Shown piece after piece: positions 1-64,000 of a stretch of DNA of 64,000 bases; the stretch's first letter is position 1, and every line of letters starts with the position of its first letter. A program made the position numbers and the translations under genes. The DNA is from Mugil cephalus (taxonomy: Eukaryota > Chordata > Actinopteri > Mugiliformes > Mugilidae). The notes below the pieces were generated by a model. That model ran no database searches. It saw only the letters and a program-made list of their open reading frames with translations, and was not told the origin of the DNA. The stretch spans positions 10,614,501-10,678,500 of the forward strand of contig NC_061779.1 of assembly GCF_022458985.1 (NCBI RefSeq), given 5' to 3'.

Positions 1-2640
1 CACCATTTGGCGAAGAACGAAATCTCGGACCAGATGAACTTCCGGCGAGGATCCTCGGCCAGCTTCACGACCATGTTGTTTAAAATATGCTGCGTCTGGT
101 CCGTGAAGTACTTGTCGAAAGTCTTGACCCAGCCTGACAACGCAAGAGGACGACAAATGTGAGCAGTCTGCGCAACCGTCGGCAAAACGCGCCGTGCCGT
201 GCCCTACAGATTGGATCGTCCCCGTGCGCACCCACCCTCATCTAGCCAGCTGATAGAAAGACACACACACACAAAAAAAAAGGCAGGTAAAGAGATTCAG
301 CGCTGTGGAAAAAGTGCTGCAATGGATCAAAAATAAAACTCATATTTTATTCAAGTAAAGCCGTTCCCCTCAGAAAGTGGTTCCTAAGAAAGTCACGGTA
401 AGGTGCACCAGAGTACAGCAGCTTTTAAACATCGAATATCAAATGTTTGTAGCCTAATACACACTCAAGATGCACTTTTTGAACAATTAGAAGAAATGTC
501 ACTTAAACAGGAATAGTTAGTAAACTAGAACAGGATTACTCACTGGTATACTCATTATCTGATGTGCTTACCTTAAACCCTTAAGTCCCTGCTTTGCATT
601 TACAGAGCCAATTACCAACAGACCTACTTTAATGTGCCACGAGTCAGGTTTGACCATATGATTCTTCATCCGCTATTAATGGCGCTTGTAAAATACTCTT
701 GCGGTGAAATTTAACTAAATGAAGGATCTCTTCGGCACGTCAACGTATCAATACCCGTCAAGTTAGCGAGCGCGCGGCACGGGCTGGTAAACAAGTTTAA
801 TGGAAGTGTCAGTCCAAAATAAAATCTCAGCCAATACCGCGTATAAATAGCGGCAGTTTTTCAATGCCACTATCTTCCTAATTCCATTGTTTGTGGCCAA
901 GCTGTCAGTCACGTCAGCATTATGCTAATGACAATGAGAATGAATGAATCCAATTTGCAGTGATTTCTCCATCCCCTATGGTAAGCCTCCCATCCAGGTA
1001 AGGCACTAAAAGAACTGGCATGATTCTTTCTATATCCCCCCCAAAAAAAACACCCTATTTTGTGTGTGAGACGAAAAAAAAAAAACACTGATGCTTAACA
1101 AAGCCTTTCCGACTCACCTGGGTCATTGTGAGAGTGAGGGACCACAAACACTTGCAGTGGTTCGTTGTCCCACTCGTCGGGCTCATAGGTAATGTCAAAG
1201 CCCTGTTTCCACACACCACCGTCGGGGTTGTCGAAGTTGAGAATGGAGTATACATCCAGCATCTACAATCAAAACACATTTGCACACGATATATCATCGT
1301 ATATCCAAAAACGTTGACTAGAGTCAAGCGAGTCAAGTGACTTTCTGACGTTCCTATTTAAACCAAACCAAGTCCTTTAGAACTGAAGAAGCTACTTGGA
1401 TGAAACATCTTTGAGAAACTCTACAAGTCCTGTTGCCTTTGTTTAACGCTACAGTATAGGTCTTCAGTGGAGGGGGGGACCCCTAGGGGGTCAGCGAAGG
1501 TACTGCAGGGGGTGTCGTAAAATCTTTGGTTGATTAGACACTTTTTATACTTTTTTTTTTTTTTTCACATTTTCCACCACAACTTTAAAGAGAGCCTATT
1601 CAGTCCCCAGGTGAAATCCCATGTATGTATATGTGTTTATGTCAGTTATGTGTTTACGGCAGTTGCATGGTGACCCGCCGAGTTTAATATAGAACACATA
1701 TTGTAGGTAGGGGGTCCCTACTCTCCATTAGTTTGGGGGTCGGTGACCTGAAAAACGTTGAAGACTCCTGCACGACAGGATGTTCAGTTGCGTCTGACTG
1801 TATGGCAGCTCACCTGGACATCAGCTTGACTACGGCTGCCTGCAGCAAATTGGCAATCTTGGGGCTTGACAGCGAGGAAAGTGGGGCGACCATCGAAAGG
1901 TAGGACCCAGGATCCATTGGCACTTCTGAACGGCAGGTGGCCGCTGGGAGACACAGCTCCTGTGTCTGTGAGCTCCATCACAGAGTCCTTTATGTGGCTG
2001 ATGATTTGATGGTTTTCCTCCAGGAGCTGCTCCAGCTGCTCTATCCTGTTCTGCAGGACGGAGATTTGGCTCTGAAACCCACATAAAAATAATAAATCAC
2101 ACAACTGCATGAGGCAAACATTTGCAAATCAAACCCAGATGTTTTCCTCAAGCCTTCTTCCTAAGCCTTCGTTTAAAGACACAAAAATGAGACAATTCGG
2201 TAAAGATAACAGGAGGAGAGGAGATCTAAATGGCTTTATATATCTTTATATCTCTGGTACAATAAATGGATGATTAGATGAGTCTGTTTGCACTGGGTTA
2301 TTAAAAATACAGATCTAGATTCAGTCTTTCATGTACAGCATGAAAATGGTATCACTAATGAGCAATCTGGTCTCAGTTCTATAAAGATATTTATGCTAAT
2401 TTACCATTTGTTGCAGAAAAAAAAAAGAAATGAAAAACTACAAACAAATAACTGCAGACACAGGTCTTCGCACAACACACACAAGAACACTACAGGATTT
2501 AATCTTACCCGTGGAAAGTTCCCGCCATTCTGTCGCCTTGCAGGATCGTGTTGGACTCGATCCAACATCAGATACAGTGAGAACACAGCCACACAAAATA
2601 TGGCCCCACCGCACACTGTCACCTGTTTCCTCAGCTTCAT
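1..2640 (-). CDS. man2a2: Golgi alpha-mannosidase II, isoform 2 (5' part, cut by window edge)
   Basis: Partial gene: four coding exons are visible, 2509-2640, 1814-2071, 1118-1262 and 1-133, all with GT-AG borders and matching phases; the rest lies left of the window. The start at 2640 is chosen because the protein then opens as in vertebrate MAN2A2 ([20 protein letters not shown]). This is a short cytosolic tail and a single signal-anchor membrane segment (about residues 8-26) of a type II Golgi protein, followed by a coiled-coil stem ([15 protein letters not shown]). Exon 3 brings in the glycoside hydrolase 38 zinc motif PHSHNDPGW (about residues 172-180, completed by exon 4). The family removes two mannoses from GlcNAcMan5GlcNAc2 in N-glycan maturation. 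An in-frame extension upstream of the ATG exists but is not conserved in character and was not used. MAN2A1 is the alternative; the stem sequence and the neighbour unc45a favour MAN2A2. Confidence 0.93.
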
Positions 2641-4773
2641 CCTCCTCTGGAGCTGTCTTCTTTCCGGGATTTCAATTTTGGGTTTTTTTTTTTGAAAGCC
2701 CTTGACTAGGGTGTTTTTTTCCAGAGAGAAAAAAAAGTCCTTGAAAACTGGAAAGCAATCCCTCACAGTGCAGTCACAAAAAATGATGGAAAGCAACCAA
2801 CTACACAAGTATTAATTGTTCAGTTCCAGCTCTGTGATACCTCCAGCCTCCACTCACCATACTGGAGACCACAGAGAATGGGGCTTCAGCGGTGACAGCA
2901 GCGAAGAATGGTACTAAATCACCAATAGCTGGCAAGAAGTCAGACAGCTCTGGCCAAACCACAGCCACCGGTGGAGTCCTTCAAAGTATCCCTTGTGCTC
3001 AACCATCCAAATCGATGAGATTGCGAGAAAGGGGGGGAAAAAAAAAAAAAAAGGGACAGAGGGACCTAAAACAGGCAGCCTAGTGTCCTTAGTGGGCCTG
3101 CTCTCTTCGTCCAGTCCCCACTCACGCAGCACAGTCCAATCCTCCTGAGCGGCTGATCAGCCCCTTTCGCTCAATTGGCTTCCAGCGCCATGGCCGCTTG
3201 CACACTCGTCTGTGGCGGTGCAAAGGAGCAGGCTGAAGAGAAAGAGGCCAACTTGGCTTAGAGGAGCAGCTTTTTTTTTTTTTTTTTAATCAAGCCCCAA
3301 CTCTGCCCAAAGCAGCTCCAGGAATTAAAATGAGACAAATGTCATTCTCCTCTCAGCAGCATAGTGAATGCATATCTACTGTGGCAGCACGGGCAGCACG
3401 TCTGTCCTTGATCACAGGCGGCCAAGCTGGAGTCACATTAGAGGGTCCTCTTCAGCTGTTGGGAAATGTTTCAGAATGATGAAACAAGCCAATACACGCG
3501 CATTCATATAATAAACACATATTTTTGGCTCAGAGACGGACTAACAAGAAGCAAGTTTTGCGATCCGCAGGGGAAAATACCCTGTTGGGTCTGAAGGGGG
3601 AGGAAACACGGGCACTTAGTCTGGTGTTTCCCCCCCAGCACTAATACGTGTTCATGTTTTCCTCTGTGTGCAAATCCACGATCATAATCCGCTCACTTCC
3701 CAAGCATCTCAGCCACAACTGCAGGGAGTTGGGATAATAACTTAGAGCTTGCAATAGCTAGGACTTTCTCAGAAGAAACTGGAGGAAGGTGATTATATCT
3801 TGGATCATCTGAGCAGCCGGCATGAAAGGTTTTGCTGTGTCGATGTCTGCTGGAGAAAACTAGTGGCCAGACTCCCGCATTCCTGGGACAAACAGTGCAG
3901 ATAGTATCTGATCATAGAGGAGGGGGGGAGGACCAGAATAAACAGTCCTGGTAATTCATAATATGCTAATTATAAACTGGCCTGAGCTGTCCTCTTGTTT
4001 GTGAAGGCTGACATCTCCAGCTTTATTCAAATTTCTTTTAGTTAACAACAATCGGGCAGCTGGGCAGAGGACCTTTGGTAGCTTTAAACTTAGGTGCACT
4101 TATAATATATGAATGTGCACGTTGTCCTACGTTAGGTCACATATGCGGCAGCAGTTTGTTTCGGTTTTATCTCTTTAACCCACTCACGTACACGGTCTAC
4201 ATATATATTTTTTTTTTTATCCCAGTTACTTGGAGGTTAACTAGCCCCGGATATCGGGATTGCGGAGCTAAGCAAGCTAGAGCTAGCTACCAAACCCTCC
4301 ATCAAGTTACACCAAGTGCAGCTAGTTTGGGAGCAAGATGCAAGAGTCGGTCGACGTTAGCGTGATTGTCACTGGAGATGAAACGGAGTGGACAGGAGTC
4401 ACAGCTTCACGGCAGGTTGACGTCGAGCGGTGCAGACGGTAGCAAGTACGGGCTTGACAACATTAACACAATACGTGGCTGATATCTCGGCTAACTATTC
4501 CCTTTCCATTTAAACCTCGTCCATCGTTTGTGTTCGACCTTGGGACCGTGCGTCTTTGTGAACGAAATGAGGAAAAAAAAACTGTCGTTACCCATTAAAG
4601 GAGAGTATCCCGGAAGAGCGCGGTGGTGTTCGTGCTTTTAGCTCCAGGCTGACAGATTACCTACTAGACTAGCCTCAGCTTTAGCTTAGCGGCTAGCATC
4701 GCAGAGCTGCCGCAAAGGGTTGTGGGAAGGGAGAGAGAGCAAAGACGGATAGAGAAAGATGCTCGTATCGATT
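2641..4773. other. Intergenic DNA upstream of man2a2
   Basis: No further coding exon is seen. The non-coding first exon and promoter of man2a2 should lie here. The best promoter-like stretch is about 4370-4740: it is richer in CpG than its surroundings and carries an ETS-type CCGGAAG at about 4611. I cannot place the first exon or its donor with confidence. The rest is ordinary non-coding sequence with poly-A and poly-T runs near 3040 and 3272. Confidence 0.4.
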
Positions 4774-5360
4774 CAGGAATGTCGATACTTTCAATATAGA
4801 CGTGTGTTTTTTAGAATCGATCTTCACATTAAAATATCGACACCAAGTCCACTTTCACAAGAAATATGAATGTTACATTAATTATTGTACTACATTATAC
4901 TACATTACTAATCAATTCTAAAAAATAAAAAAATAAAAAATGATGGAAGCCCTTCAGAGGGGCAGGCAATATCCAGCTATGTAGTAAAAATAGATGACAG
5001 CGAAGACCGCTCTGTCTGATCCAGAAAGAATTATATTGAAGTCAGAGAGACTGTTCTTATTTTCATTTCATGTTTGAGAGAGATTTTTTATGTGATTTCC
5101 TCAGATTTTCAGTTGACTTGTTGATTTGCAAAGTCTGTAATTGCTCTGATTAAAGAGACTTAGGATATTTGGCAGCTTGTTTACTTGTTATACCGGGGTA
5201 TAAAATAAAAATTTCAAAATTATATTCACAAATGTTCATTATAAAAGTCCTAATTTTCATAAGTAGACGTCTAAAAGTATCGATGGCGGTATCGGGTTCT
5301 TAGCCTTGGTATTACTTGGTATCGGATCGAAAGATAAAATAGAGGTATCACACATCCCTG
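4774..5360. mobile_element. hAT-like non-autonomous DNA transposon relic
   Basis: The block starts CAGGAATGTCGATAC and ends with GTATCACACATCCCTG. These are imperfect inverted ends of the CAGGGATG type seen in hAT elements. The inside is AT-rich and full of the ATCGATAC/TATCGG motifs that mark a common fish repeat. There is no transposase ORF. No clean 8-bp target duplication is visible, so the copy is old or its ends are slightly misplaced. Confidence 0.45.
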
Positions 5361-8151
5361 CTGCCGGTCAGTCAGTGATTGACCTGCGGCTTTGGCAGGT
5401 TTTAAAAGAAATGCACCGACCTTTGATTTCTACTAAACCTGAGACCTCTGCACTGCGACACGAGTTCGAACATTAGAGAATGATTGCTGCATAATTAATC
5501 ACTGTTGTAAAATAACGAACTTTCAACTCATTTCCATCACTTCCAATGCATAATATTGTCATTTGCAAATCCATTGTTTTAATATTTAGAACCAGACAGC
5601 CAGCAGCTCAGAGACAGGATAGAGCCAGATAATGATCACACTAAAATCCCTGGATTAACCGGTTATTAACACTGCACATTTTCATTTACAGTATGTGGGT
5701 GACTGCACAGTAAAAAAAAATGTTTCGAGTAAGAACTATCCCCTATCTTGCAGCCCTTTGTTGTGGGTATACGTGAGACAGCTGCTCTCAGCATTATCTT
5801 GTTTGTTTATCTGAGTCCAAAATGCACAAGTCCAAAAAACCTATTTTTGCCTGTGACAAGACTAAAAGCAATGACGGCAGGAGAGCATAGCTTGATTTGA
5901 AGTGACCCCAAAAATATGCGGCTTATTTACAAAATCTGCTAAGACTTTCTTCAGGACAAAGACGGCTCAAACATCTGAACAGCCATCTACTAAAATAAAA
6001 CCTTTCACAAATCAGAATAACTGTCCACTTCTCATCACATATGGTCTGTGGATTTGGCAGCTTTTGAGTATGTGATTATATAATTAAGCGACTGCAGAGC
6101 AAACATGGTCCAGTGGATGATATATTAAAGATCACCATCAGTCAGTGAAGTCCAGCTATACAGCTACTGCAGAGGAACTACGTTAACCTCTATGTCTGCA
6201 GTCTCCCCCATAAACAAAAAGTCTGAGACCAAAGCTGAAGAATGAGCCTGACTGCTGCTGATATGAAAAGACTTTAATCTAATAGTGCTTCACATATGAG
6301 TCACTATGTTGGTTTTTGAAGGCTCATTCAGTAACTTCTTGTGTGTTTATGGAATCACAACTTTAGCCAACGCTTTAATTATTAATTAGCAGATTGTGTG
6401 GGACATGACAGGAACAGATGGTCCTGTTTTGGTTTTGCTCCAGTCACAGGAATCACATAACTTTGAACGTTCTCTACAAAAACATTCAAAGTTCAGTGGT
6501 TACAGTGCAAAATGTTATTTGAAGACTAAAAAATTATTTTGATTCCAGGAAATGATGCATGAACGCTGCTCCGAAAACACAGTCTCTCACAAACAAAGTG
6601 TTAGGGAACAAATGTTGACACAGCTGCTTTTAATTTAGATTTCAGACCTGATCGTGAGTGCTGCTGCTGAGCCTCGTGGATATGCTGTAGAACTGTTATG
6701 TAAGATGTCTGACACCGAGCCACCAAGGAAATGTTGTAAACTAATTGTCCACGGTGGATATTCTTCTAAATCAACAAAGCTGCCATGGTAATGTGAGAGT
6801 CTTAACAGGTGTACTTGAGCGTGAGTCCCAAAGGGAACCACCCTGTCTCCAAGGCAACAGAGGACACACAACAAGAGTGTTTGGCTGTCCCGGTAAAAGA
6901 GAGTTCCCCAGGGACTGATGCAGGTAATACGATAACAGGACACTTCCTTCGGTGCTATTGATATGTGGGGTGGCACCAAAACAGCAGAGTTGGTTATATA
7001 ATACTGTCTGTATGTCACTACTTTGTGTTTCATTCATTAAAAAAATTATCTTCTCCACTATACACTTTTGCAAGTTTTGATGCACGGGCTTTTTATTTCA
7101 GGGCTTCTATTTGGAGTATTGTTATATTTTACTGTAGTGTATTTCAGTAGCAAAGTGTGAGTTATGCAGAGAAGTTGCAGCTCCTTATGTCCTAAATGAT
7201 TGGTGGAGCTCAGGTTTTTATTTGGAACATCTATGGGCGGTGCACACCTGAAACTCATAAGAATAAGGTCCCAATTAAATGCAGTCATTTGCAGTTAAGG
7301 GAAGTGTATGGGATTAACTTGTTTATTCACTTGTCCTGTGCACGTATACTTACTCTATTCAGATTAACAAGATGTGATAAACATGTCCACCCCAGGTTTG
7401 TATGTGTTTATGTGTTGTTGCATGTTAGTTATAATGTTTTACTGTATGTTACATCTTGTGTTGTCTAGTCAATCACATCTCTTGTTTTGACTTTTTATAA
7501 ACTGTGTATAAGAGTCTTTAATCCTAATCTGTTATAATCTATTAATAAGAACAATTGCTGTGTTGTTATGTTATACAAACATCGCCTCACTTGCCTTGCT
7601 TTTGGCAATCGATAACCATAAAAACATTTCATAATGAGTCACGCAGTCAACTATGAATATTGATTATGCATGGATAAAGAGTTGTTTGGTAGTGAAAATA
7701 GTTCAATAATAAGAAGCATTACCGTCAACCTGGTACATATCATGCATGTGTAAGGTTAAACCATCTAAGCATTATGTCTGTTTGCAGCAATAAAACATTT
7801 CATAAATACATGAACGGTTAAACCACTCTTCTGTTATGATATAATCAGCCAGATATAACTCAGAGTGTCAGCCTGGACAGGAGAAAGCCAAGGAATGGAA
7901 ATGTAACCAAATAAAGCAGAGATGGAGACGGAGACGCGTTCGCTGCCCTCTTCCTTATATGGTAACAGCGCGTGGAACGCAGGGGCGGGGCTGGTACGTA
8001 AACGTCATCAACGTGCACCGGACACCCGGAAGCTTAATAGCAAGATGTGACATGTTTGGCTGAAGTTAACGGTGTTTGTGACCACGTAGAGTGAAAATAA
8101 ACCACGTATTCATCGTATTAAGTTAACCTGTTCTGTGTGTAGCAGAGGAAA
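5361..8151. other. Intergenic DNA upstream of unc45a
   Basis: No gene or recognisable element was found. The short ORFs between 6635 and 7468 have no family character and overlap each other on both strands. The last 250 bases (about 7925-8151) carry CpGs and a GGGGCGGGG GC-box near 7982, and are the probable unc45a promoter and 5' UTR. Confidence 0.5.
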
Positions 8152-11100
8152 ATGAGCGAGAGCGGAAAGCAAAAGGTAAGGCAACAATTAAACGTCGTAT
8201 AAACCTTTTAGCTTAGCAGATTCCGATTCGTTTGTTTGTAGCTTATCTGGCATCTTAGGACCCAGTCACTCAAACTGTCTCTTTCCATCCAAGGACCCTT
8301 CAGCTTTGAAGGAGGAGGGGAACAATCTTTTCAAGGCAGGAGACCTGCAGGGCGCTGTCTGCTGTTACACCAAAGCCCTAAAGCTCAGTGAGAGCCAAGC
8401 AGATAGTGCTGTTCTGTACCGCAACCGATCCGCCTGCTACCTTAAACTGGAGGACTACAGCAAGGCAGAGGCTGATGCTTCAAAAGGTCGGATGTTACTC
8501 TGTGCATTGTTCGTAACAATGTCACTGACACATTGTTTTTCCTTCCAAACTAAGTAAACTAAGCCATGGATTGTTTTGGTTGCCACAACGCACAAAAGTT
8601 AACATAAAGCATCTACATAAAGTAGCTCTTTATAATTATTAAGTAGGTACTGTAGACCAATGTCTGAATTGTTGATAAAAACAGACAAATCTGGGTATTG
8701 CTGCATGAACAGTCCCCTTCAAAGAGTTGGGAATTTGATGAACACGGGTATGATGTCCGTCTTTTTTCAGCACTTGACACTGACCCCGGTGACGTCAAAG
8801 CCAGGTTTCGGAGGGCCCAGGCTTTTCAGAAACTTGGTCGGCTTGACCAGGCTTTCCTGGATGCCCAGAGGTGCGCCCAGCTAGAACCTAAAAACAAAGC
8901 ATTCCAGGATCTACTCCGACAGCTGGGAGCACAGATCCAGCAAAAGGTGGTGTGATGTCGATGGATTAATCTTGTTTTAGTCTAAAACCGTTTTCTGATT
9001 GCAGATGCTAATTAAAGTATTGTCTCTTAACCCTTCAGTCAGCACAACTAAACTCCACGGATGCTCGTGTGCAGCAGATGTTCTCCCTGCTCTTAGATAC
9101 ATCTGCTAAAGACTCAGATCGACAGAAGGTAAAGATGGGCCATGAGTCTTATCAAATTTCTTTTATTTACTCCTGATGTTTTGATTCGGCTGTAACGCTG
9201 GAGCACCAAAATAATGCGACCCTTTATTTACTTTCAGGCTGCCCAGAATCTGGTGGTGTTATCTCGAGACGAAGCGGGAGCTGAGCAGATTTTCCGTAAC
9301 GATGGTGTGAAGCTAATTCAGAAACTTCTTCAGTCAAAGCTGGAGGAGGTTGTTCTTTCTGCTCTCAGGACATTAGTTGGGCTGTGCACAGGACATCAGT
9401 CAAGAGTAAGTGAGACACTCCCCTATAAAGTTATCCATGCCAGTCCTTTTTAATGGGCCCACATATTTAAATCAGTTGCTTTGCAGCTTTTTTTGCTGAC
9501 ACAAAGTGTTATTCTCAGGCTATGGCTATAGTAAATGAGTTGGGAATGGAGCAGCTGTGTGCGGTAATGGGAACAGCAGCCACCACTGTGTCTCTGGCCG
9601 CCTGCCACCTGCTGCAAGTGATGTTTGAGGCTCTGACGGAGGGTATGAAAAGAGAGATCAGAGGGAAAGATGAAGCCATACTTCCTGGTGAGTTTGGACA
9701 CTGAAAATGTTTATATTTAGAGATTTTTTTATGCTCTTTTTGGCACAAGGGCATCTTCTAGCTTTCTGTTCTTTTTCCATTCATTGTATGAATTTGACAC
9801 AGAACCGTCCAAGGAGCTGCGTTCAATGTTGCGCCACCTCTTGGAAATGTTGCCTGCATCTAATGTGTCAGGGCCGGGAAGAGACAGCGCCATCAACCTT
9901 CTTGTCAAACAAGTACCGCGCAAGTCCTTGAAAAACCCCGACAACTCCCTAACGTTATGGGTGATAGACCAAGGTATGTAACACACGTGCATGTAATCAT
10001 ATTTCTTTAATCATTACACATTGGTGGATATAAACAACCATATGATTCACATATCAGTGTCTTCACATTAACATGTTTTCAAGTTGTTTGCCAGACTTTT
10101 ATTTTTTGAGATAGTCGCTCCCTAATTCAGATTAATGACCTCTTTTCTGCAGGGCTAACGAAAATCCTGCAGGTTGCCGGGACCGTCCCTGAGGTCTCAG
10201 AAGGACCGCCTCTCACAGACAACACTCACATGAGCTGCTCTGTCTTGCTGAGCAAACTCTACGATGACCTAAATAGCGACAAAGAGAGGGACAACTTCCA
10301 CAAACTGTGTGAAGAATATGTCCAGTGAGTTGACCACCAAAGCTTCACATTCTTATTCCAGAGTTGCTTCCTCCTCTGCAATGTATGGGCATTGAAAATC
10401 TTTATTCAAGCCAAAGGAATCTGTGACTGATTTTGTGCTTCTCTACGAAGGCAACACTTTAGCCGACTTGGCCTGGACGCCAAGCTGCGAGCCATACAGA
10501 CGGTCTCCGTGCTCCTCCAAGGGCCGAGCGACGTTGGCAACAGAACTCTGGAAATGTCAGGAATGATGGACGCTGTGATTTCTCTGTGCGCCTCCAAAGA
10601 TGTCACTCACCAGCAGGTAGCGGTGGAGGCTCTTATTCATGCTGCGGGCAAAGCCAAGAGAGCCTCCTTCATCACAGCCAACGGCGTTGCCCTCCTCAAG
10701 GACCTCTACAAGAAGAGCGAGAATGACAGGATACGTGTGAGAGCCCTCGTGGTGAGTGCTGCAGATAGCTGGAGAAAATAACAGTTCTAAATCAAGATAA
10801 AACTGACTCTTTTGTGTGGGTTACTACACAGGGTTTGTGCAAGCTTGGATCAGCAGGGGGGACAGATTTCAGCATGAAACAGTTTGCAGAGGGCTCCACG
10901 CTTAAGCTTGCCAAGCAGTGCAGGAAGTATGTTTGCCTGTTTTGAATTTTGAACCTAGCTAGATTAAGAGAAATGTGTCATTCGTGACTAACATACTTGC
11001 ATAACATAATTTAAATCAACAGATACAGTGTATTATTGCATGAAAAACAAATAAGAGGCAAGGTCTATCTCTTTCTCTGTCTAGATGGCTATGTAATGAA

Positions 11101-13579
11101 TCTCTGCCCCCAACCTCCCGCCGCTGGTCTGTAGAAGGTCTCGCCTACCTCACCTTTGATGCTGATGTGAAGGAAGACTTGGTGGAAGACAAGAATGCTC
11201 TCTTGGCCATGTTTGAACTAGCAAAGGTTCAACTGATCACTTTATTGCTTTTATTACTACTTTAATACATACTAAGACACTTCTGAAGTGGGTTTTGATG
11301 GGATTCGAAATGTATCTGTAGTATCTATATCAATATTGCATCACACTAGGATACACTGACACTGACTTTTGTGTCTTCCTACAGTCTGAGGACAAGACTG
11401 TGCTCTTTGCTGTGGGCTCCACATTAGTGAATTGCACCAACAGCTATGAAGTGGAGAAGCCAGACCCTCAAATGGTGGAGCTGGCCAAGTATGCAAAGCA
11501 GCATGTGCCTGAGGAACACCCTAAGGTACTGTTTAAATGCTCCTTTTTTCATGTAAAGCTCACATTACAAAATGCATTGTTAAGATTGCACAGGAGTTGT
11601 AATGTCCTATTTGTAGGTGTATTTTTATACTATAAAGTGTAGCTGTTACACTTCAAACCATTTGTCTTTTTATGTCAGGATGCACCTTCCTATGTGGAAA
11701 AAAGGCTGGGGAAGCTACTGGAGGCTGGTGTGGTGTCTGCATTGGTGTGTATGGTCAAACAGGAGAGCCCTGCCCTCACCGAGGCTTGTAAGGAGTGCAT
11801 TGCCAGGTAGGGAATGTCACTAAGACTTTTCACTGACTGTTCGCCTCTGTAGATCTTTACGGCTAATGACACTTTTCACGGCAGGGTGTTCTTGGCTGTG
11901 GTGGAACGCCAGGAAGACAGAGGGACAGTGGTGGCACAGGGTGGAGGAAAGGTAGAGCGAACACTTTACTTTGCGCACTGGACCAAGCATGTCGGTTTTG
12001 GACGTTTTAAATAATTTACGCGTGCTGTTCTCTTCCTCAGGCTCTGATCCCACTTACATCTGACAACACAAATGTAGGAAAAATCAAGGCTGCACAAGCC
12101 CTGGCAAAAATAACCATCACATCCAACCCAGAGATTGCCTTTCCGGGAGAACGGGTAAGAATGCATCTATTTTTTTTTTATATATATATTTATATTTAAT
12201 ATATTATTACCTTAAACACCTGACATCAACCTGCTACTGGAGATTGTTGCCAAACAAAATTTCGTGGTAGCGTGCAATGACATTAAAGTTCCTCTATTAA
12301 TAAGCCACATCAGTTAAAAAAAATAAAAAATAACTCGTCTCGTTTAACCTTGTCTTGCATTCTGTTGTCAGATCTATGAGGTGGTGCGCCCCCTTGTCAG
12401 TCTCCTGAGTCTTGAGTGCACCCTGCTGCAGAACTTCGAGGCACTGATGGCTCTCACCAACCTGGCCGGCATCAGCGAACGACTCAGGTTGGCCACTAGG
12501 GGGCATTGTCTCCTAAGAATACGTGTACAAACAGTTCATATTATAGATTTAGGAATACATTTTTAGTTTGGCATACAAGATCAGCTTTTGTCTTCTAAAT
12601 TATTAAAGGACCATGAAAATGTTTCCACTAAAGCTGTGACTTCATTTGGTCAAATAATTTGATCATTAACTTAATTAATTAAAAATTACATGTCAAGATC
12701 TTTATGGGCACACACAGGCCATGTCGCGTTCTTTTCACATTCATTCTTTCTTTTTGATTCACAGGCAAAAGATCATAAAAGAGGAAGCTGTTCCAAAGAT
12801 TGAAGGTTACATGTTTGAGGAGCACGAACTGGTCCGAGCTTCTTCCACAGAGTGCATGTGCAATATGATTTTAAGTACAGAGGTAAGGCGCATATTACAG
12901 TAAGCAGTATCAGTCAGTGCAAAGCTGTTTAGGAAATTATTGTCTGCATGTAACCCATCAAAGTGAGAACACTTGGAGCAGTAGGCACAGCTCCTAAAGA
13001 ATCCGTAGTACAAATCTGAGGAAATGTTGGACTTTGTTGTGTCCTCAGGTGCAGAAACGGTATCTGGCCACAGGGAATGATCGGCTGAAGCTGCTCGTGC
13101 TTTACAGCGGGGAGGAGGACGAGAGGCTACGGAAAGCTGCAGCAGGAAGTCTGGCCATGCTGACCGCTGAACAGCCTGAGATCTGCGCCCGCATCCCTGA
13201 AACTGTAAGAAATCCACCAACATCACATTGAAATAATGAAACTTTTGCTATCTTTACCTCACATGGCTCCTGTTGCCTTTTTTTTTCTCAGACAACCCAC
13301 TGGCTAGAGATTTTGCAAGCATTGCTGCTATGCGAAATATCCGACCTACGTCATCGCGGAGCGGTCATCGTCCACAATATGATTCAGGCGGAGAAGAGTC
13401 TGGCTGAGACGCTCATGGAGAGTGAAGCTCTGGAGATTCTTTCTGTCCTTGCAAAGGGAGGAGAGGGCACTTCAGATCCTGTCTCCAAGGTAGCTCAGAA
13501 CTGTCTGGATAAAGCCATGGAGTACGGTATCATCAAAAGCAGGGAAGGAAAGGAAAAGAGCGAAGGAACTGAACCCTGA
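8152..13579 (+). CDS. unc45a: UNC45 myosin chaperone A
   Basis: Nineteen coding exons joined in consistent phase: 8152-8175, 8294-8486, 8771-8946, 9039-9128, 9238-9405, 9519-9687, 9803-9973, 10153-10324, 10451-10751, 10832-10926, 11085-11226, 11385-11525, 11679-11806, 11885-11951, 12041-12154, 12372-12487, 12765-12882, 13049-13204, 13292-13579. They give 942 aa, close to human UNC45A at 944. The N-terminus (about residues 9-115) is a TPR domain of three helix pairs ([56 protein letters not shown]), which binds the Hsp90/Hsp70 tail. The central and C-terminal parts are armadillo-like helices with the UCS domain (roughly 520-930), which binds the myosin motor. The family folds myosin with Hsp90 in the cytosol; UNC45A is the general form and UNC45B the muscle form. 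Neighbours man2a2 and rccd1 support A over B. Confidence 0.95.
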
Positions 13580-14211
13580 AAACACATCTGCAGTGTGTAG
13601 ATGTGCCTTTCAGCAGGATTTAAGTGCTTTGTGTCATTTCAGTTTTTCAAGAAATGGTTTCTTAAAATGTGTCTTAACTAAAACATGAGAAAAGCAATAA
13701 GGAATTGAATGAAGAACGGTATTAAATGACAACCAGCAGATATTCACACAAGTATTTTCCACATATGAGTTTGAACTGCTGCTTCACACTGCACGCTAAG
13801 GATTGTGAATTTTCTGAATGTCTGCATTCCCCACTTGGAGATACTTCTATATACACTACCAGTCAAAAGTTTGGACACACCCTCTCATTCAATTCAATGA
13901 GAAAGTGTGTCAAAACATTTGACTGGTAGTTTATATTCTTTACATTTTCCTTAAAGAGCGACATTCCTTTAATCAAATGTTTTTATTTGCTCCTTTATAA
14001 TTACTACAATTTGATTGCCCTATTTTTTTATATTACACACTACCAATTCCAAAACAAAACAAACAAACAAAAACATTTCATTCACATTATCATGTGTTTT
14101 TGGCTGTATGCCATCAGTATCATTGAAACACCACTACATTCCCGGTGTGCTACGTGTATGGTTTATTTTGTTTTTATATAATTACCACTGTACACGTGGA
14201 AAATAAATAAA
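13580..14211 (+). other. unc45a 3' UTR, probable
   Basis: Non-coding stretch after the unc45a stop. Poly(A) signals are ATTAAA at 13721-13726 and overlapping AATAAA at 14202-14211. If the distal signal is used, the Tc1-like hairpin at 13851-13936 lies inside the mRNA. Sequence after 14211 leads into the CpG-bearing rccd1 promoter (about 14240-14388). Confidence 0.5.
13851..13936. mobile_element. Tc1/mariner-like terminal inverted repeats folded back (miniature hairpin)
   Basis: ACTACCAGTCAAAAGTTTGG begins at 13855 and its near-perfect reverse complement ends at 13930, with about 10 bases of loop (CATTCAATTCAATG region). TA dinucleotides flank both ends, as expected for a Tc1/mariner target site. 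The CAGTCAAAAGTTTGGACAC motif is the terminal repeat of a widespread fish Tc1-like family. No internal sequence remains, so this is a two-TIR miniature element. Confidence 0.7.
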
Positions 14212-14388
14212 ACTTATGATTAAAACTTAACCAGTTTTATATCGTCGCCTCTGAATCTGAACTCGTTCGTTTCCGCTGTCATCTTAAAGCGACACGACGG
14301 CGCATGCGCAGAGCTTCCCGACGAGTGAATTTTCGCGGACAACTACGTTACGCCGCTCGGAGCCGATGCCAGAGGTGCAACAGTGTAA

Positions 14389-16271
14389 ATGCGCTGGTTT
14401 GGCTTTGGCTTTAACGCATTTGGACAGATATGCGTCCAGGAGAAATTAGACAAAGATGTAAGAAGCGACAGCGAAGTTAAAGTGAGTAATCCAACCGAGC
14501 TAAGAAGTCATGTGGACAGAAGCTGCTGCTGCCTGAAGACCAGTCATGTCAGAGCAAGTTGGAGCCGAAGAGCGTCTTTGCATTTGGATGGTGAGCCACC
14601 CACTGAAATATCGTTAGTAATCTCTTTACCTAGCTATTATTAACTCCTGTATTATTTTTTCCCCCTTCCTGTTAGCAGACGGCTGTGTGTGCCTGGCAGG
14701 TTTCGGGGTGTCCTCTTCCTCCGAGGACTGGAGCGTCTCTCCTGCAGAGAGCCGAGGATGCAAAGATGCATCCATCAGTGAGTCACACCTGAGCCTGGCG
14801 TTCACAGACAGGATTGAAACCTGGGATCTGCAGAAGAAAGAGGCGACTCCGTCCTGGAGTATGGAGATTAAAGCTCAGTCAGAAAGCTCTGGTAATGTGT
14901 ATTTTAATGTTTTAATATCTTCTACAGTTGACACAAAGCACTAAAAGTGTGATATGAAATGGCAAAGGTTGAACAGTGCACTTCATACTGCAGCTGTGAA
15001 TTTCCCTTTGGTACCCGGAGGTTATGTCACCTCCAAACCTCCTTTCTACTGCTCCTTGTCGCCGCAACTGAAAGCCAAGAGTTTGGCACTGGGTGGGGAG
15101 CACGCCGTCCTCCTCACGGCTACTGGAGCTGTGTACACCTGGGGACTGGGAAGGTAGATACACACTCACACGTTTCTTTAATGAGAATTTGAGCGGCGAC
15201 ACCATCATGCATCTTGATTTTGTGTTCATTTTGTCAGCCACGGTCAGCTGGGCCACGGAGGGCTCGTCTCCGAGGAGGAGCCCAGGGCAGTGGAAGCACT
15301 CTGGGGGATGCCCATGAGCTCCGTGGCCTCAGGAGGCTGGCACTCTGTCTGCATTAGTGGTGAGTTTCTAATGTAGACGTGTGTAGTGGAAAACTGTTGA
15401 CAAAAAGTGATCTAAAATCACCTTCGCTTCACAGACGGGGGCGACCTTTATGTGTGGGGCTGGAATGAGAGCGGCCAGCTTGGACTTCCTTCACGAGGTC
15501 TGAGGAAAGCGTCGCAAGAGAAATGTAGCCAACAAGCAGGTATGTTGGTGCCACTTGAAAAGTACTAGTAGGAAAGATGCTATTAATGTTTACCTCCTCG
15601 TGTTCTCCATGGCCAAGATGGAACAATTGTTCCTATAAAAGCAGAATAGCGTAAATTACTCTATGTTGTCTTTTGTTGTACTCTTCGTCTTGAACAGAGG
15701 GATTGAACCAAGATGCCAGCACGTCTCCGGATAAAGATTTGCAGGAGGGAGAGAAAAGTGAAGAGGTGTTCATATCGATCCAGGCTTTCCCCGCGCTTCT
15801 GGATGTTACTCCATCGTGTGAAATCCGCGCAGCCAGCTGTGGCTCTCGGCACACAGCTGCAGTAACAAGTAAGAAATCTCTTTTGACAATAACTTAACAC
15901 TGACTTTTTTTTGGCAAACATGTCTCATATGTCATCTTTACCTCGTGTTTCTTTTTATATATAATTTCAGCTACAGGTGACCTCTACACTTGGGGATGGG
16001 GTAAGTTTACAGCTGTGTGAAATAAAAGAAGCTACCAATAACAGCACCAATCAAATCAAACTGAAATGTAACTATACATTCTGAGCTTTTCCGTGTATTA
16101 TTTACCTTTTCAGGTGAATATGGACAACTGGGACATGAAACATTACAGAGTTCAGATGAGCCTCAGCGTGTGGAGTTTTTCAGGCTTGAGCAGATGCATG
16201 TGGTTGATGTAGCGTGCGGGACATGGAACACATTCGCTGCTGTTGTCAAGGAGGAAGTAGCTCGCTCCTAA
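14389..16271 (+). CDS. rccd1: RCC1 domain-containing protein 1
   Basis: Eight exons in phase: 14389-14590, 14679-14891, 14994-15153, 15238-15359, 15435-15539, 15698-15868, 15971-16000, 16114-16271, giving 386 aa (human 376). The start gives [14 protein letters not shown], matching the WFGFGFCGFGQ opening of human RCCD1. RCC1-type repeat motifs follow: [77 protein letters not shown] and CGTWNTFA near the C-terminus. Such repeats build a beta-propeller. In mammals RCCD1 partners the histone demethylase KDM8 at chromatin (family knowledge). Exon 2 has a TTAGCAG tandem acceptor, so an extra codon is possible. The gene starts about 180 bases after the last unc45a poly(A) signal. A poly(A) signal ATTAAA lies at 16349. 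Confidence 0.94.
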
Positions 16272-16606
16272 ATATACGACTGTGAACTCTGAACCGTGTC
16301 CTCTACCAGGAAGTGTAAATGATCTCATCAAATACATAGATAGTTTGGATTAAATATATTTAATGATATATTATGTGTTTGTATGTCTGTGTAAAAACCG
16401 TCATCATTGATCAAGGTTAAAAACTTTTTAATTTTTTTTCACAAGTGTTAAAAAGCTTTGAAATGACACATAAGGCAGTCAAGGCAGTTAAATTACCACG
16501 TAAATATAATTTAAGGCAAGTATAGAAAAAATTGTTCTGTCTTGAAATTAGAGATGTTCATACGAGGATTAAAGGGTGATGGATCTCCACAGTCCACCGG
16601 AAATCT
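16272..16606. other. Tail-to-tail gap between rccd1 and cib1
   Basis: About 335 bases separate two convergent stops. An ATTAAA on the plus strand at 16349-16354 can serve rccd1, and an ATTAAA on the minus strand at 16427-16432 can serve cib1. The two 3' UTRs may therefore nearly touch or overlap. Nothing else is seen. Confidence 0.5.
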
Positions 16607-18247
16607 TCACAGCACAATCTTGAAGGAACTACGGAGGAGTTAAACAATGATATAAGCCGTTAGGCCGTGTACAAAACTGAGTAAAACACATTCACATATC
16701 AATGATAAAAGCGATCACCTGACAAAATCTGGTGATCTTGAAATGACGTGTTGAAACTCTGAAAGGTTCACAGTTCCATCCTTGTCGATGTCTGACTCCT
16801 CAAGAATCTAAACAGCACGGGAAGGAAACAAAAGTTAAGACATACTGAAGTATAACAGCACTCACTTGCCAATTCATTAGGCACACTTATGGAAATGAAT
16901 GAATTTCCAATTTTGTTTGAGTCAACACAGTTTAACAGCACCACAAACTACATCCTCTAAAATTATCATAGGACAGATCTGCCAACTTTTTCACACATTT
17001 TAACAGTTATGAAGGAAGGACTTATATTCGAATGCATACATTTTCACAAGTGTACCTAATGCTGGGTGCCCTCCTTTTAACCAGCCAGTGTGTCTGTCAA
17101 CCGCGTAAACGAGAAGAATCCTCGCTGAACTTACATTGTTGATAAGCTGCGTCATTTCGTCACTGGAGAGTCTTGTTTCATCCGTCTCGCCGGTCAAGCA
17201 ATTAACCAGTTTCTCAAGATCGCTAGCGTCGAGGGTCCCATCATCATCGAAGTCTGAGAATACGAAACTAGACATTATGTCCACCCTTAAATGCACAATT
17301 GACCAGCTTGTGTTTTATCGAGTTATTTACCAAATATGCGGAATGCGTAGTGGGATTTGATTTCCAAAGTAGCGGAGTCACTGAAGGCACTCAAAAGATC
17401 CAGGAAGTCCTCAAACGTGAGGCTTCCATCTTTCTGCGGAGATGTCGAGAATACATGGCAGATTCTTTTCCTGAATGGGTTGGACTGTGATAGGGAGAAG
17501 TACAAGGGTCAGTGCAATTTATCAGTCAACAAGACACTTCCTTCAAGACACAAAGCCCAGGACTATCCCTACCACTAAACAATAACCAAGTCACGCAACA
17601 CCACATATCCATTGTTTTATTATAAGATATCTTTTTCACCTTGAGCTCGGGCAGAGTAAGAATCCTCTCCATTGGTACTCTGGTCGTTGTAAGATCTTGC
17701 TCATCTCTACCAAACAGTTCAGAGAATCTCTTCACAGCACTAAATAAATAAGTAACAGATTAATTAATAAAAGCAGCGGTGGACTAAAATGCGTTATTTA
17801 ATTGGTAACTTATCATGCGACACGCATCTCGTCACTTACAGAAGGATTTCTTGTTTTGTCAGGAAGGTGAGCTCCTAAAAGTAAATGTAAGCAACATCAG
17901 ACAAATAAAAGTCAACCCCGATCCATTTCAAACTTTAGCAGCAGTTTAATTTATTACGTTGTTATTCAATTAAGTCACCACAGACTTTATTTCACAGGAA
18001 ATACGACTACATTAGTAAACCCTATTGTTATTCTAATGACAAAGTTGTAATAGTTTTATTTAAACTTAAACCCGTAGGCTAAGTTAGCTAGTTGTCTTCT
18101 GCTGCTAGTGGAGGTTCAAACTACTGTTGTCAACTTCAGCTACTCGACCGACATTAGTTAATGTAAGCTTCAGGACACTTTCCTTTGGGCACTTACTTGG
18201 TACTCTGACAGTTGTTCCTTCCCAAGTTGACTTGCCGTCGTCCCCAT
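16607..18247 (-). CDS. cib1: Calcium and integrin-binding protein 1
   Basis: Seven exons, minus strand: 18197-18247, 17840-17874, 17640-17739, 17331-17484, 17135-17253, 16719-16807 and, by my inference, a 22-base exon 16607-16628. The total is 189 aa (human 191). The start MGTTASQLGKEQLSEYQ keeps the myristoylation glycine at position 2. The body reads ELTFLTKQEILLAVKRFSEL, then two degenerate EF-hands, then two good Ca2+-binding loops, DFDDDGTLDASD and DIDKDGTVNLSE. The reading frame would end as SPDFVR at 16715 if not spliced. A donor at 16718 (CAG|GTGATC) joined to CGTAG|TTCC restores SPDFVSSFKIVL, the CIB1 C-terminus. The family binds the integrin alpha-IIb tail and several kinases. Human CIB1 also neighbours GDPGP1, as here. 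Confidence 0.93.
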
Positions 18248-19164
18248 GTCGAACTTCTCAACTCGACAATGTCCTTTTGTTGTTGTAAACAGTTATCCAG
18301 ACACTACACTGCTGTGGCGTAAGCTGTTTTTCCGCATAGCTTTAGACTTCCGGTTTCTGGGTTAAGCGTTCGCGTGCACCGGGTTCCAGTCAATGACGTG
18401 ATAGATAGATAGCGCAAGAACACGCCTTATGTGATGCTTAAGTTTGTCTAGCATGGGTGCAGATCCCGTGGGGGACAGGGGAGGCATGTCTCCCCTATTT
18501 GTGAAAAACATTAATTGTCGCCCCCCCCCCTCCCCAATAAGACGAATGTCTTTCTGTCTTTGCCTGTTTTACTCGTTGGTATTGTGCCCAAAGTGTGGTG
18601 ATTTCCTAGAAATTTCCTCGAACGTGTCGGTGAGTGAGATAAAAGAATGTGTCACACAGAAACAGGTCATCATGTAAACATAAAATGTCCACAGTCAAAG
18701 AAAGACCTCTTTGTCCACACATTTAATGAAAGCAGTGATTGGTGTATGTTTTTTTTTGTCACACCCTTCATCCTGCTGTTGATAGAAAATGTCAATATCA
18801 AAGTGAATATCTGTCAGTTAAGCATTAAAAACGTCTCCCACGTTTAAATCAACACGAGCAAACTGCTGCAATGAAACAAGACCTCCTAAAAAATGTAAGT
18901 TGTAAACGTCGTCGTCCCCACGAGGCAGCTTCACTTCTTGCCTCAGTGTGACTTAGAGCATCAAAAGGTGAAGCCGAATAAATCCACAGTCTGCACTCTG
19001 TGGTGTCGGCAGTCTCACCATGTTAATTTGTTAAAAAATCATGATTTGCTAATACAACAGTTAAGTAAGCAGTGATACACACTGTTGGCTGTTTACAAAT
19101 AAATGATTCCCTGTGCAGTACTTTTTGAATGACATGGCGAACCTCTGTGAAGTTGTGATTTATA
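18248..19164. other. Intergenic DNA between cib1 and the titin-like gene
   Basis: The first 150 bases upstream of the cib1 start are the likely cib1 promoter. Further right I see only anonymous sequence with a C-run near 18525. No gene or RNA was recognised. Confidence 0.4.
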
Positions 19165-19375
19165 GCGGCATGGTATGAGTTGCATACTTGGCTTTTCGGG
19201 GCCTTGTATGTAAGGAGGAGGATATTAAGTTCAATTCTAGATTTTAAAGGGAGCCAATGAAGAGAAGCTAATACTGGAGTAATATGATCTCTCTTGCTAA
19301 TTCCTGTCAGTGCTCTTGCTGCAGAATTTTGAATCAATTGGAAGCTTTTTAAAGAGCTAACTTGGATAATCAGGA
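19165..19375 (-). mobile_element. LINE fragment (reverse transcriptase C-terminal region)
   Basis: Read on the minus strand, this gives FQLIQNSAARALTGISKRDH followed by ITPVLASLHWLPLKSRIELN and ILLLTYKA. This is the hallmark segment downstream of the reverse transcriptase core in fish L2/Rex1-type non-LTR retrotransposons. Only about 70 codons are recognisable; both sides are lost. The clade is not certain from so short a piece. Confidence 0.75.
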
Positions 19376-19834
19376 AAAATACCCGTAGAAATACCATACA
19401 AATCAAATCATTCAGTTGATTAAATGGCTTTAATAATGCATATTGTTATTTATGCATTTGTTACACAGCTTTTTCTCTACAGAGCTGTTGTATTTTGTTT
19501 GTATACAATCTGGTGTTGATTTTTTTTTAAATTTAGTTTTACCACAGACAGCTATGAAATAAACGATGCATTATCTTCTATAAATCACATCTGACATTCA
19601 TTATGCTCATAAATTAACCAGGATGTTAAATGTAAAAAATAAACAATTATAGCATACCTAAAAAAAAGTGCATCCTAAGCTTATATATTAAATCAAAGAG
19701 CATTATATGTAACTGATCAAATATGTATTTGAAATCAATCAACAAAATTTTTAGAACTAAATCAAAGTACTCAAAACAAAACTGAATGTGCTGTAAATCA
19801 GAAATAGATGAAAATCTTGTGATGAGTAGCGAAG

Positions 19835-19869
19835 TTAAGCTCCCGGGTTCGTCTCCCAGTCTGTCGAAT
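19835..19869 (-). other. Possible alternative 3' coding exon of the titin-like gene
   Basis: A strong acceptor (CCATTTTTATTTCAG, minus strand) precedes this block. A donor-like CAG|GTACAA lies in the last codons of the giant exon (exon end 20035). Splicing would replace the tail GTISQE with DSTDWETNPGA and a stop at 19835. Both forms end the protein at almost the same length. This is inference from splice-site shape alone. Confidence 0.3.
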
Positions 19870-20014
19870 CTGAAATAAAAATGGAGGCACATTATAATGT
19901 GTAGAACGATGTGCAGGGGAGGTTTCCATTCCTTAATACTAAACTCATACTAATAAGCTTTTTTATTTAAATACTTGTTTAACATTTATGTAAATACATA
20001 AAGCGATATTTCTT

Positions 20015-23000
20015 CTATTCCTGTGAGATTGTACCTGTCATTTTTGTTCCCTCCTTGGTCTCAGCTGGAACCCCAATGCCGTATTCGTTTTCACCTGTGA
20101 CTCTGAAGAAGTAGATTCCTCCTTCCTCCAGGTCAGACACTTTATAGGACAGTCTGCGACATTTGTCAGTAAGTCTTGTCCACCCCTTTCTGCTAATGTC
20201 CCGGATGTCTACAAGGTAGTGCTTCACAGAGGCCCCTCCCTCATTCTCAGGAATATCCCAGGTCACAGTGGCTGAGTTCTTGGTCACATCTTTTACAGTT
20301 ATATGACTTGGTGGACCAGGTGAATCCAGAACCCTCACATTCAGGGTCAAAGAGGCAGATCCAGCAACGTTTTGCAGTTTGACTGTGTATTTGCCAGAAT
20401 CATCACGTGTTGCTCGCTCCACTGTGATAGATGTGACGGAGCTGGTGGTGTTGATCAGTCCTCTGATTCTCAGATCTACATGTGCTTTGTCCCACGACAC
20501 ACTGGGAACAGGTTTACCAGTGAAAGGCACTGTCAAAGTGAAAGAGCTGCCATCTTTAACAAGTAGGGTCTTCCTCATCTCAGGGCTTACATCAAACTTG
20601 GGCGTCTCCTCTCTCTCCATGGCTACTTCAGGATCTGTTTCAGGACTGGGCTCGCTGATGCCAATCTTATTTATGGATCTGACAGTAAAAACATACTCTG
20701 TCCCCACCATGAGGCCAGTTACTGTAAACTCTGTCTTATCTGTATTATGGACACCAACAGCCCATTCTTCATCAGAAGGCTTTCTGAATTCAACTTTGTA
20801 CCCCGTAATGGCTGCTCCACCATCAAACATTGGCTTGTTCCATGACAGAGTAATGGAGGACTTGGATGAATCAACTATGGTGGGCTTTGCTGGAGGAGAA
20901 GGGAGAAACTTTGGATCCTCTGCTAGGGTTAGTGGACATGGGAGACTGGGCTCACTTAGTCCAGCAGCATTCTCCGCAAAGACTCTGAATTCATACTCAC
21001 ATCCCTCGTGTAGGCAAGATGCTTTGACTCGTAGGTCATAAACTGGTTTCTTATTGACCCTCACCCAGCGAACGCCCTGTTTTTCCCTTTTCTCTACGAT
21101 GTAACCACTAATGCGGCTACCCCCATCAGAGACGGGCCTCTTCCAGCAGACTGTCATAGCTTCAGAGGTTGCACTGGTGACTTCAACATCCATTGGAGCG
21201 GATGGTATGGTAAATGGATCCATGGCTCTGACTGGCTCACTTTCCAGTGTCTCACCCTCCCCATATTTGTTCACTGCCCTCACCCTAAACAGGTATTCAT
21301 TTCCTTTGAGCAGCTTGGTTATTTTGCAAGTAGTTGCCATCATGTCACCATACACAAGAGTCCAGGCAACACGACTGGTTTCACACTTCTCAACAATATA
21401 GTACATGATCTCTGCTCCACCAGTCTCATGAGGGGGTCCCCATGAGAGGGTGCATTTTTCTGCTGACAGTCCAGACACTTCCAGGGGTCCGGCAGGCGAA
21501 CCTGGCCTGTCCAACACTTTACAGTTGACAGCTTTAGATGTTGTACCACCTGTATTCTGCAAGGTCAGAGTATACTGTCCAGAGTCTTTCCTGACACTTT
21601 CTCTGATTAGTAGAGAGGTATGTGTCTTTGTTGCAGTTATTTCAACCCTTCCCTTGGTGCCAATATTTCTGCCATTCTTTAACCAAAACACTGTTGGGTT
21701 AGGACGGCCAGAGATGTCAGCGTCTATTCTTAGGAGGTCTCCTGCTTTGACAACCACCACCTGTCTAAATTTGTCATCCATGGTAATTTTGGGTGGCTCC
21801 ACATCATGCTGTACTGTAACAGGTCCGGTGGTTTCAGAGGGCGCACTGAAGAGCTCAGCTGCATTCTTTGCAATAACACGAAAATCATACTGTTCACCCT
21901 CCGTGAGGCCAGTCACTTCCAAGAAGGTGTCCAGTAAATTTGTGAAGTTACACTTAAGCCAGCAACTATCTGGCAGATCTTTGCGCTCAACGATGTAACC
22001 AGTTATTTTAGCCCCACCATCATATTCTGGTCTTTCCCATGAGAGTGAAACTGAAGCGTTGGTTATATTGGTGACTGTGAGGTTACTTGGGGGATCACAC
22101 TGGTCTCTCGCTGCTACAGGTTCAGATGCCTTACTGCAGGGTCCAACACCTGCTATATTCTCTGCACAGACCCGGAACTCATATATCAGACCCTCTACAA
22201 CACTTGTTATTTTGTATTGGCTCTCAGTCACTGGGCTTCTGTTTAACTTGGTCCACAGGATACTACTTTGATCTTTGCATTCAATATTATAACCAATAAC
22301 AGGGCTTCCACCATCACTGTCTGGTTTGCTCCAAGCAATGACCATTAAAGACTTTGAGGCCTGCACAACGTGGAGGTTGTTTGGAGGGCCAGGTGGCTTG
22401 AAGGGATACTGTGCAACAACAGGTGCTGTCTCAACAAAGTGACTCTTTCCATAGCGATTCTCTGCAGCAACACGAAACTGATACTCAGTGCCCTGTGTCA
22501 GACGGGAAATCTTGATTGATGTCCTTGCAACTGTAGCTGACACAGTCTGCCATATTGTGCTGCCTGTGTCTCTTTTCTCAACTACGTAATTAGTGATTTG
22601 ACATCCGCCGGTGTAATGTGGGGGCTGCCATGACAAAGACACAAAGTCGGCGCTCACATCATTCACACTGAGATCATCCGGGGGTCCAGGTCTTTCAAAA
22701 ACATTAACAGAGATCTCAGCAGATGTTGTTCCAACAACATTGGTCAGGGTCACCTCATACACACCAACATCTATCTTGGTTGCGTCTTTGATAATCATTT
22801 GAGACGACGTGTCGGATGTCTGCACATTCACTCTGCTTGTTTCTTTCAGCAAGTTTCCATCTTTTTTCCAGGCTACTGTTGGTGATGGCACACCCGTGAA
22901 TGGAACATCAATCTTCAAATCATTCCCTGCCTTCACGCTGAATGTGTTGGACAGCAGATTAATAATGGGCTCTGCACTCGTGTCCTTCACTATAACAGGT

Positions 23001-26000
23001 GTCAAAAGGGGCTTTGGTTCACTTTTTCCCCTTTCATTCACAGCACTCACTCTAAAGAAATACTCTTTTCCTTTTGTCAGCCCGTTAATAGTCACTTCTA
23101 GTGCTTTACTCTCTGAACACGCTGTCCATGACTCATCTCCTTTTAACTGCATTTCTACAATGTAACATGTGATTTTGCTCCCTCCATCATGATCAGGCTT
23201 CTCCCAAGAGAGTCTTGCGCTATTGCAAGTTACATCGGCGAGTGTGAATTTGCCAGGAGGCAGAGGAGCCTCAGACACTTTAACAGGCTCAATGGTCTCT
23301 GCTGGGAGTCCAGTGCCAAACTCATTCACAGCCAGAACACGGAAATAATAGAAACATCCTTCCTGGAGATTGTCAATCTTGTATGAATTCCTCACGCAGT
23401 TGCTACAGACGCTTGTGAATGCCTTCCTGGCTTCCTCTCGCTTTTCTACAATGTAGTGTGAAATCTTTGCTCCTCCGTCAATGAAGGGTGCCTCCCAGGA
23501 GATGGACACAGAGTCTCTCTTTACATCTTTTACAACTAGGTTTGTGGGTGCACTGGGAGAGTCCATTATTCTGACGTTGATGAATGCTGATTTGGAGCCA
23601 CAGCAGTTCTCAGCAGTCAACACATACTTTCCGGTGTCATTTCTATTGACGTTTTCAATTAGTAACACAGTGTAGGAGTTTGTTACCTCAATTTGAGCAC
23701 GCTCACTGAGAGTGCCGCCTTCCTTCAACCATTTAACTTCAGGCTCTGGCCTCCCTCTGATGGTAACAAAGAGACGTAAAGTGGAACAGGCTCGAACACT
23801 GACCATCTTCCTTAAGGCACTGTCCAGTTCAATCTCTGGTGCCTCTAATTTTTCAGCTGCTACCACACACCCAGGTAGATCCACTTGCTCTCCAACTCCA
23901 GCAGCATTCATTGCACGTATGCGAAAATTGTACAATGCATTTGTTTTGAGCCCCGTCACAGTGTAGTTTGTGTCCTCTACACATGTGCTTGGTGTGCATG
24001 TGATCCATTCATCTTCTGCTGCTTCTTTCATCTCAACTACAAATCCACTGATGGCTGCTCCGCCATCATAGATAGGCTTTGACCAAGTCAGAGACACAGT
24101 GTTGCTGGAATAGTCTGTCACTTTGGGGTTTGTAGGTGGACCAGGTGGGTAAGTAGCTTCACATACTTTTATATACTCGCTTGGCTCACTGGGTGCACCC
24201 ACACCAGCTGCATTTTCTGCAAGTACTCTAAACTGATAGTAATGTCCTTCTGCGAGACCTGTGCATCGGAAACGTAAGTCGTTCAGTCTTCTCTTGTTGC
24301 ACTTAGTCCATCTGACACCCTCTTTGTCACGTTTCTCCACGATGAAGCCATCGATCTCTGAGCCTCCATCTGTCTCAGGCCTTTCCCATGTTAGCACTAA
24401 AGAGTCACCTGTCACAGCGCTGACTACAGGGGTAGAAGGTGCACTAGGTGTTGTGAAAGGATTTTGTGCAACAAAGGGCTCTGATTCCAGAAATTCACCA
24501 ACGCCAAATTTATTCACGGCAGCAACCCTGAATATATATTCTTTGCCAGGAACCAGTTTCGTCACTTTGTAACTGACGGCTTCAACGTGAGGGTCCACAC
24601 CTGTCCATGTTACACGACTGGTCTCCCTTTTTTCAATGATGAAGTGGGTAACGCTGGCGCCTCCGTCATTTACAGGCGGGTTCCAGTGAAGGTTGCACTT
24701 TTCTGCGCTGACAACTTTCACTTTGAGTTCTCCATCTGGAGGACCGGGTCTATCCAGGACCTTCACATTAACTGGAACCGATGTCGTTCCACCAGTGTTA
24801 CTGAGGCTTAAAACAAAGCGCCCCCCATCCACTCGTGTACAGTCTCTGACAGTCAGAGTTGTATGAGTGAGGGTATTTTTGAGCTCCGTCCTCGGTGTAA
24901 CTTTGTCAATTTCTCTACCATCTTTCAGCCATGTAACCTCAGGCAGGGGTTTCCCAAAGTAATCAGCATCAATAACAAATGTCTCTCCAGCCTGAACAAC
25001 AATAGTACTCTTGAACTTTTGATCAATGACTGCGGTGGGCCCCTCAATAACATCCTGAGCAATGATGGTTACACTTTCTGAAGGTGTGCTCCAAACACCA
25101 GCACCATTCTTAGCAGTTACTCTAAATTCATAACTTTCTCCTCCAGTCAGACCCGTGACCGTGAAAACATTCTCTATAACATTCGTAAAGTTTGCCTTCA
25201 TCCATCTGCCACCTGGAAGCTCCTTCTTTTCAACAACATACCCTGTAATGGTGCTTCCACCATCATACTTGGGTTTTTCCCACTGAAGTGTGATGTTTTC
25301 TCTAGTAATGACAACGGCCTCAGGCTTACCAGGTGGATCACAGGGGTCTCTTGCTACATAGCATTCAGATATCTTGCTAGGTGGGCTGAGTCCAGCGATA
25401 TTTTCAGCAAAAGCTCTGAATTCGTACTCAATGCCTTCCTCTAGTCCACTTGTTTTGAAGCGAGCGTCAGTTATAGCAAACTTGTTTAGCTTGGTCCACA
25501 AAATGCTGTTCTTCTCTTTACGTTCAAGATGATAGCCAGTGATGGGGCTCCCTCCATCCCTGACTGGAGGCTCCCACTCAACTACCATGCTGTACTTTGT
25601 CACAGTGGACACAACCGGGGTGCCAGGAGCAGCCGGCACAGTAAATGGAAACTGTGCTGTTACAATAGGAGAGGTGATTGCTGTACTTTTTCCATACCTA
25701 TTTTCTGCAAACACTCTGAATTGATATTCGCTTCCTGTCTTCAGCTTGGTAGCTTTGATTGTTGTTCTTACTGTTGTTGCCGACACGGTTTGCCATTCTG
25801 TGTTTGTAGTTTCCCGTTTCTCCACCACATAGTTGTCGAGCTGACAGCCTCCTGTGTATTCAGGTGGCTCCCAAGAGAGGATTGCGTAGTCAGAACTGAC
25901 CTCATCAATCCTCACGGGCCCTGTGGGTGGGTCCGGTTTTTCAAGAGCAACAACAGTGATTTCTCCTGTGTATTGACCAGCACTGTTGCTAGCTATGATT

Positions 26001-27313
26001 GAGTATTGACCGGAGTGCTCCCTGGCAGCGTGTCTGATATGAAGGACTGTTAATGAGGCTGTAGTTAAAACCATTAGCCTTGATGTCTCTTTAACTGCTT
26101 GACCATCTTTTTTCCATTCAATCTTTGGGGCTGGGCGCCCAGCCACTGGGATCTCTACTTTGAGTTCTTCACCATTTTTGACAGTGAATGTGTTAAAAGT
26201 TATCTGGAGATTTGGCTTTATAGCATTTTCATTGTCTGTGGGCGCAGGTTGGGTCCGAGGGTTGGGTTCGACATTTTCTGGTTCTCCTAGAATGAGGTAA
26301 GACAGTTAAACAAGCGAATCATTTCACTGAGTCACAGTTTAATATGCATTACAGTGGCAATAAATATGTTTCTCCTATCACGAGAAATATGGCATACTCT
26401 ACATATTAGGTAGAGCAAACAATATATCTGCCATGTTTCCTTCTTTTCAGTATTTTGACAATATTAAAGAGATAGTCCTGAAGATATTGTGCAAGTCCTT
26501 GCATTTACAGTATTATGACCTGATTTTCTCATGTAAAATCAGCAACGAAAAGCAACTAAGGAATGTCACTTTAATGTCACTTTAAAGAATGCCGTGAGTC
26601 TGTGTCTTAAACCAGAACATTTTATGTGGGAGCATGAAATCTGATTCTAGACTAAGCAGCGTTGTTTCAGAGTGATGGGAAGCCTACCTTGGACAATGAG
26701 CGAGCGGGATGACTGGGAAATCTCTGCTCTGAGCTCTGCATCAGTGTCCTGTGTCACATTTATATTTAGAGTGTGAGCATTATCCCCTGTTTTCATTCCC
26801 ATCTATGAGGACAGATGGTATCAAAAAAGAAATGAGATTAAAGATGAGCAAATACTAAAACAGGGAACGTTTTTTTTTATCCTTTATATTCTTAGACTCT
26901 GTAATCTTGTTTGGTCATTGAGAAGTACACAATAGCTTTATCTTCATATTAAAATTAAATGTTAGATTTTAACAGAACAAAACTGTTTAATAAGTTTGTA
27001 GGCAAGTGAGTGTTATGTGTTAGTAATAGAAACTCTTGATGGTGTTAAAAATACATTTGTAACTAGAGGCAGGGTGGACAAGGCTACCATCTGTCAAACA
27101 GAAGAAAGTCTATTATTATCTAACTCTTAAAGTTCTCATTAAATATTTAACTTCAGTAACAGTTCACTACACAAAAAAAAATCCCTAAACTAAAAGTTAA
27201 TGAAGGCAATTATTCAATTCTCTAAATTCTCTCAGTTCTATATTAAAATTACTTTGATAACCTATGATAGTAAATCATTTTCAAACACTTACTTCATTAT
27301 TGCCGTTTTCCAT
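20015..27313 (-). CDS. Titin-like protein made of two A-band C-zone super-repeats
   Basis: Three coding exons: 27293-27313 (MENGNNE), 26688-26802 and a giant exon 20015-26286, giving about 2135 aa with no break. Residues 1-69 are unique and polar, with no signal peptide. Then come 21 domains of about 100 residues. In order (I = immunoglobulin, F = fibronectin III): IFFF-IFFF-IFF, IFFF-IFFF-IF. That is the 11-domain order of titin C-zone super-repeats, one complete and one short of its last F. Domain joints are titin-like (VLDRPGPP, ARDPCDPP, VAQYPF). F domains carry the SLSWxxPxxDGGxxIxGYxVEKR and YxFRVxAxNxxG signatures. In titin these repeats lie along the thick filament and bind myosin and MyBP-C. 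A sarcomeric role here is inference. No kinase, PEVK or Z-disc part is present. Not titin itself, which is far longer; IGFN1 and MyBP families lack this order. Confidence 0.9.
20035..22968 (-). repeat. Titin-type super-repeat 2 (10 of 11 domains)
   Basis: About 978 codons, encoding I-F-F-F-I-F-F-F-I-F. It aligns with super-repeat 1 from its first I domain (LKETSR shared as VKETSR) to the tenth domain (IGVPAETKEGTKMT against TGLPAETIEPVKVS). It then stops where repeat 1 goes on into its eleventh domain. The missing piece is one F domain, about 100 residues. Confidence 0.85.
22969..26217 (-). repeat. Titin-type super-repeat 1 (11 domains)
   Basis: About 1083 codons, encoding I-F-F-F-I-F-F-F-I-F-F. 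Each domain is most like the domain 11 places later, not its direct neighbour. For example F1 has PEYTGGCQLDNYVVEKRE and F9 has PHYTGGCQITNYVVEKRD; F2 has NSILWTKLNK and F10 has SSILWTKLNR. This shows the unit of descent is the 11-domain block. Confidence 0.85.
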
Positions 27314-28395
27314 CCTGTCTCTTCCTTGAAATAATATATGAGAAATGAGTGTGAACTCAAAATGCAGCTTGCTCCGTAAGTCAACGCTGTGGTCTCTCTA
27401 AAGTCTAGAGCAGACATGCAGCTCTGCCAATCACTGCCTGCTTTATCTCCAAAGGCATGCAGTGACTAAAATAAGCTGGCACCGGAGTGGCCAGCTGCTC
27501 ATACTTTCAAAATTAGCTTAGCTTAGATGGGTCAACAAGGAAAAGGTGGAGAAACTGCTCAACAGTTAAATATTGTGCACCTTCTACTCCTGTTACAAAG
27601 TGGTTTACTGTGACAGTTTAGATATTCTCTAATTTTGTGAGTGTGGGTTTGAGGATCATCACTGGAGTAAGTGACAACGCAAAAGGAAGTTCTGAAAAAA
27701 TAATCAGCCAGAAAAAAGAGGAGGAAATCGTTTTTAAAATAATAATAAAAAAAATGAAATGCAATTATGATAATATTAATAAATAAAACGCAGCAGTGAA
27801 ATCGATCCCGAGGAACTTTTATTCTGAAAAATATTACCGGAAACACCAACGAAGAAGAAGACGAACAAGGAAGTTGGCCACTAGTCGTGCGAACCGGTTG
27901 AAAAGGAAAGGAAAGGTATGAGTGATTATGGATAGATATACGCGGTCTTAGATAATGTGCATTGTTTTAAAAATACATCTGATCTGTTGGTTTCAAGACG
28001 CTGAGTTCGTCCTGGTGTCAGAATAAAAAGGTGGGATTACGAATCAGTGTTTGTGCCACGAACAACCATTCAATGAAACTGGCATTGGTGTTTTTTTAGT
28101 GAAGTGTGTTGTTGTATTAAGCTTATATATGCTCTAATATCAATTTACTGCCAGTTAATTAATCACTTAATCACTCACATATCAAAATTACACCCGTTTT
28201 AGTTTCCAAATGTGAATGATTTCTGTTTTTCATGACTCATATCATAGTTTGATTTACTATTATTGAGTTGAATAATTCTTAACCTGTCTAATTTCTGACC
28301 AGTTTCCGAATAATGAACTAACCATTTCCCTGGTTCTGTGTACGACAGGACGATGCCTTACTGACCAGTTTCACTGGTAACAAACCGATCCAACC
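27314..28395. promoter_or_regulatory. Divergent promoter region of the titin-like gene and gdpgp1, with gdpgp1 5' UTR exon
   Basis: The two genes point away from each other. A gdpgp1 non-coding exon probably ends at 27915 (GAAAG|GTATGAG) and resumes at 28349 (TACGACAG|GACG). On the titin-like side lie a near-consensus MEF2 site (CTAAAATAAG, 27466-27475, one mismatch) and an E-box CAGCTG at 27492-27497, as expected for a muscle gene but too short to be proof. A four-codon upstream ORF sits at 28353-28364. Confidence 0.4.
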
Positions 28396-29493
28396 ATGCC
28401 ACTGCAGTTTGTGTACAGCCACCAGGACTTTGTCACAGATCTCTGTCGGAGTGGTGGAGACTGTACCGAGACGGCAGGGGCCCCAGCAAAGTTCGACACC
28501 ACCATCCAAGCCGGCTGGACGGACAGGATGGACAGGGGACTCTTCCGCTACCACCTGGGTGATTTACGGACTCGTATCCTGCCCGGCCCTCGTGGTTATG
28601 TGGCTCAGCTGAATGTTCAAAGAGGGATCGAGAGAAGAAAGCCTGAGGAGATACTGAGCATTCGGCAGCAGTTCAATGCCAGGCAGTTTAATTTTAACAA
28701 AATCAATCCAGATGAAGTTATATGTGAGATGATGAAGGACTCGGAGGGGGACGGAGCTTTGCCTGACAATGGAGAGGTGCCTCGGCCCTGCAGGATGGTC
28801 GTACTGGTCAACGTAAGCCCTTTAGAGTTTGGACATTGTCTCCTTGTTCCCGATCCTTCACGCTGCTTCCCACAGATCCTGACCAGGTTCGCCATCCAGG
28901 TCGGTATTGAATCTGTGCTCCTGAGCTCCGACCCTGGTTTTCGTGTGGGGTTCAACAGCCTTGGAGCATTTGCATCAGTGAACCATTTGCACCTTCATGG
29001 ATATTACCTAGACCGTGACCTCAAGGTAGAATCTGCTCCAGTCAAGCCTTTGGTTCCTGAAAAGGGATTTCATCGCATGCTGGACTTTCCCGCAGGTTTT
29101 TTGTTCTACACAGAATCAGAGGACGTGGGGAAAGTGGCAGGAGCCATCTGCCAAGTCACAGACTTTTTTGTGGACGGTAACATTGCCCACAACCTGTTCT
29201 TGACTAGAGGATGTCCACCGTGTGGTCGCACGCAGAGTGAAAGTGATCGCTGCTCGAGAAAAGGTGTGCGTGTCGCTATATGGCCAAGAACATCCTGCTT
29301 CGGTGCCAAAGAGGAATCTGCCTTCAACGTCGCCCTTTGTGAGCTGGCCGGACATTTACCGTTTAAGAACGAGAAGGACTTTGAGCTGGCTACAGAGAAA
29401 GATGTCGTCGATGTAATACAGAAATATCTTCTGCCAGAGGATGAGTTTAACAGGTTGGAACAGCAGCTAACAGATCATTTGACGAGTTTATAA
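28396..29493 (+). CDS. gdpgp1: GDP-D-glucose phosphorylase 1
   Basis: Intronless CDS of 365 aa (human 385), starting in a good context (CCAACCATGC). The sequence opens MPLQFVYSHQDFVTDLC and includes LPGPRGYVAQLNVQRGIERR, the conserved segment of VTC2-like phosphorylases. The histidine-triad-type motif NHLHLHGYYL lies at residues 196-205, and its middle histidine (H199) should be the nucleotidyl-accepting residue. The enzyme hydrolyses GDP-D-glucose by phosphorolysis, clearing a wrong product of GDP-mannose metabolism in the cytosol (family knowledge). A likely poly(A) signal AATAAA is at 29804-29809, with a nearer ATTAAA near 29588. It sits beside cib1 in human; here the titin-like gene comes between them. 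Confidence 0.95.
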   Translation: MPLQFVYSHQDFVTDLCRSGGDCTETAGAPAKFDTTIQAGWTDRMDRGLFRYHLGDLRTRILPGPRGYVAQLNVQRGIERRKPEEILSIRQQFNARQFNFNKINPDEVICEMMKDSEGDGALPDNGEVPRPCRMVVLVNVSPLEFGHCLLVPDPSRCFPQILTRFAIQVGIESVLLSSDPGFRVGFNSLGAFASVNHLHLHGYYLDRDLKVESAPVKPLVPEKGFHRMLDFPAGFLFYTESEDVGKVAGAICQVTDFFVDGNIAHNLFLTRGCPPCGRTQSESDRCSRKGVRVAIWPRTSCFGAKEESAFNVALCELAGHLPFKNEKDFELATEKDVVDVIQKYLLPEDEFNRLEQQLTDHLTSL

Positions 29494-29809
29494 CGCACGG
29501 GCAGCGTGACCGGAGCCATGTCGAATCTTGTCCTCAAGCTACAGGTTAAAGTTGTTGCTGCACAGTTGTAGATTCTTGGTGCCAAAAATTAAAACACAGA
29601 GGGTTTTATCTTCACAGTGCATTGTGATTTTCCCATCCTGCCCCAAACATCGCACCGTATGTTCACATAATGACTAAATGTGTTTTAAAGTCTCCACAAT
29701 ACTGTGAAGTGCATTACAAATATTGGGCTTTATCACAATTATATTCAAAAACAACAATGTGGTTGGATTGATTAATGAATGTGTCGTAGCAAAACTGCCA
29801 TCAAATAAA

Positions 29810-30702
29810 ATGTCAGACCTTTTTTTTCTCTTGAGTTTCATTTCTTGGTTGTTTTTACACAACACATCTTATCAAATGAATTAAGCTTTCATTTGTGTTA
29901 CTTGTTACTTCGCAGGATATTCGTGTTTACAGTATTCAGAATTTGTTATGTGACAAAGTGACTTCAGGACATTTTAGTAGTATTTACCTGTTGATGTAAT
30001 CTTTCAACAATGGTGCCCAGAACAGGCTAAGGTAGAGACAAAAATGGTTTGAATTGTTAATGAAGCAGACTTCTAAGAATTTCAATCTATGGTAAACAAT
30101 AAAATGTGTTGGTTTGAGGCCTTGTAGCAAAGGGAAACAGTCGCACTAGTGGAGAGTTGTGTAAACTGAAAATCACTGATGATGCCGGCAACAATGTGAG
30201 GTTGAGAAAGTCTTCAAGGTAAGGCACAACAAAAAAGCAGTTCAAGGTTTTCATCCGGGTGTCTCATATGACCCCTTTTTTAATCTCTCTTCTTTCTTTT
30301 GATCGTTAAAGCTGTAAGTTAATGGCTTGTATGCAGCTTTTTATTCACCGTGTGACAAGTCATGAAACAAAACAGCAGCTCATACTCTCATTGGGACACT
30401 TTATGGTAAAATTATGAAACCTGAGTGAGCCAAATGTACCTGTCTTACCCTAAATTCCAAAGAAAATATTAAATAATGAAAATACTGAAGGTGAGCGACT
30501 AATTTTGGCGAGCCAGGCGGTGGTGGTGCTATGATCAAGAGGAATCTACGCTACACATCACCCCCTGAGGAGCACATCTTCTGCCAGAGTGACATCACCA
30601 AGGCAGCAGTACCAAGTGGAGCAGGAAGCTCAGTGAGCGTACATAGCTGCTCGCTCATTTTAATGAGGTTCCTCACTGGCGAACACAGCAGTACATTGAT
30701 CT
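29810..30702. other. Intergenic DNA after gdpgp1
   Basis: No gene is recognised. The short ORF at 30531 has no family features. The sequence is AT-rich and otherwise plain. Confidence 0.4.
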
Positions 30703-30928
30703 CCACCGATCAGCCATAACATTACAGTAAGTAAATAATATTGACCGTCTTGTTCTGCTGGAAGGCATTTGGACCTGACATTCATGTGGATGTTACTTAG
30801 ACATGTACCACCATCCCCAGCAGGGTGCAGCCTGACACAAGTATATAAACAAAAAAACATGAACAACATTCCCATGTCCATTCTCTGATGAGTTACAACT
30901 GTTGTAATGTTGTTGCTGATCGGTTTAT
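30703..30928. mobile_element. Tc1/mariner-like relic, internally deleted copy
   Basis: The left end reads ACCGATCAGCCATAACATTA and the right end TAATGTTGTTGCTGATCGGT, an inverted pair. Inside are the motifs CATTCATGTGGATGTTACTT, CAGCAGGGTGCAGCCTGACA and TTCTCTGATGAGTTACAACT. The same motifs appear in the longer copy at 35370-35845, so both belong to one family. No transposase frame is left. The family assignment to a mariner-type (ISRm11-like) element is from memory. Confidence 0.65.
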
Positions 30929-31532
30929 ATCTTTAGCTGCACACTGCTCCTTAGGCAAACTGAAATCATTTAGTTTCTCACTGAGGTCACATAACAAGTG
31001 AGTCACCGTCATAACCCAAGTCTGACATGTGTCAGAGAGGACACCTCTGCTTGGATTGCTTTGTGTCTACAAATGTGATTCATCCGGCGTCAGTTGTGCG
31101 ACCTCCACCATGATTACTCAGAGGTGATGCTCACCTATATAGATACGTCATGTTCACATACTGTAGCCTGTATCCGGGTGTCAGTGTACTGTACGTGCTT
31201 GACAATTTGTAAATAAATAAATAAATAAATGGGTACACGTCATACTGAACTAAAGTGGAAATATTATCTTCAATTTACATCTCACTACCTTTTATTCTAA
31301 TGTATTAATAATGGATTAAAAATGATACCTTTCCAGGAGTCGGTTTCTAGCCCCTCTTTTGTTCAAATAGAGATGAGATGAGTAGCTCCAAGGGATTCAT
31401 ATATTCACTTGCTAGTTCATTAGACACACTAGTGAAAATGAATGTATTCTCACTTAACAGTCCTGCACAAAATATGTTTTGTTTAACTGTTCTGAATTAT
31501 TAATTATTTTAAACAAATTATTTTATTTTAGA
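30929..31532. other. Intergenic DNA with an (AAAT)n run
   Basis: Anonymous AT-rich sequence. A short (AAAT)n microsatellite lies at about 31210-31230. No gene or element was recognised. Confidence 0.4.
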
Positions 31533-32021
31533 AGAGTATTCTCGAAATTTCAACTTTTTTTCTTGAAATTTTGAGGGTTTTTTCATCATGCACTTTGATG
31601 CACATTAATGTAGTGCATGATGTACATTAATGTATATCATGTACTACATTAATATGATACATTGAGAAAAAAGTTGAAATTTTGAGAAAAAAAGGGCAAA
31701 ATTTCATGGAAAAAAGTCGAAATTTCAAGAAAAAAGTCAAAATTAACTTAACAATTGATATTAAGAATTTCAAATTGTATTGTGATTTTTTTTTAGTTAT
31801 ATTGCTGATATCTTGGACTGTTGTATGTCAACAGTGCTGAGGGTGGGACGTAAACTCTGCGATGCACTGTGGTCCGGGAACTTTTTCTCAAAATAGTATT
31901 TAGACTTTTTTCTCAAAATTTCAATTCAATTTCAATTTTTTTCTTGAAATTTCGACTTTTTTCGTTTTCATGAAAAAACTCAAAATTTCAAGAAAAAATG
32001 TCGAAATTTCGAGAATACTCT
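31533..32021. repeat. Long inverted-repeat block of GAAATTT/TTTTTTC motifs
   Basis: The left end AGAGTATTCTCGAAATTTC (31533) is matched by GAAATTTCGAGAATACTCT (ends 32021). Between them the sequence alternates CTTTTTTCTCAAAATTTC and its reverse complement, with a central 31590-31660 part built from CATTAATGTA palindromes. Related motifs go on to about 32150. This looks like a foldback element or an expanded internal repeat of a DNA transposon. There is no coding sequence. Confidence 0.65.
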
Positions 32022-32159
32022 CCCACTCTTTTGCGGTACCATACACACACGGTACTGACGGTTTAAAGGTCTACTTTTTACTTTTTACTTTACTTACTTC
32101 AAAATTTCAACTTTTTTCTCAAAATTTTGACTTTTTCCTCAAAGTTCATGATGAAAAAA

Positions 32160-33744
32160 ATAAAAATAATCTACCTCCTCTAATTTGTTTCTCATGGGTG
32201 GCACTAATATTCTTCCATACATTTGTCTGTCACTTAATCATCACAGCTTCACCAGGAAGTCACAGCACATGACATGATTTACAAGCATCTGTGTTTTCTC
32301 AGGACCTGCATATTTACCTTTTGTGGAAGGACATTCAAGTACAGGACAAGTAGGTCTGGATCGTCATGTGCGTGTGTATGTTCACCTTTCTTTTTTTCCA
32401 CTGTGAACGTTACAAACTCAAAGATGAAAGTTTACACAAGGAGTTATGGACAGTTAGGGTCCCACTGGCGTTGTATGCACACACGAAGAAGGTGGAGCCA
32501 ACAAGCAATTAACCCTATGGCATTATATATAATTATTATAACAATATAATTGTTGTCTGTCATCTGCATAAAATGTTGATTTCTTTAACTCTTTTATTTT
32601 TGTTCTCAATAAACACACGATTGGCTGTGAAGTGGTTTTTGTTGTTTGGACAGAGTCTGGCTGTGTTCCCACCTTTAGGCCAAACTGGCTCTCCCTGAGG
32701 CGGGTTTACTGTACAGACAACAGTGTCAACAGTGGGCTGACTCTCAGAACACATAGATTTTCATGAAGTGCACTAGTCCTTTAAAGATCCACTCTTTCCC
32801 ATGCCAAAAAAAAAAAAAAATAACAAAAACAAAACAGCTCTTTGTGTATGAAACACACTGATATGCGCAATCTTAATCTCAATCTGCTGAATCACGGCAT
32901 TTAGTTTCAGTTCGACAAATATTAATTGTGCATTTTATTGCTTACTTTGTTGGTCGCAGTTTTTCAGTCATGAAAATTCAAAGCAAATGTTGTTATATAA
33001 CTGTTTTCCTGTACATAAGAAATAGCCTTTTTTCCCCCCTATCTATTATTTATACTGGACGTTGGCCTTAACCTTGAACCTGTGTTGGCTGACTGAGTCA
33101 AACCTGTCATGCATCTTTCTAATGGGGCCCAGCATGGATACACATTATTTACAGTTAATGCTTCACAGGAGATGTGACCGTCCTCCGCCCCCACCCCGAC
33201 TCCCTGATGTGAGACGAGCCACACGTGTTTCACAGAAATTACATGTGAAAAGTGTTTGTATTCAGGGAGGAGGAGGCTTCAGGAACATTTCAAAGGGAAC
33301 ATTCTCTGCAGTCGGTGGTTTACTGTGTGTAACTTAAGCATAAAGGACAACCTAGACAATCTGTCTGCAAGTTGTCCCCGTTAATGTCACGTCTCTCCTG
33401 TTTGATCCGGACACGCAGCACGGTTCCTCGCATCACGGCTCCCACGTAGCAGTAGAAATTTTATGTATTGTGTTATGTCAAAGCTGTTCAAATAAAAACA
33501 ATTAAACGATGATAACAGAATTAAGAGATCCAAATATCAATCAAACACATGTCACATCACCTCAAACATGTCTGGTACTTTCCATGTGTAGTGTGAAGGG
33601 AGTGGCCGTGGGAGTGTCCTCAACATAGTCCATTATCTCCGAGCGTGAGATGCTCAGGCCTTTAAAGCTCTGTCACTTTTGCCGAGGGCAGCTCAGGTGA
33701 TTAATTCAAACAGTTTAGAGACTCTTTAGAGTGACCAGTAAACA
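32160..33744. other. Intergenic DNA upstream of rhcg
   Basis: No gene is recognised. A poly-A run lies at 32806-32820. The last 150 bases before 33745 (with CCTTTAAAGC near 33659) are the probable rhcg promoter and 5' UTR. Confidence 0.4.
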
Positions 33745-39507
<5,763 letters not shown>

Positions 39508-39690
39508 CGCTAGGCCTCGGTGCAGACGGACCGACGCCTTCACGGCCCACGGCCCATTTGTTTCATTCGTTTTCCCGCCGGTCAGAAACAACAAGTCCTC
39601 CGACGCAATTTCTGCATTTTCACACGGTGACATGTCTCTTAGCATGTCGTTCAGCCTTCTTTGTACACTTTAAATCTGGGATTGATTGCT

Positions 39691-39695
<5 letters not shown>

Positions 39696-39734
<39 letters not shown>

Positions 39735-39747
39735 AATATAAAATAAA
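39696..39747. repeat. (TA)n microsatellite and rhcg poly(A) signal
   Basis: A pure TA run of about 15 units lies in the rhcg 3' UTR. AATAAA follows at 39742-39747 and is the most likely poly(A) signal of rhcg. Confidence 0.7.
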
Positions 39748-42700
39748 TGAATCAGACGAGATCTTTTATGTTTTGAATTATATTTATTTTGAATCGGTTA
39801 ATGTTCACTGAGAGGTCACGCCGTTTTTGCTAATATTTAGTCAAATATTCCTTTGACTCAGGGGCATTCTCTTGAAATAAGTGATTCAGCTCAAATTTCA
39901 TACACAGGTGAATTAAACTGAGAAACCGAAAACGGTGTCTTTTTCTCACTTAAATTAAAACAAACTAAACGTAACCACGGCCTCTTAAGAGCAATATTTA
40001 AATCCATGTTTTGTATTACGTGTTCCTCGTTTTGAATCTCGATGCAGGTAAAATCTGAAGCGCATGCGCACACTTTTAGGTGAATTTGTGCTTCCCTTGT
40101 TCTACGTTTGTTTCCTCTGTTGCATTAAAGCGTAAGTAAATTTTTTGCATGTGTGTGTGTCTTCATGGAGAGTTTTTACAATGAAAGTTATTTTTCATGT
40201 TGCTGATTATTGATTTTAAACAATAAGAGCTGTGGTAATGGTTTTTTGAACGAAGTTATGCTGTGACATAAAAGATATCTGATAACACTTTATCTAACGC
40301 CCCTTATTTTAACTAGTAACATGTAGTAACCTAAGGACACGGATTATGCACCAGGCTCCGCTAATGGATGCATACCAGAGATATAATTGCTGCATATAAT
40401 GTATCATAGACCATTTATTAAGTCATCATAAACTCTAAATGGGTGTCAAAGTAAAGTGTTATAGGATGTTTTTTTTTTTCCACATTGTCGATTCTAAAAA
40501 CTAATTTTGTCAAAATGCTGGTATTTGTACATTTAGATGCAGTAGAATATTTGTTACACTGTTTTGAAAAGTTTGTTGATGATGGAAGTAATTTCAAAAA
40601 ATTAAGACTTATTAATAAACTGTTGTAAATACGGCGTCTGAAGTATAGTTTTTTTTTTTTAGAAATTTAATGCGTTTAACATTGAATGTTCAAAATGAAC
40701 ATTTCCTTTCAGAATAATTGACTGAAAACGCAGGGGAACCGACCCACTTCCTTCACTTGAGAGGCCTTCGGGGTCGCCTCGTGAGCGGGGTCAGTCTGAG
40801 GTTAAAGGTCGAACCCTTATTGCTCTCCGGAGACAATGTGGTGACCGAAAACAAGCCAGCGATCAGCCTTATTATCGTGACCTCGTGTCAGGGTTTAGCC
40901 AAAGATCAAGGTCTCGGGCGGAGTCAATCATCTAAATTGATCGGGAGAATTCCCGTGACGACACTGGGGGAACGGACTGGTCGGAGAGGCTGAACTGCAA
41001 ATAATGTCGCCGCGCAGTTTACTGCTGCATTCGAAGGAGCAGCTCTTTTTTCAGTCGTTTTCTGAGGACGTTTTCTTGAATTTCCGTGCGCCATGTCTCC
41101 CTTCCATCCGGCTGTGGTGTGTCACTGGTCGATGGCGGCAGTGGCAGCGGCAGCAGCAGCAGCTCATGGTGGGAGTGTGGGTGATTCCCACACATGAGTA
41201 GCAGCGTGGAATCCATCCCCTCATCCAGGCTCCTCGCTAACAAAGGCAGGCTTAGCGCTGTTTTCTTTTGTCATCAGTAACGTGTTTGAGTAAAGGAGGT
41301 AATGGTGCCACAAGTGCTCCAATTAAACGAGATGCAGCCCTGCTGGGAAGAAAGGCTCCCCTATTGCCCTCCTCACCTTCCCCCTCCCAACAATACATAC
41401 GCATGCATACGTACACACACACATGCACACACACAAACCGGGCCTCTTCTTATCCTACTTCCATACCATTCCCGCTCCAACTCTTCTCATGTTTATTCAT
41501 CAGCCACTTAAAGGGCAAACGTGGAGCTCTGTTAAAACTAAATCAGACTTATTTTAAAAATGATTCAAGTCCTTTCAGTCATGAGGTTGATACGCGTCCG
41601 CATCTGAGGAAATGTGGTCGCCTCTGGGAGGGAAAGAAAAAAGACAGATGTGTGACTCCCATGAGCAGTACAGGGAGACGGGAGGAGAGGAGAAGGTAAA
41701 CATGCGAAAACTTGAGGACGCAAGGGGGCATGAAAAGGGGGAGGGACGGGCAGAGAGCGAGGCCTCACTCTCTTCGCTGGTGACTGACTGCCTGCCATCC
41801 GGGCTCAATCACGATCCTTGATTGACAGGCGGAGGGAGGGAGAGGGTGGGAACAAGCGCTGTTCAGAATGGGGAGCCGCACAAAACACACTCCCATATGG
41901 GGAGGGGGGGGGGCGCGGAGACGCTCATTAATGATAAAGAACATACCAGGAAAAGCATGTTTTCTCTACATGCCAGCGATTGTTGTTTGTGGGCTGAGAT
42001 TAGTTTTGTGATCTTCTATGCGCGGAAAAATGTACACTGCCGAGCTAAATGCAACGTGGGGGGTCACGCTGGAGCACCTGATTGTGGCTATTTGGCTTTT
42101 TTGTTGACCATTATCCCACGAATACAACAGAGCATTCATGTTTTACAGATATGTGTCATTCACTCAGTGAGTAAAACGTCAGTGAATTCGCTTTACAGTT
42201 ACGAGGGTCCGCAGTGGTTAGAGGAGCATTCAGGCGTGTGTTCCCCCCCGTTATAAAGAGAGCCGTTAAAGCCTTTGCGAAAGAAGCCACAAGTCCATAA
42301 AACTGTCCATAAACTGGGGAAGTTTCTTCTCTATCTGCTCATGGTTGTCGTAACGATCCAGTGTTTTCAGTATCAGCAGTTCTACCGGAGATTTTTAAAC
42401 AGCTTTTCTGACATGTGCCGATGTATAACCCAAAACAGACTGTGTAGCAGGAAGTAACAACTTCTCAGAGGGATTTTGTGTCCCAAACAGCGATCGAAAG
42501 TGACTACCTGAGGTATTTACTCACGTATTTGGATTTTGAGCCACTATCATTGTGCAAAGCGCTAAAGACTTTATGAAACAACTGTACATCATGGAGTTAT
42601 TAAAAAGCTTGAATCAGCAACAGTGTTGTAACAGCACTGACCTCCTGCACAAAAGTGACTGCATAGATGATACCGGGACTACATTACAATATGCACTCTA

Positions 42701-43241
42701 GCTAATGCATCGTATTGTTTGTGGTGTTGTGGCGTAAACTTTATTGAATTAGAGTGCAAAAGTGTTTGTTACTTAGCCGAGATCACTGACTGAAATGGGG
42801 ATGTGAGAATAATAGAAACACGTGTCGGTGCAATACAATGCATGATTCAGTAGTACTGCAGACCACAGGCTCCAAAGTGAAAACACAGTTGAATCAGCAG
42901 CTCTCTCATTTATCTCAAACAAAGGCTGAACTCGTAAAAAGATAAGAGGTAGTTTAGCTACTGTTATATATATATAGACTTATTCACTAAAAGTTTATAG
43001 AAGCAAGATCAAATTTCTACATAAAGAGCAACTTATCAGAAGACATTTTTACTATAATTATCAGGTATTTGAGTTTTTCTTGCTTAGAACTTTGCTTTCT
43101 TCAACATAACCTCTAACATATGAGGCATTCATTCCACAATGGATATTTGTGTACGGACTCTCAAAAGCCAGAGCTTTAAAGTGAATTGTGAAAACTGCGA
43201 TTTTTTTTTTTTACTCTTGCAAATCTTCTCTAAGACTAAAT
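39748..43241. other. Non-coding DNA, start of the gene desert
   Basis: I find no protein gene. Several ORFs (for example 41268-41699 and 41822-42256) are low-complexity or opposite-strand overlaps. The sequence is mixed: AT-rich to 40700, then purine/pyrimidine runs and CA-rich stretches near 41410. About 40720-41000 and 41030-41200 are repeat-free and of higher GC, and could be regulatory. Confidence 0.4.
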
Positions 43242-43296
43242 CCTTTTTTCTTTTCTTTTCTTTTCTTTTCTTTTCTTTTCTTTTCTTTTCTTTTCT
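43242..43296. repeat. (CTTTT)n microsatellite
   Basis: About ten uninterrupted TTTTC units. The purine-rich complement produces a false lysine-rich ORF on the minus strand. Confidence 0.95.
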
Positions 43297-43662
43297 GCTG
43301 ACATAGGTCTGGTAATACAATGGTCTGGTAACATGAACGTACACCTAAAGGTAAATTGAGGAGAATGGTTCATATCAATAAAAGCAAAGTCTGATCGTGC
43401 AGTAACCATCCCAAAATACACAGAACTCATGCTGTTTTTTGTGAACAGAAACTCAAAGTCGCTTCCAAACTTTTGGCCTGTAGCGTATACCCGCACAGAC
43501 CAGGGCGACCTCTGTGTGTAACTTGCAGATAAGACTTCTGAGCCAACTCCTGGACTAAAATGCTTCCACAGCAGAGCTCTTTAAAGAAGTAAAACCTTCG
43601 TCTTTTCCAGCTGCACAAGCAAACTGCCGCTGACGCCTTAATGCATCACGGTAAATATTGTT

Positions 43663-44285
43663 AAATGCTGAATGGCACTTTTCAGCTATGCGGATGACAC
43701 GGCTGCAGACCAGCAGACAGTCAACGGCCTGGTGAAAACTTTTAGTGAGGGCTCACTCGAGCTGAACGTCACAAAGACCAAAGAGTTGTGTGTCTCTTAT
43801 ATCAAATATCTGGGCACTGAGACTGACACCTGTCTATCCTTCACCCAGTCGACTGATACTATTTGTAAGTATAACACCGCTCCTTCCAGTCAGAAAGTTC
43901 CCTTGTTTCCATCTGCAATAACCATCCTGAACACCGTGAAACAGACTCTGCATCTTCTAACACTCCTTTTAATCAATTAAACCGTGTCTTGATGGGAATT
44001 GTGTGACTGTTACATGTAAATAATCGTGTATTATCACATATCACCTCCATGGGGCCTTACTGTTTCCTGCAGACGCTCTCAATCTTTTTGATGCATTGTT
44101 GTTTTACTCATGCTGGAGTTTACAACCGGCTGGCAGGACAGGACATCACACACACCCACTAAACACCCACTTCACCCCGCTCCCCTCAGGGAAAAAATAC
44201 GGAGCACTGAGGTGCAGAAGGGCTCTCTTTGGAAAAAGCCTGATACCTGCTGCCACAGCTGCCTTTAACAAAAGGCCTCGGTAAA
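43663..44285 (+). mobile_element. LINE relic (reverse transcriptase YADD block and C-terminal tail)
   Basis: The plus strand reads FSYADDTAADQQTVNGLVKT, carrying the YADD catalytic box. It goes on with LELNVTKTKELCV and YIKYLGTETDTCLSFTQSTD, the usual order in fish LINEs. After a gap, 44150-44285 reads THPLNTHFTPLPSGKKYGAL and FGKSLIPAATAAFNKRPR, the C-terminal end of the same class of element. The fingers and much of the thumb are missing, so this is a 5'-truncated and internally deleted copy. The clade is not settled. Confidence 0.7.
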
Positions 44286-46439
44286 AGGGGTCAGAGTGTT
44301 TGATACCGTTTTAAAAATGTGGACTTTGTGGATTGGGGACGGGCTGTGGAAAATAATTTCCCCATGGGGCCAATAGAGTCTAAGTCTGCACCTTGACACG
44401 GGTGTTTTTATACTGTTGTCAACTTGTGAACGTCCTCTTCCACTGCTGCCCATCCATCACCGCTTGCAACCTGCTAGGGGGAACCTCCCAGCTCCGCTCG
44501 CTGCAGGTATCTCCAGGCCTCCCCACGCCACAGAAGCTGCTTAAGTGTCCCTATCGGACCACAGTGGAGAGGAACAGCAGATTAACCATGATCCTATCCG
44601 CTCGCCGCTAGCCCCTTCATACGCTCCGTTACACCAGCATTTAAAAGGAGGAGGGGACGCCATTCAGGCCCATGATATGAATCCCAGACGTGGGGACAAG
44701 AACAGAGCTTTCACCCCCGTTTCACAGAAAAGACCCCTTTCTGGCACCCTCTAATTCTGGTTGCTACGGGCTTCTGGGTTCAATGGCGGACTCCCGTTGT
44801 GAGGGGACAAAGCCTCTCAGTCATCCGGCGATGGTTGCTAGGGGAGGCAGAATGTATGGGGAGGGACGGGCTGCCGTTGTCCCACACGAAATGTCTCTCT
44901 TAAGGCAGCCGGGATCTGGTGATTGACAGGTGGCTACACGCTCCACTGCGGATCACCCGGGAGGTCTGGGGGGCCTTATATCTGTGACCGTGAATGTGTG
45001 TGTGCGTGTGTGTGTGTCTGGATAAGTATACCATGTCAGGTTACGTCGGTTGGCAGGGTGAAACGAGGGGCTGGAGGCATATGTGGCACTATATGAAAAC
45101 CTAAAATTAAAAAAGTGGCACCGCTTCATGCCTGCAGAGGGAGCTGCTCCTGCATGTAGACGTAGTTCAGTCACACAATCCACCACGAGCCTCCTTGGAG
45201 ATGCTACGGAAATAAAGGCGCTTCAAGGCAAATGTAAAGCGACTTTTTAAAGTCCACTCCGACTTCGTGGATGTTTGGCCTTCAGAGTAAATTACAGTAT
45301 TTTTTGGCGGTTTTCATGCGCAGCAACGAAAACTTTGATAAGTTTTTCAGGGTTCGCCACAACACAACTTGCTCCAACGTACACTGGACTAATATTGAGG
45401 TACCTTGTCTCCAGGGGGTCGAACTTCTAAAATGAGCAGTACTGACATTTGAGTAGAACTGAGGAAAAAGAGACAAGGATGTAAGTGAAAGTCTTTCTGA
45501 TCAGGTAACTGAACATACATACAGTGAAAGCAGAATTACTTGGGATTAGCAAAGAATTAAAAGTTCTTCAATTTCTATTACATGTGATATTAACGGATTT
45601 TGAATAATGCACTGAAGCACAAGTAGCACTTTACTGCTGCAGCTATGCTGTTGCCAACGAAGTTGAAATCATTTCATAAATGTTCCTCGTTTTATTCCTA
45701 TTTACATAAATCACAAACATTTCATGAAAAGACGTAAAAATATTTCATTCCAGGTTGTGGGGCACTGGTATTGATGCAGGTATTTGATGCACTGTTAACT
45801 GAGTTTAGGCAAAGGGTCAGTCAGGCCCATCCGAAGAGTTAAAACATATAAAGATGCAAATTTTTGGACACTTCTTTAATGTTTTCTAAATTGCGCAGGC
45901 CTAATTAAATTGTTTTAGCTATTTGGGACTTGTTTAAGTGAAAATGTTTTGTTAAATGTTTTTTTTTTTGAAGGGGCCAAGTAAAAAAATGAAAGTTTAA
46001 TATTTAAGAATCTATTGTGCACAAATACACAAATTGAACTTACAGATTTTTTTATATGTAAAGTTATATGAACATTAGGAGTCCGAACTAGGAAGTGAAA
46101 ACATTGATAAAACACCGTTTCCCTCATGGTTCTGACGAAGGCCACGGATGAACAGAGACGAATACGTAACGTCGGACGTAAAGATTAAACCTTTTATAGT
46201 GAGACAGACGAGCAGATTGGAAATCAAAACTGAAGTCTGCGGGTTTGTGTTTATCTGCATCTAAAGGATTAGCGACATTCAAATGCCGTGCGCCGCCATG
46301 CACCGTCACACAGCCGGCGGCCCCACTTTCCCCCTCCAGGGCCACAGAGGTGAGTGGGAACAGACAGGGCAGGACGTGGGGATCTAAAAGGGGGTTCACA
46401 CGCGACACTGTGTCCCCTCAGATAGACGTCTGAGACTGT
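44286..46439. other. Non-coding DNA with candidate regulatory block
   Basis: About 44400-44990 is repeat-free, moderately GC-rich and holds two GGTTGCTANGGG sequences (44758 and 44833). Further right, 45250-46080 is plain AT-rich DNA with no visible gene. Confidence 0.3.
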
Positions 46440-47060
46440 CTGGGTTCTGCACTCCCAGACAGGAGGGCCTTTCCACCCATCAGATGCTGCCTACGCCCAT
46501 CCCCACCCCCCTCTTCCCCTTGACCTTGACTCTCTGTCGCCGCGGCCCTCCAGACAGTCTGAGGTCAAAGGCTAACACAGCAGCCACACATCAGACACGG
46601 TTCGAATCCCTTGTGTCCATATAAATGCCGAATGGTAAATCACCCTAAAATCAGCCTGTTGGAATGTGGCTTTGAATTCCTGCAGAGATGAACCCGGAGA
46701 CCTCGGGAGGGGGGAGAATTAATGGCGACAACATACGAAAGAGATGGTTAGACTGCGTCGCACATTCGGCTCTCTGTGCACCCCGCACGAATACAGATTT
46801 AAATTAAAGCTCGAATTAAATTCCCTGTCCTCAACACTGGTGGCTCGAACGCACGTTCTGCCTTTTCCGTGAATGCACGGAAACGTCGCGCAGACGCGGC
46901 GAGCGTCATTAACAAGGAGCCGTGCTGCATTTTACCTTTCACCTTTGACTGCTGACTCACGCTGCGCTCAGCCAATCACGGCCAGGCTGCCAGCATGTCA
47001 TGACAGACTGGCGAGAGGAGGGAACGGCTGAAGCCTCACGTGGCTTTTTGAAAGATGCCA
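46440..47060. promoter_or_regulatory. Candidate conserved non-coding block
   Basis: Repeat-free, GC-moderate DNA with a nuclear-receptor type AGGTCAAAGG (46561-46570), AATTAATGGCGACA near 46720 and CCAATCACGG near 46973. It contrasts with the simple-repeat-rich flanks. Conservation itself cannot be tested here. Confidence 0.3.
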
Positions 47061-47299
47061 ACCCACACTGCGTGCAGCCCTGATGAGCCTTTCCACGCCT
47101 GGCTGTGTGAGCATGCGCGCCGCTCGTGTCTCAGTATGGGCTCATCACTCTAATGCCCTCTCTCTTGCTTTTCACCCCCTCCGCCGCCTCTTGAAGCCTT
47201 TGTGGCTGGACGGGTTTTTGACATTTTCTGCTTCCAGTCGTCAAAGCACGCATTCTGGTGCTCGCCCTAGTCCTGCTCAGGTGTACATTTAAAGATCTT

Positions 47300-49199
47300 T
47301 AATGGATTTTTTTTTTTTTTTGAAGTTTTACAGCGTTGAATCGGTACAGCGGGACAGAACAAAGCCAGAGGAGGAAGCAGGAGGCTGATCTCACACTGAA
47401 TGATGTCAGACGTGGCAGTGATGGGCACACAAGCAGAATCACACACACGAAACTTTCTCTCATCTTTTGAGGCAGGCATCAGTAGAGGCATGAATTATCT
47501 GATTTTGGAACACTTGAGACGATAATTAAGCAATAAAACTACAACCTGCAGGCTGCTTAACGGATTGATTCCCTTTGTTTTTAACACCATCTATTAACGC
47601 GTTCATATTGGGTTACATTTTGGACAGCATGTCATTTCTCTTGGATGCGCTTTAAATTAGCAATATGAGAAGGACATATCCAGATGGAGCAATAATCACA
47701 AATTATAATAAACTTTATTCCTGCTGTAATGTTGCATCCTACTTGTTTTTATTTGCCTGTTTCTGATTTATGCGTCAAAGCTGTTTCCACTCTGCAAGGC
47801 TTTGATTTAATTTTATTGTTGACACAATCACATATTGATTAATAAAGAAAAATCAATCGTTATTAAGCAGTTCTTAAGATGGTTAAAATAAAGATCTGGA
47901 AAGCGAGCAGACACTTGGATTATCGGTGGGGGAGACGTGTTTAAAGCATGGAAAAAAAAAAGTTTTTGCGTAATTGTGCTCCAAAAAAATACAAATGATT
48001 TTTTACGTCGCTTCGCCTCAGAGCAAACCACGTGAAGAGGGCCCAAAGGTTTCTGCATCGACAGCTCTCTAATACTGCATTTACCTTTCCTTATTCGGAA
48101 CTGAAACCTCACCTGACAAGCACGCGTGTGTACCACGCAGTTTGCAACCGAAGAGAAGAGTGATGGCGGAGGCTGGATCCCAGAGGACCCGGACTACATT
48201 ACGCAGGTCGCCTATTAACAGTGTAACAGCCCCGGAATGAGCCGCAGCAAGAGGCGGGACATGCTGCACTGATGGCGTTACACACCAATCAACGGAGGCA
48301 CTTCAGCCGCGAACACTAATGAAAAGTCGTAAAGAGTAAAATAAAATAAAAATTTTAAAAAATCGAGTCATTGATAAACAGCAGCGAGATTTTTAAGTAA
48401 TCTAACAAAAAAAAAAAAAAAAAAATGCAAAGAAGCTAAAAAAAAAAATTCTTTTCTATATGCATTTCTCGGTTTATTGATTATAGATTATGGTATAAAT
48501 AAATACATATATATGCCTTAAATATTGCAGCCATGTGTCTGTCCATAAATACATGTTAAAACTTTTTTTATGCAGAAGAGCAGTTAAATAGTGTATAGTC
48601 CTGCCATGTTTAAGTTAGGAAAGTCTTTAATTTAGAGGTGATGCTGTGATCAGTTATTTCAGCACTGCATTGTATTGCCACAATTAAAAAAAAAAAAACT
48701 AAAAAAACAAACATTACATCTAAATTCATCAGGATTTTTTTTTCCTTCACACGCATTTTTAAAATTAGAATAAATTTTATGCAGACATAAAGATAAATAA
48801 AGATACTGAGCTGAACATCTGTAAGTACATTTATGCATATGCCTCTTGTACAGATAATGGTATAAATCAATACACAAAATAACAAGTGCATTTAATTTTT
48901 ACTAAGCTTTGATAGGATGAAATGCATGTACAGTAAAGTGTAGTGTTATTTACATTTTATACGTCCCATGTTTCCATGTTTAATGACCAAACCCAAAGTC
49001 GATATCTTTTTTTTTTCATCCCCCATGTTCTGCACAGTCTCCTAAAACAGTGTGTGAATCGAAGCGTCGGCACTTTGGACGAGGAACCAATTGATCATGA
49101 AGAGACTCTCTGGAAGGAGAAAAGGGCCCCCTGTTGTTTCAAACCAGCTCCTCTAACTTCCCAAAGCGCGGGGGCCACGCTGAGGCAGAGGTAAGTGCG
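47300..49199. other. AT-rich non-coding DNA
   Basis: Long A and T runs, for example near 47310, 48410 and 48690, and no coding sequence. The stretch 47990-48300 is higher in GC. Nothing else is seen. Confidence 0.4.
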
Positions 49200-50340
49200 T
49201 GCCCGGCTGCACGGTCGCTCCTCTGAAGCAGCGCTGGGTCGGGTGGCCAGGAAGGACTCGCAGGATACATTAAATCAGCCTGATTAGAAGTTTAGGAGAG
49301 GGCAAGGCTCGGGTCTGACTGAAAGGCTGCCGTGCAGCCCTTGAGTGATACTATTCACATCCTGAGAGAAAGGTCAGTGTCGGAGGAGTTCACAGGCCCC
49401 CATCTCCATTCTTATGCTAAAGTTTCATACACATAGGCTCATTCACTGTGGCTGGAAAGGCATAAACAGCTCCTACCAACTCCCGCTTTCCCTCCAAAAA
49501 ATGTTTGGATTCCTCAGCCTAAGTGGCGGTGATTTCCTGCCTCGCTGTTTTTCCTCTTAAAGAAGAAGAAACTGATTCTAATGAGAGAATATTGATCTGG
49601 AGGCACAATGTACATACAGTGAATTTGCAAAGAATAGCTTTTTTTTAAAAAATTTATTTACAAAACTACCCTCTCTTTCATTTCTTTTCCTCTTGTAAAA
49701 TTAGCCTCTTTTGTCTTATTACATGCCATTCTTCTCCAATAACTTTTTCCGAGTTAACAGGTTTTATTAACCTCCTATTTATAGACTTCTTCATTCATTT
49801 TCTTGTCTCTCTCTGAGTCCAGCGGTCACTTGGGAATAGCAGGAAATAGCCACTTAATTAGCGGCCCTTGACCTTTGGTACTGGCTGAGGCTGCTCCTGA
49901 CCCCAGTATCTCTCCAGCCTGTTTATTGTCCTCTGGGGGACTGTCCAGATCACGGCCCCCCTGACCCCTGCCGACCTGGGACTTCACCAACAGGTCCCTG
50001 ACCAGCTGCCCCCCGCCTCGCAGGACATTCATCAAAAAGCAATATTTACCACAACGTAGCTGATCCCGGCAATTACCCCCAGCAGAACGGAGCGGCCTTG
50101 CCGCAATCATGCACGGAGCTCTCTGATGTTTGTTTGCAGAGGGAAACGTGGAGCTCACGTTCGGGTAGCGTGCAGGGGAGAAGCCGGCAGAATACGGAGT
50201 CTTGCTTTTAATGATGGAAATCACACCAGTGTAACAGTTTTTACAGCATCGCCTGAACGTTTGGGCTTCGGCTCCATCCAGGCTCTGCAGAGGCTGATTT
50301 CTCTAATTGGTTTCCATTCATCCAGAGAGGGGAACTAATC
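49200..50340. promoter_or_regulatory. Candidate conserved non-coding blocks
   Basis: 49200-49520 and 49815-50340 are repeat-free with even base composition. They are separated by a T-rich spacer. The second contains CACTTAATTAGCGG (49852), a homeodomain-type TTAATTAG core. The reading is by texture only. Confidence 0.3.
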
Positions 50341-50459
50341 ACAGAAATCAGCCGCTGTTGTGTTTGGAGGGATTGAAAACATGCTGACTACTGCGTGGGC
50401 CTCCGCGAGTCAGATCTCCAGCGCCCTGAGTGTGATTTTAGATTTAAGGAGACACAGGA

Positions 50460-52430
50460 AAAAATAAGTTGTTCGCATCAGATGACTGTACAGCCACAGT
50501 TTCTACTGAATCTTCTTTGTTTTTTTTGTTTTCAGTTTAAGCTACATAGTATTCAGTAGCAACGCAGTATTTTGTATGTACAATCATTTGCCGCTTCACT
50601 CATTGAAAAAGAATACATTCCTATATATCAGTGCTGCAATAAATCTTATGTTAATGAAGATTAGTTAAAGTAACCGAGAGAACTGTTGTGTTGTGCTGGC
50701 ACATGTTTCTGTTATTTTGAGGGCTGGGCTAAATAACAGAAACACCTTCGTGCTTAATTCAACCCCCAGAACGATCGTACAGTCGAATCATCACCTTTAT
50801 TCTATTTTTTTCAACATAAATTGAACACTGTAGCAGTTGTGATGGGAGATTTTGTGCGAGATTGCTGTATTACATGTGCATTTGTTTTCACTCGTGTACC
50901 TAATGAAGTGCCGTGGGAGTGTACATACAAATACACTGCAGTGATGCACTGTTTTAGTTTTACTCCAGCTGTGTGCATTTATGTTGTTAAACTATTGCTT
51001 TGACATTTCTTTTTTTTCTGTATGAGATTTTAAGTTAAAGTGTATCTTGTTCTATCTTATTCTATCTTTATTTTTATTTATTTATTTTTTTATTGTTGGT
51101 CCTCATGAGCATTGAGTACTCATTTCAAATTCAAATTCATCCATGCATTTTAATGCACTGTGTTTTTTTGTTTTTTATTTTGTTTAATGATGGTTATATC
51201 ACTGGATAAAATGCTGCCCTATGGGATTGTAAAATTATTATGTTGTTATTTTAAAATATATAAAAGATAATAAATCCAGAGTGGAACAACATTTTTAGGC
51301 ACTTTTCGAAAAGACGAAGAAATAACGAAAGTCTATTTTTTTTTCTCCACTTCCAAGCGTGTTGCTTGTTGTCTGGACACAAAGACACGGAAATAATCCC
51401 CTGTTGACCCTACGCGTGTCCATCTGTTGTTTGACTCCGGACACAAATCAGTCGGACACTGATTGAGGTCCGATTGCTGACACCAGGACGATCCTGTAAT
51501 CCCACCACTCTCCCTCCTCCCCTCCGCCAAAAAACGATTAATCGTCAAAACCCGAGGCAGTGGTTTACAGACGATGACACATATTTGAGGTAAAAAACAA
51601 CTCTTGTTTTTATATCCGTATTTTTTTTTAAATGATTAGGATTTTTGTTTCATAGTTTTAAACTGATCACGTGCAAACCATCCGGTAAAAAAAAAAAAAG
51701 ATAAACGTCGTTTGCATTTTCCTGATAAATAAAATATAACATCTACCGCGACAAAGAAAAAAAAACTTATTATATATATTTAATTGGGTCATTTTATCCA
51801 CTGATGAACTTTTCTTTCCTTCACTGATTCAACACACGTTACTCTGCAGAGTATGTCTGCTCCTCCTAATTAAAACTTAATGTGGGGTCACTTTCTCGCA
51901 CGATCTCCACCCGTATTACCATGTGAATCTAAAAAAAAAAAAAAAAAAAAAAGAGAGAGAGAGAGAGGGGAGAAGAAGGTCCTGACTGCTAAACACACTG
52001 GTCTATTGGTTTAAATTCATTAAAATCCTCTTTTTTTTAACCACAGTCATTTCCTTTTCTAATTCCTCACCAAAATAAAGTCCCCTCTCATTCAAAAGCA
52101 AGAATTTAACACAGTGATAATATTTTTATATATTTTTTTTATTTGTTTTTTGAAGAAGTCTCATTGTCAGCAATCACATTTATACCATTTAACTCATATA
52201 AAACAACAGACATACACAGTGGGAAATGTAAAGATTATTAAGTGCAAAATAAGTTTTAAAAATTCTGGCTACTTTTTCTATTTGCAGATTTAAATGTGCA
52301 GCTTCAAAGGTCTGATCCCACACACGTCATCATTACAGCATATTAAAATGAGATACTTCCTGATAACAACAACAGATACATCTTGAGTTAACATAACGTG
52401 TCTTCAGTCTTTCACAGTGCAACACTCATG
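50460..52430. other. AT-rich non-coding DNA
   Basis: Poly-A at 51931-51951 followed by (GA)n to about 51967, plus several T runs. No gene, RNA or element was recognised. Confidence 0.4.
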
Positions 52431-53339
52431 TTGCAGCGTTTAGCTGACTGATAATCGCTGGAGTTCATTCTGAAGTCCTCACAGCCCGGTGGCGGCATTT
52501 TTGTCGAGTTTGGTCGGCGACGCCTTTGTGCCAAGGAAGCTCCTACAGAGTGCAGAGATGATCACAGTTCATGTCCTGTCCTGAGGAAAGAAAAAGCGCG
52601 GAGGGAATCATTAGCATGAGAATCAAACTTGGCTCCGCAAGTAAACTTTGCACAAAACTGATAATGTTTCACATTTTTAGGGCAGAAAGAAAAAAAGTAG
52701 CAAGAAAAAAAAAAGCAAGAAAGGTTGTGAAGAGCATGTCACCAAATGTAAACCGGTGCATAAATTCACAACAATAATGAAAAGCTTTCTAAGTAAAGCC
52801 TTTTCAGAGCTGCAAGGAGCTGAGAAGTCATTAAAAAAAAAGCAAACCTTTGCAATAAAAGAAATTAAAGCAGGAAACAAAGGTCCTCTGGGTGAAACAA
52901 CACATAAAATGGTAAATAACTTCCCGTACAAAAGTGAGGCTATGATGATATGTTTCAAGAAAAGCCAATGATGTTTGTGAAAAAAGTAACTCTGCTCACG
53001 TCGCGCGTGTTTGTTTTTGTAATTTTGTACATTAGAAACTGTAAGCAGTGCTTCAGAAAAACAAACTTCCTTTTCATTCACTGTAAAAAAAAAAAAAAGA
53101 AGAAGAAAAAAAAAGAAAAAAGGCCCCTGTGCTCTGCATGTTGTTCTTCTCTTCCATTTTCAGGCTGTATGCATGGGGGGATCTTAAGGCTTTTATCCCC
53201 ACAGGGAACCAGCCCGAACTCTTTCTCTGTCAATTTTCACCCACTCCCCAATTCAGATGAGGCCTTTCTCCCACCAACCCCACAATGAAGGATTTGTCCT
53301 CGTTCTCTTTGTCCACCTCTGATATCTTTTTTTTTTTTT

Positions 53340-53640
53340 TTTTGACTGCTCCCTCTCCGCAGACAGCATGCAGCGTATGCAAATACGCGCTCTTTTATTC
53401 GCCAGACCCCTCCCCTGAATGAATGCAACCTTAAATGAGGCCACACTTGCGCACGTTTGCAGGGGGAGGCGTGGAACGCGCGCACATTACAATCAGCCGA
53501 TTTGCATGTCCGCCCTGACACGCAGTCACTCAAACATCAGACGCTGACCGCTTCGAAATGAGCCCGACGCAGAAGTACGCGGTTAAACCGATGCAACAGA
53601 TTACTCCGTCGCGACGTTTACCCAAAGAGCTCGATAACAG
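53340..53640. promoter_or_regulatory. Candidate enhancer with two octamer sites
   Basis: ATGCAAAT lies at 53377-53384 and its reverse complement ATTTGCAT at 53500-53507, about 115 bases apart. An ACAAT (SOX-type core) lies at 53489-53493, close to the second octamer. The block is CpG-rich and bounded on the left by a poly-T run. POU and SOX factors act in neural progenitors, where miR-9 is expressed (established). The link is inference. Confidence 0.4.
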
Positions 53641-53924
53641 AGGAATGGAGGCTTGCCGTGAATAATTTACTCTATAGTTTCCAAAATAAATTACAGCATA
53701 ATATGTGCAATTTGTTCCACAGATGATGAATTAAATTGCACGCATTGTCTATAAAAACAACAGTATAAAAGCTTACGTGAGGCAGGCTCACTGTGTAGTT
53801 TACGACAAAATATGAGCTACTTTCTCTGACGTTATAAGACTTGAGTTGTGTTTTAAGGAGGGAAAGAAAGAAAGACAGAATGGCAGATAAAAGACCAAGT
53901 TATTTTCCTTTCTCAAGAGTCTGA

Positions 53925-53925
<1 letters not shown>

Positions 53926-53958
<33 letters not shown>
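53926..53958. repeat. (CA)n microsatellite
   Basis: An uninterrupted CA run of about 16 units. A TG run of about 11 units follows at 54159-54181. Confidence 0.95.
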
Positions 53959-53960
<2 letters not shown>

Positions 53961-54599
53961 TGGGAGTTCAGACGTGTAGGGCGAGGCTGGATGAGGAGAC
54001 AGAAGTGGTCCAGTCACAACGCACAGAGGAAGAGGTGCAGATTGTGTTAACGCTAAAGGTTGGATGAATTATAACAGTGTCTGATGAACATAAAGAGCGG
54101 CGAACATTCCCAAGCTGGCCCGTGCCATCTGTGAGTATGTGTGAATGGGTTAGAGTTTTGTGTGTGTGTGTGTGTGTGTGTCGTGGGGGGTTGACGTCTA
54201 CTGGACAGCTCTGACAGTTCGGCCTTTTCAGTCTTACATTACTGAGACGACCGGCCTCTTTCCCATAGCAACCCTAACAGAGGTCAAAGGCTATGTACCT
54301 CCCCGTCCGTCCACCCACCACCACCACCTCCTCCTCCTCCTCCTCTTTTGCTCCGTGGTGGCCGCAGACACCCTCAACTCCCTGACCGGCCGCAGACAGA
54401 GCGACCGCACCCATGAACTTGAACTTGACTCGATTCCTGTCGTAAGCACTCACACGTAAACTTCCTGTTCCACGCCCTAAATAAACCTCCTCCTCAAACT
54501 CGTGCAGAAAAAAAAAAAACAAAAACAAAAAAAATAAAGGGGTCACACCAAGGATTCCCCCTAATTCTCCTCACCACTAGACCCCCGTCTCCTGATATG

Positions 54600-55080
54600 G
54601 TTACAGAAGGGCCGCTGTATTAAAGGCTCAGTCACCTAATTCTCCCATACTTTCATTGGAGCACACAGGACCCCGACTCAGGGATGCCACAGCCAACAGA
54701 CGTAATCTGAAAAGCCCGGGATGTGGAAACTTCTCTCCATCTTCCTCTAAGATACTTAACGCCGGGCTTTGTGCAAGATTAGTCTCGGCCAAAGTTGCAT
54801 TAAAGAGGCCCAATGAGCCTCGCTTGACCCACATTGGACCTCGTCCAAGACTACGGGCGGCCCATGAGCTAGGCTTTATACACCACAGAAGAACTGTTAA
54901 AACATTAATAGTGTCCACACATAGTGAGGAGGTAACCCAGGAGCTATATGGTATTAACATTTTATCGCTACTATGGCTACGCTGCTGCACCCACACAGAA
55001 TGGGAAGCGAGCGGCGGCTACTGTCACTTCATCATGTCATACATTATAATTTCCCTGCGCTGAAAATCCCACATAGCAAA
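54600..55080. promoter_or_regulatory. Candidate conserved non-coding block
   Basis: About 480 repeat-free bases of even composition, with CAAGATTAGTC, CCATTGGA-like and GTTAAAACATTAATAG motifs. Two overlapping ORFs on opposite strands (54656-55063 plus, 54628-54996 minus) have no family character. An open frame on both strands over 370 bases suggests constrained but non-coding sequence or chance. Confidence 0.3.
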
Positions 55081-55189
55081 GGCAATACATAGTTAATAAT
55101 GAATAACCGAGTAGGACGGCAGTCATCTCCATTCTGCCATTTTCTCGAGGGGAAATACATTTTTCTGTCAATTTCAAAGTTATGTACCG

Positions 55190-57180
55190 AGTGTGAGGGA
55201 TGGAGGAATGAAGGATGAATATTTAAGTAACGCCGTCCGCGGCGCGCGGAGGAAGACTCAGATCCTCAATCCTCCCGACGCGGTGTCAGAGCCGCTGACC
55301 TCCGTCTGCAGCCGCTCCGCTCTCAGGCACACTTGATTGAAAACTCTTTGTCTCAGAGCCGATTAAAACCAGACTCCTTAAGCAGATTAAGACGCCACAA
55401 TCATAACATCAAAAAAAAAGAAAAGAAAAAAAAAATCAAGATGAGGTTGCACTTTATTTATTGATTTATTTATTTATTTTTGCTCATTTGCAACCCCCCC
55501 GGTGTTATCCCGCCCACCACGCCGCAGAATTACAGCTATCAGTAATCATCAAACAAGAAAATATTCCGCGTGCGTTTGTGCATGCCGCTCGTTTTTACAC
55601 CCTTCGACTACTCTGGGACGCGTTGTGCTCTCCTAGCAGACGTGGTAAGGAGGATGAATACATTTCCCTGACAAATCTGCTCCGGTCGTCGCCTCCCTCT
55701 CTGACCACGCCGCCTGCGTCGACTGCAGCGGCTCCGCGGTTGCGTGCCAACCTCCCTCCGCACTCTTTTCAAACGTGCGCACCAGCCCTCCGTGCTCAGC
55801 CCCCCCCCCGCAGCAGCAAATTGCTTTTAGCACGGCACGAGCTAGCCCAGGCTAACTTCCCCAGCGAGCGCGCAGAGGTGACGCTGGTGGATCAAACATG
55901 GCTGCCCATGTGCTACACCTGCCGCCTCCTTTATTTGGCTCCACAGTCTTTTAACCCCTTCTTGAAAAGCCACTCTTCGGTTCTACTTTCCACCACTCGC
56001 CTCCCTCCTCCGCTCTCCCCGTGCCACGGAGGGCGCCGAGCGAGCTATAGTATCCCCGGGATTAATTTCTCGACTTCACCTCGCCTTCCCCTTCTCGTGC
56101 GAAAAAATCCGCCCGAAGCAACGCGCTGTATATCACACGTGAGCAGCGCAAATGCAATTACGGAGACAGCTCCAAGTCTTTTATATGAATAAAGAGTGGG
56201 AATAATCTTTTGACATGTGGGCCTGCGCGCGCCTTACACATCTCGCGGAGGCACACGTACAGTGCGAGGCTCATTAATAATCATTATCCGCAGGTTACAT
56301 CATTCGGCTTCTTGAGGCACACGCCCCGTCGACTCAGCTGAGTCACTGGCGGTGACATGCCACCGATTGTCTTGCGAGATTCTCGTGATGTCTGTCTCTT
56401 TTTTTTTCTTAACAAGCCGCGATTCCGTCGGGATTAAGCTCAGAGGAGTTGCATTCAGGTGGCAAAAGGGAAGCAAAGGAGCATGCGGCGGATGAGCGGC
56501 CCTCTGCAAATATTTAAACCTTCTCGATTGCGAAACACCACCTCTGACACAACCCGTGGCAAACCATGACTTGCCGCGCGCCGCTGTCCTACGCATGGCG
56601 TGACACGCATGCACTCAGGCCTACGCTTCGATGTGTGTATCATCTGCGAAGGCAACGCTAATGCCTGGGAAATCCCTCTCATTTAGCAGAAAACACAGCA
56701 TCTCCATGTCTTTCAGACATGCAGAGGAGGCTGAATAGACTAATGAACAGTCAGGTGGCACTCCAGGGCCTGGACCGCTACCCCCCCTCCATCCCCACCC
56801 CACCCGCCACCCCTCTCCATCTCACACATATCAAACACACATACACTTGCGCACACATTAAAACTCAGAGGCTCTCCCGACCCCGGTGATCTGCTCGACA
56901 GTCTAATGTCTCAGGCATCTGCTCATGTCTAGTCTGGAGGGCCTTTCCCACCCTGCCCCCCAGCCCCGGCCCGCCGCACCACCAGTTCCCACAATAGTGG
57001 GAAAGCAGGCTTTTCGAAGGGAATGGGTGGAGTGGGGGGGGGGGTTGCCGGGGGGGAGTGTGGGGGGGCGGCTATTGAGGGGGGAGAGAGAGCGAGAGGG
57101 AACAGGGCTGAATGATAATGTGAAAATGCGCGGCGCTGTTCATTAACACACAAGCACCGCAGCTGCACATGTTGGCCCCG
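55190..57180. promoter_or_regulatory. CpG-rich non-coding stretch
   Basis: A run of CpG-rich pieces with homeodomain-type cores (CTCATTAATAATCATTATCC at 56271-56290; TGTTCATTAACACAC near 57138). A 243-codon ORF at 55461-56192 is open because the DNA is pyrimidine- and GC-rich; it has no domain and was not called. G runs lie at about 57030-57070. Confidence 0.3.
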
Positions 57181-57269
57181 GAACGCACGCGCTCACGTGT
57201 CCTTTCTGCTTCAGGTTTTCTGCCGAAGTCACCAGGGCAGCTCCACGCCACGACCAGGAGGGTTCCCAG

Positions 57270-57292
57270 GATATGTGTGTGTGTGTGTGTGT
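57270..57292. repeat. (GT)n microsatellite
   Basis: About nine GT units, plain simple repeat. Confidence 0.85.
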
Positions 57293-58020
57293 TTAAGGTT
57301 ACAGGCACAGAGCTGGTAAAACCAAAAAAATTTGGATTGCGATATTCAGCAGCATCACTTTATCCGAACGAGGAGGAACGCGACGTCATGCGTCGGGGCC
57401 TGACATCTTGCCCTGTTAAATAAAGTTTCTAATCGTGTGCGCAGCGTTGAAGTGGCACAATTACGCCACAGAGAGCTGTAATCAACGTTTTAAACGGCCG
57501 AGATCGAGTCAGCGCGGGTCGCCGACCGAGCGGCTCCAAGAAACGCTAAAAATTCGATGCACGGCAAAGACGCGCACGTCTGCGCACGTGCACAGATGAC
57601 AAAACGCCAGCGTTGCATACGCCAGCATGCGCCTCGTTTATGCAGCGCATTATATCCACGATGGTTTTTAAAAAGCAAACGTGGAGACGGCAGCGGTCGC
57701 CCCTCAAGAAAATTCACACGAGAATTTCAGCGCATTAGGATGCAGGAAGATACTGTACTAAATAACCACAATGCACATTTCTCGACAAAAGCAGCTTTGC
57801 ATGAATTAATCTGTGAGGTTTGTCAGGTGGAAACACGACAAACACCGCTGCCTGGTGTGCATCAGGGACTAAAGAAGCACCATGACAAGAGAGGATGGCA
57901 GGTTTCCTTCAACCGGTGCCAGCTCATTAATTTTGTTTGCTACCCAGTCCCCCCACCCCCAGCCCCCCACGCCCCCGCCTCCCCTCCTTGCACCACTACC
58001 AACTACACACCACCCTTCTT

Positions 58021-58260
58021 CACCCCCCCCCCCCCCACATCACCCCTTAACTGCTAATTAGCAGGAGCAGAAGATAGAAGAGAAAAGCGAGAGGCCATGT
58101 GTGACTGGGGAGGAAATGGAAAACTCTTCTTCTTTCCCCTCATCCTTCCTCCTGTTCCCTTCCCCCATCACACGTAGTCGCACCCCCACCCCCACCACCA
58201 CCACCACCACCTCCTGGCCACCACCATTACCAGTGGTACCCAACAGAAAGCCATGATGCA
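58021..58260. promoter_or_regulatory. Candidate element with homeodomain palindrome
   Basis: CTGCTAATTAGCAG at 58051-58064 is a perfect 14-base palindrome around TAATTA, the shape bound by paired homeodomains. A C-rich run (58024-58036) precedes it and (CCA)n near 58185-58208 follows. Confidence 0.3.
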
Positions 58261-58859
58261 GCTCACCTCCTATGCCAGCCCAGCCATTTTAGGCGTCGCG
58301 GAAAACATCTCCCAAGATGGCTCCTCTTCTGAGCGCGCCCATACTCCAGGGATCCGGCAAGGTCTTTGTTCGACTCCTGGCACAGGCAAAGTGTCTCCAT
58401 TGGCAGTACAGATGGCATCAGAGGCATAAAGGGTGAGGGTGGGAGGGGGGAGGAGGAGGAGGTGGCAATTCCGGACCGACCGTTTTTTCCCCCCTCCATC
58501 CTCGTTTTTCTTTCTTTTTTCTTTTTTTTTTTTAACGATGGCTCTTTTCAGGAATCCCAGATCTTTCTGCGTTAAGCAAAAGCCTGCAACAAGAACCAAA
58601 GAGACAAAAAAAAGAGGAATAAAACATAAAAGGTACAGGCTGTTTAAAAAAAACTATTGATTCCTTTTTTTTTTTGTCTTTAAATCTGCACTAAATGCAC
58701 GTTTGAGACAGTTATCAAAACTTTGACTGCTCTCACCAGCTTCGCTCAAAGAGCGGTTCCCTCTTGTGTGTTTTTCAGGGCATGAGTGTGTATTTTTCTA
58801 CAATAAAGGAATCCTTCACATTATAGAAGCACAAAAGATAAATCAAGGATGCCTTGGAC

Positions 58860-59650
58860 CATCCAATACATAAAACCTCGAGTGTTTTTATTCCGATTCA
58901 TTAAGGAGGCACACCGTGTTCACCTATAACAGGAAAAAAGCACAGGGAAAAGACTTGGACCGCGGCCTTTTCACATATCCAATATCTCACTGTGAAACGA
59001 AGCAATTAGCCCGGTTTGACAGCGAGCTCCGCCGCAATAGGTAGTTAACAGAATGAATGAAAACTCATCTCACTTTGGTGCTCTTTAGGCTTTAGTGGCA
59101 TTCTCCGGGCTGAGCGTATGCACAGCACAGCGCTGAAGTACCAAGTTGAAAAGTTCAGCCCCTGCCTACAGGACGGCCCTGGCCTTCTCATTGAGGCGGC
59201 ACACAATGTATCCCAAAGGCTCAGAGATTCACTACAGCTTTAAACACAGGCACCAAGAGTTTTTTTTTTTTTTTTTTAACCCTGCGTGCATAGGGTGCTA
59301 CACCACTCGACTGCATTATTAGCAGTCCCGGGGAAATCAGCACCCTGACAAAGCGTTTGGCTTCCCCCCTTTCTGCAATTTAAACAAAGCCGTAATGGGG
59401 CAACTTTTTAAATTAATAGGCTTCTCCTAAAAATCCAAAGCAAATAAATCACAAAAGAGATAAATAGGAGAATGTCAGCACTGGCTAAGCTGGTAAGGCA
59501 ACATGCTGGCGTGCCCCCAAAGCAGGTACCATCGGTAGCTGTGATGGGGCCGAGGAGACATATTGACGTGTCACAGTGGGAGAGGCATAGGTGTAAATAA
59601 TGAATTAATAGTGGCTGAATTCCATTCAGCTGCTCCAGTTTCAGGGTCTT
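58860..59650. promoter_or_regulatory. Candidate conserved non-coding blocks about 1 kb from mir-9-3
   Basis: 58860-59250 and 59290-59650 are repeat-free except for a T run at about 59262. The second part holds GTAAATAATGAATTAATAG (59593-59611) and TGAATTCCATTCAGCTGCTC, AT-rich homeodomain-like and E-box cores. They lie downstream of the pre-miRNA in its direction of transcription. Confidence 0.3.
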
Positions 59651-60439
59651 GGTTTTGTGGGTGCTGGCTCGTTGTCGTGGCTTACCAGGAGCATTTACAG
59701 CAGTGATTGTTCAGCCTTTTTTTTTTTTTTTTACATATATGTATGTGTGTACATACAGTCCCTGGCTACAGTGTTATATTTTTATTCTCACAACAGAAAC
59801 AAAATTCATCTCTTATAATGTAGCTGCATTTGGCGCCTGTAAAGTTCGGAGGCCCCTTGAAATGGAGGAAGTTTGGAGTGTTCCCCTGCAGCCACAAGGC
59901 GACCTGTTTAATATTCGGCACCACGTTGCAGGGGACCTGAATGAACTCCAAACGCACTAAAAAAAATGGGGCCAATGTTCAACTCCTCAGTTCAGTCATA
60001 AAGATCATATGAATCCTTAAAACACACTGAAGTGAGATGAAGGTGTCTGGGGAACTTAACGAGGTGCCATAGGTTACTTTTATTTGCACTTGGAGGTGTT
60101 TTTATACGCAATGTGAACAAAAATTTAGTGGTGCCTTTAGAAAAACATTTAGTTCCCCTTAAAACGACCCCCTCATCACATATCTGACACCAGGGAGTTA
60201 TAAACCGAACGTATTATCCAAAGAAAAGCCTGTGCACACATTAAAATGCATGTAAGATGAAAAATAAAAAATAAAAACTCTTATGCCACATTAAAAATAT
60301 GTATTATCTTTTACACCACTTTAGCAAACCTACGTTTTATGAATGAAATGTGGGACTATAAAAGTTTTTCTTACCTTTTGGAAGCGAAAATCCTCCTTGG
60401 GGAAGTTTAAACCTCAAAGTCGTTTAACACAGCGTTACG

Positions 60440-60523
60440 GAAGTCATTTCTACTTTCGGTTATCTAGCTTTATGACAGGCATTTAACACTCATACAGCTA
60501 GATAACCAAAGACAAAAACGCAC
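60440..60523 (-). ncRNA. mir9-3: microRNA miR-9 precursor (mir-9-3 type)
   Basis: On the minus strand, 60490-60512 is the exact 23-base miR-9-5p (starts TCTTTGGTTATCTAGC). 60452-60473 is the exact 22-base miR-9-3p (starts ATAAAGCTAGATAACC). They are joined by the 16-base loop GTGTTAAATGCCTGTC and pair into the usual hairpin. The lower stem after the 3p arm reads AGAAATGACTTCC, close to human MIR9-3 (AGAAATGATTCTC) and unlike mir-9-1 and mir-9-2. In human, MIR9-3 lies next to RHCG and POLG on 15q26.1, so the setting agrees. miR-9 controls neural progenitor exit and neuronal differentiation (established). A (TG)n run abuts the hairpin at 60532-60558. No ORF overlaps it. Confidence 0.97.
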
Positions 60524-60527
60524 CCCC

Positions 60528-60531
<4 letters not shown>

Positions 60532-60558
<27 letters not shown>
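60532..60558. repeat. (TG)n microsatellite next to pre-mir-9
   Basis: About 13 TG units starting roughly 10-20 bases from the base of the hairpin, on the side that is upstream in transcription. Confidence 0.9.
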
Positions 60559-60599
60559 CAGCTCGACATGATGCTGGTGATGCTGGTGTGATCTAGAAG

Positions 60600-61990
60600 G
60601 AGGTGAAGCTCCGTTAGTAGGCCTGTAATATTAAACAGAGAAACATGTCCAGCTCTTTTTTTTTTTTTTTGTTGTTGTTACGCAGAATAAGAATTGCGTA
60701 ACACCAAAAATACGCACGATAACAGGAAATGTAATTGATCAGGTGACACATGCAGTATTTTTCGGATACAACAACAAGCCGCAAACATCACATCACAACG
60801 TCACATTGCTGTCGTTATATAAGGTGTGTGTGGTCTGAAGGCCTGCTAATAAACCTGGTTATATTTTAAATGCATGTATTTTTCCACAACATTTCAAAAT
60901 GTTAAATGATTACTATGAACCGCTGTAGCTACAAATAAAAAAGAAAAACATTTTTTTTTTTTTTAAATGCCAGGTATAATAAGGTGCAACGTTTCACATT
61001 ATTATTGGAGCATTTTGTGCACAAAATAAAAATTTAAAATAAGATTTTTGTCCCGCTTTGAGAATGTACTTTTAACTGACACGGGATTTACGATAATTTA
61101 CATTTTTTTTTTTATTTGCCACTGCAAATAATATTAAGTTAGTTTGTAGCTCCTCTAATAACTTCCAAACCAAACAAAGTATTTTTGGTTACAGGGCGCC
61201 ACACTTGACCAATCGTTAAGTTCCACATACAGACATTTTAACACTTCTAACAAATGGCTGCTGGTATTTAAGGACCCAAACATGGCGTGTTGGTAAAGTA
61301 CCATTAAGATGGGCATAAACTTGTAATATTAAGAAGCACATTTTGTCTCCCTTAAAGGCAAAACTACTCCGGCCCTAAACCGGGACCATGAACCTGACAC
61401 CGCGTTACAATAGGTGAGGAAATGGCCCAGTGATGCAGCAGGCTAAACGATGCTCCAAGACCAACATTTGACTCTTCTTTAAAATAGTAATATATATATA
61501 TTTAAATATTTTAGGCCTTCTTAATCTAAATTAAACGGGGATGTCTGTCAGATGCCCTAATTTAGCTCCTTCAGAGCTCCTGGGGGCAGCGAATCCTCAC
61601 TTTTAATGAGAGTTGTGATTGGCCTACTTCTTGTGAAACTAGACAATTTCACATCACAGGGATTATCAGCGTCTGCTATTATAAAAACCAATTTGTTCCT
61701 GATCATTATAATAGGCGAGGGAGAGTGGTAACCTATAATACGCTGGTACTTAATACGGAACAAATGTTTAAATATATTTATACATACATATCTACATGCT
61801 AAAACACGGGCTGTTTTATAGTTAAATAATATGTTTCCCTGCGTGAAAAAACAAACTAAAATGCAACAGCAGCGTGTCTAAAATCACTGCATAACACACA
61901 TCAACATGGCATTAGATTCAGACCTGGAAATGTGATGCTGTACGTGTGCGGATGTTTTTTTTTTTTTTTCTTCCTCTGAGGCGTCTCTTA
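60600..61990. other. Probable intron or upstream part of the mir-9-3 host transcript
   Basis: AT-rich non-coding DNA between the pre-miRNA and the promoter-like block. The stretch at about 61555-61750 is repeat-free and of more even composition. No exon can be placed with confidence. Confidence 0.3.
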
Positions 61991-61991
61991 C

Positions 61992-62190
61992 CTGTGTCTG
62001 GAGCAAATTCTGGAGGCTTATGTCCTGAACTTGAAGTCGTGTTGAATTTCCCAGAGGTTTTCTTTGGTTTGTTTGTTTCCCCTTCTTTTCTCGGGTTTGC
62101 ATCGGGCCCTCTCGGGGAGTGATGAGTCCAGGTCGGTCCTCGGTGCTCCAGCTTCTGCCTCTCCTCCAGCCTGCGCGCTTCCTCTACAGT
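61992..62190 (-). ncRNA. Probable first exon of the mir-9-3 host transcript
   Basis: A strong donor, CCAGACACAG|GTAAGAGACG, ends this block at 61992 on the minus strand, in the same direction as the miRNA and about 1.5 kb upstream of it. The start is not fixed; I place it just downstream of the CRE and CCAAT motifs at 62211-62238. The ATG-led frames inside are short and unlike any known protein, so a non-coding role is preferred. In mammals miR-9-3 is made from a spliced non-coding host RNA. Confidence 0.5.
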
Positions 62191-62199
62191 CTGACAACT

Positions 62200-62245
62200 C
62201 TCTCCCGCACTGACGTCATCCCAGCCGCACTGACCAATCACAGAG
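62200..62245 (-). promoter_or_regulatory. Promoter-like block: CRE and CCAAT box
   Basis: A full CRE palindrome TGACGTCA lies at 62211-62218. On the minus strand a CCAAT-type ATTGG (62234-62238) lies just upstream of it. The surroundings are CpG-rich (62160-62290) within AT-rich DNA. The order and spacing suit a promoter firing leftwards into mir-9-3. Confidence 0.5.
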
Positions 62246-62289
62246 CCCGCTGCCACCAAAGAACGTCCGAGCGCGGCAAGACATCTCAC

Positions 62290-63853
62290 TCCTCCCCGTT
62301 TTCCCTAGATTTTTCGTTTTCGATATCGTTTTTAAATTCCTTCATTAGCACCATCACCACTACCACTAGTAATACTAAATCCACTAATACTGAAATAGTA
62401 AGTGTAGCCATACACATGAGAAAACCCTCTTTTCACCAGTGGAGAAAATATGTTTTCTCCCCTTTAATAACTTTTTAAGAACTTTCTAAGAATGTCACAC
62501 AATCGAGGGGAAAAATGCTCTTGTTCAAAGTCTTCCAGGACTTTAATCTGTTTCTAAAATTAAGACTTAAACATCACTCGTTTAGAGTTGAGTTGTAGAG
62601 GTCAGATCTGTTGTTTTCAGAAGATAGCTTAAAAACAACAAAACAACTGTAAATACATTTTTTTTTTTTTTTTTTTTGTAATTCTTGTATGTAGCTATTT
62701 TAAATCAAGAGAAAAAAAATGTAATTTCAGCTAACAAATTTCTTCTACTGGTTATCTTCCTAGAAAAGTATATAAAAAATGGTGCAAGGCCGCATAGTTT
62801 AAAAATGGTAAATTAAAAGATTTGCAACTTCCACTGCAGCACTGCCTCTTTAAAACCCGCCTAAAGCATTACAGTGAACATGTGAGCCAGATTGTTTTAT
62901 TGTGAATTTTATTATTGGAAAGTGTAACCCACATGGCGTTACGCACAATCGGACAATTGTGAATTTAGAAAAGAAAACCGGACAAAAAGAAAATATATTT
63001 CGCGCTTAACGACGTTCCAGTGGCTTCAACGGCTGCAAGAGGGTGTGAGCTTTCTTCACAAAATACAAGATCTCTGAGGTCTGAGGCGTCTGTGGCAAGT
63101 GCTGCAAATTAACATCAGGGGCCACGGCCAAGAGGAGCACCTACTGTTCCCTCCAAATCTGTTCAGTAAGAGGAAAAAATATTTTAATGTGGTAAATTAC
63201 ACCAATGATAAGACATTAAATTCGTTACCAACGCTCTGGCGCCAGGTTTAGAGCTAAAAAAAAAAAGAGAAAAAGTAATTTTAAGACACATGGCAAAGTA
63301 TAAGCTCTGAAAATTCATCTCCACTTTGCACAGAGTAAACAGTAGACATATTTCTGGCCAGGGTAAACCAGTCAATTATAATACTATTTCCAGTCAAATA
63401 TGATACTATTTCAAACCAAATGACTCATGCTCAAATAAGTTGTTAAAGTAACTAATTAGATAGCTATAAAACAAAGCACAATATACTTATATGTTTATTT
63501 ATTTATTTGGTTTTCATGGAAGACAACATTTATTCTCATGAAGCACTGCAGGCTGCAACTTTTTTTTTTAAAAAAACACCATCATTTGTGTGTACAGCCC
63601 GCAACACAATCCATAGGCAACATGTGAATTGTCCACAGCGTGAAACCAACGCATGCACGAGGCCCGTTTGAGTAAATTGAGGAGATGAGGCAGCTCTGCA
63701 CTCTTTCTTGCACACAGAGGCACAGAGGTGCAGCTGAGCGGTGCAGGAGGCAACCTTCATTTTATTCCAAAAAATGATGTCTGGCTGAAAAAGAAAAATG
63801 ATGCACTTTGACGTGTTAACAGGGCAACGGCACAATGAAACGAGTCACTCACG
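62290..63853. other. AT-rich non-coding DNA
   Basis: Long T runs near 62660 and A/T stretches throughout. ORFs here are short and without family character. Nothing else is seen. Confidence 0.4.
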
Positions 63854-64000
63854 CGCTGGAGGAGGCGCTGTCCCACGAAGGAGCGGCTGTCTGGAGGCTG
63901 GCCATCCTGCCCTCCTGCCTCGCAGTGCAGGTAATGGTAGAGATTTTCCACTTGGGAGGAATTACTAGCTACCAGCAGTGGCTGAGGCGCACGGGCAGAC
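63854..64000 (-). other. Possible exon at the right edge (partial)
   Basis: Minus-strand open frame of 47 codons entering from the window edge, containing QVENLYHYLHCEAGGQDGQP and SFVGQRLLQR. It ends at a donor-like CAGCGC|GTGAGTG. It has balanced composition and could be a coding or 5' UTR exon of a gene starting beyond the window, or an upstream exon of the mir-9-3 host. I do not recognise the protein; it does not match POLG, the human neighbour on that side. Confidence 0.25.

Follow-up and report, generated by a model that had tools for sequence, protein, structure and literature searches.

A partial titin paralogue in Mugil cephalus predicts a small titin-like fish protein that may dock on muscle thick filaments

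The A-band portion of titin has been proposed to act as a ruler, its super-repeats matching the 43-nm stripe of the thick filament. In humans, the C-zone is contained in one giant exon. Invertebrates have smaller titin-like Ig/Fn3 proteins, the mini-titins (twitchin and projectin), which bear a kinase and have a separate origin. The canonical C-zone super-repeat has the order Ig-(Fn3)2-Ig-(Fn3)3-Ig-(Fn3)3 and occurs 11 times (PMC10862085). Mouse cardiac thick filaments in the relaxed state show titin domains 4 to 8 in contact with the S2 of crown 2, whose free head is held by domain 6, and C7 to C10 of myosin-binding protein C (MyBP-C) at the super-repeat interfaces, where direct contact with titin was not seen (PMC10665186); another view, cited in PMC12294915, places C8 to C10 on titin Fn10, Fn11, and Ig1. 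In teleosts, a single chromosome is described as carrying two closely spaced connectin genes, with no surviving ohnologue, and the available text of that account makes no mention of a partial titin gene elsewhere in a teleost genome (PMC12198301).

The gene described here lies in a 64-kb stretch of Mugil cephalus DNA, the whole of which is called the window. It runs on the minus strand from 27313 to 20015 and comprises two short predicted 5' exons followed by a 6.27-kb open exon (26286-20015), in which the open reading frame list places an ORF at 20015..26146 of the same strand. Predicted exon 1 (27293..27313, minus strand) carries the ATG, 7 codons, and a GTAAGT donor, while predicted exon 2 (26688..26802, minus strand) encodes N-terminal tail without a recognized relative; the best Pfam match of the 71-residue tail was no better than E 0.08. 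The splice model was chosen from a small grid of combinations around splice sites picked by hand. It alone among them has GT/AG at each of its four sites, connects in frame to the ATG at 27313, and predicts a protein of 2135 amino acids and 234 kDa. The nearest in-frame stop upstream of this ATG is at 27398, and the 20 upstream codons that were checked hold no other in-frame ATG. Exon 3 (20015..26286, minus strand) encodes all 21 domains as a single open exon. Its frame runs without a break from 26305 to its sole stop, a TAG at 20017-20015, a length of 6291 nt for which the odds by chance are about 10^-54 given the base composition of the window. An AATAAA about 50 bases beyond the stop (19962..19967, minus strand) is a candidate polyadenylation signal.

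Pfam recognized 15 fn3 and 6 I-set stretches in the protein, and a parse with domain starts set by eye from start motifs orders the 21 domains as I-FFF-I-FFF-I-FF / I-FFF-I-FFF-I-F, the order given by the sequence-only reading. Set against the canonical order I-FF-I-FFF-I-FFF (PMC10862085), the gene therefore enters one super-repeat at domain 4, spans a second, and stops after domain 2 of the next (8+11+2). All on the minus strand, the first eight domains are I1 (25943..26224, super-repeat domain 4), F2 (25652..25942, domain 5), F3 (25349..25651, domain 6), F4 (25055..25348, domain 7), I5 (24755..25054, domain 8), F6 (24464..24754, domain 9), F7 (24161..24463, domain 10), and F8 (23855..24160, domain 11). 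The next super-repeat opens with I9 (23564..23854, domain 1) and continues through F10 (23273..23563, domain 2), F11 (22985..23272, domain 3), I12 (22697..22984, domain 4), F13 (22409..22696, domain 5), F14 (22106..22408, domain 6), F15 (21809..22105, domain 7), I16 (21512..21808, domain 8), F17 (21221..21511, domain 9), F18 (20918..21220, domain 10), and the diverged F19 (20618..20917, domain 11). The third contributes I20 (20327..20617, domain 1), also diverged, and F21 with a short C-terminal tail (20018..20326, domain 2). The earlier description of two super-repeats thus holds for length but not for phase, which is rotated to start at domain 4, and its two halves correspond to distinct titin repeats, neither being a copy of the other.

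Mean identity to human titin super-repeat 4 (SR4) was 53.9% in phase versus 27.6 to 36.3% at the 10 other phases, and the in-phase SR4 domain was the best match for all domains except F19 and I20 (19/21). In a PDB search, residues 313 to 1390 of the query aligned to all 1079 residues of the titin chain 8q6t_I at 1586 bits, with one single-residue gap in the displayed part of the alignment. This match stands above those to other Ig/Fn3 proteins of known structure. MyBP-C, likewise an Ig/Fn3 rod and one of the thick filament, was the top non-titin match yet reached 233 bits, and the 21 domains here follow the titin order; myomesin-1 scored 106 bits and twitchin 58. Searches for relatives in viral contigs (2 pattern matches) and prokaryote genomes (16) confirmed none, as expected.

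The gene resembles the C-zone of titin (TTN; teleost ttn.1 and ttn.2) in its 11-domain super-repeat order, here phase-rotated and 21 domains long, in a sequence that best fits SR6 to SR8, and in its one long exon without introns. Unlike full titin, it has no Z-disk, I-band, or M-band Ig domains alongside it in the window, where hidden Markov models built on its own domains found no further Ig/Fn3-like stop-to-stop frames of at least 20 amino acids. No kinase is among the Pfam matches to exon 3, and at 21 domains and 234 kDa the product would be too short to span a half-sarcomere. The Cronos isoform differs in being made from ttn.2 and in retaining the M-band, whereas the present gene is separate and lacks M-band domains. 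Its flanks are cib1-like and gdpgp1-like ORFs, whereas the two teleost titins are near neighbors on a HOXD chromosome (PMC12198301).

CIB1 structures account for all three matches of an EF-hand ORF at 17003-17314 (best 1.3e-14), which supports the earlier naming of cib1 as a neighbor. We take the ORF at 28396-29490 to be a putative gdpgp1 from its HLHLH motif; it gave no Pfam match at 0.001 and nothing meaningful at 10, and it lies on the opposite strand about 1.1 kb from the start codon. Further out are an UNC45-central match (10431-10778) and an ammonium-transporter match (36090-36392).

The open frame, the splice model, the Pfam matches, and the in-phase titin identity bear out the proposal that this is a stand-alone coding gene with its own start and stop. 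We conclude that it is of titin origin and intact, a real partial titin paralogue. Among the matches listed in a search of the open-licence literature, judged by title and the start of the abstract, we found no description of a gene of this make-up; the earlier statement that no such vertebrate protein was known to its author agrees with this search, though it is not settled by it. Fish reports using "TTN-like" or "titin-like" were also considered, and in their available text these terms stand for a titin accession in a bare table entry and for a full-length titin transcript, with no such gene described.

Two structures served as references for placing the gene within titin. 8g4l_bm agrees letter for letter, where both are shown, with the A77-A78 structure 3lpw and contains human Fn3-71 of PMC3541999 Table 1, while 8q6t_I contains mouse Fn3-87 of the same table. 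Published placements put Fn3-85 (8OT5) at position 6 of super-repeat 6 and Fn3-90 (8OTY) at position 2 of super-repeat 7 (PMC10862085). By derivation from the placements in these two sources, with the Fn3 numbering converted at eight Fn3 domains per super-repeat, 8g4l_bm is super-repeat 4 and 8q6t_I extends from domain 7 of super-repeat 6 to domain 6 of super-repeat 7.

Over F4 to F14, the 11 domains whose in-order counterpart is the mouse chain 8q6t_I, identity was 672/1073 (62.6%) to that chain versus 612/1075 (56.9%) to human SR4. The mouse chain was closer in 10 of these 11 domains; F4 was equal, with an alignment score slightly favoring human SR4. Preference was mixed in the remaining 10 domains (4 mouse, 4 human, 2 equal), and F18 to F21 are 36 to 53% identical to either reference, neither of which is their in-order counterpart. 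Since F4 to F14 are nearer the mouse SR6-SR7 chain, a single contiguous slice is the simplest reading, and the comparison supports as its best fit the stretch between domain 4 of super-repeat 6 and domain 2 of super-repeat 8, both included. This would correspond to approximately A101-A121, in a numbering derived from A77-A78 and from A147 as domain 6 of super-repeat 10 (PMC10665186). Two observations run against contiguity. F3 is 62.5% identical to human Fn3-85 of super-repeat 6 and 64.6% to SR4, that is, no closer to SR6, and F17 is most similar to zebrafish Fn3-79 (65.5%), where contiguity predicts Fn3-95, a domain that the comparison left out.

An internal tandem duplication was rejected as the source of the two halves. 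They are 46.2% identical to each other (453/980), a lower value than in all five comparisons of a half with titin or of one titin chain with another (48.5 to 65.1%): half 1 is 62.6% identical to the mouse chain (597/954) and 57.6% to human SR4 (619/1074), half 2 is 49.9% identical to human SR4 (488/978) and 48.5% to the mouse chain (416/858), and human SR4 and the mouse chain share 65.1% (619/951). A single clade of F6 and F17 was likewise disfavored (AU test, P = 0.0121).

The age of the copy was addressed with a tree of 23 Fn3 rows that covers 2 of the 21 domains (F6, of 84 residues, and F17), its clades being named after the tree was inspected. F6, whose closest titin domain is Fn3-87, formed a clade with zebrafish Fn3-87 (support 92/90), and forcing the Fn3-87 domains of human, mouse, and zebrafish into a group that excludes F6 cost 6.8 lnL units (AU P = 0.0185). 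The F6 branch measures 0.38 changes per site versus 0.06 for zebrafish titin. Of six known C-zone orthologue groups, the same tree recovered three, placing zebrafish Fn3-63, -103, and -119 with their human and mouse counterparts; it failed to do so for Fn3-71 and -79. The AU test did not reject uniting Fn3-79 (P = 0.133), nor F17 with zebrafish Fn3-79 (P = 0.331). Because zebrafish Fn3-71 and -79 are misplaced in it, the placement of F6 is no more than suggestive. It suggests that the copy is younger than the split between ray-finned fish and tetrapods and has since evolved faster, and an origin before that split is disfavored to the extent that one 84-residue domain in this tree can indicate.

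We regard the chances as about even that this partial titin paralogue encodes a thick-filament-binding rod. In this scheme, a contiguous piece of the C-zone (SR6 domain 4 to SR8 domain 2) would have been copied into the interval that the cib1-like and gdpgp1-like genes enclose, probably in the ray-finned fish lineage, would have acquired two small predicted 5' exons and a start, and would have been retained as a protein-coding gene. With 21 domains and 234 kDa, the predicted rod would extend over about two of the 43-nm repeats. Both the domain 4-8 module and the domain 10-11-1 interface occur twice in the slice; the first interface (F7, F8, I9) is 60 to 68% identical to the mouse chain and the second (F18, F19, I20) 38 to 49%, the mouse chain not being its in-order counterpart. 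From these retained modules and interfaces, and the contacts published for titin (PMC10665186), we infer that the rod could dock on the myosin tails of striated-muscle thick filaments through the same surfaces as titin, those of domains 4-8 and those between repeats. It would then sit beside or replace titin chains and tune the crown 2 heads and MyBP-C sites without spanning the sarcomere. The earlier suggestion of a mini-ruler, or of binding to MyBP-C or myosin, is plausible from published work on titin structure. We are more doubtful of a specific version, in which a free-standing two-repeat C-zone protein would load on the thick filament in 43-nm register, compete with or supplement titin, and in certain muscles shift the occupancy of myosin crown 2 and MyBP-C.

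The same gene with the same origin may instead make a product that works outside the sarcomere, either in non-muscle cells, as a binder of non-muscle myosin or a general Ig/Fn3 scaffold, or under broad expression driven by a promoter common to this gene and the head-to-head gdpgp1-like gene. We hold this to be rather unlikely. The start codon does lie about 1.1 kb from that opposite-strand ORF, and a titin A-band antibody labels non-muscle cells, those of zebrafish among them, at the centrioles and in the cytoplasm (PMC3541999). The 587 bp upstream of the gene contain no MEF2 or CArG match and one E-box, versus 2.1 in shuffles, so the promoter region lends no support to muscle expression. Against this, intron 1 holds two MEF2-pattern matches (counted on both strands and possibly one site) and four E-boxes, counts without a chance control, and the known partners of the retained domains are muscle thick-filament proteins.

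A decaying copy of titin, that is, a young pseudogene or truncated fragment with its stop and 3' end drawn from transposon debris, we consider improbable. The 3' flank at 19.0 to 19.9 kb appears transposon-rich by eye, a possible splice donor at 20034 is followed by the stop 17 bases beyond, and divergence is greatest in the C-terminal domains. Yet the exon 3 frame has no internal stops. In a neutral simulation (random substitution, half transitions, 100 runs per level), mean stop counts were 10.6, 20.6, and 31.2 at 10, 20, and 30% protein change, with minima of 4, 10, and 19. Zero stops against a mean of 31.2 at 30% protein difference makes purifying selection likely, and the stop simulation is what supports the earlier claim that the frame is under selection.

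Register is also kept in 19 of 21 domains, and the terminal domains are still detectable by Pfam (F19, 4e-19; I20, 4.8e-15; F21, 4.5e-13). All 15 Fn3 domains have the Trp and Tyr-corner motifs (YEFRA in F3, YVFTV in F19), and all six Ig domains have the Trp and a D.G.Y-like motif; a DGG-type motif was missed in F21. An AlphaFold model of F19-I20-F21, built with a two-row alignment only, gave mostly pLDDT >70 for the Fn3 ends and <50 for I20. Net charge by domain followed no clear pattern. An assembly artefact, with a piece of the genuine titin locus misplaced here, is very improbable, since a start, introns, a stop, and a poly(A) signal are predicted for the gene itself, the titin chain runs on beyond the counterpart of F21, and the F6 branch (0.38 versus 0.06) would be fast for titin itself.

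Taken as a partial titin paralogue, the gene would add a titin-derived member to the account of two neighboring teleost titins without a surviving ohnologue, as given in the available text of PMC12198301. In titin, what a local repeat contributes cannot easily be told apart from what the giant chain does, and a natural gene of only about two repeats would permit such a test in fish. If its product does load on the thick filament, it would provide a natural test of how much of titin's role as ruler and in motor parking lies in single super-repeats.

Ahead of its first Ig domain, the titin-like protein is predicted to carry an N-terminal tail of ~66 aa (26688-27313, minus strand), for which a Pfam search gave no recognisable source.

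Two neighbouring sets of exons on the plus strand were delineated partly by Pfam and for the remainder by eye. Exons resembling those of UNC45, a myosin chaperone gene, span 8192-13576, beyond the cib1-like gene as seen from the titin-like gene, and include Pfam matches to TPR (8192-8554) and UNC45-central (10431-10778). Rh/ammonium-transporter-like exons span 33742-37585, with a Pfam ammonium-transporter match at 36090-36392 and no Pfam match in 33742-33969.

Directly 3' of the titin-like gene lies an ORF (19026-19445, minus strand) that resembles the C terminus of LINE reverse transcriptases from fish; a Pfam search of this ORF found no match. The same flank holds a stretch (19820-19880) that by eye resembles a tRNA-derived SINE box B. 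At the 3' end of the gene itself, sequence inspection identified a candidate splice donor, CAG/GTACAA, at 20034 (minus strand), 17 bases ahead of the stop codon, so that an additional 3' exon beyond this site is possible.
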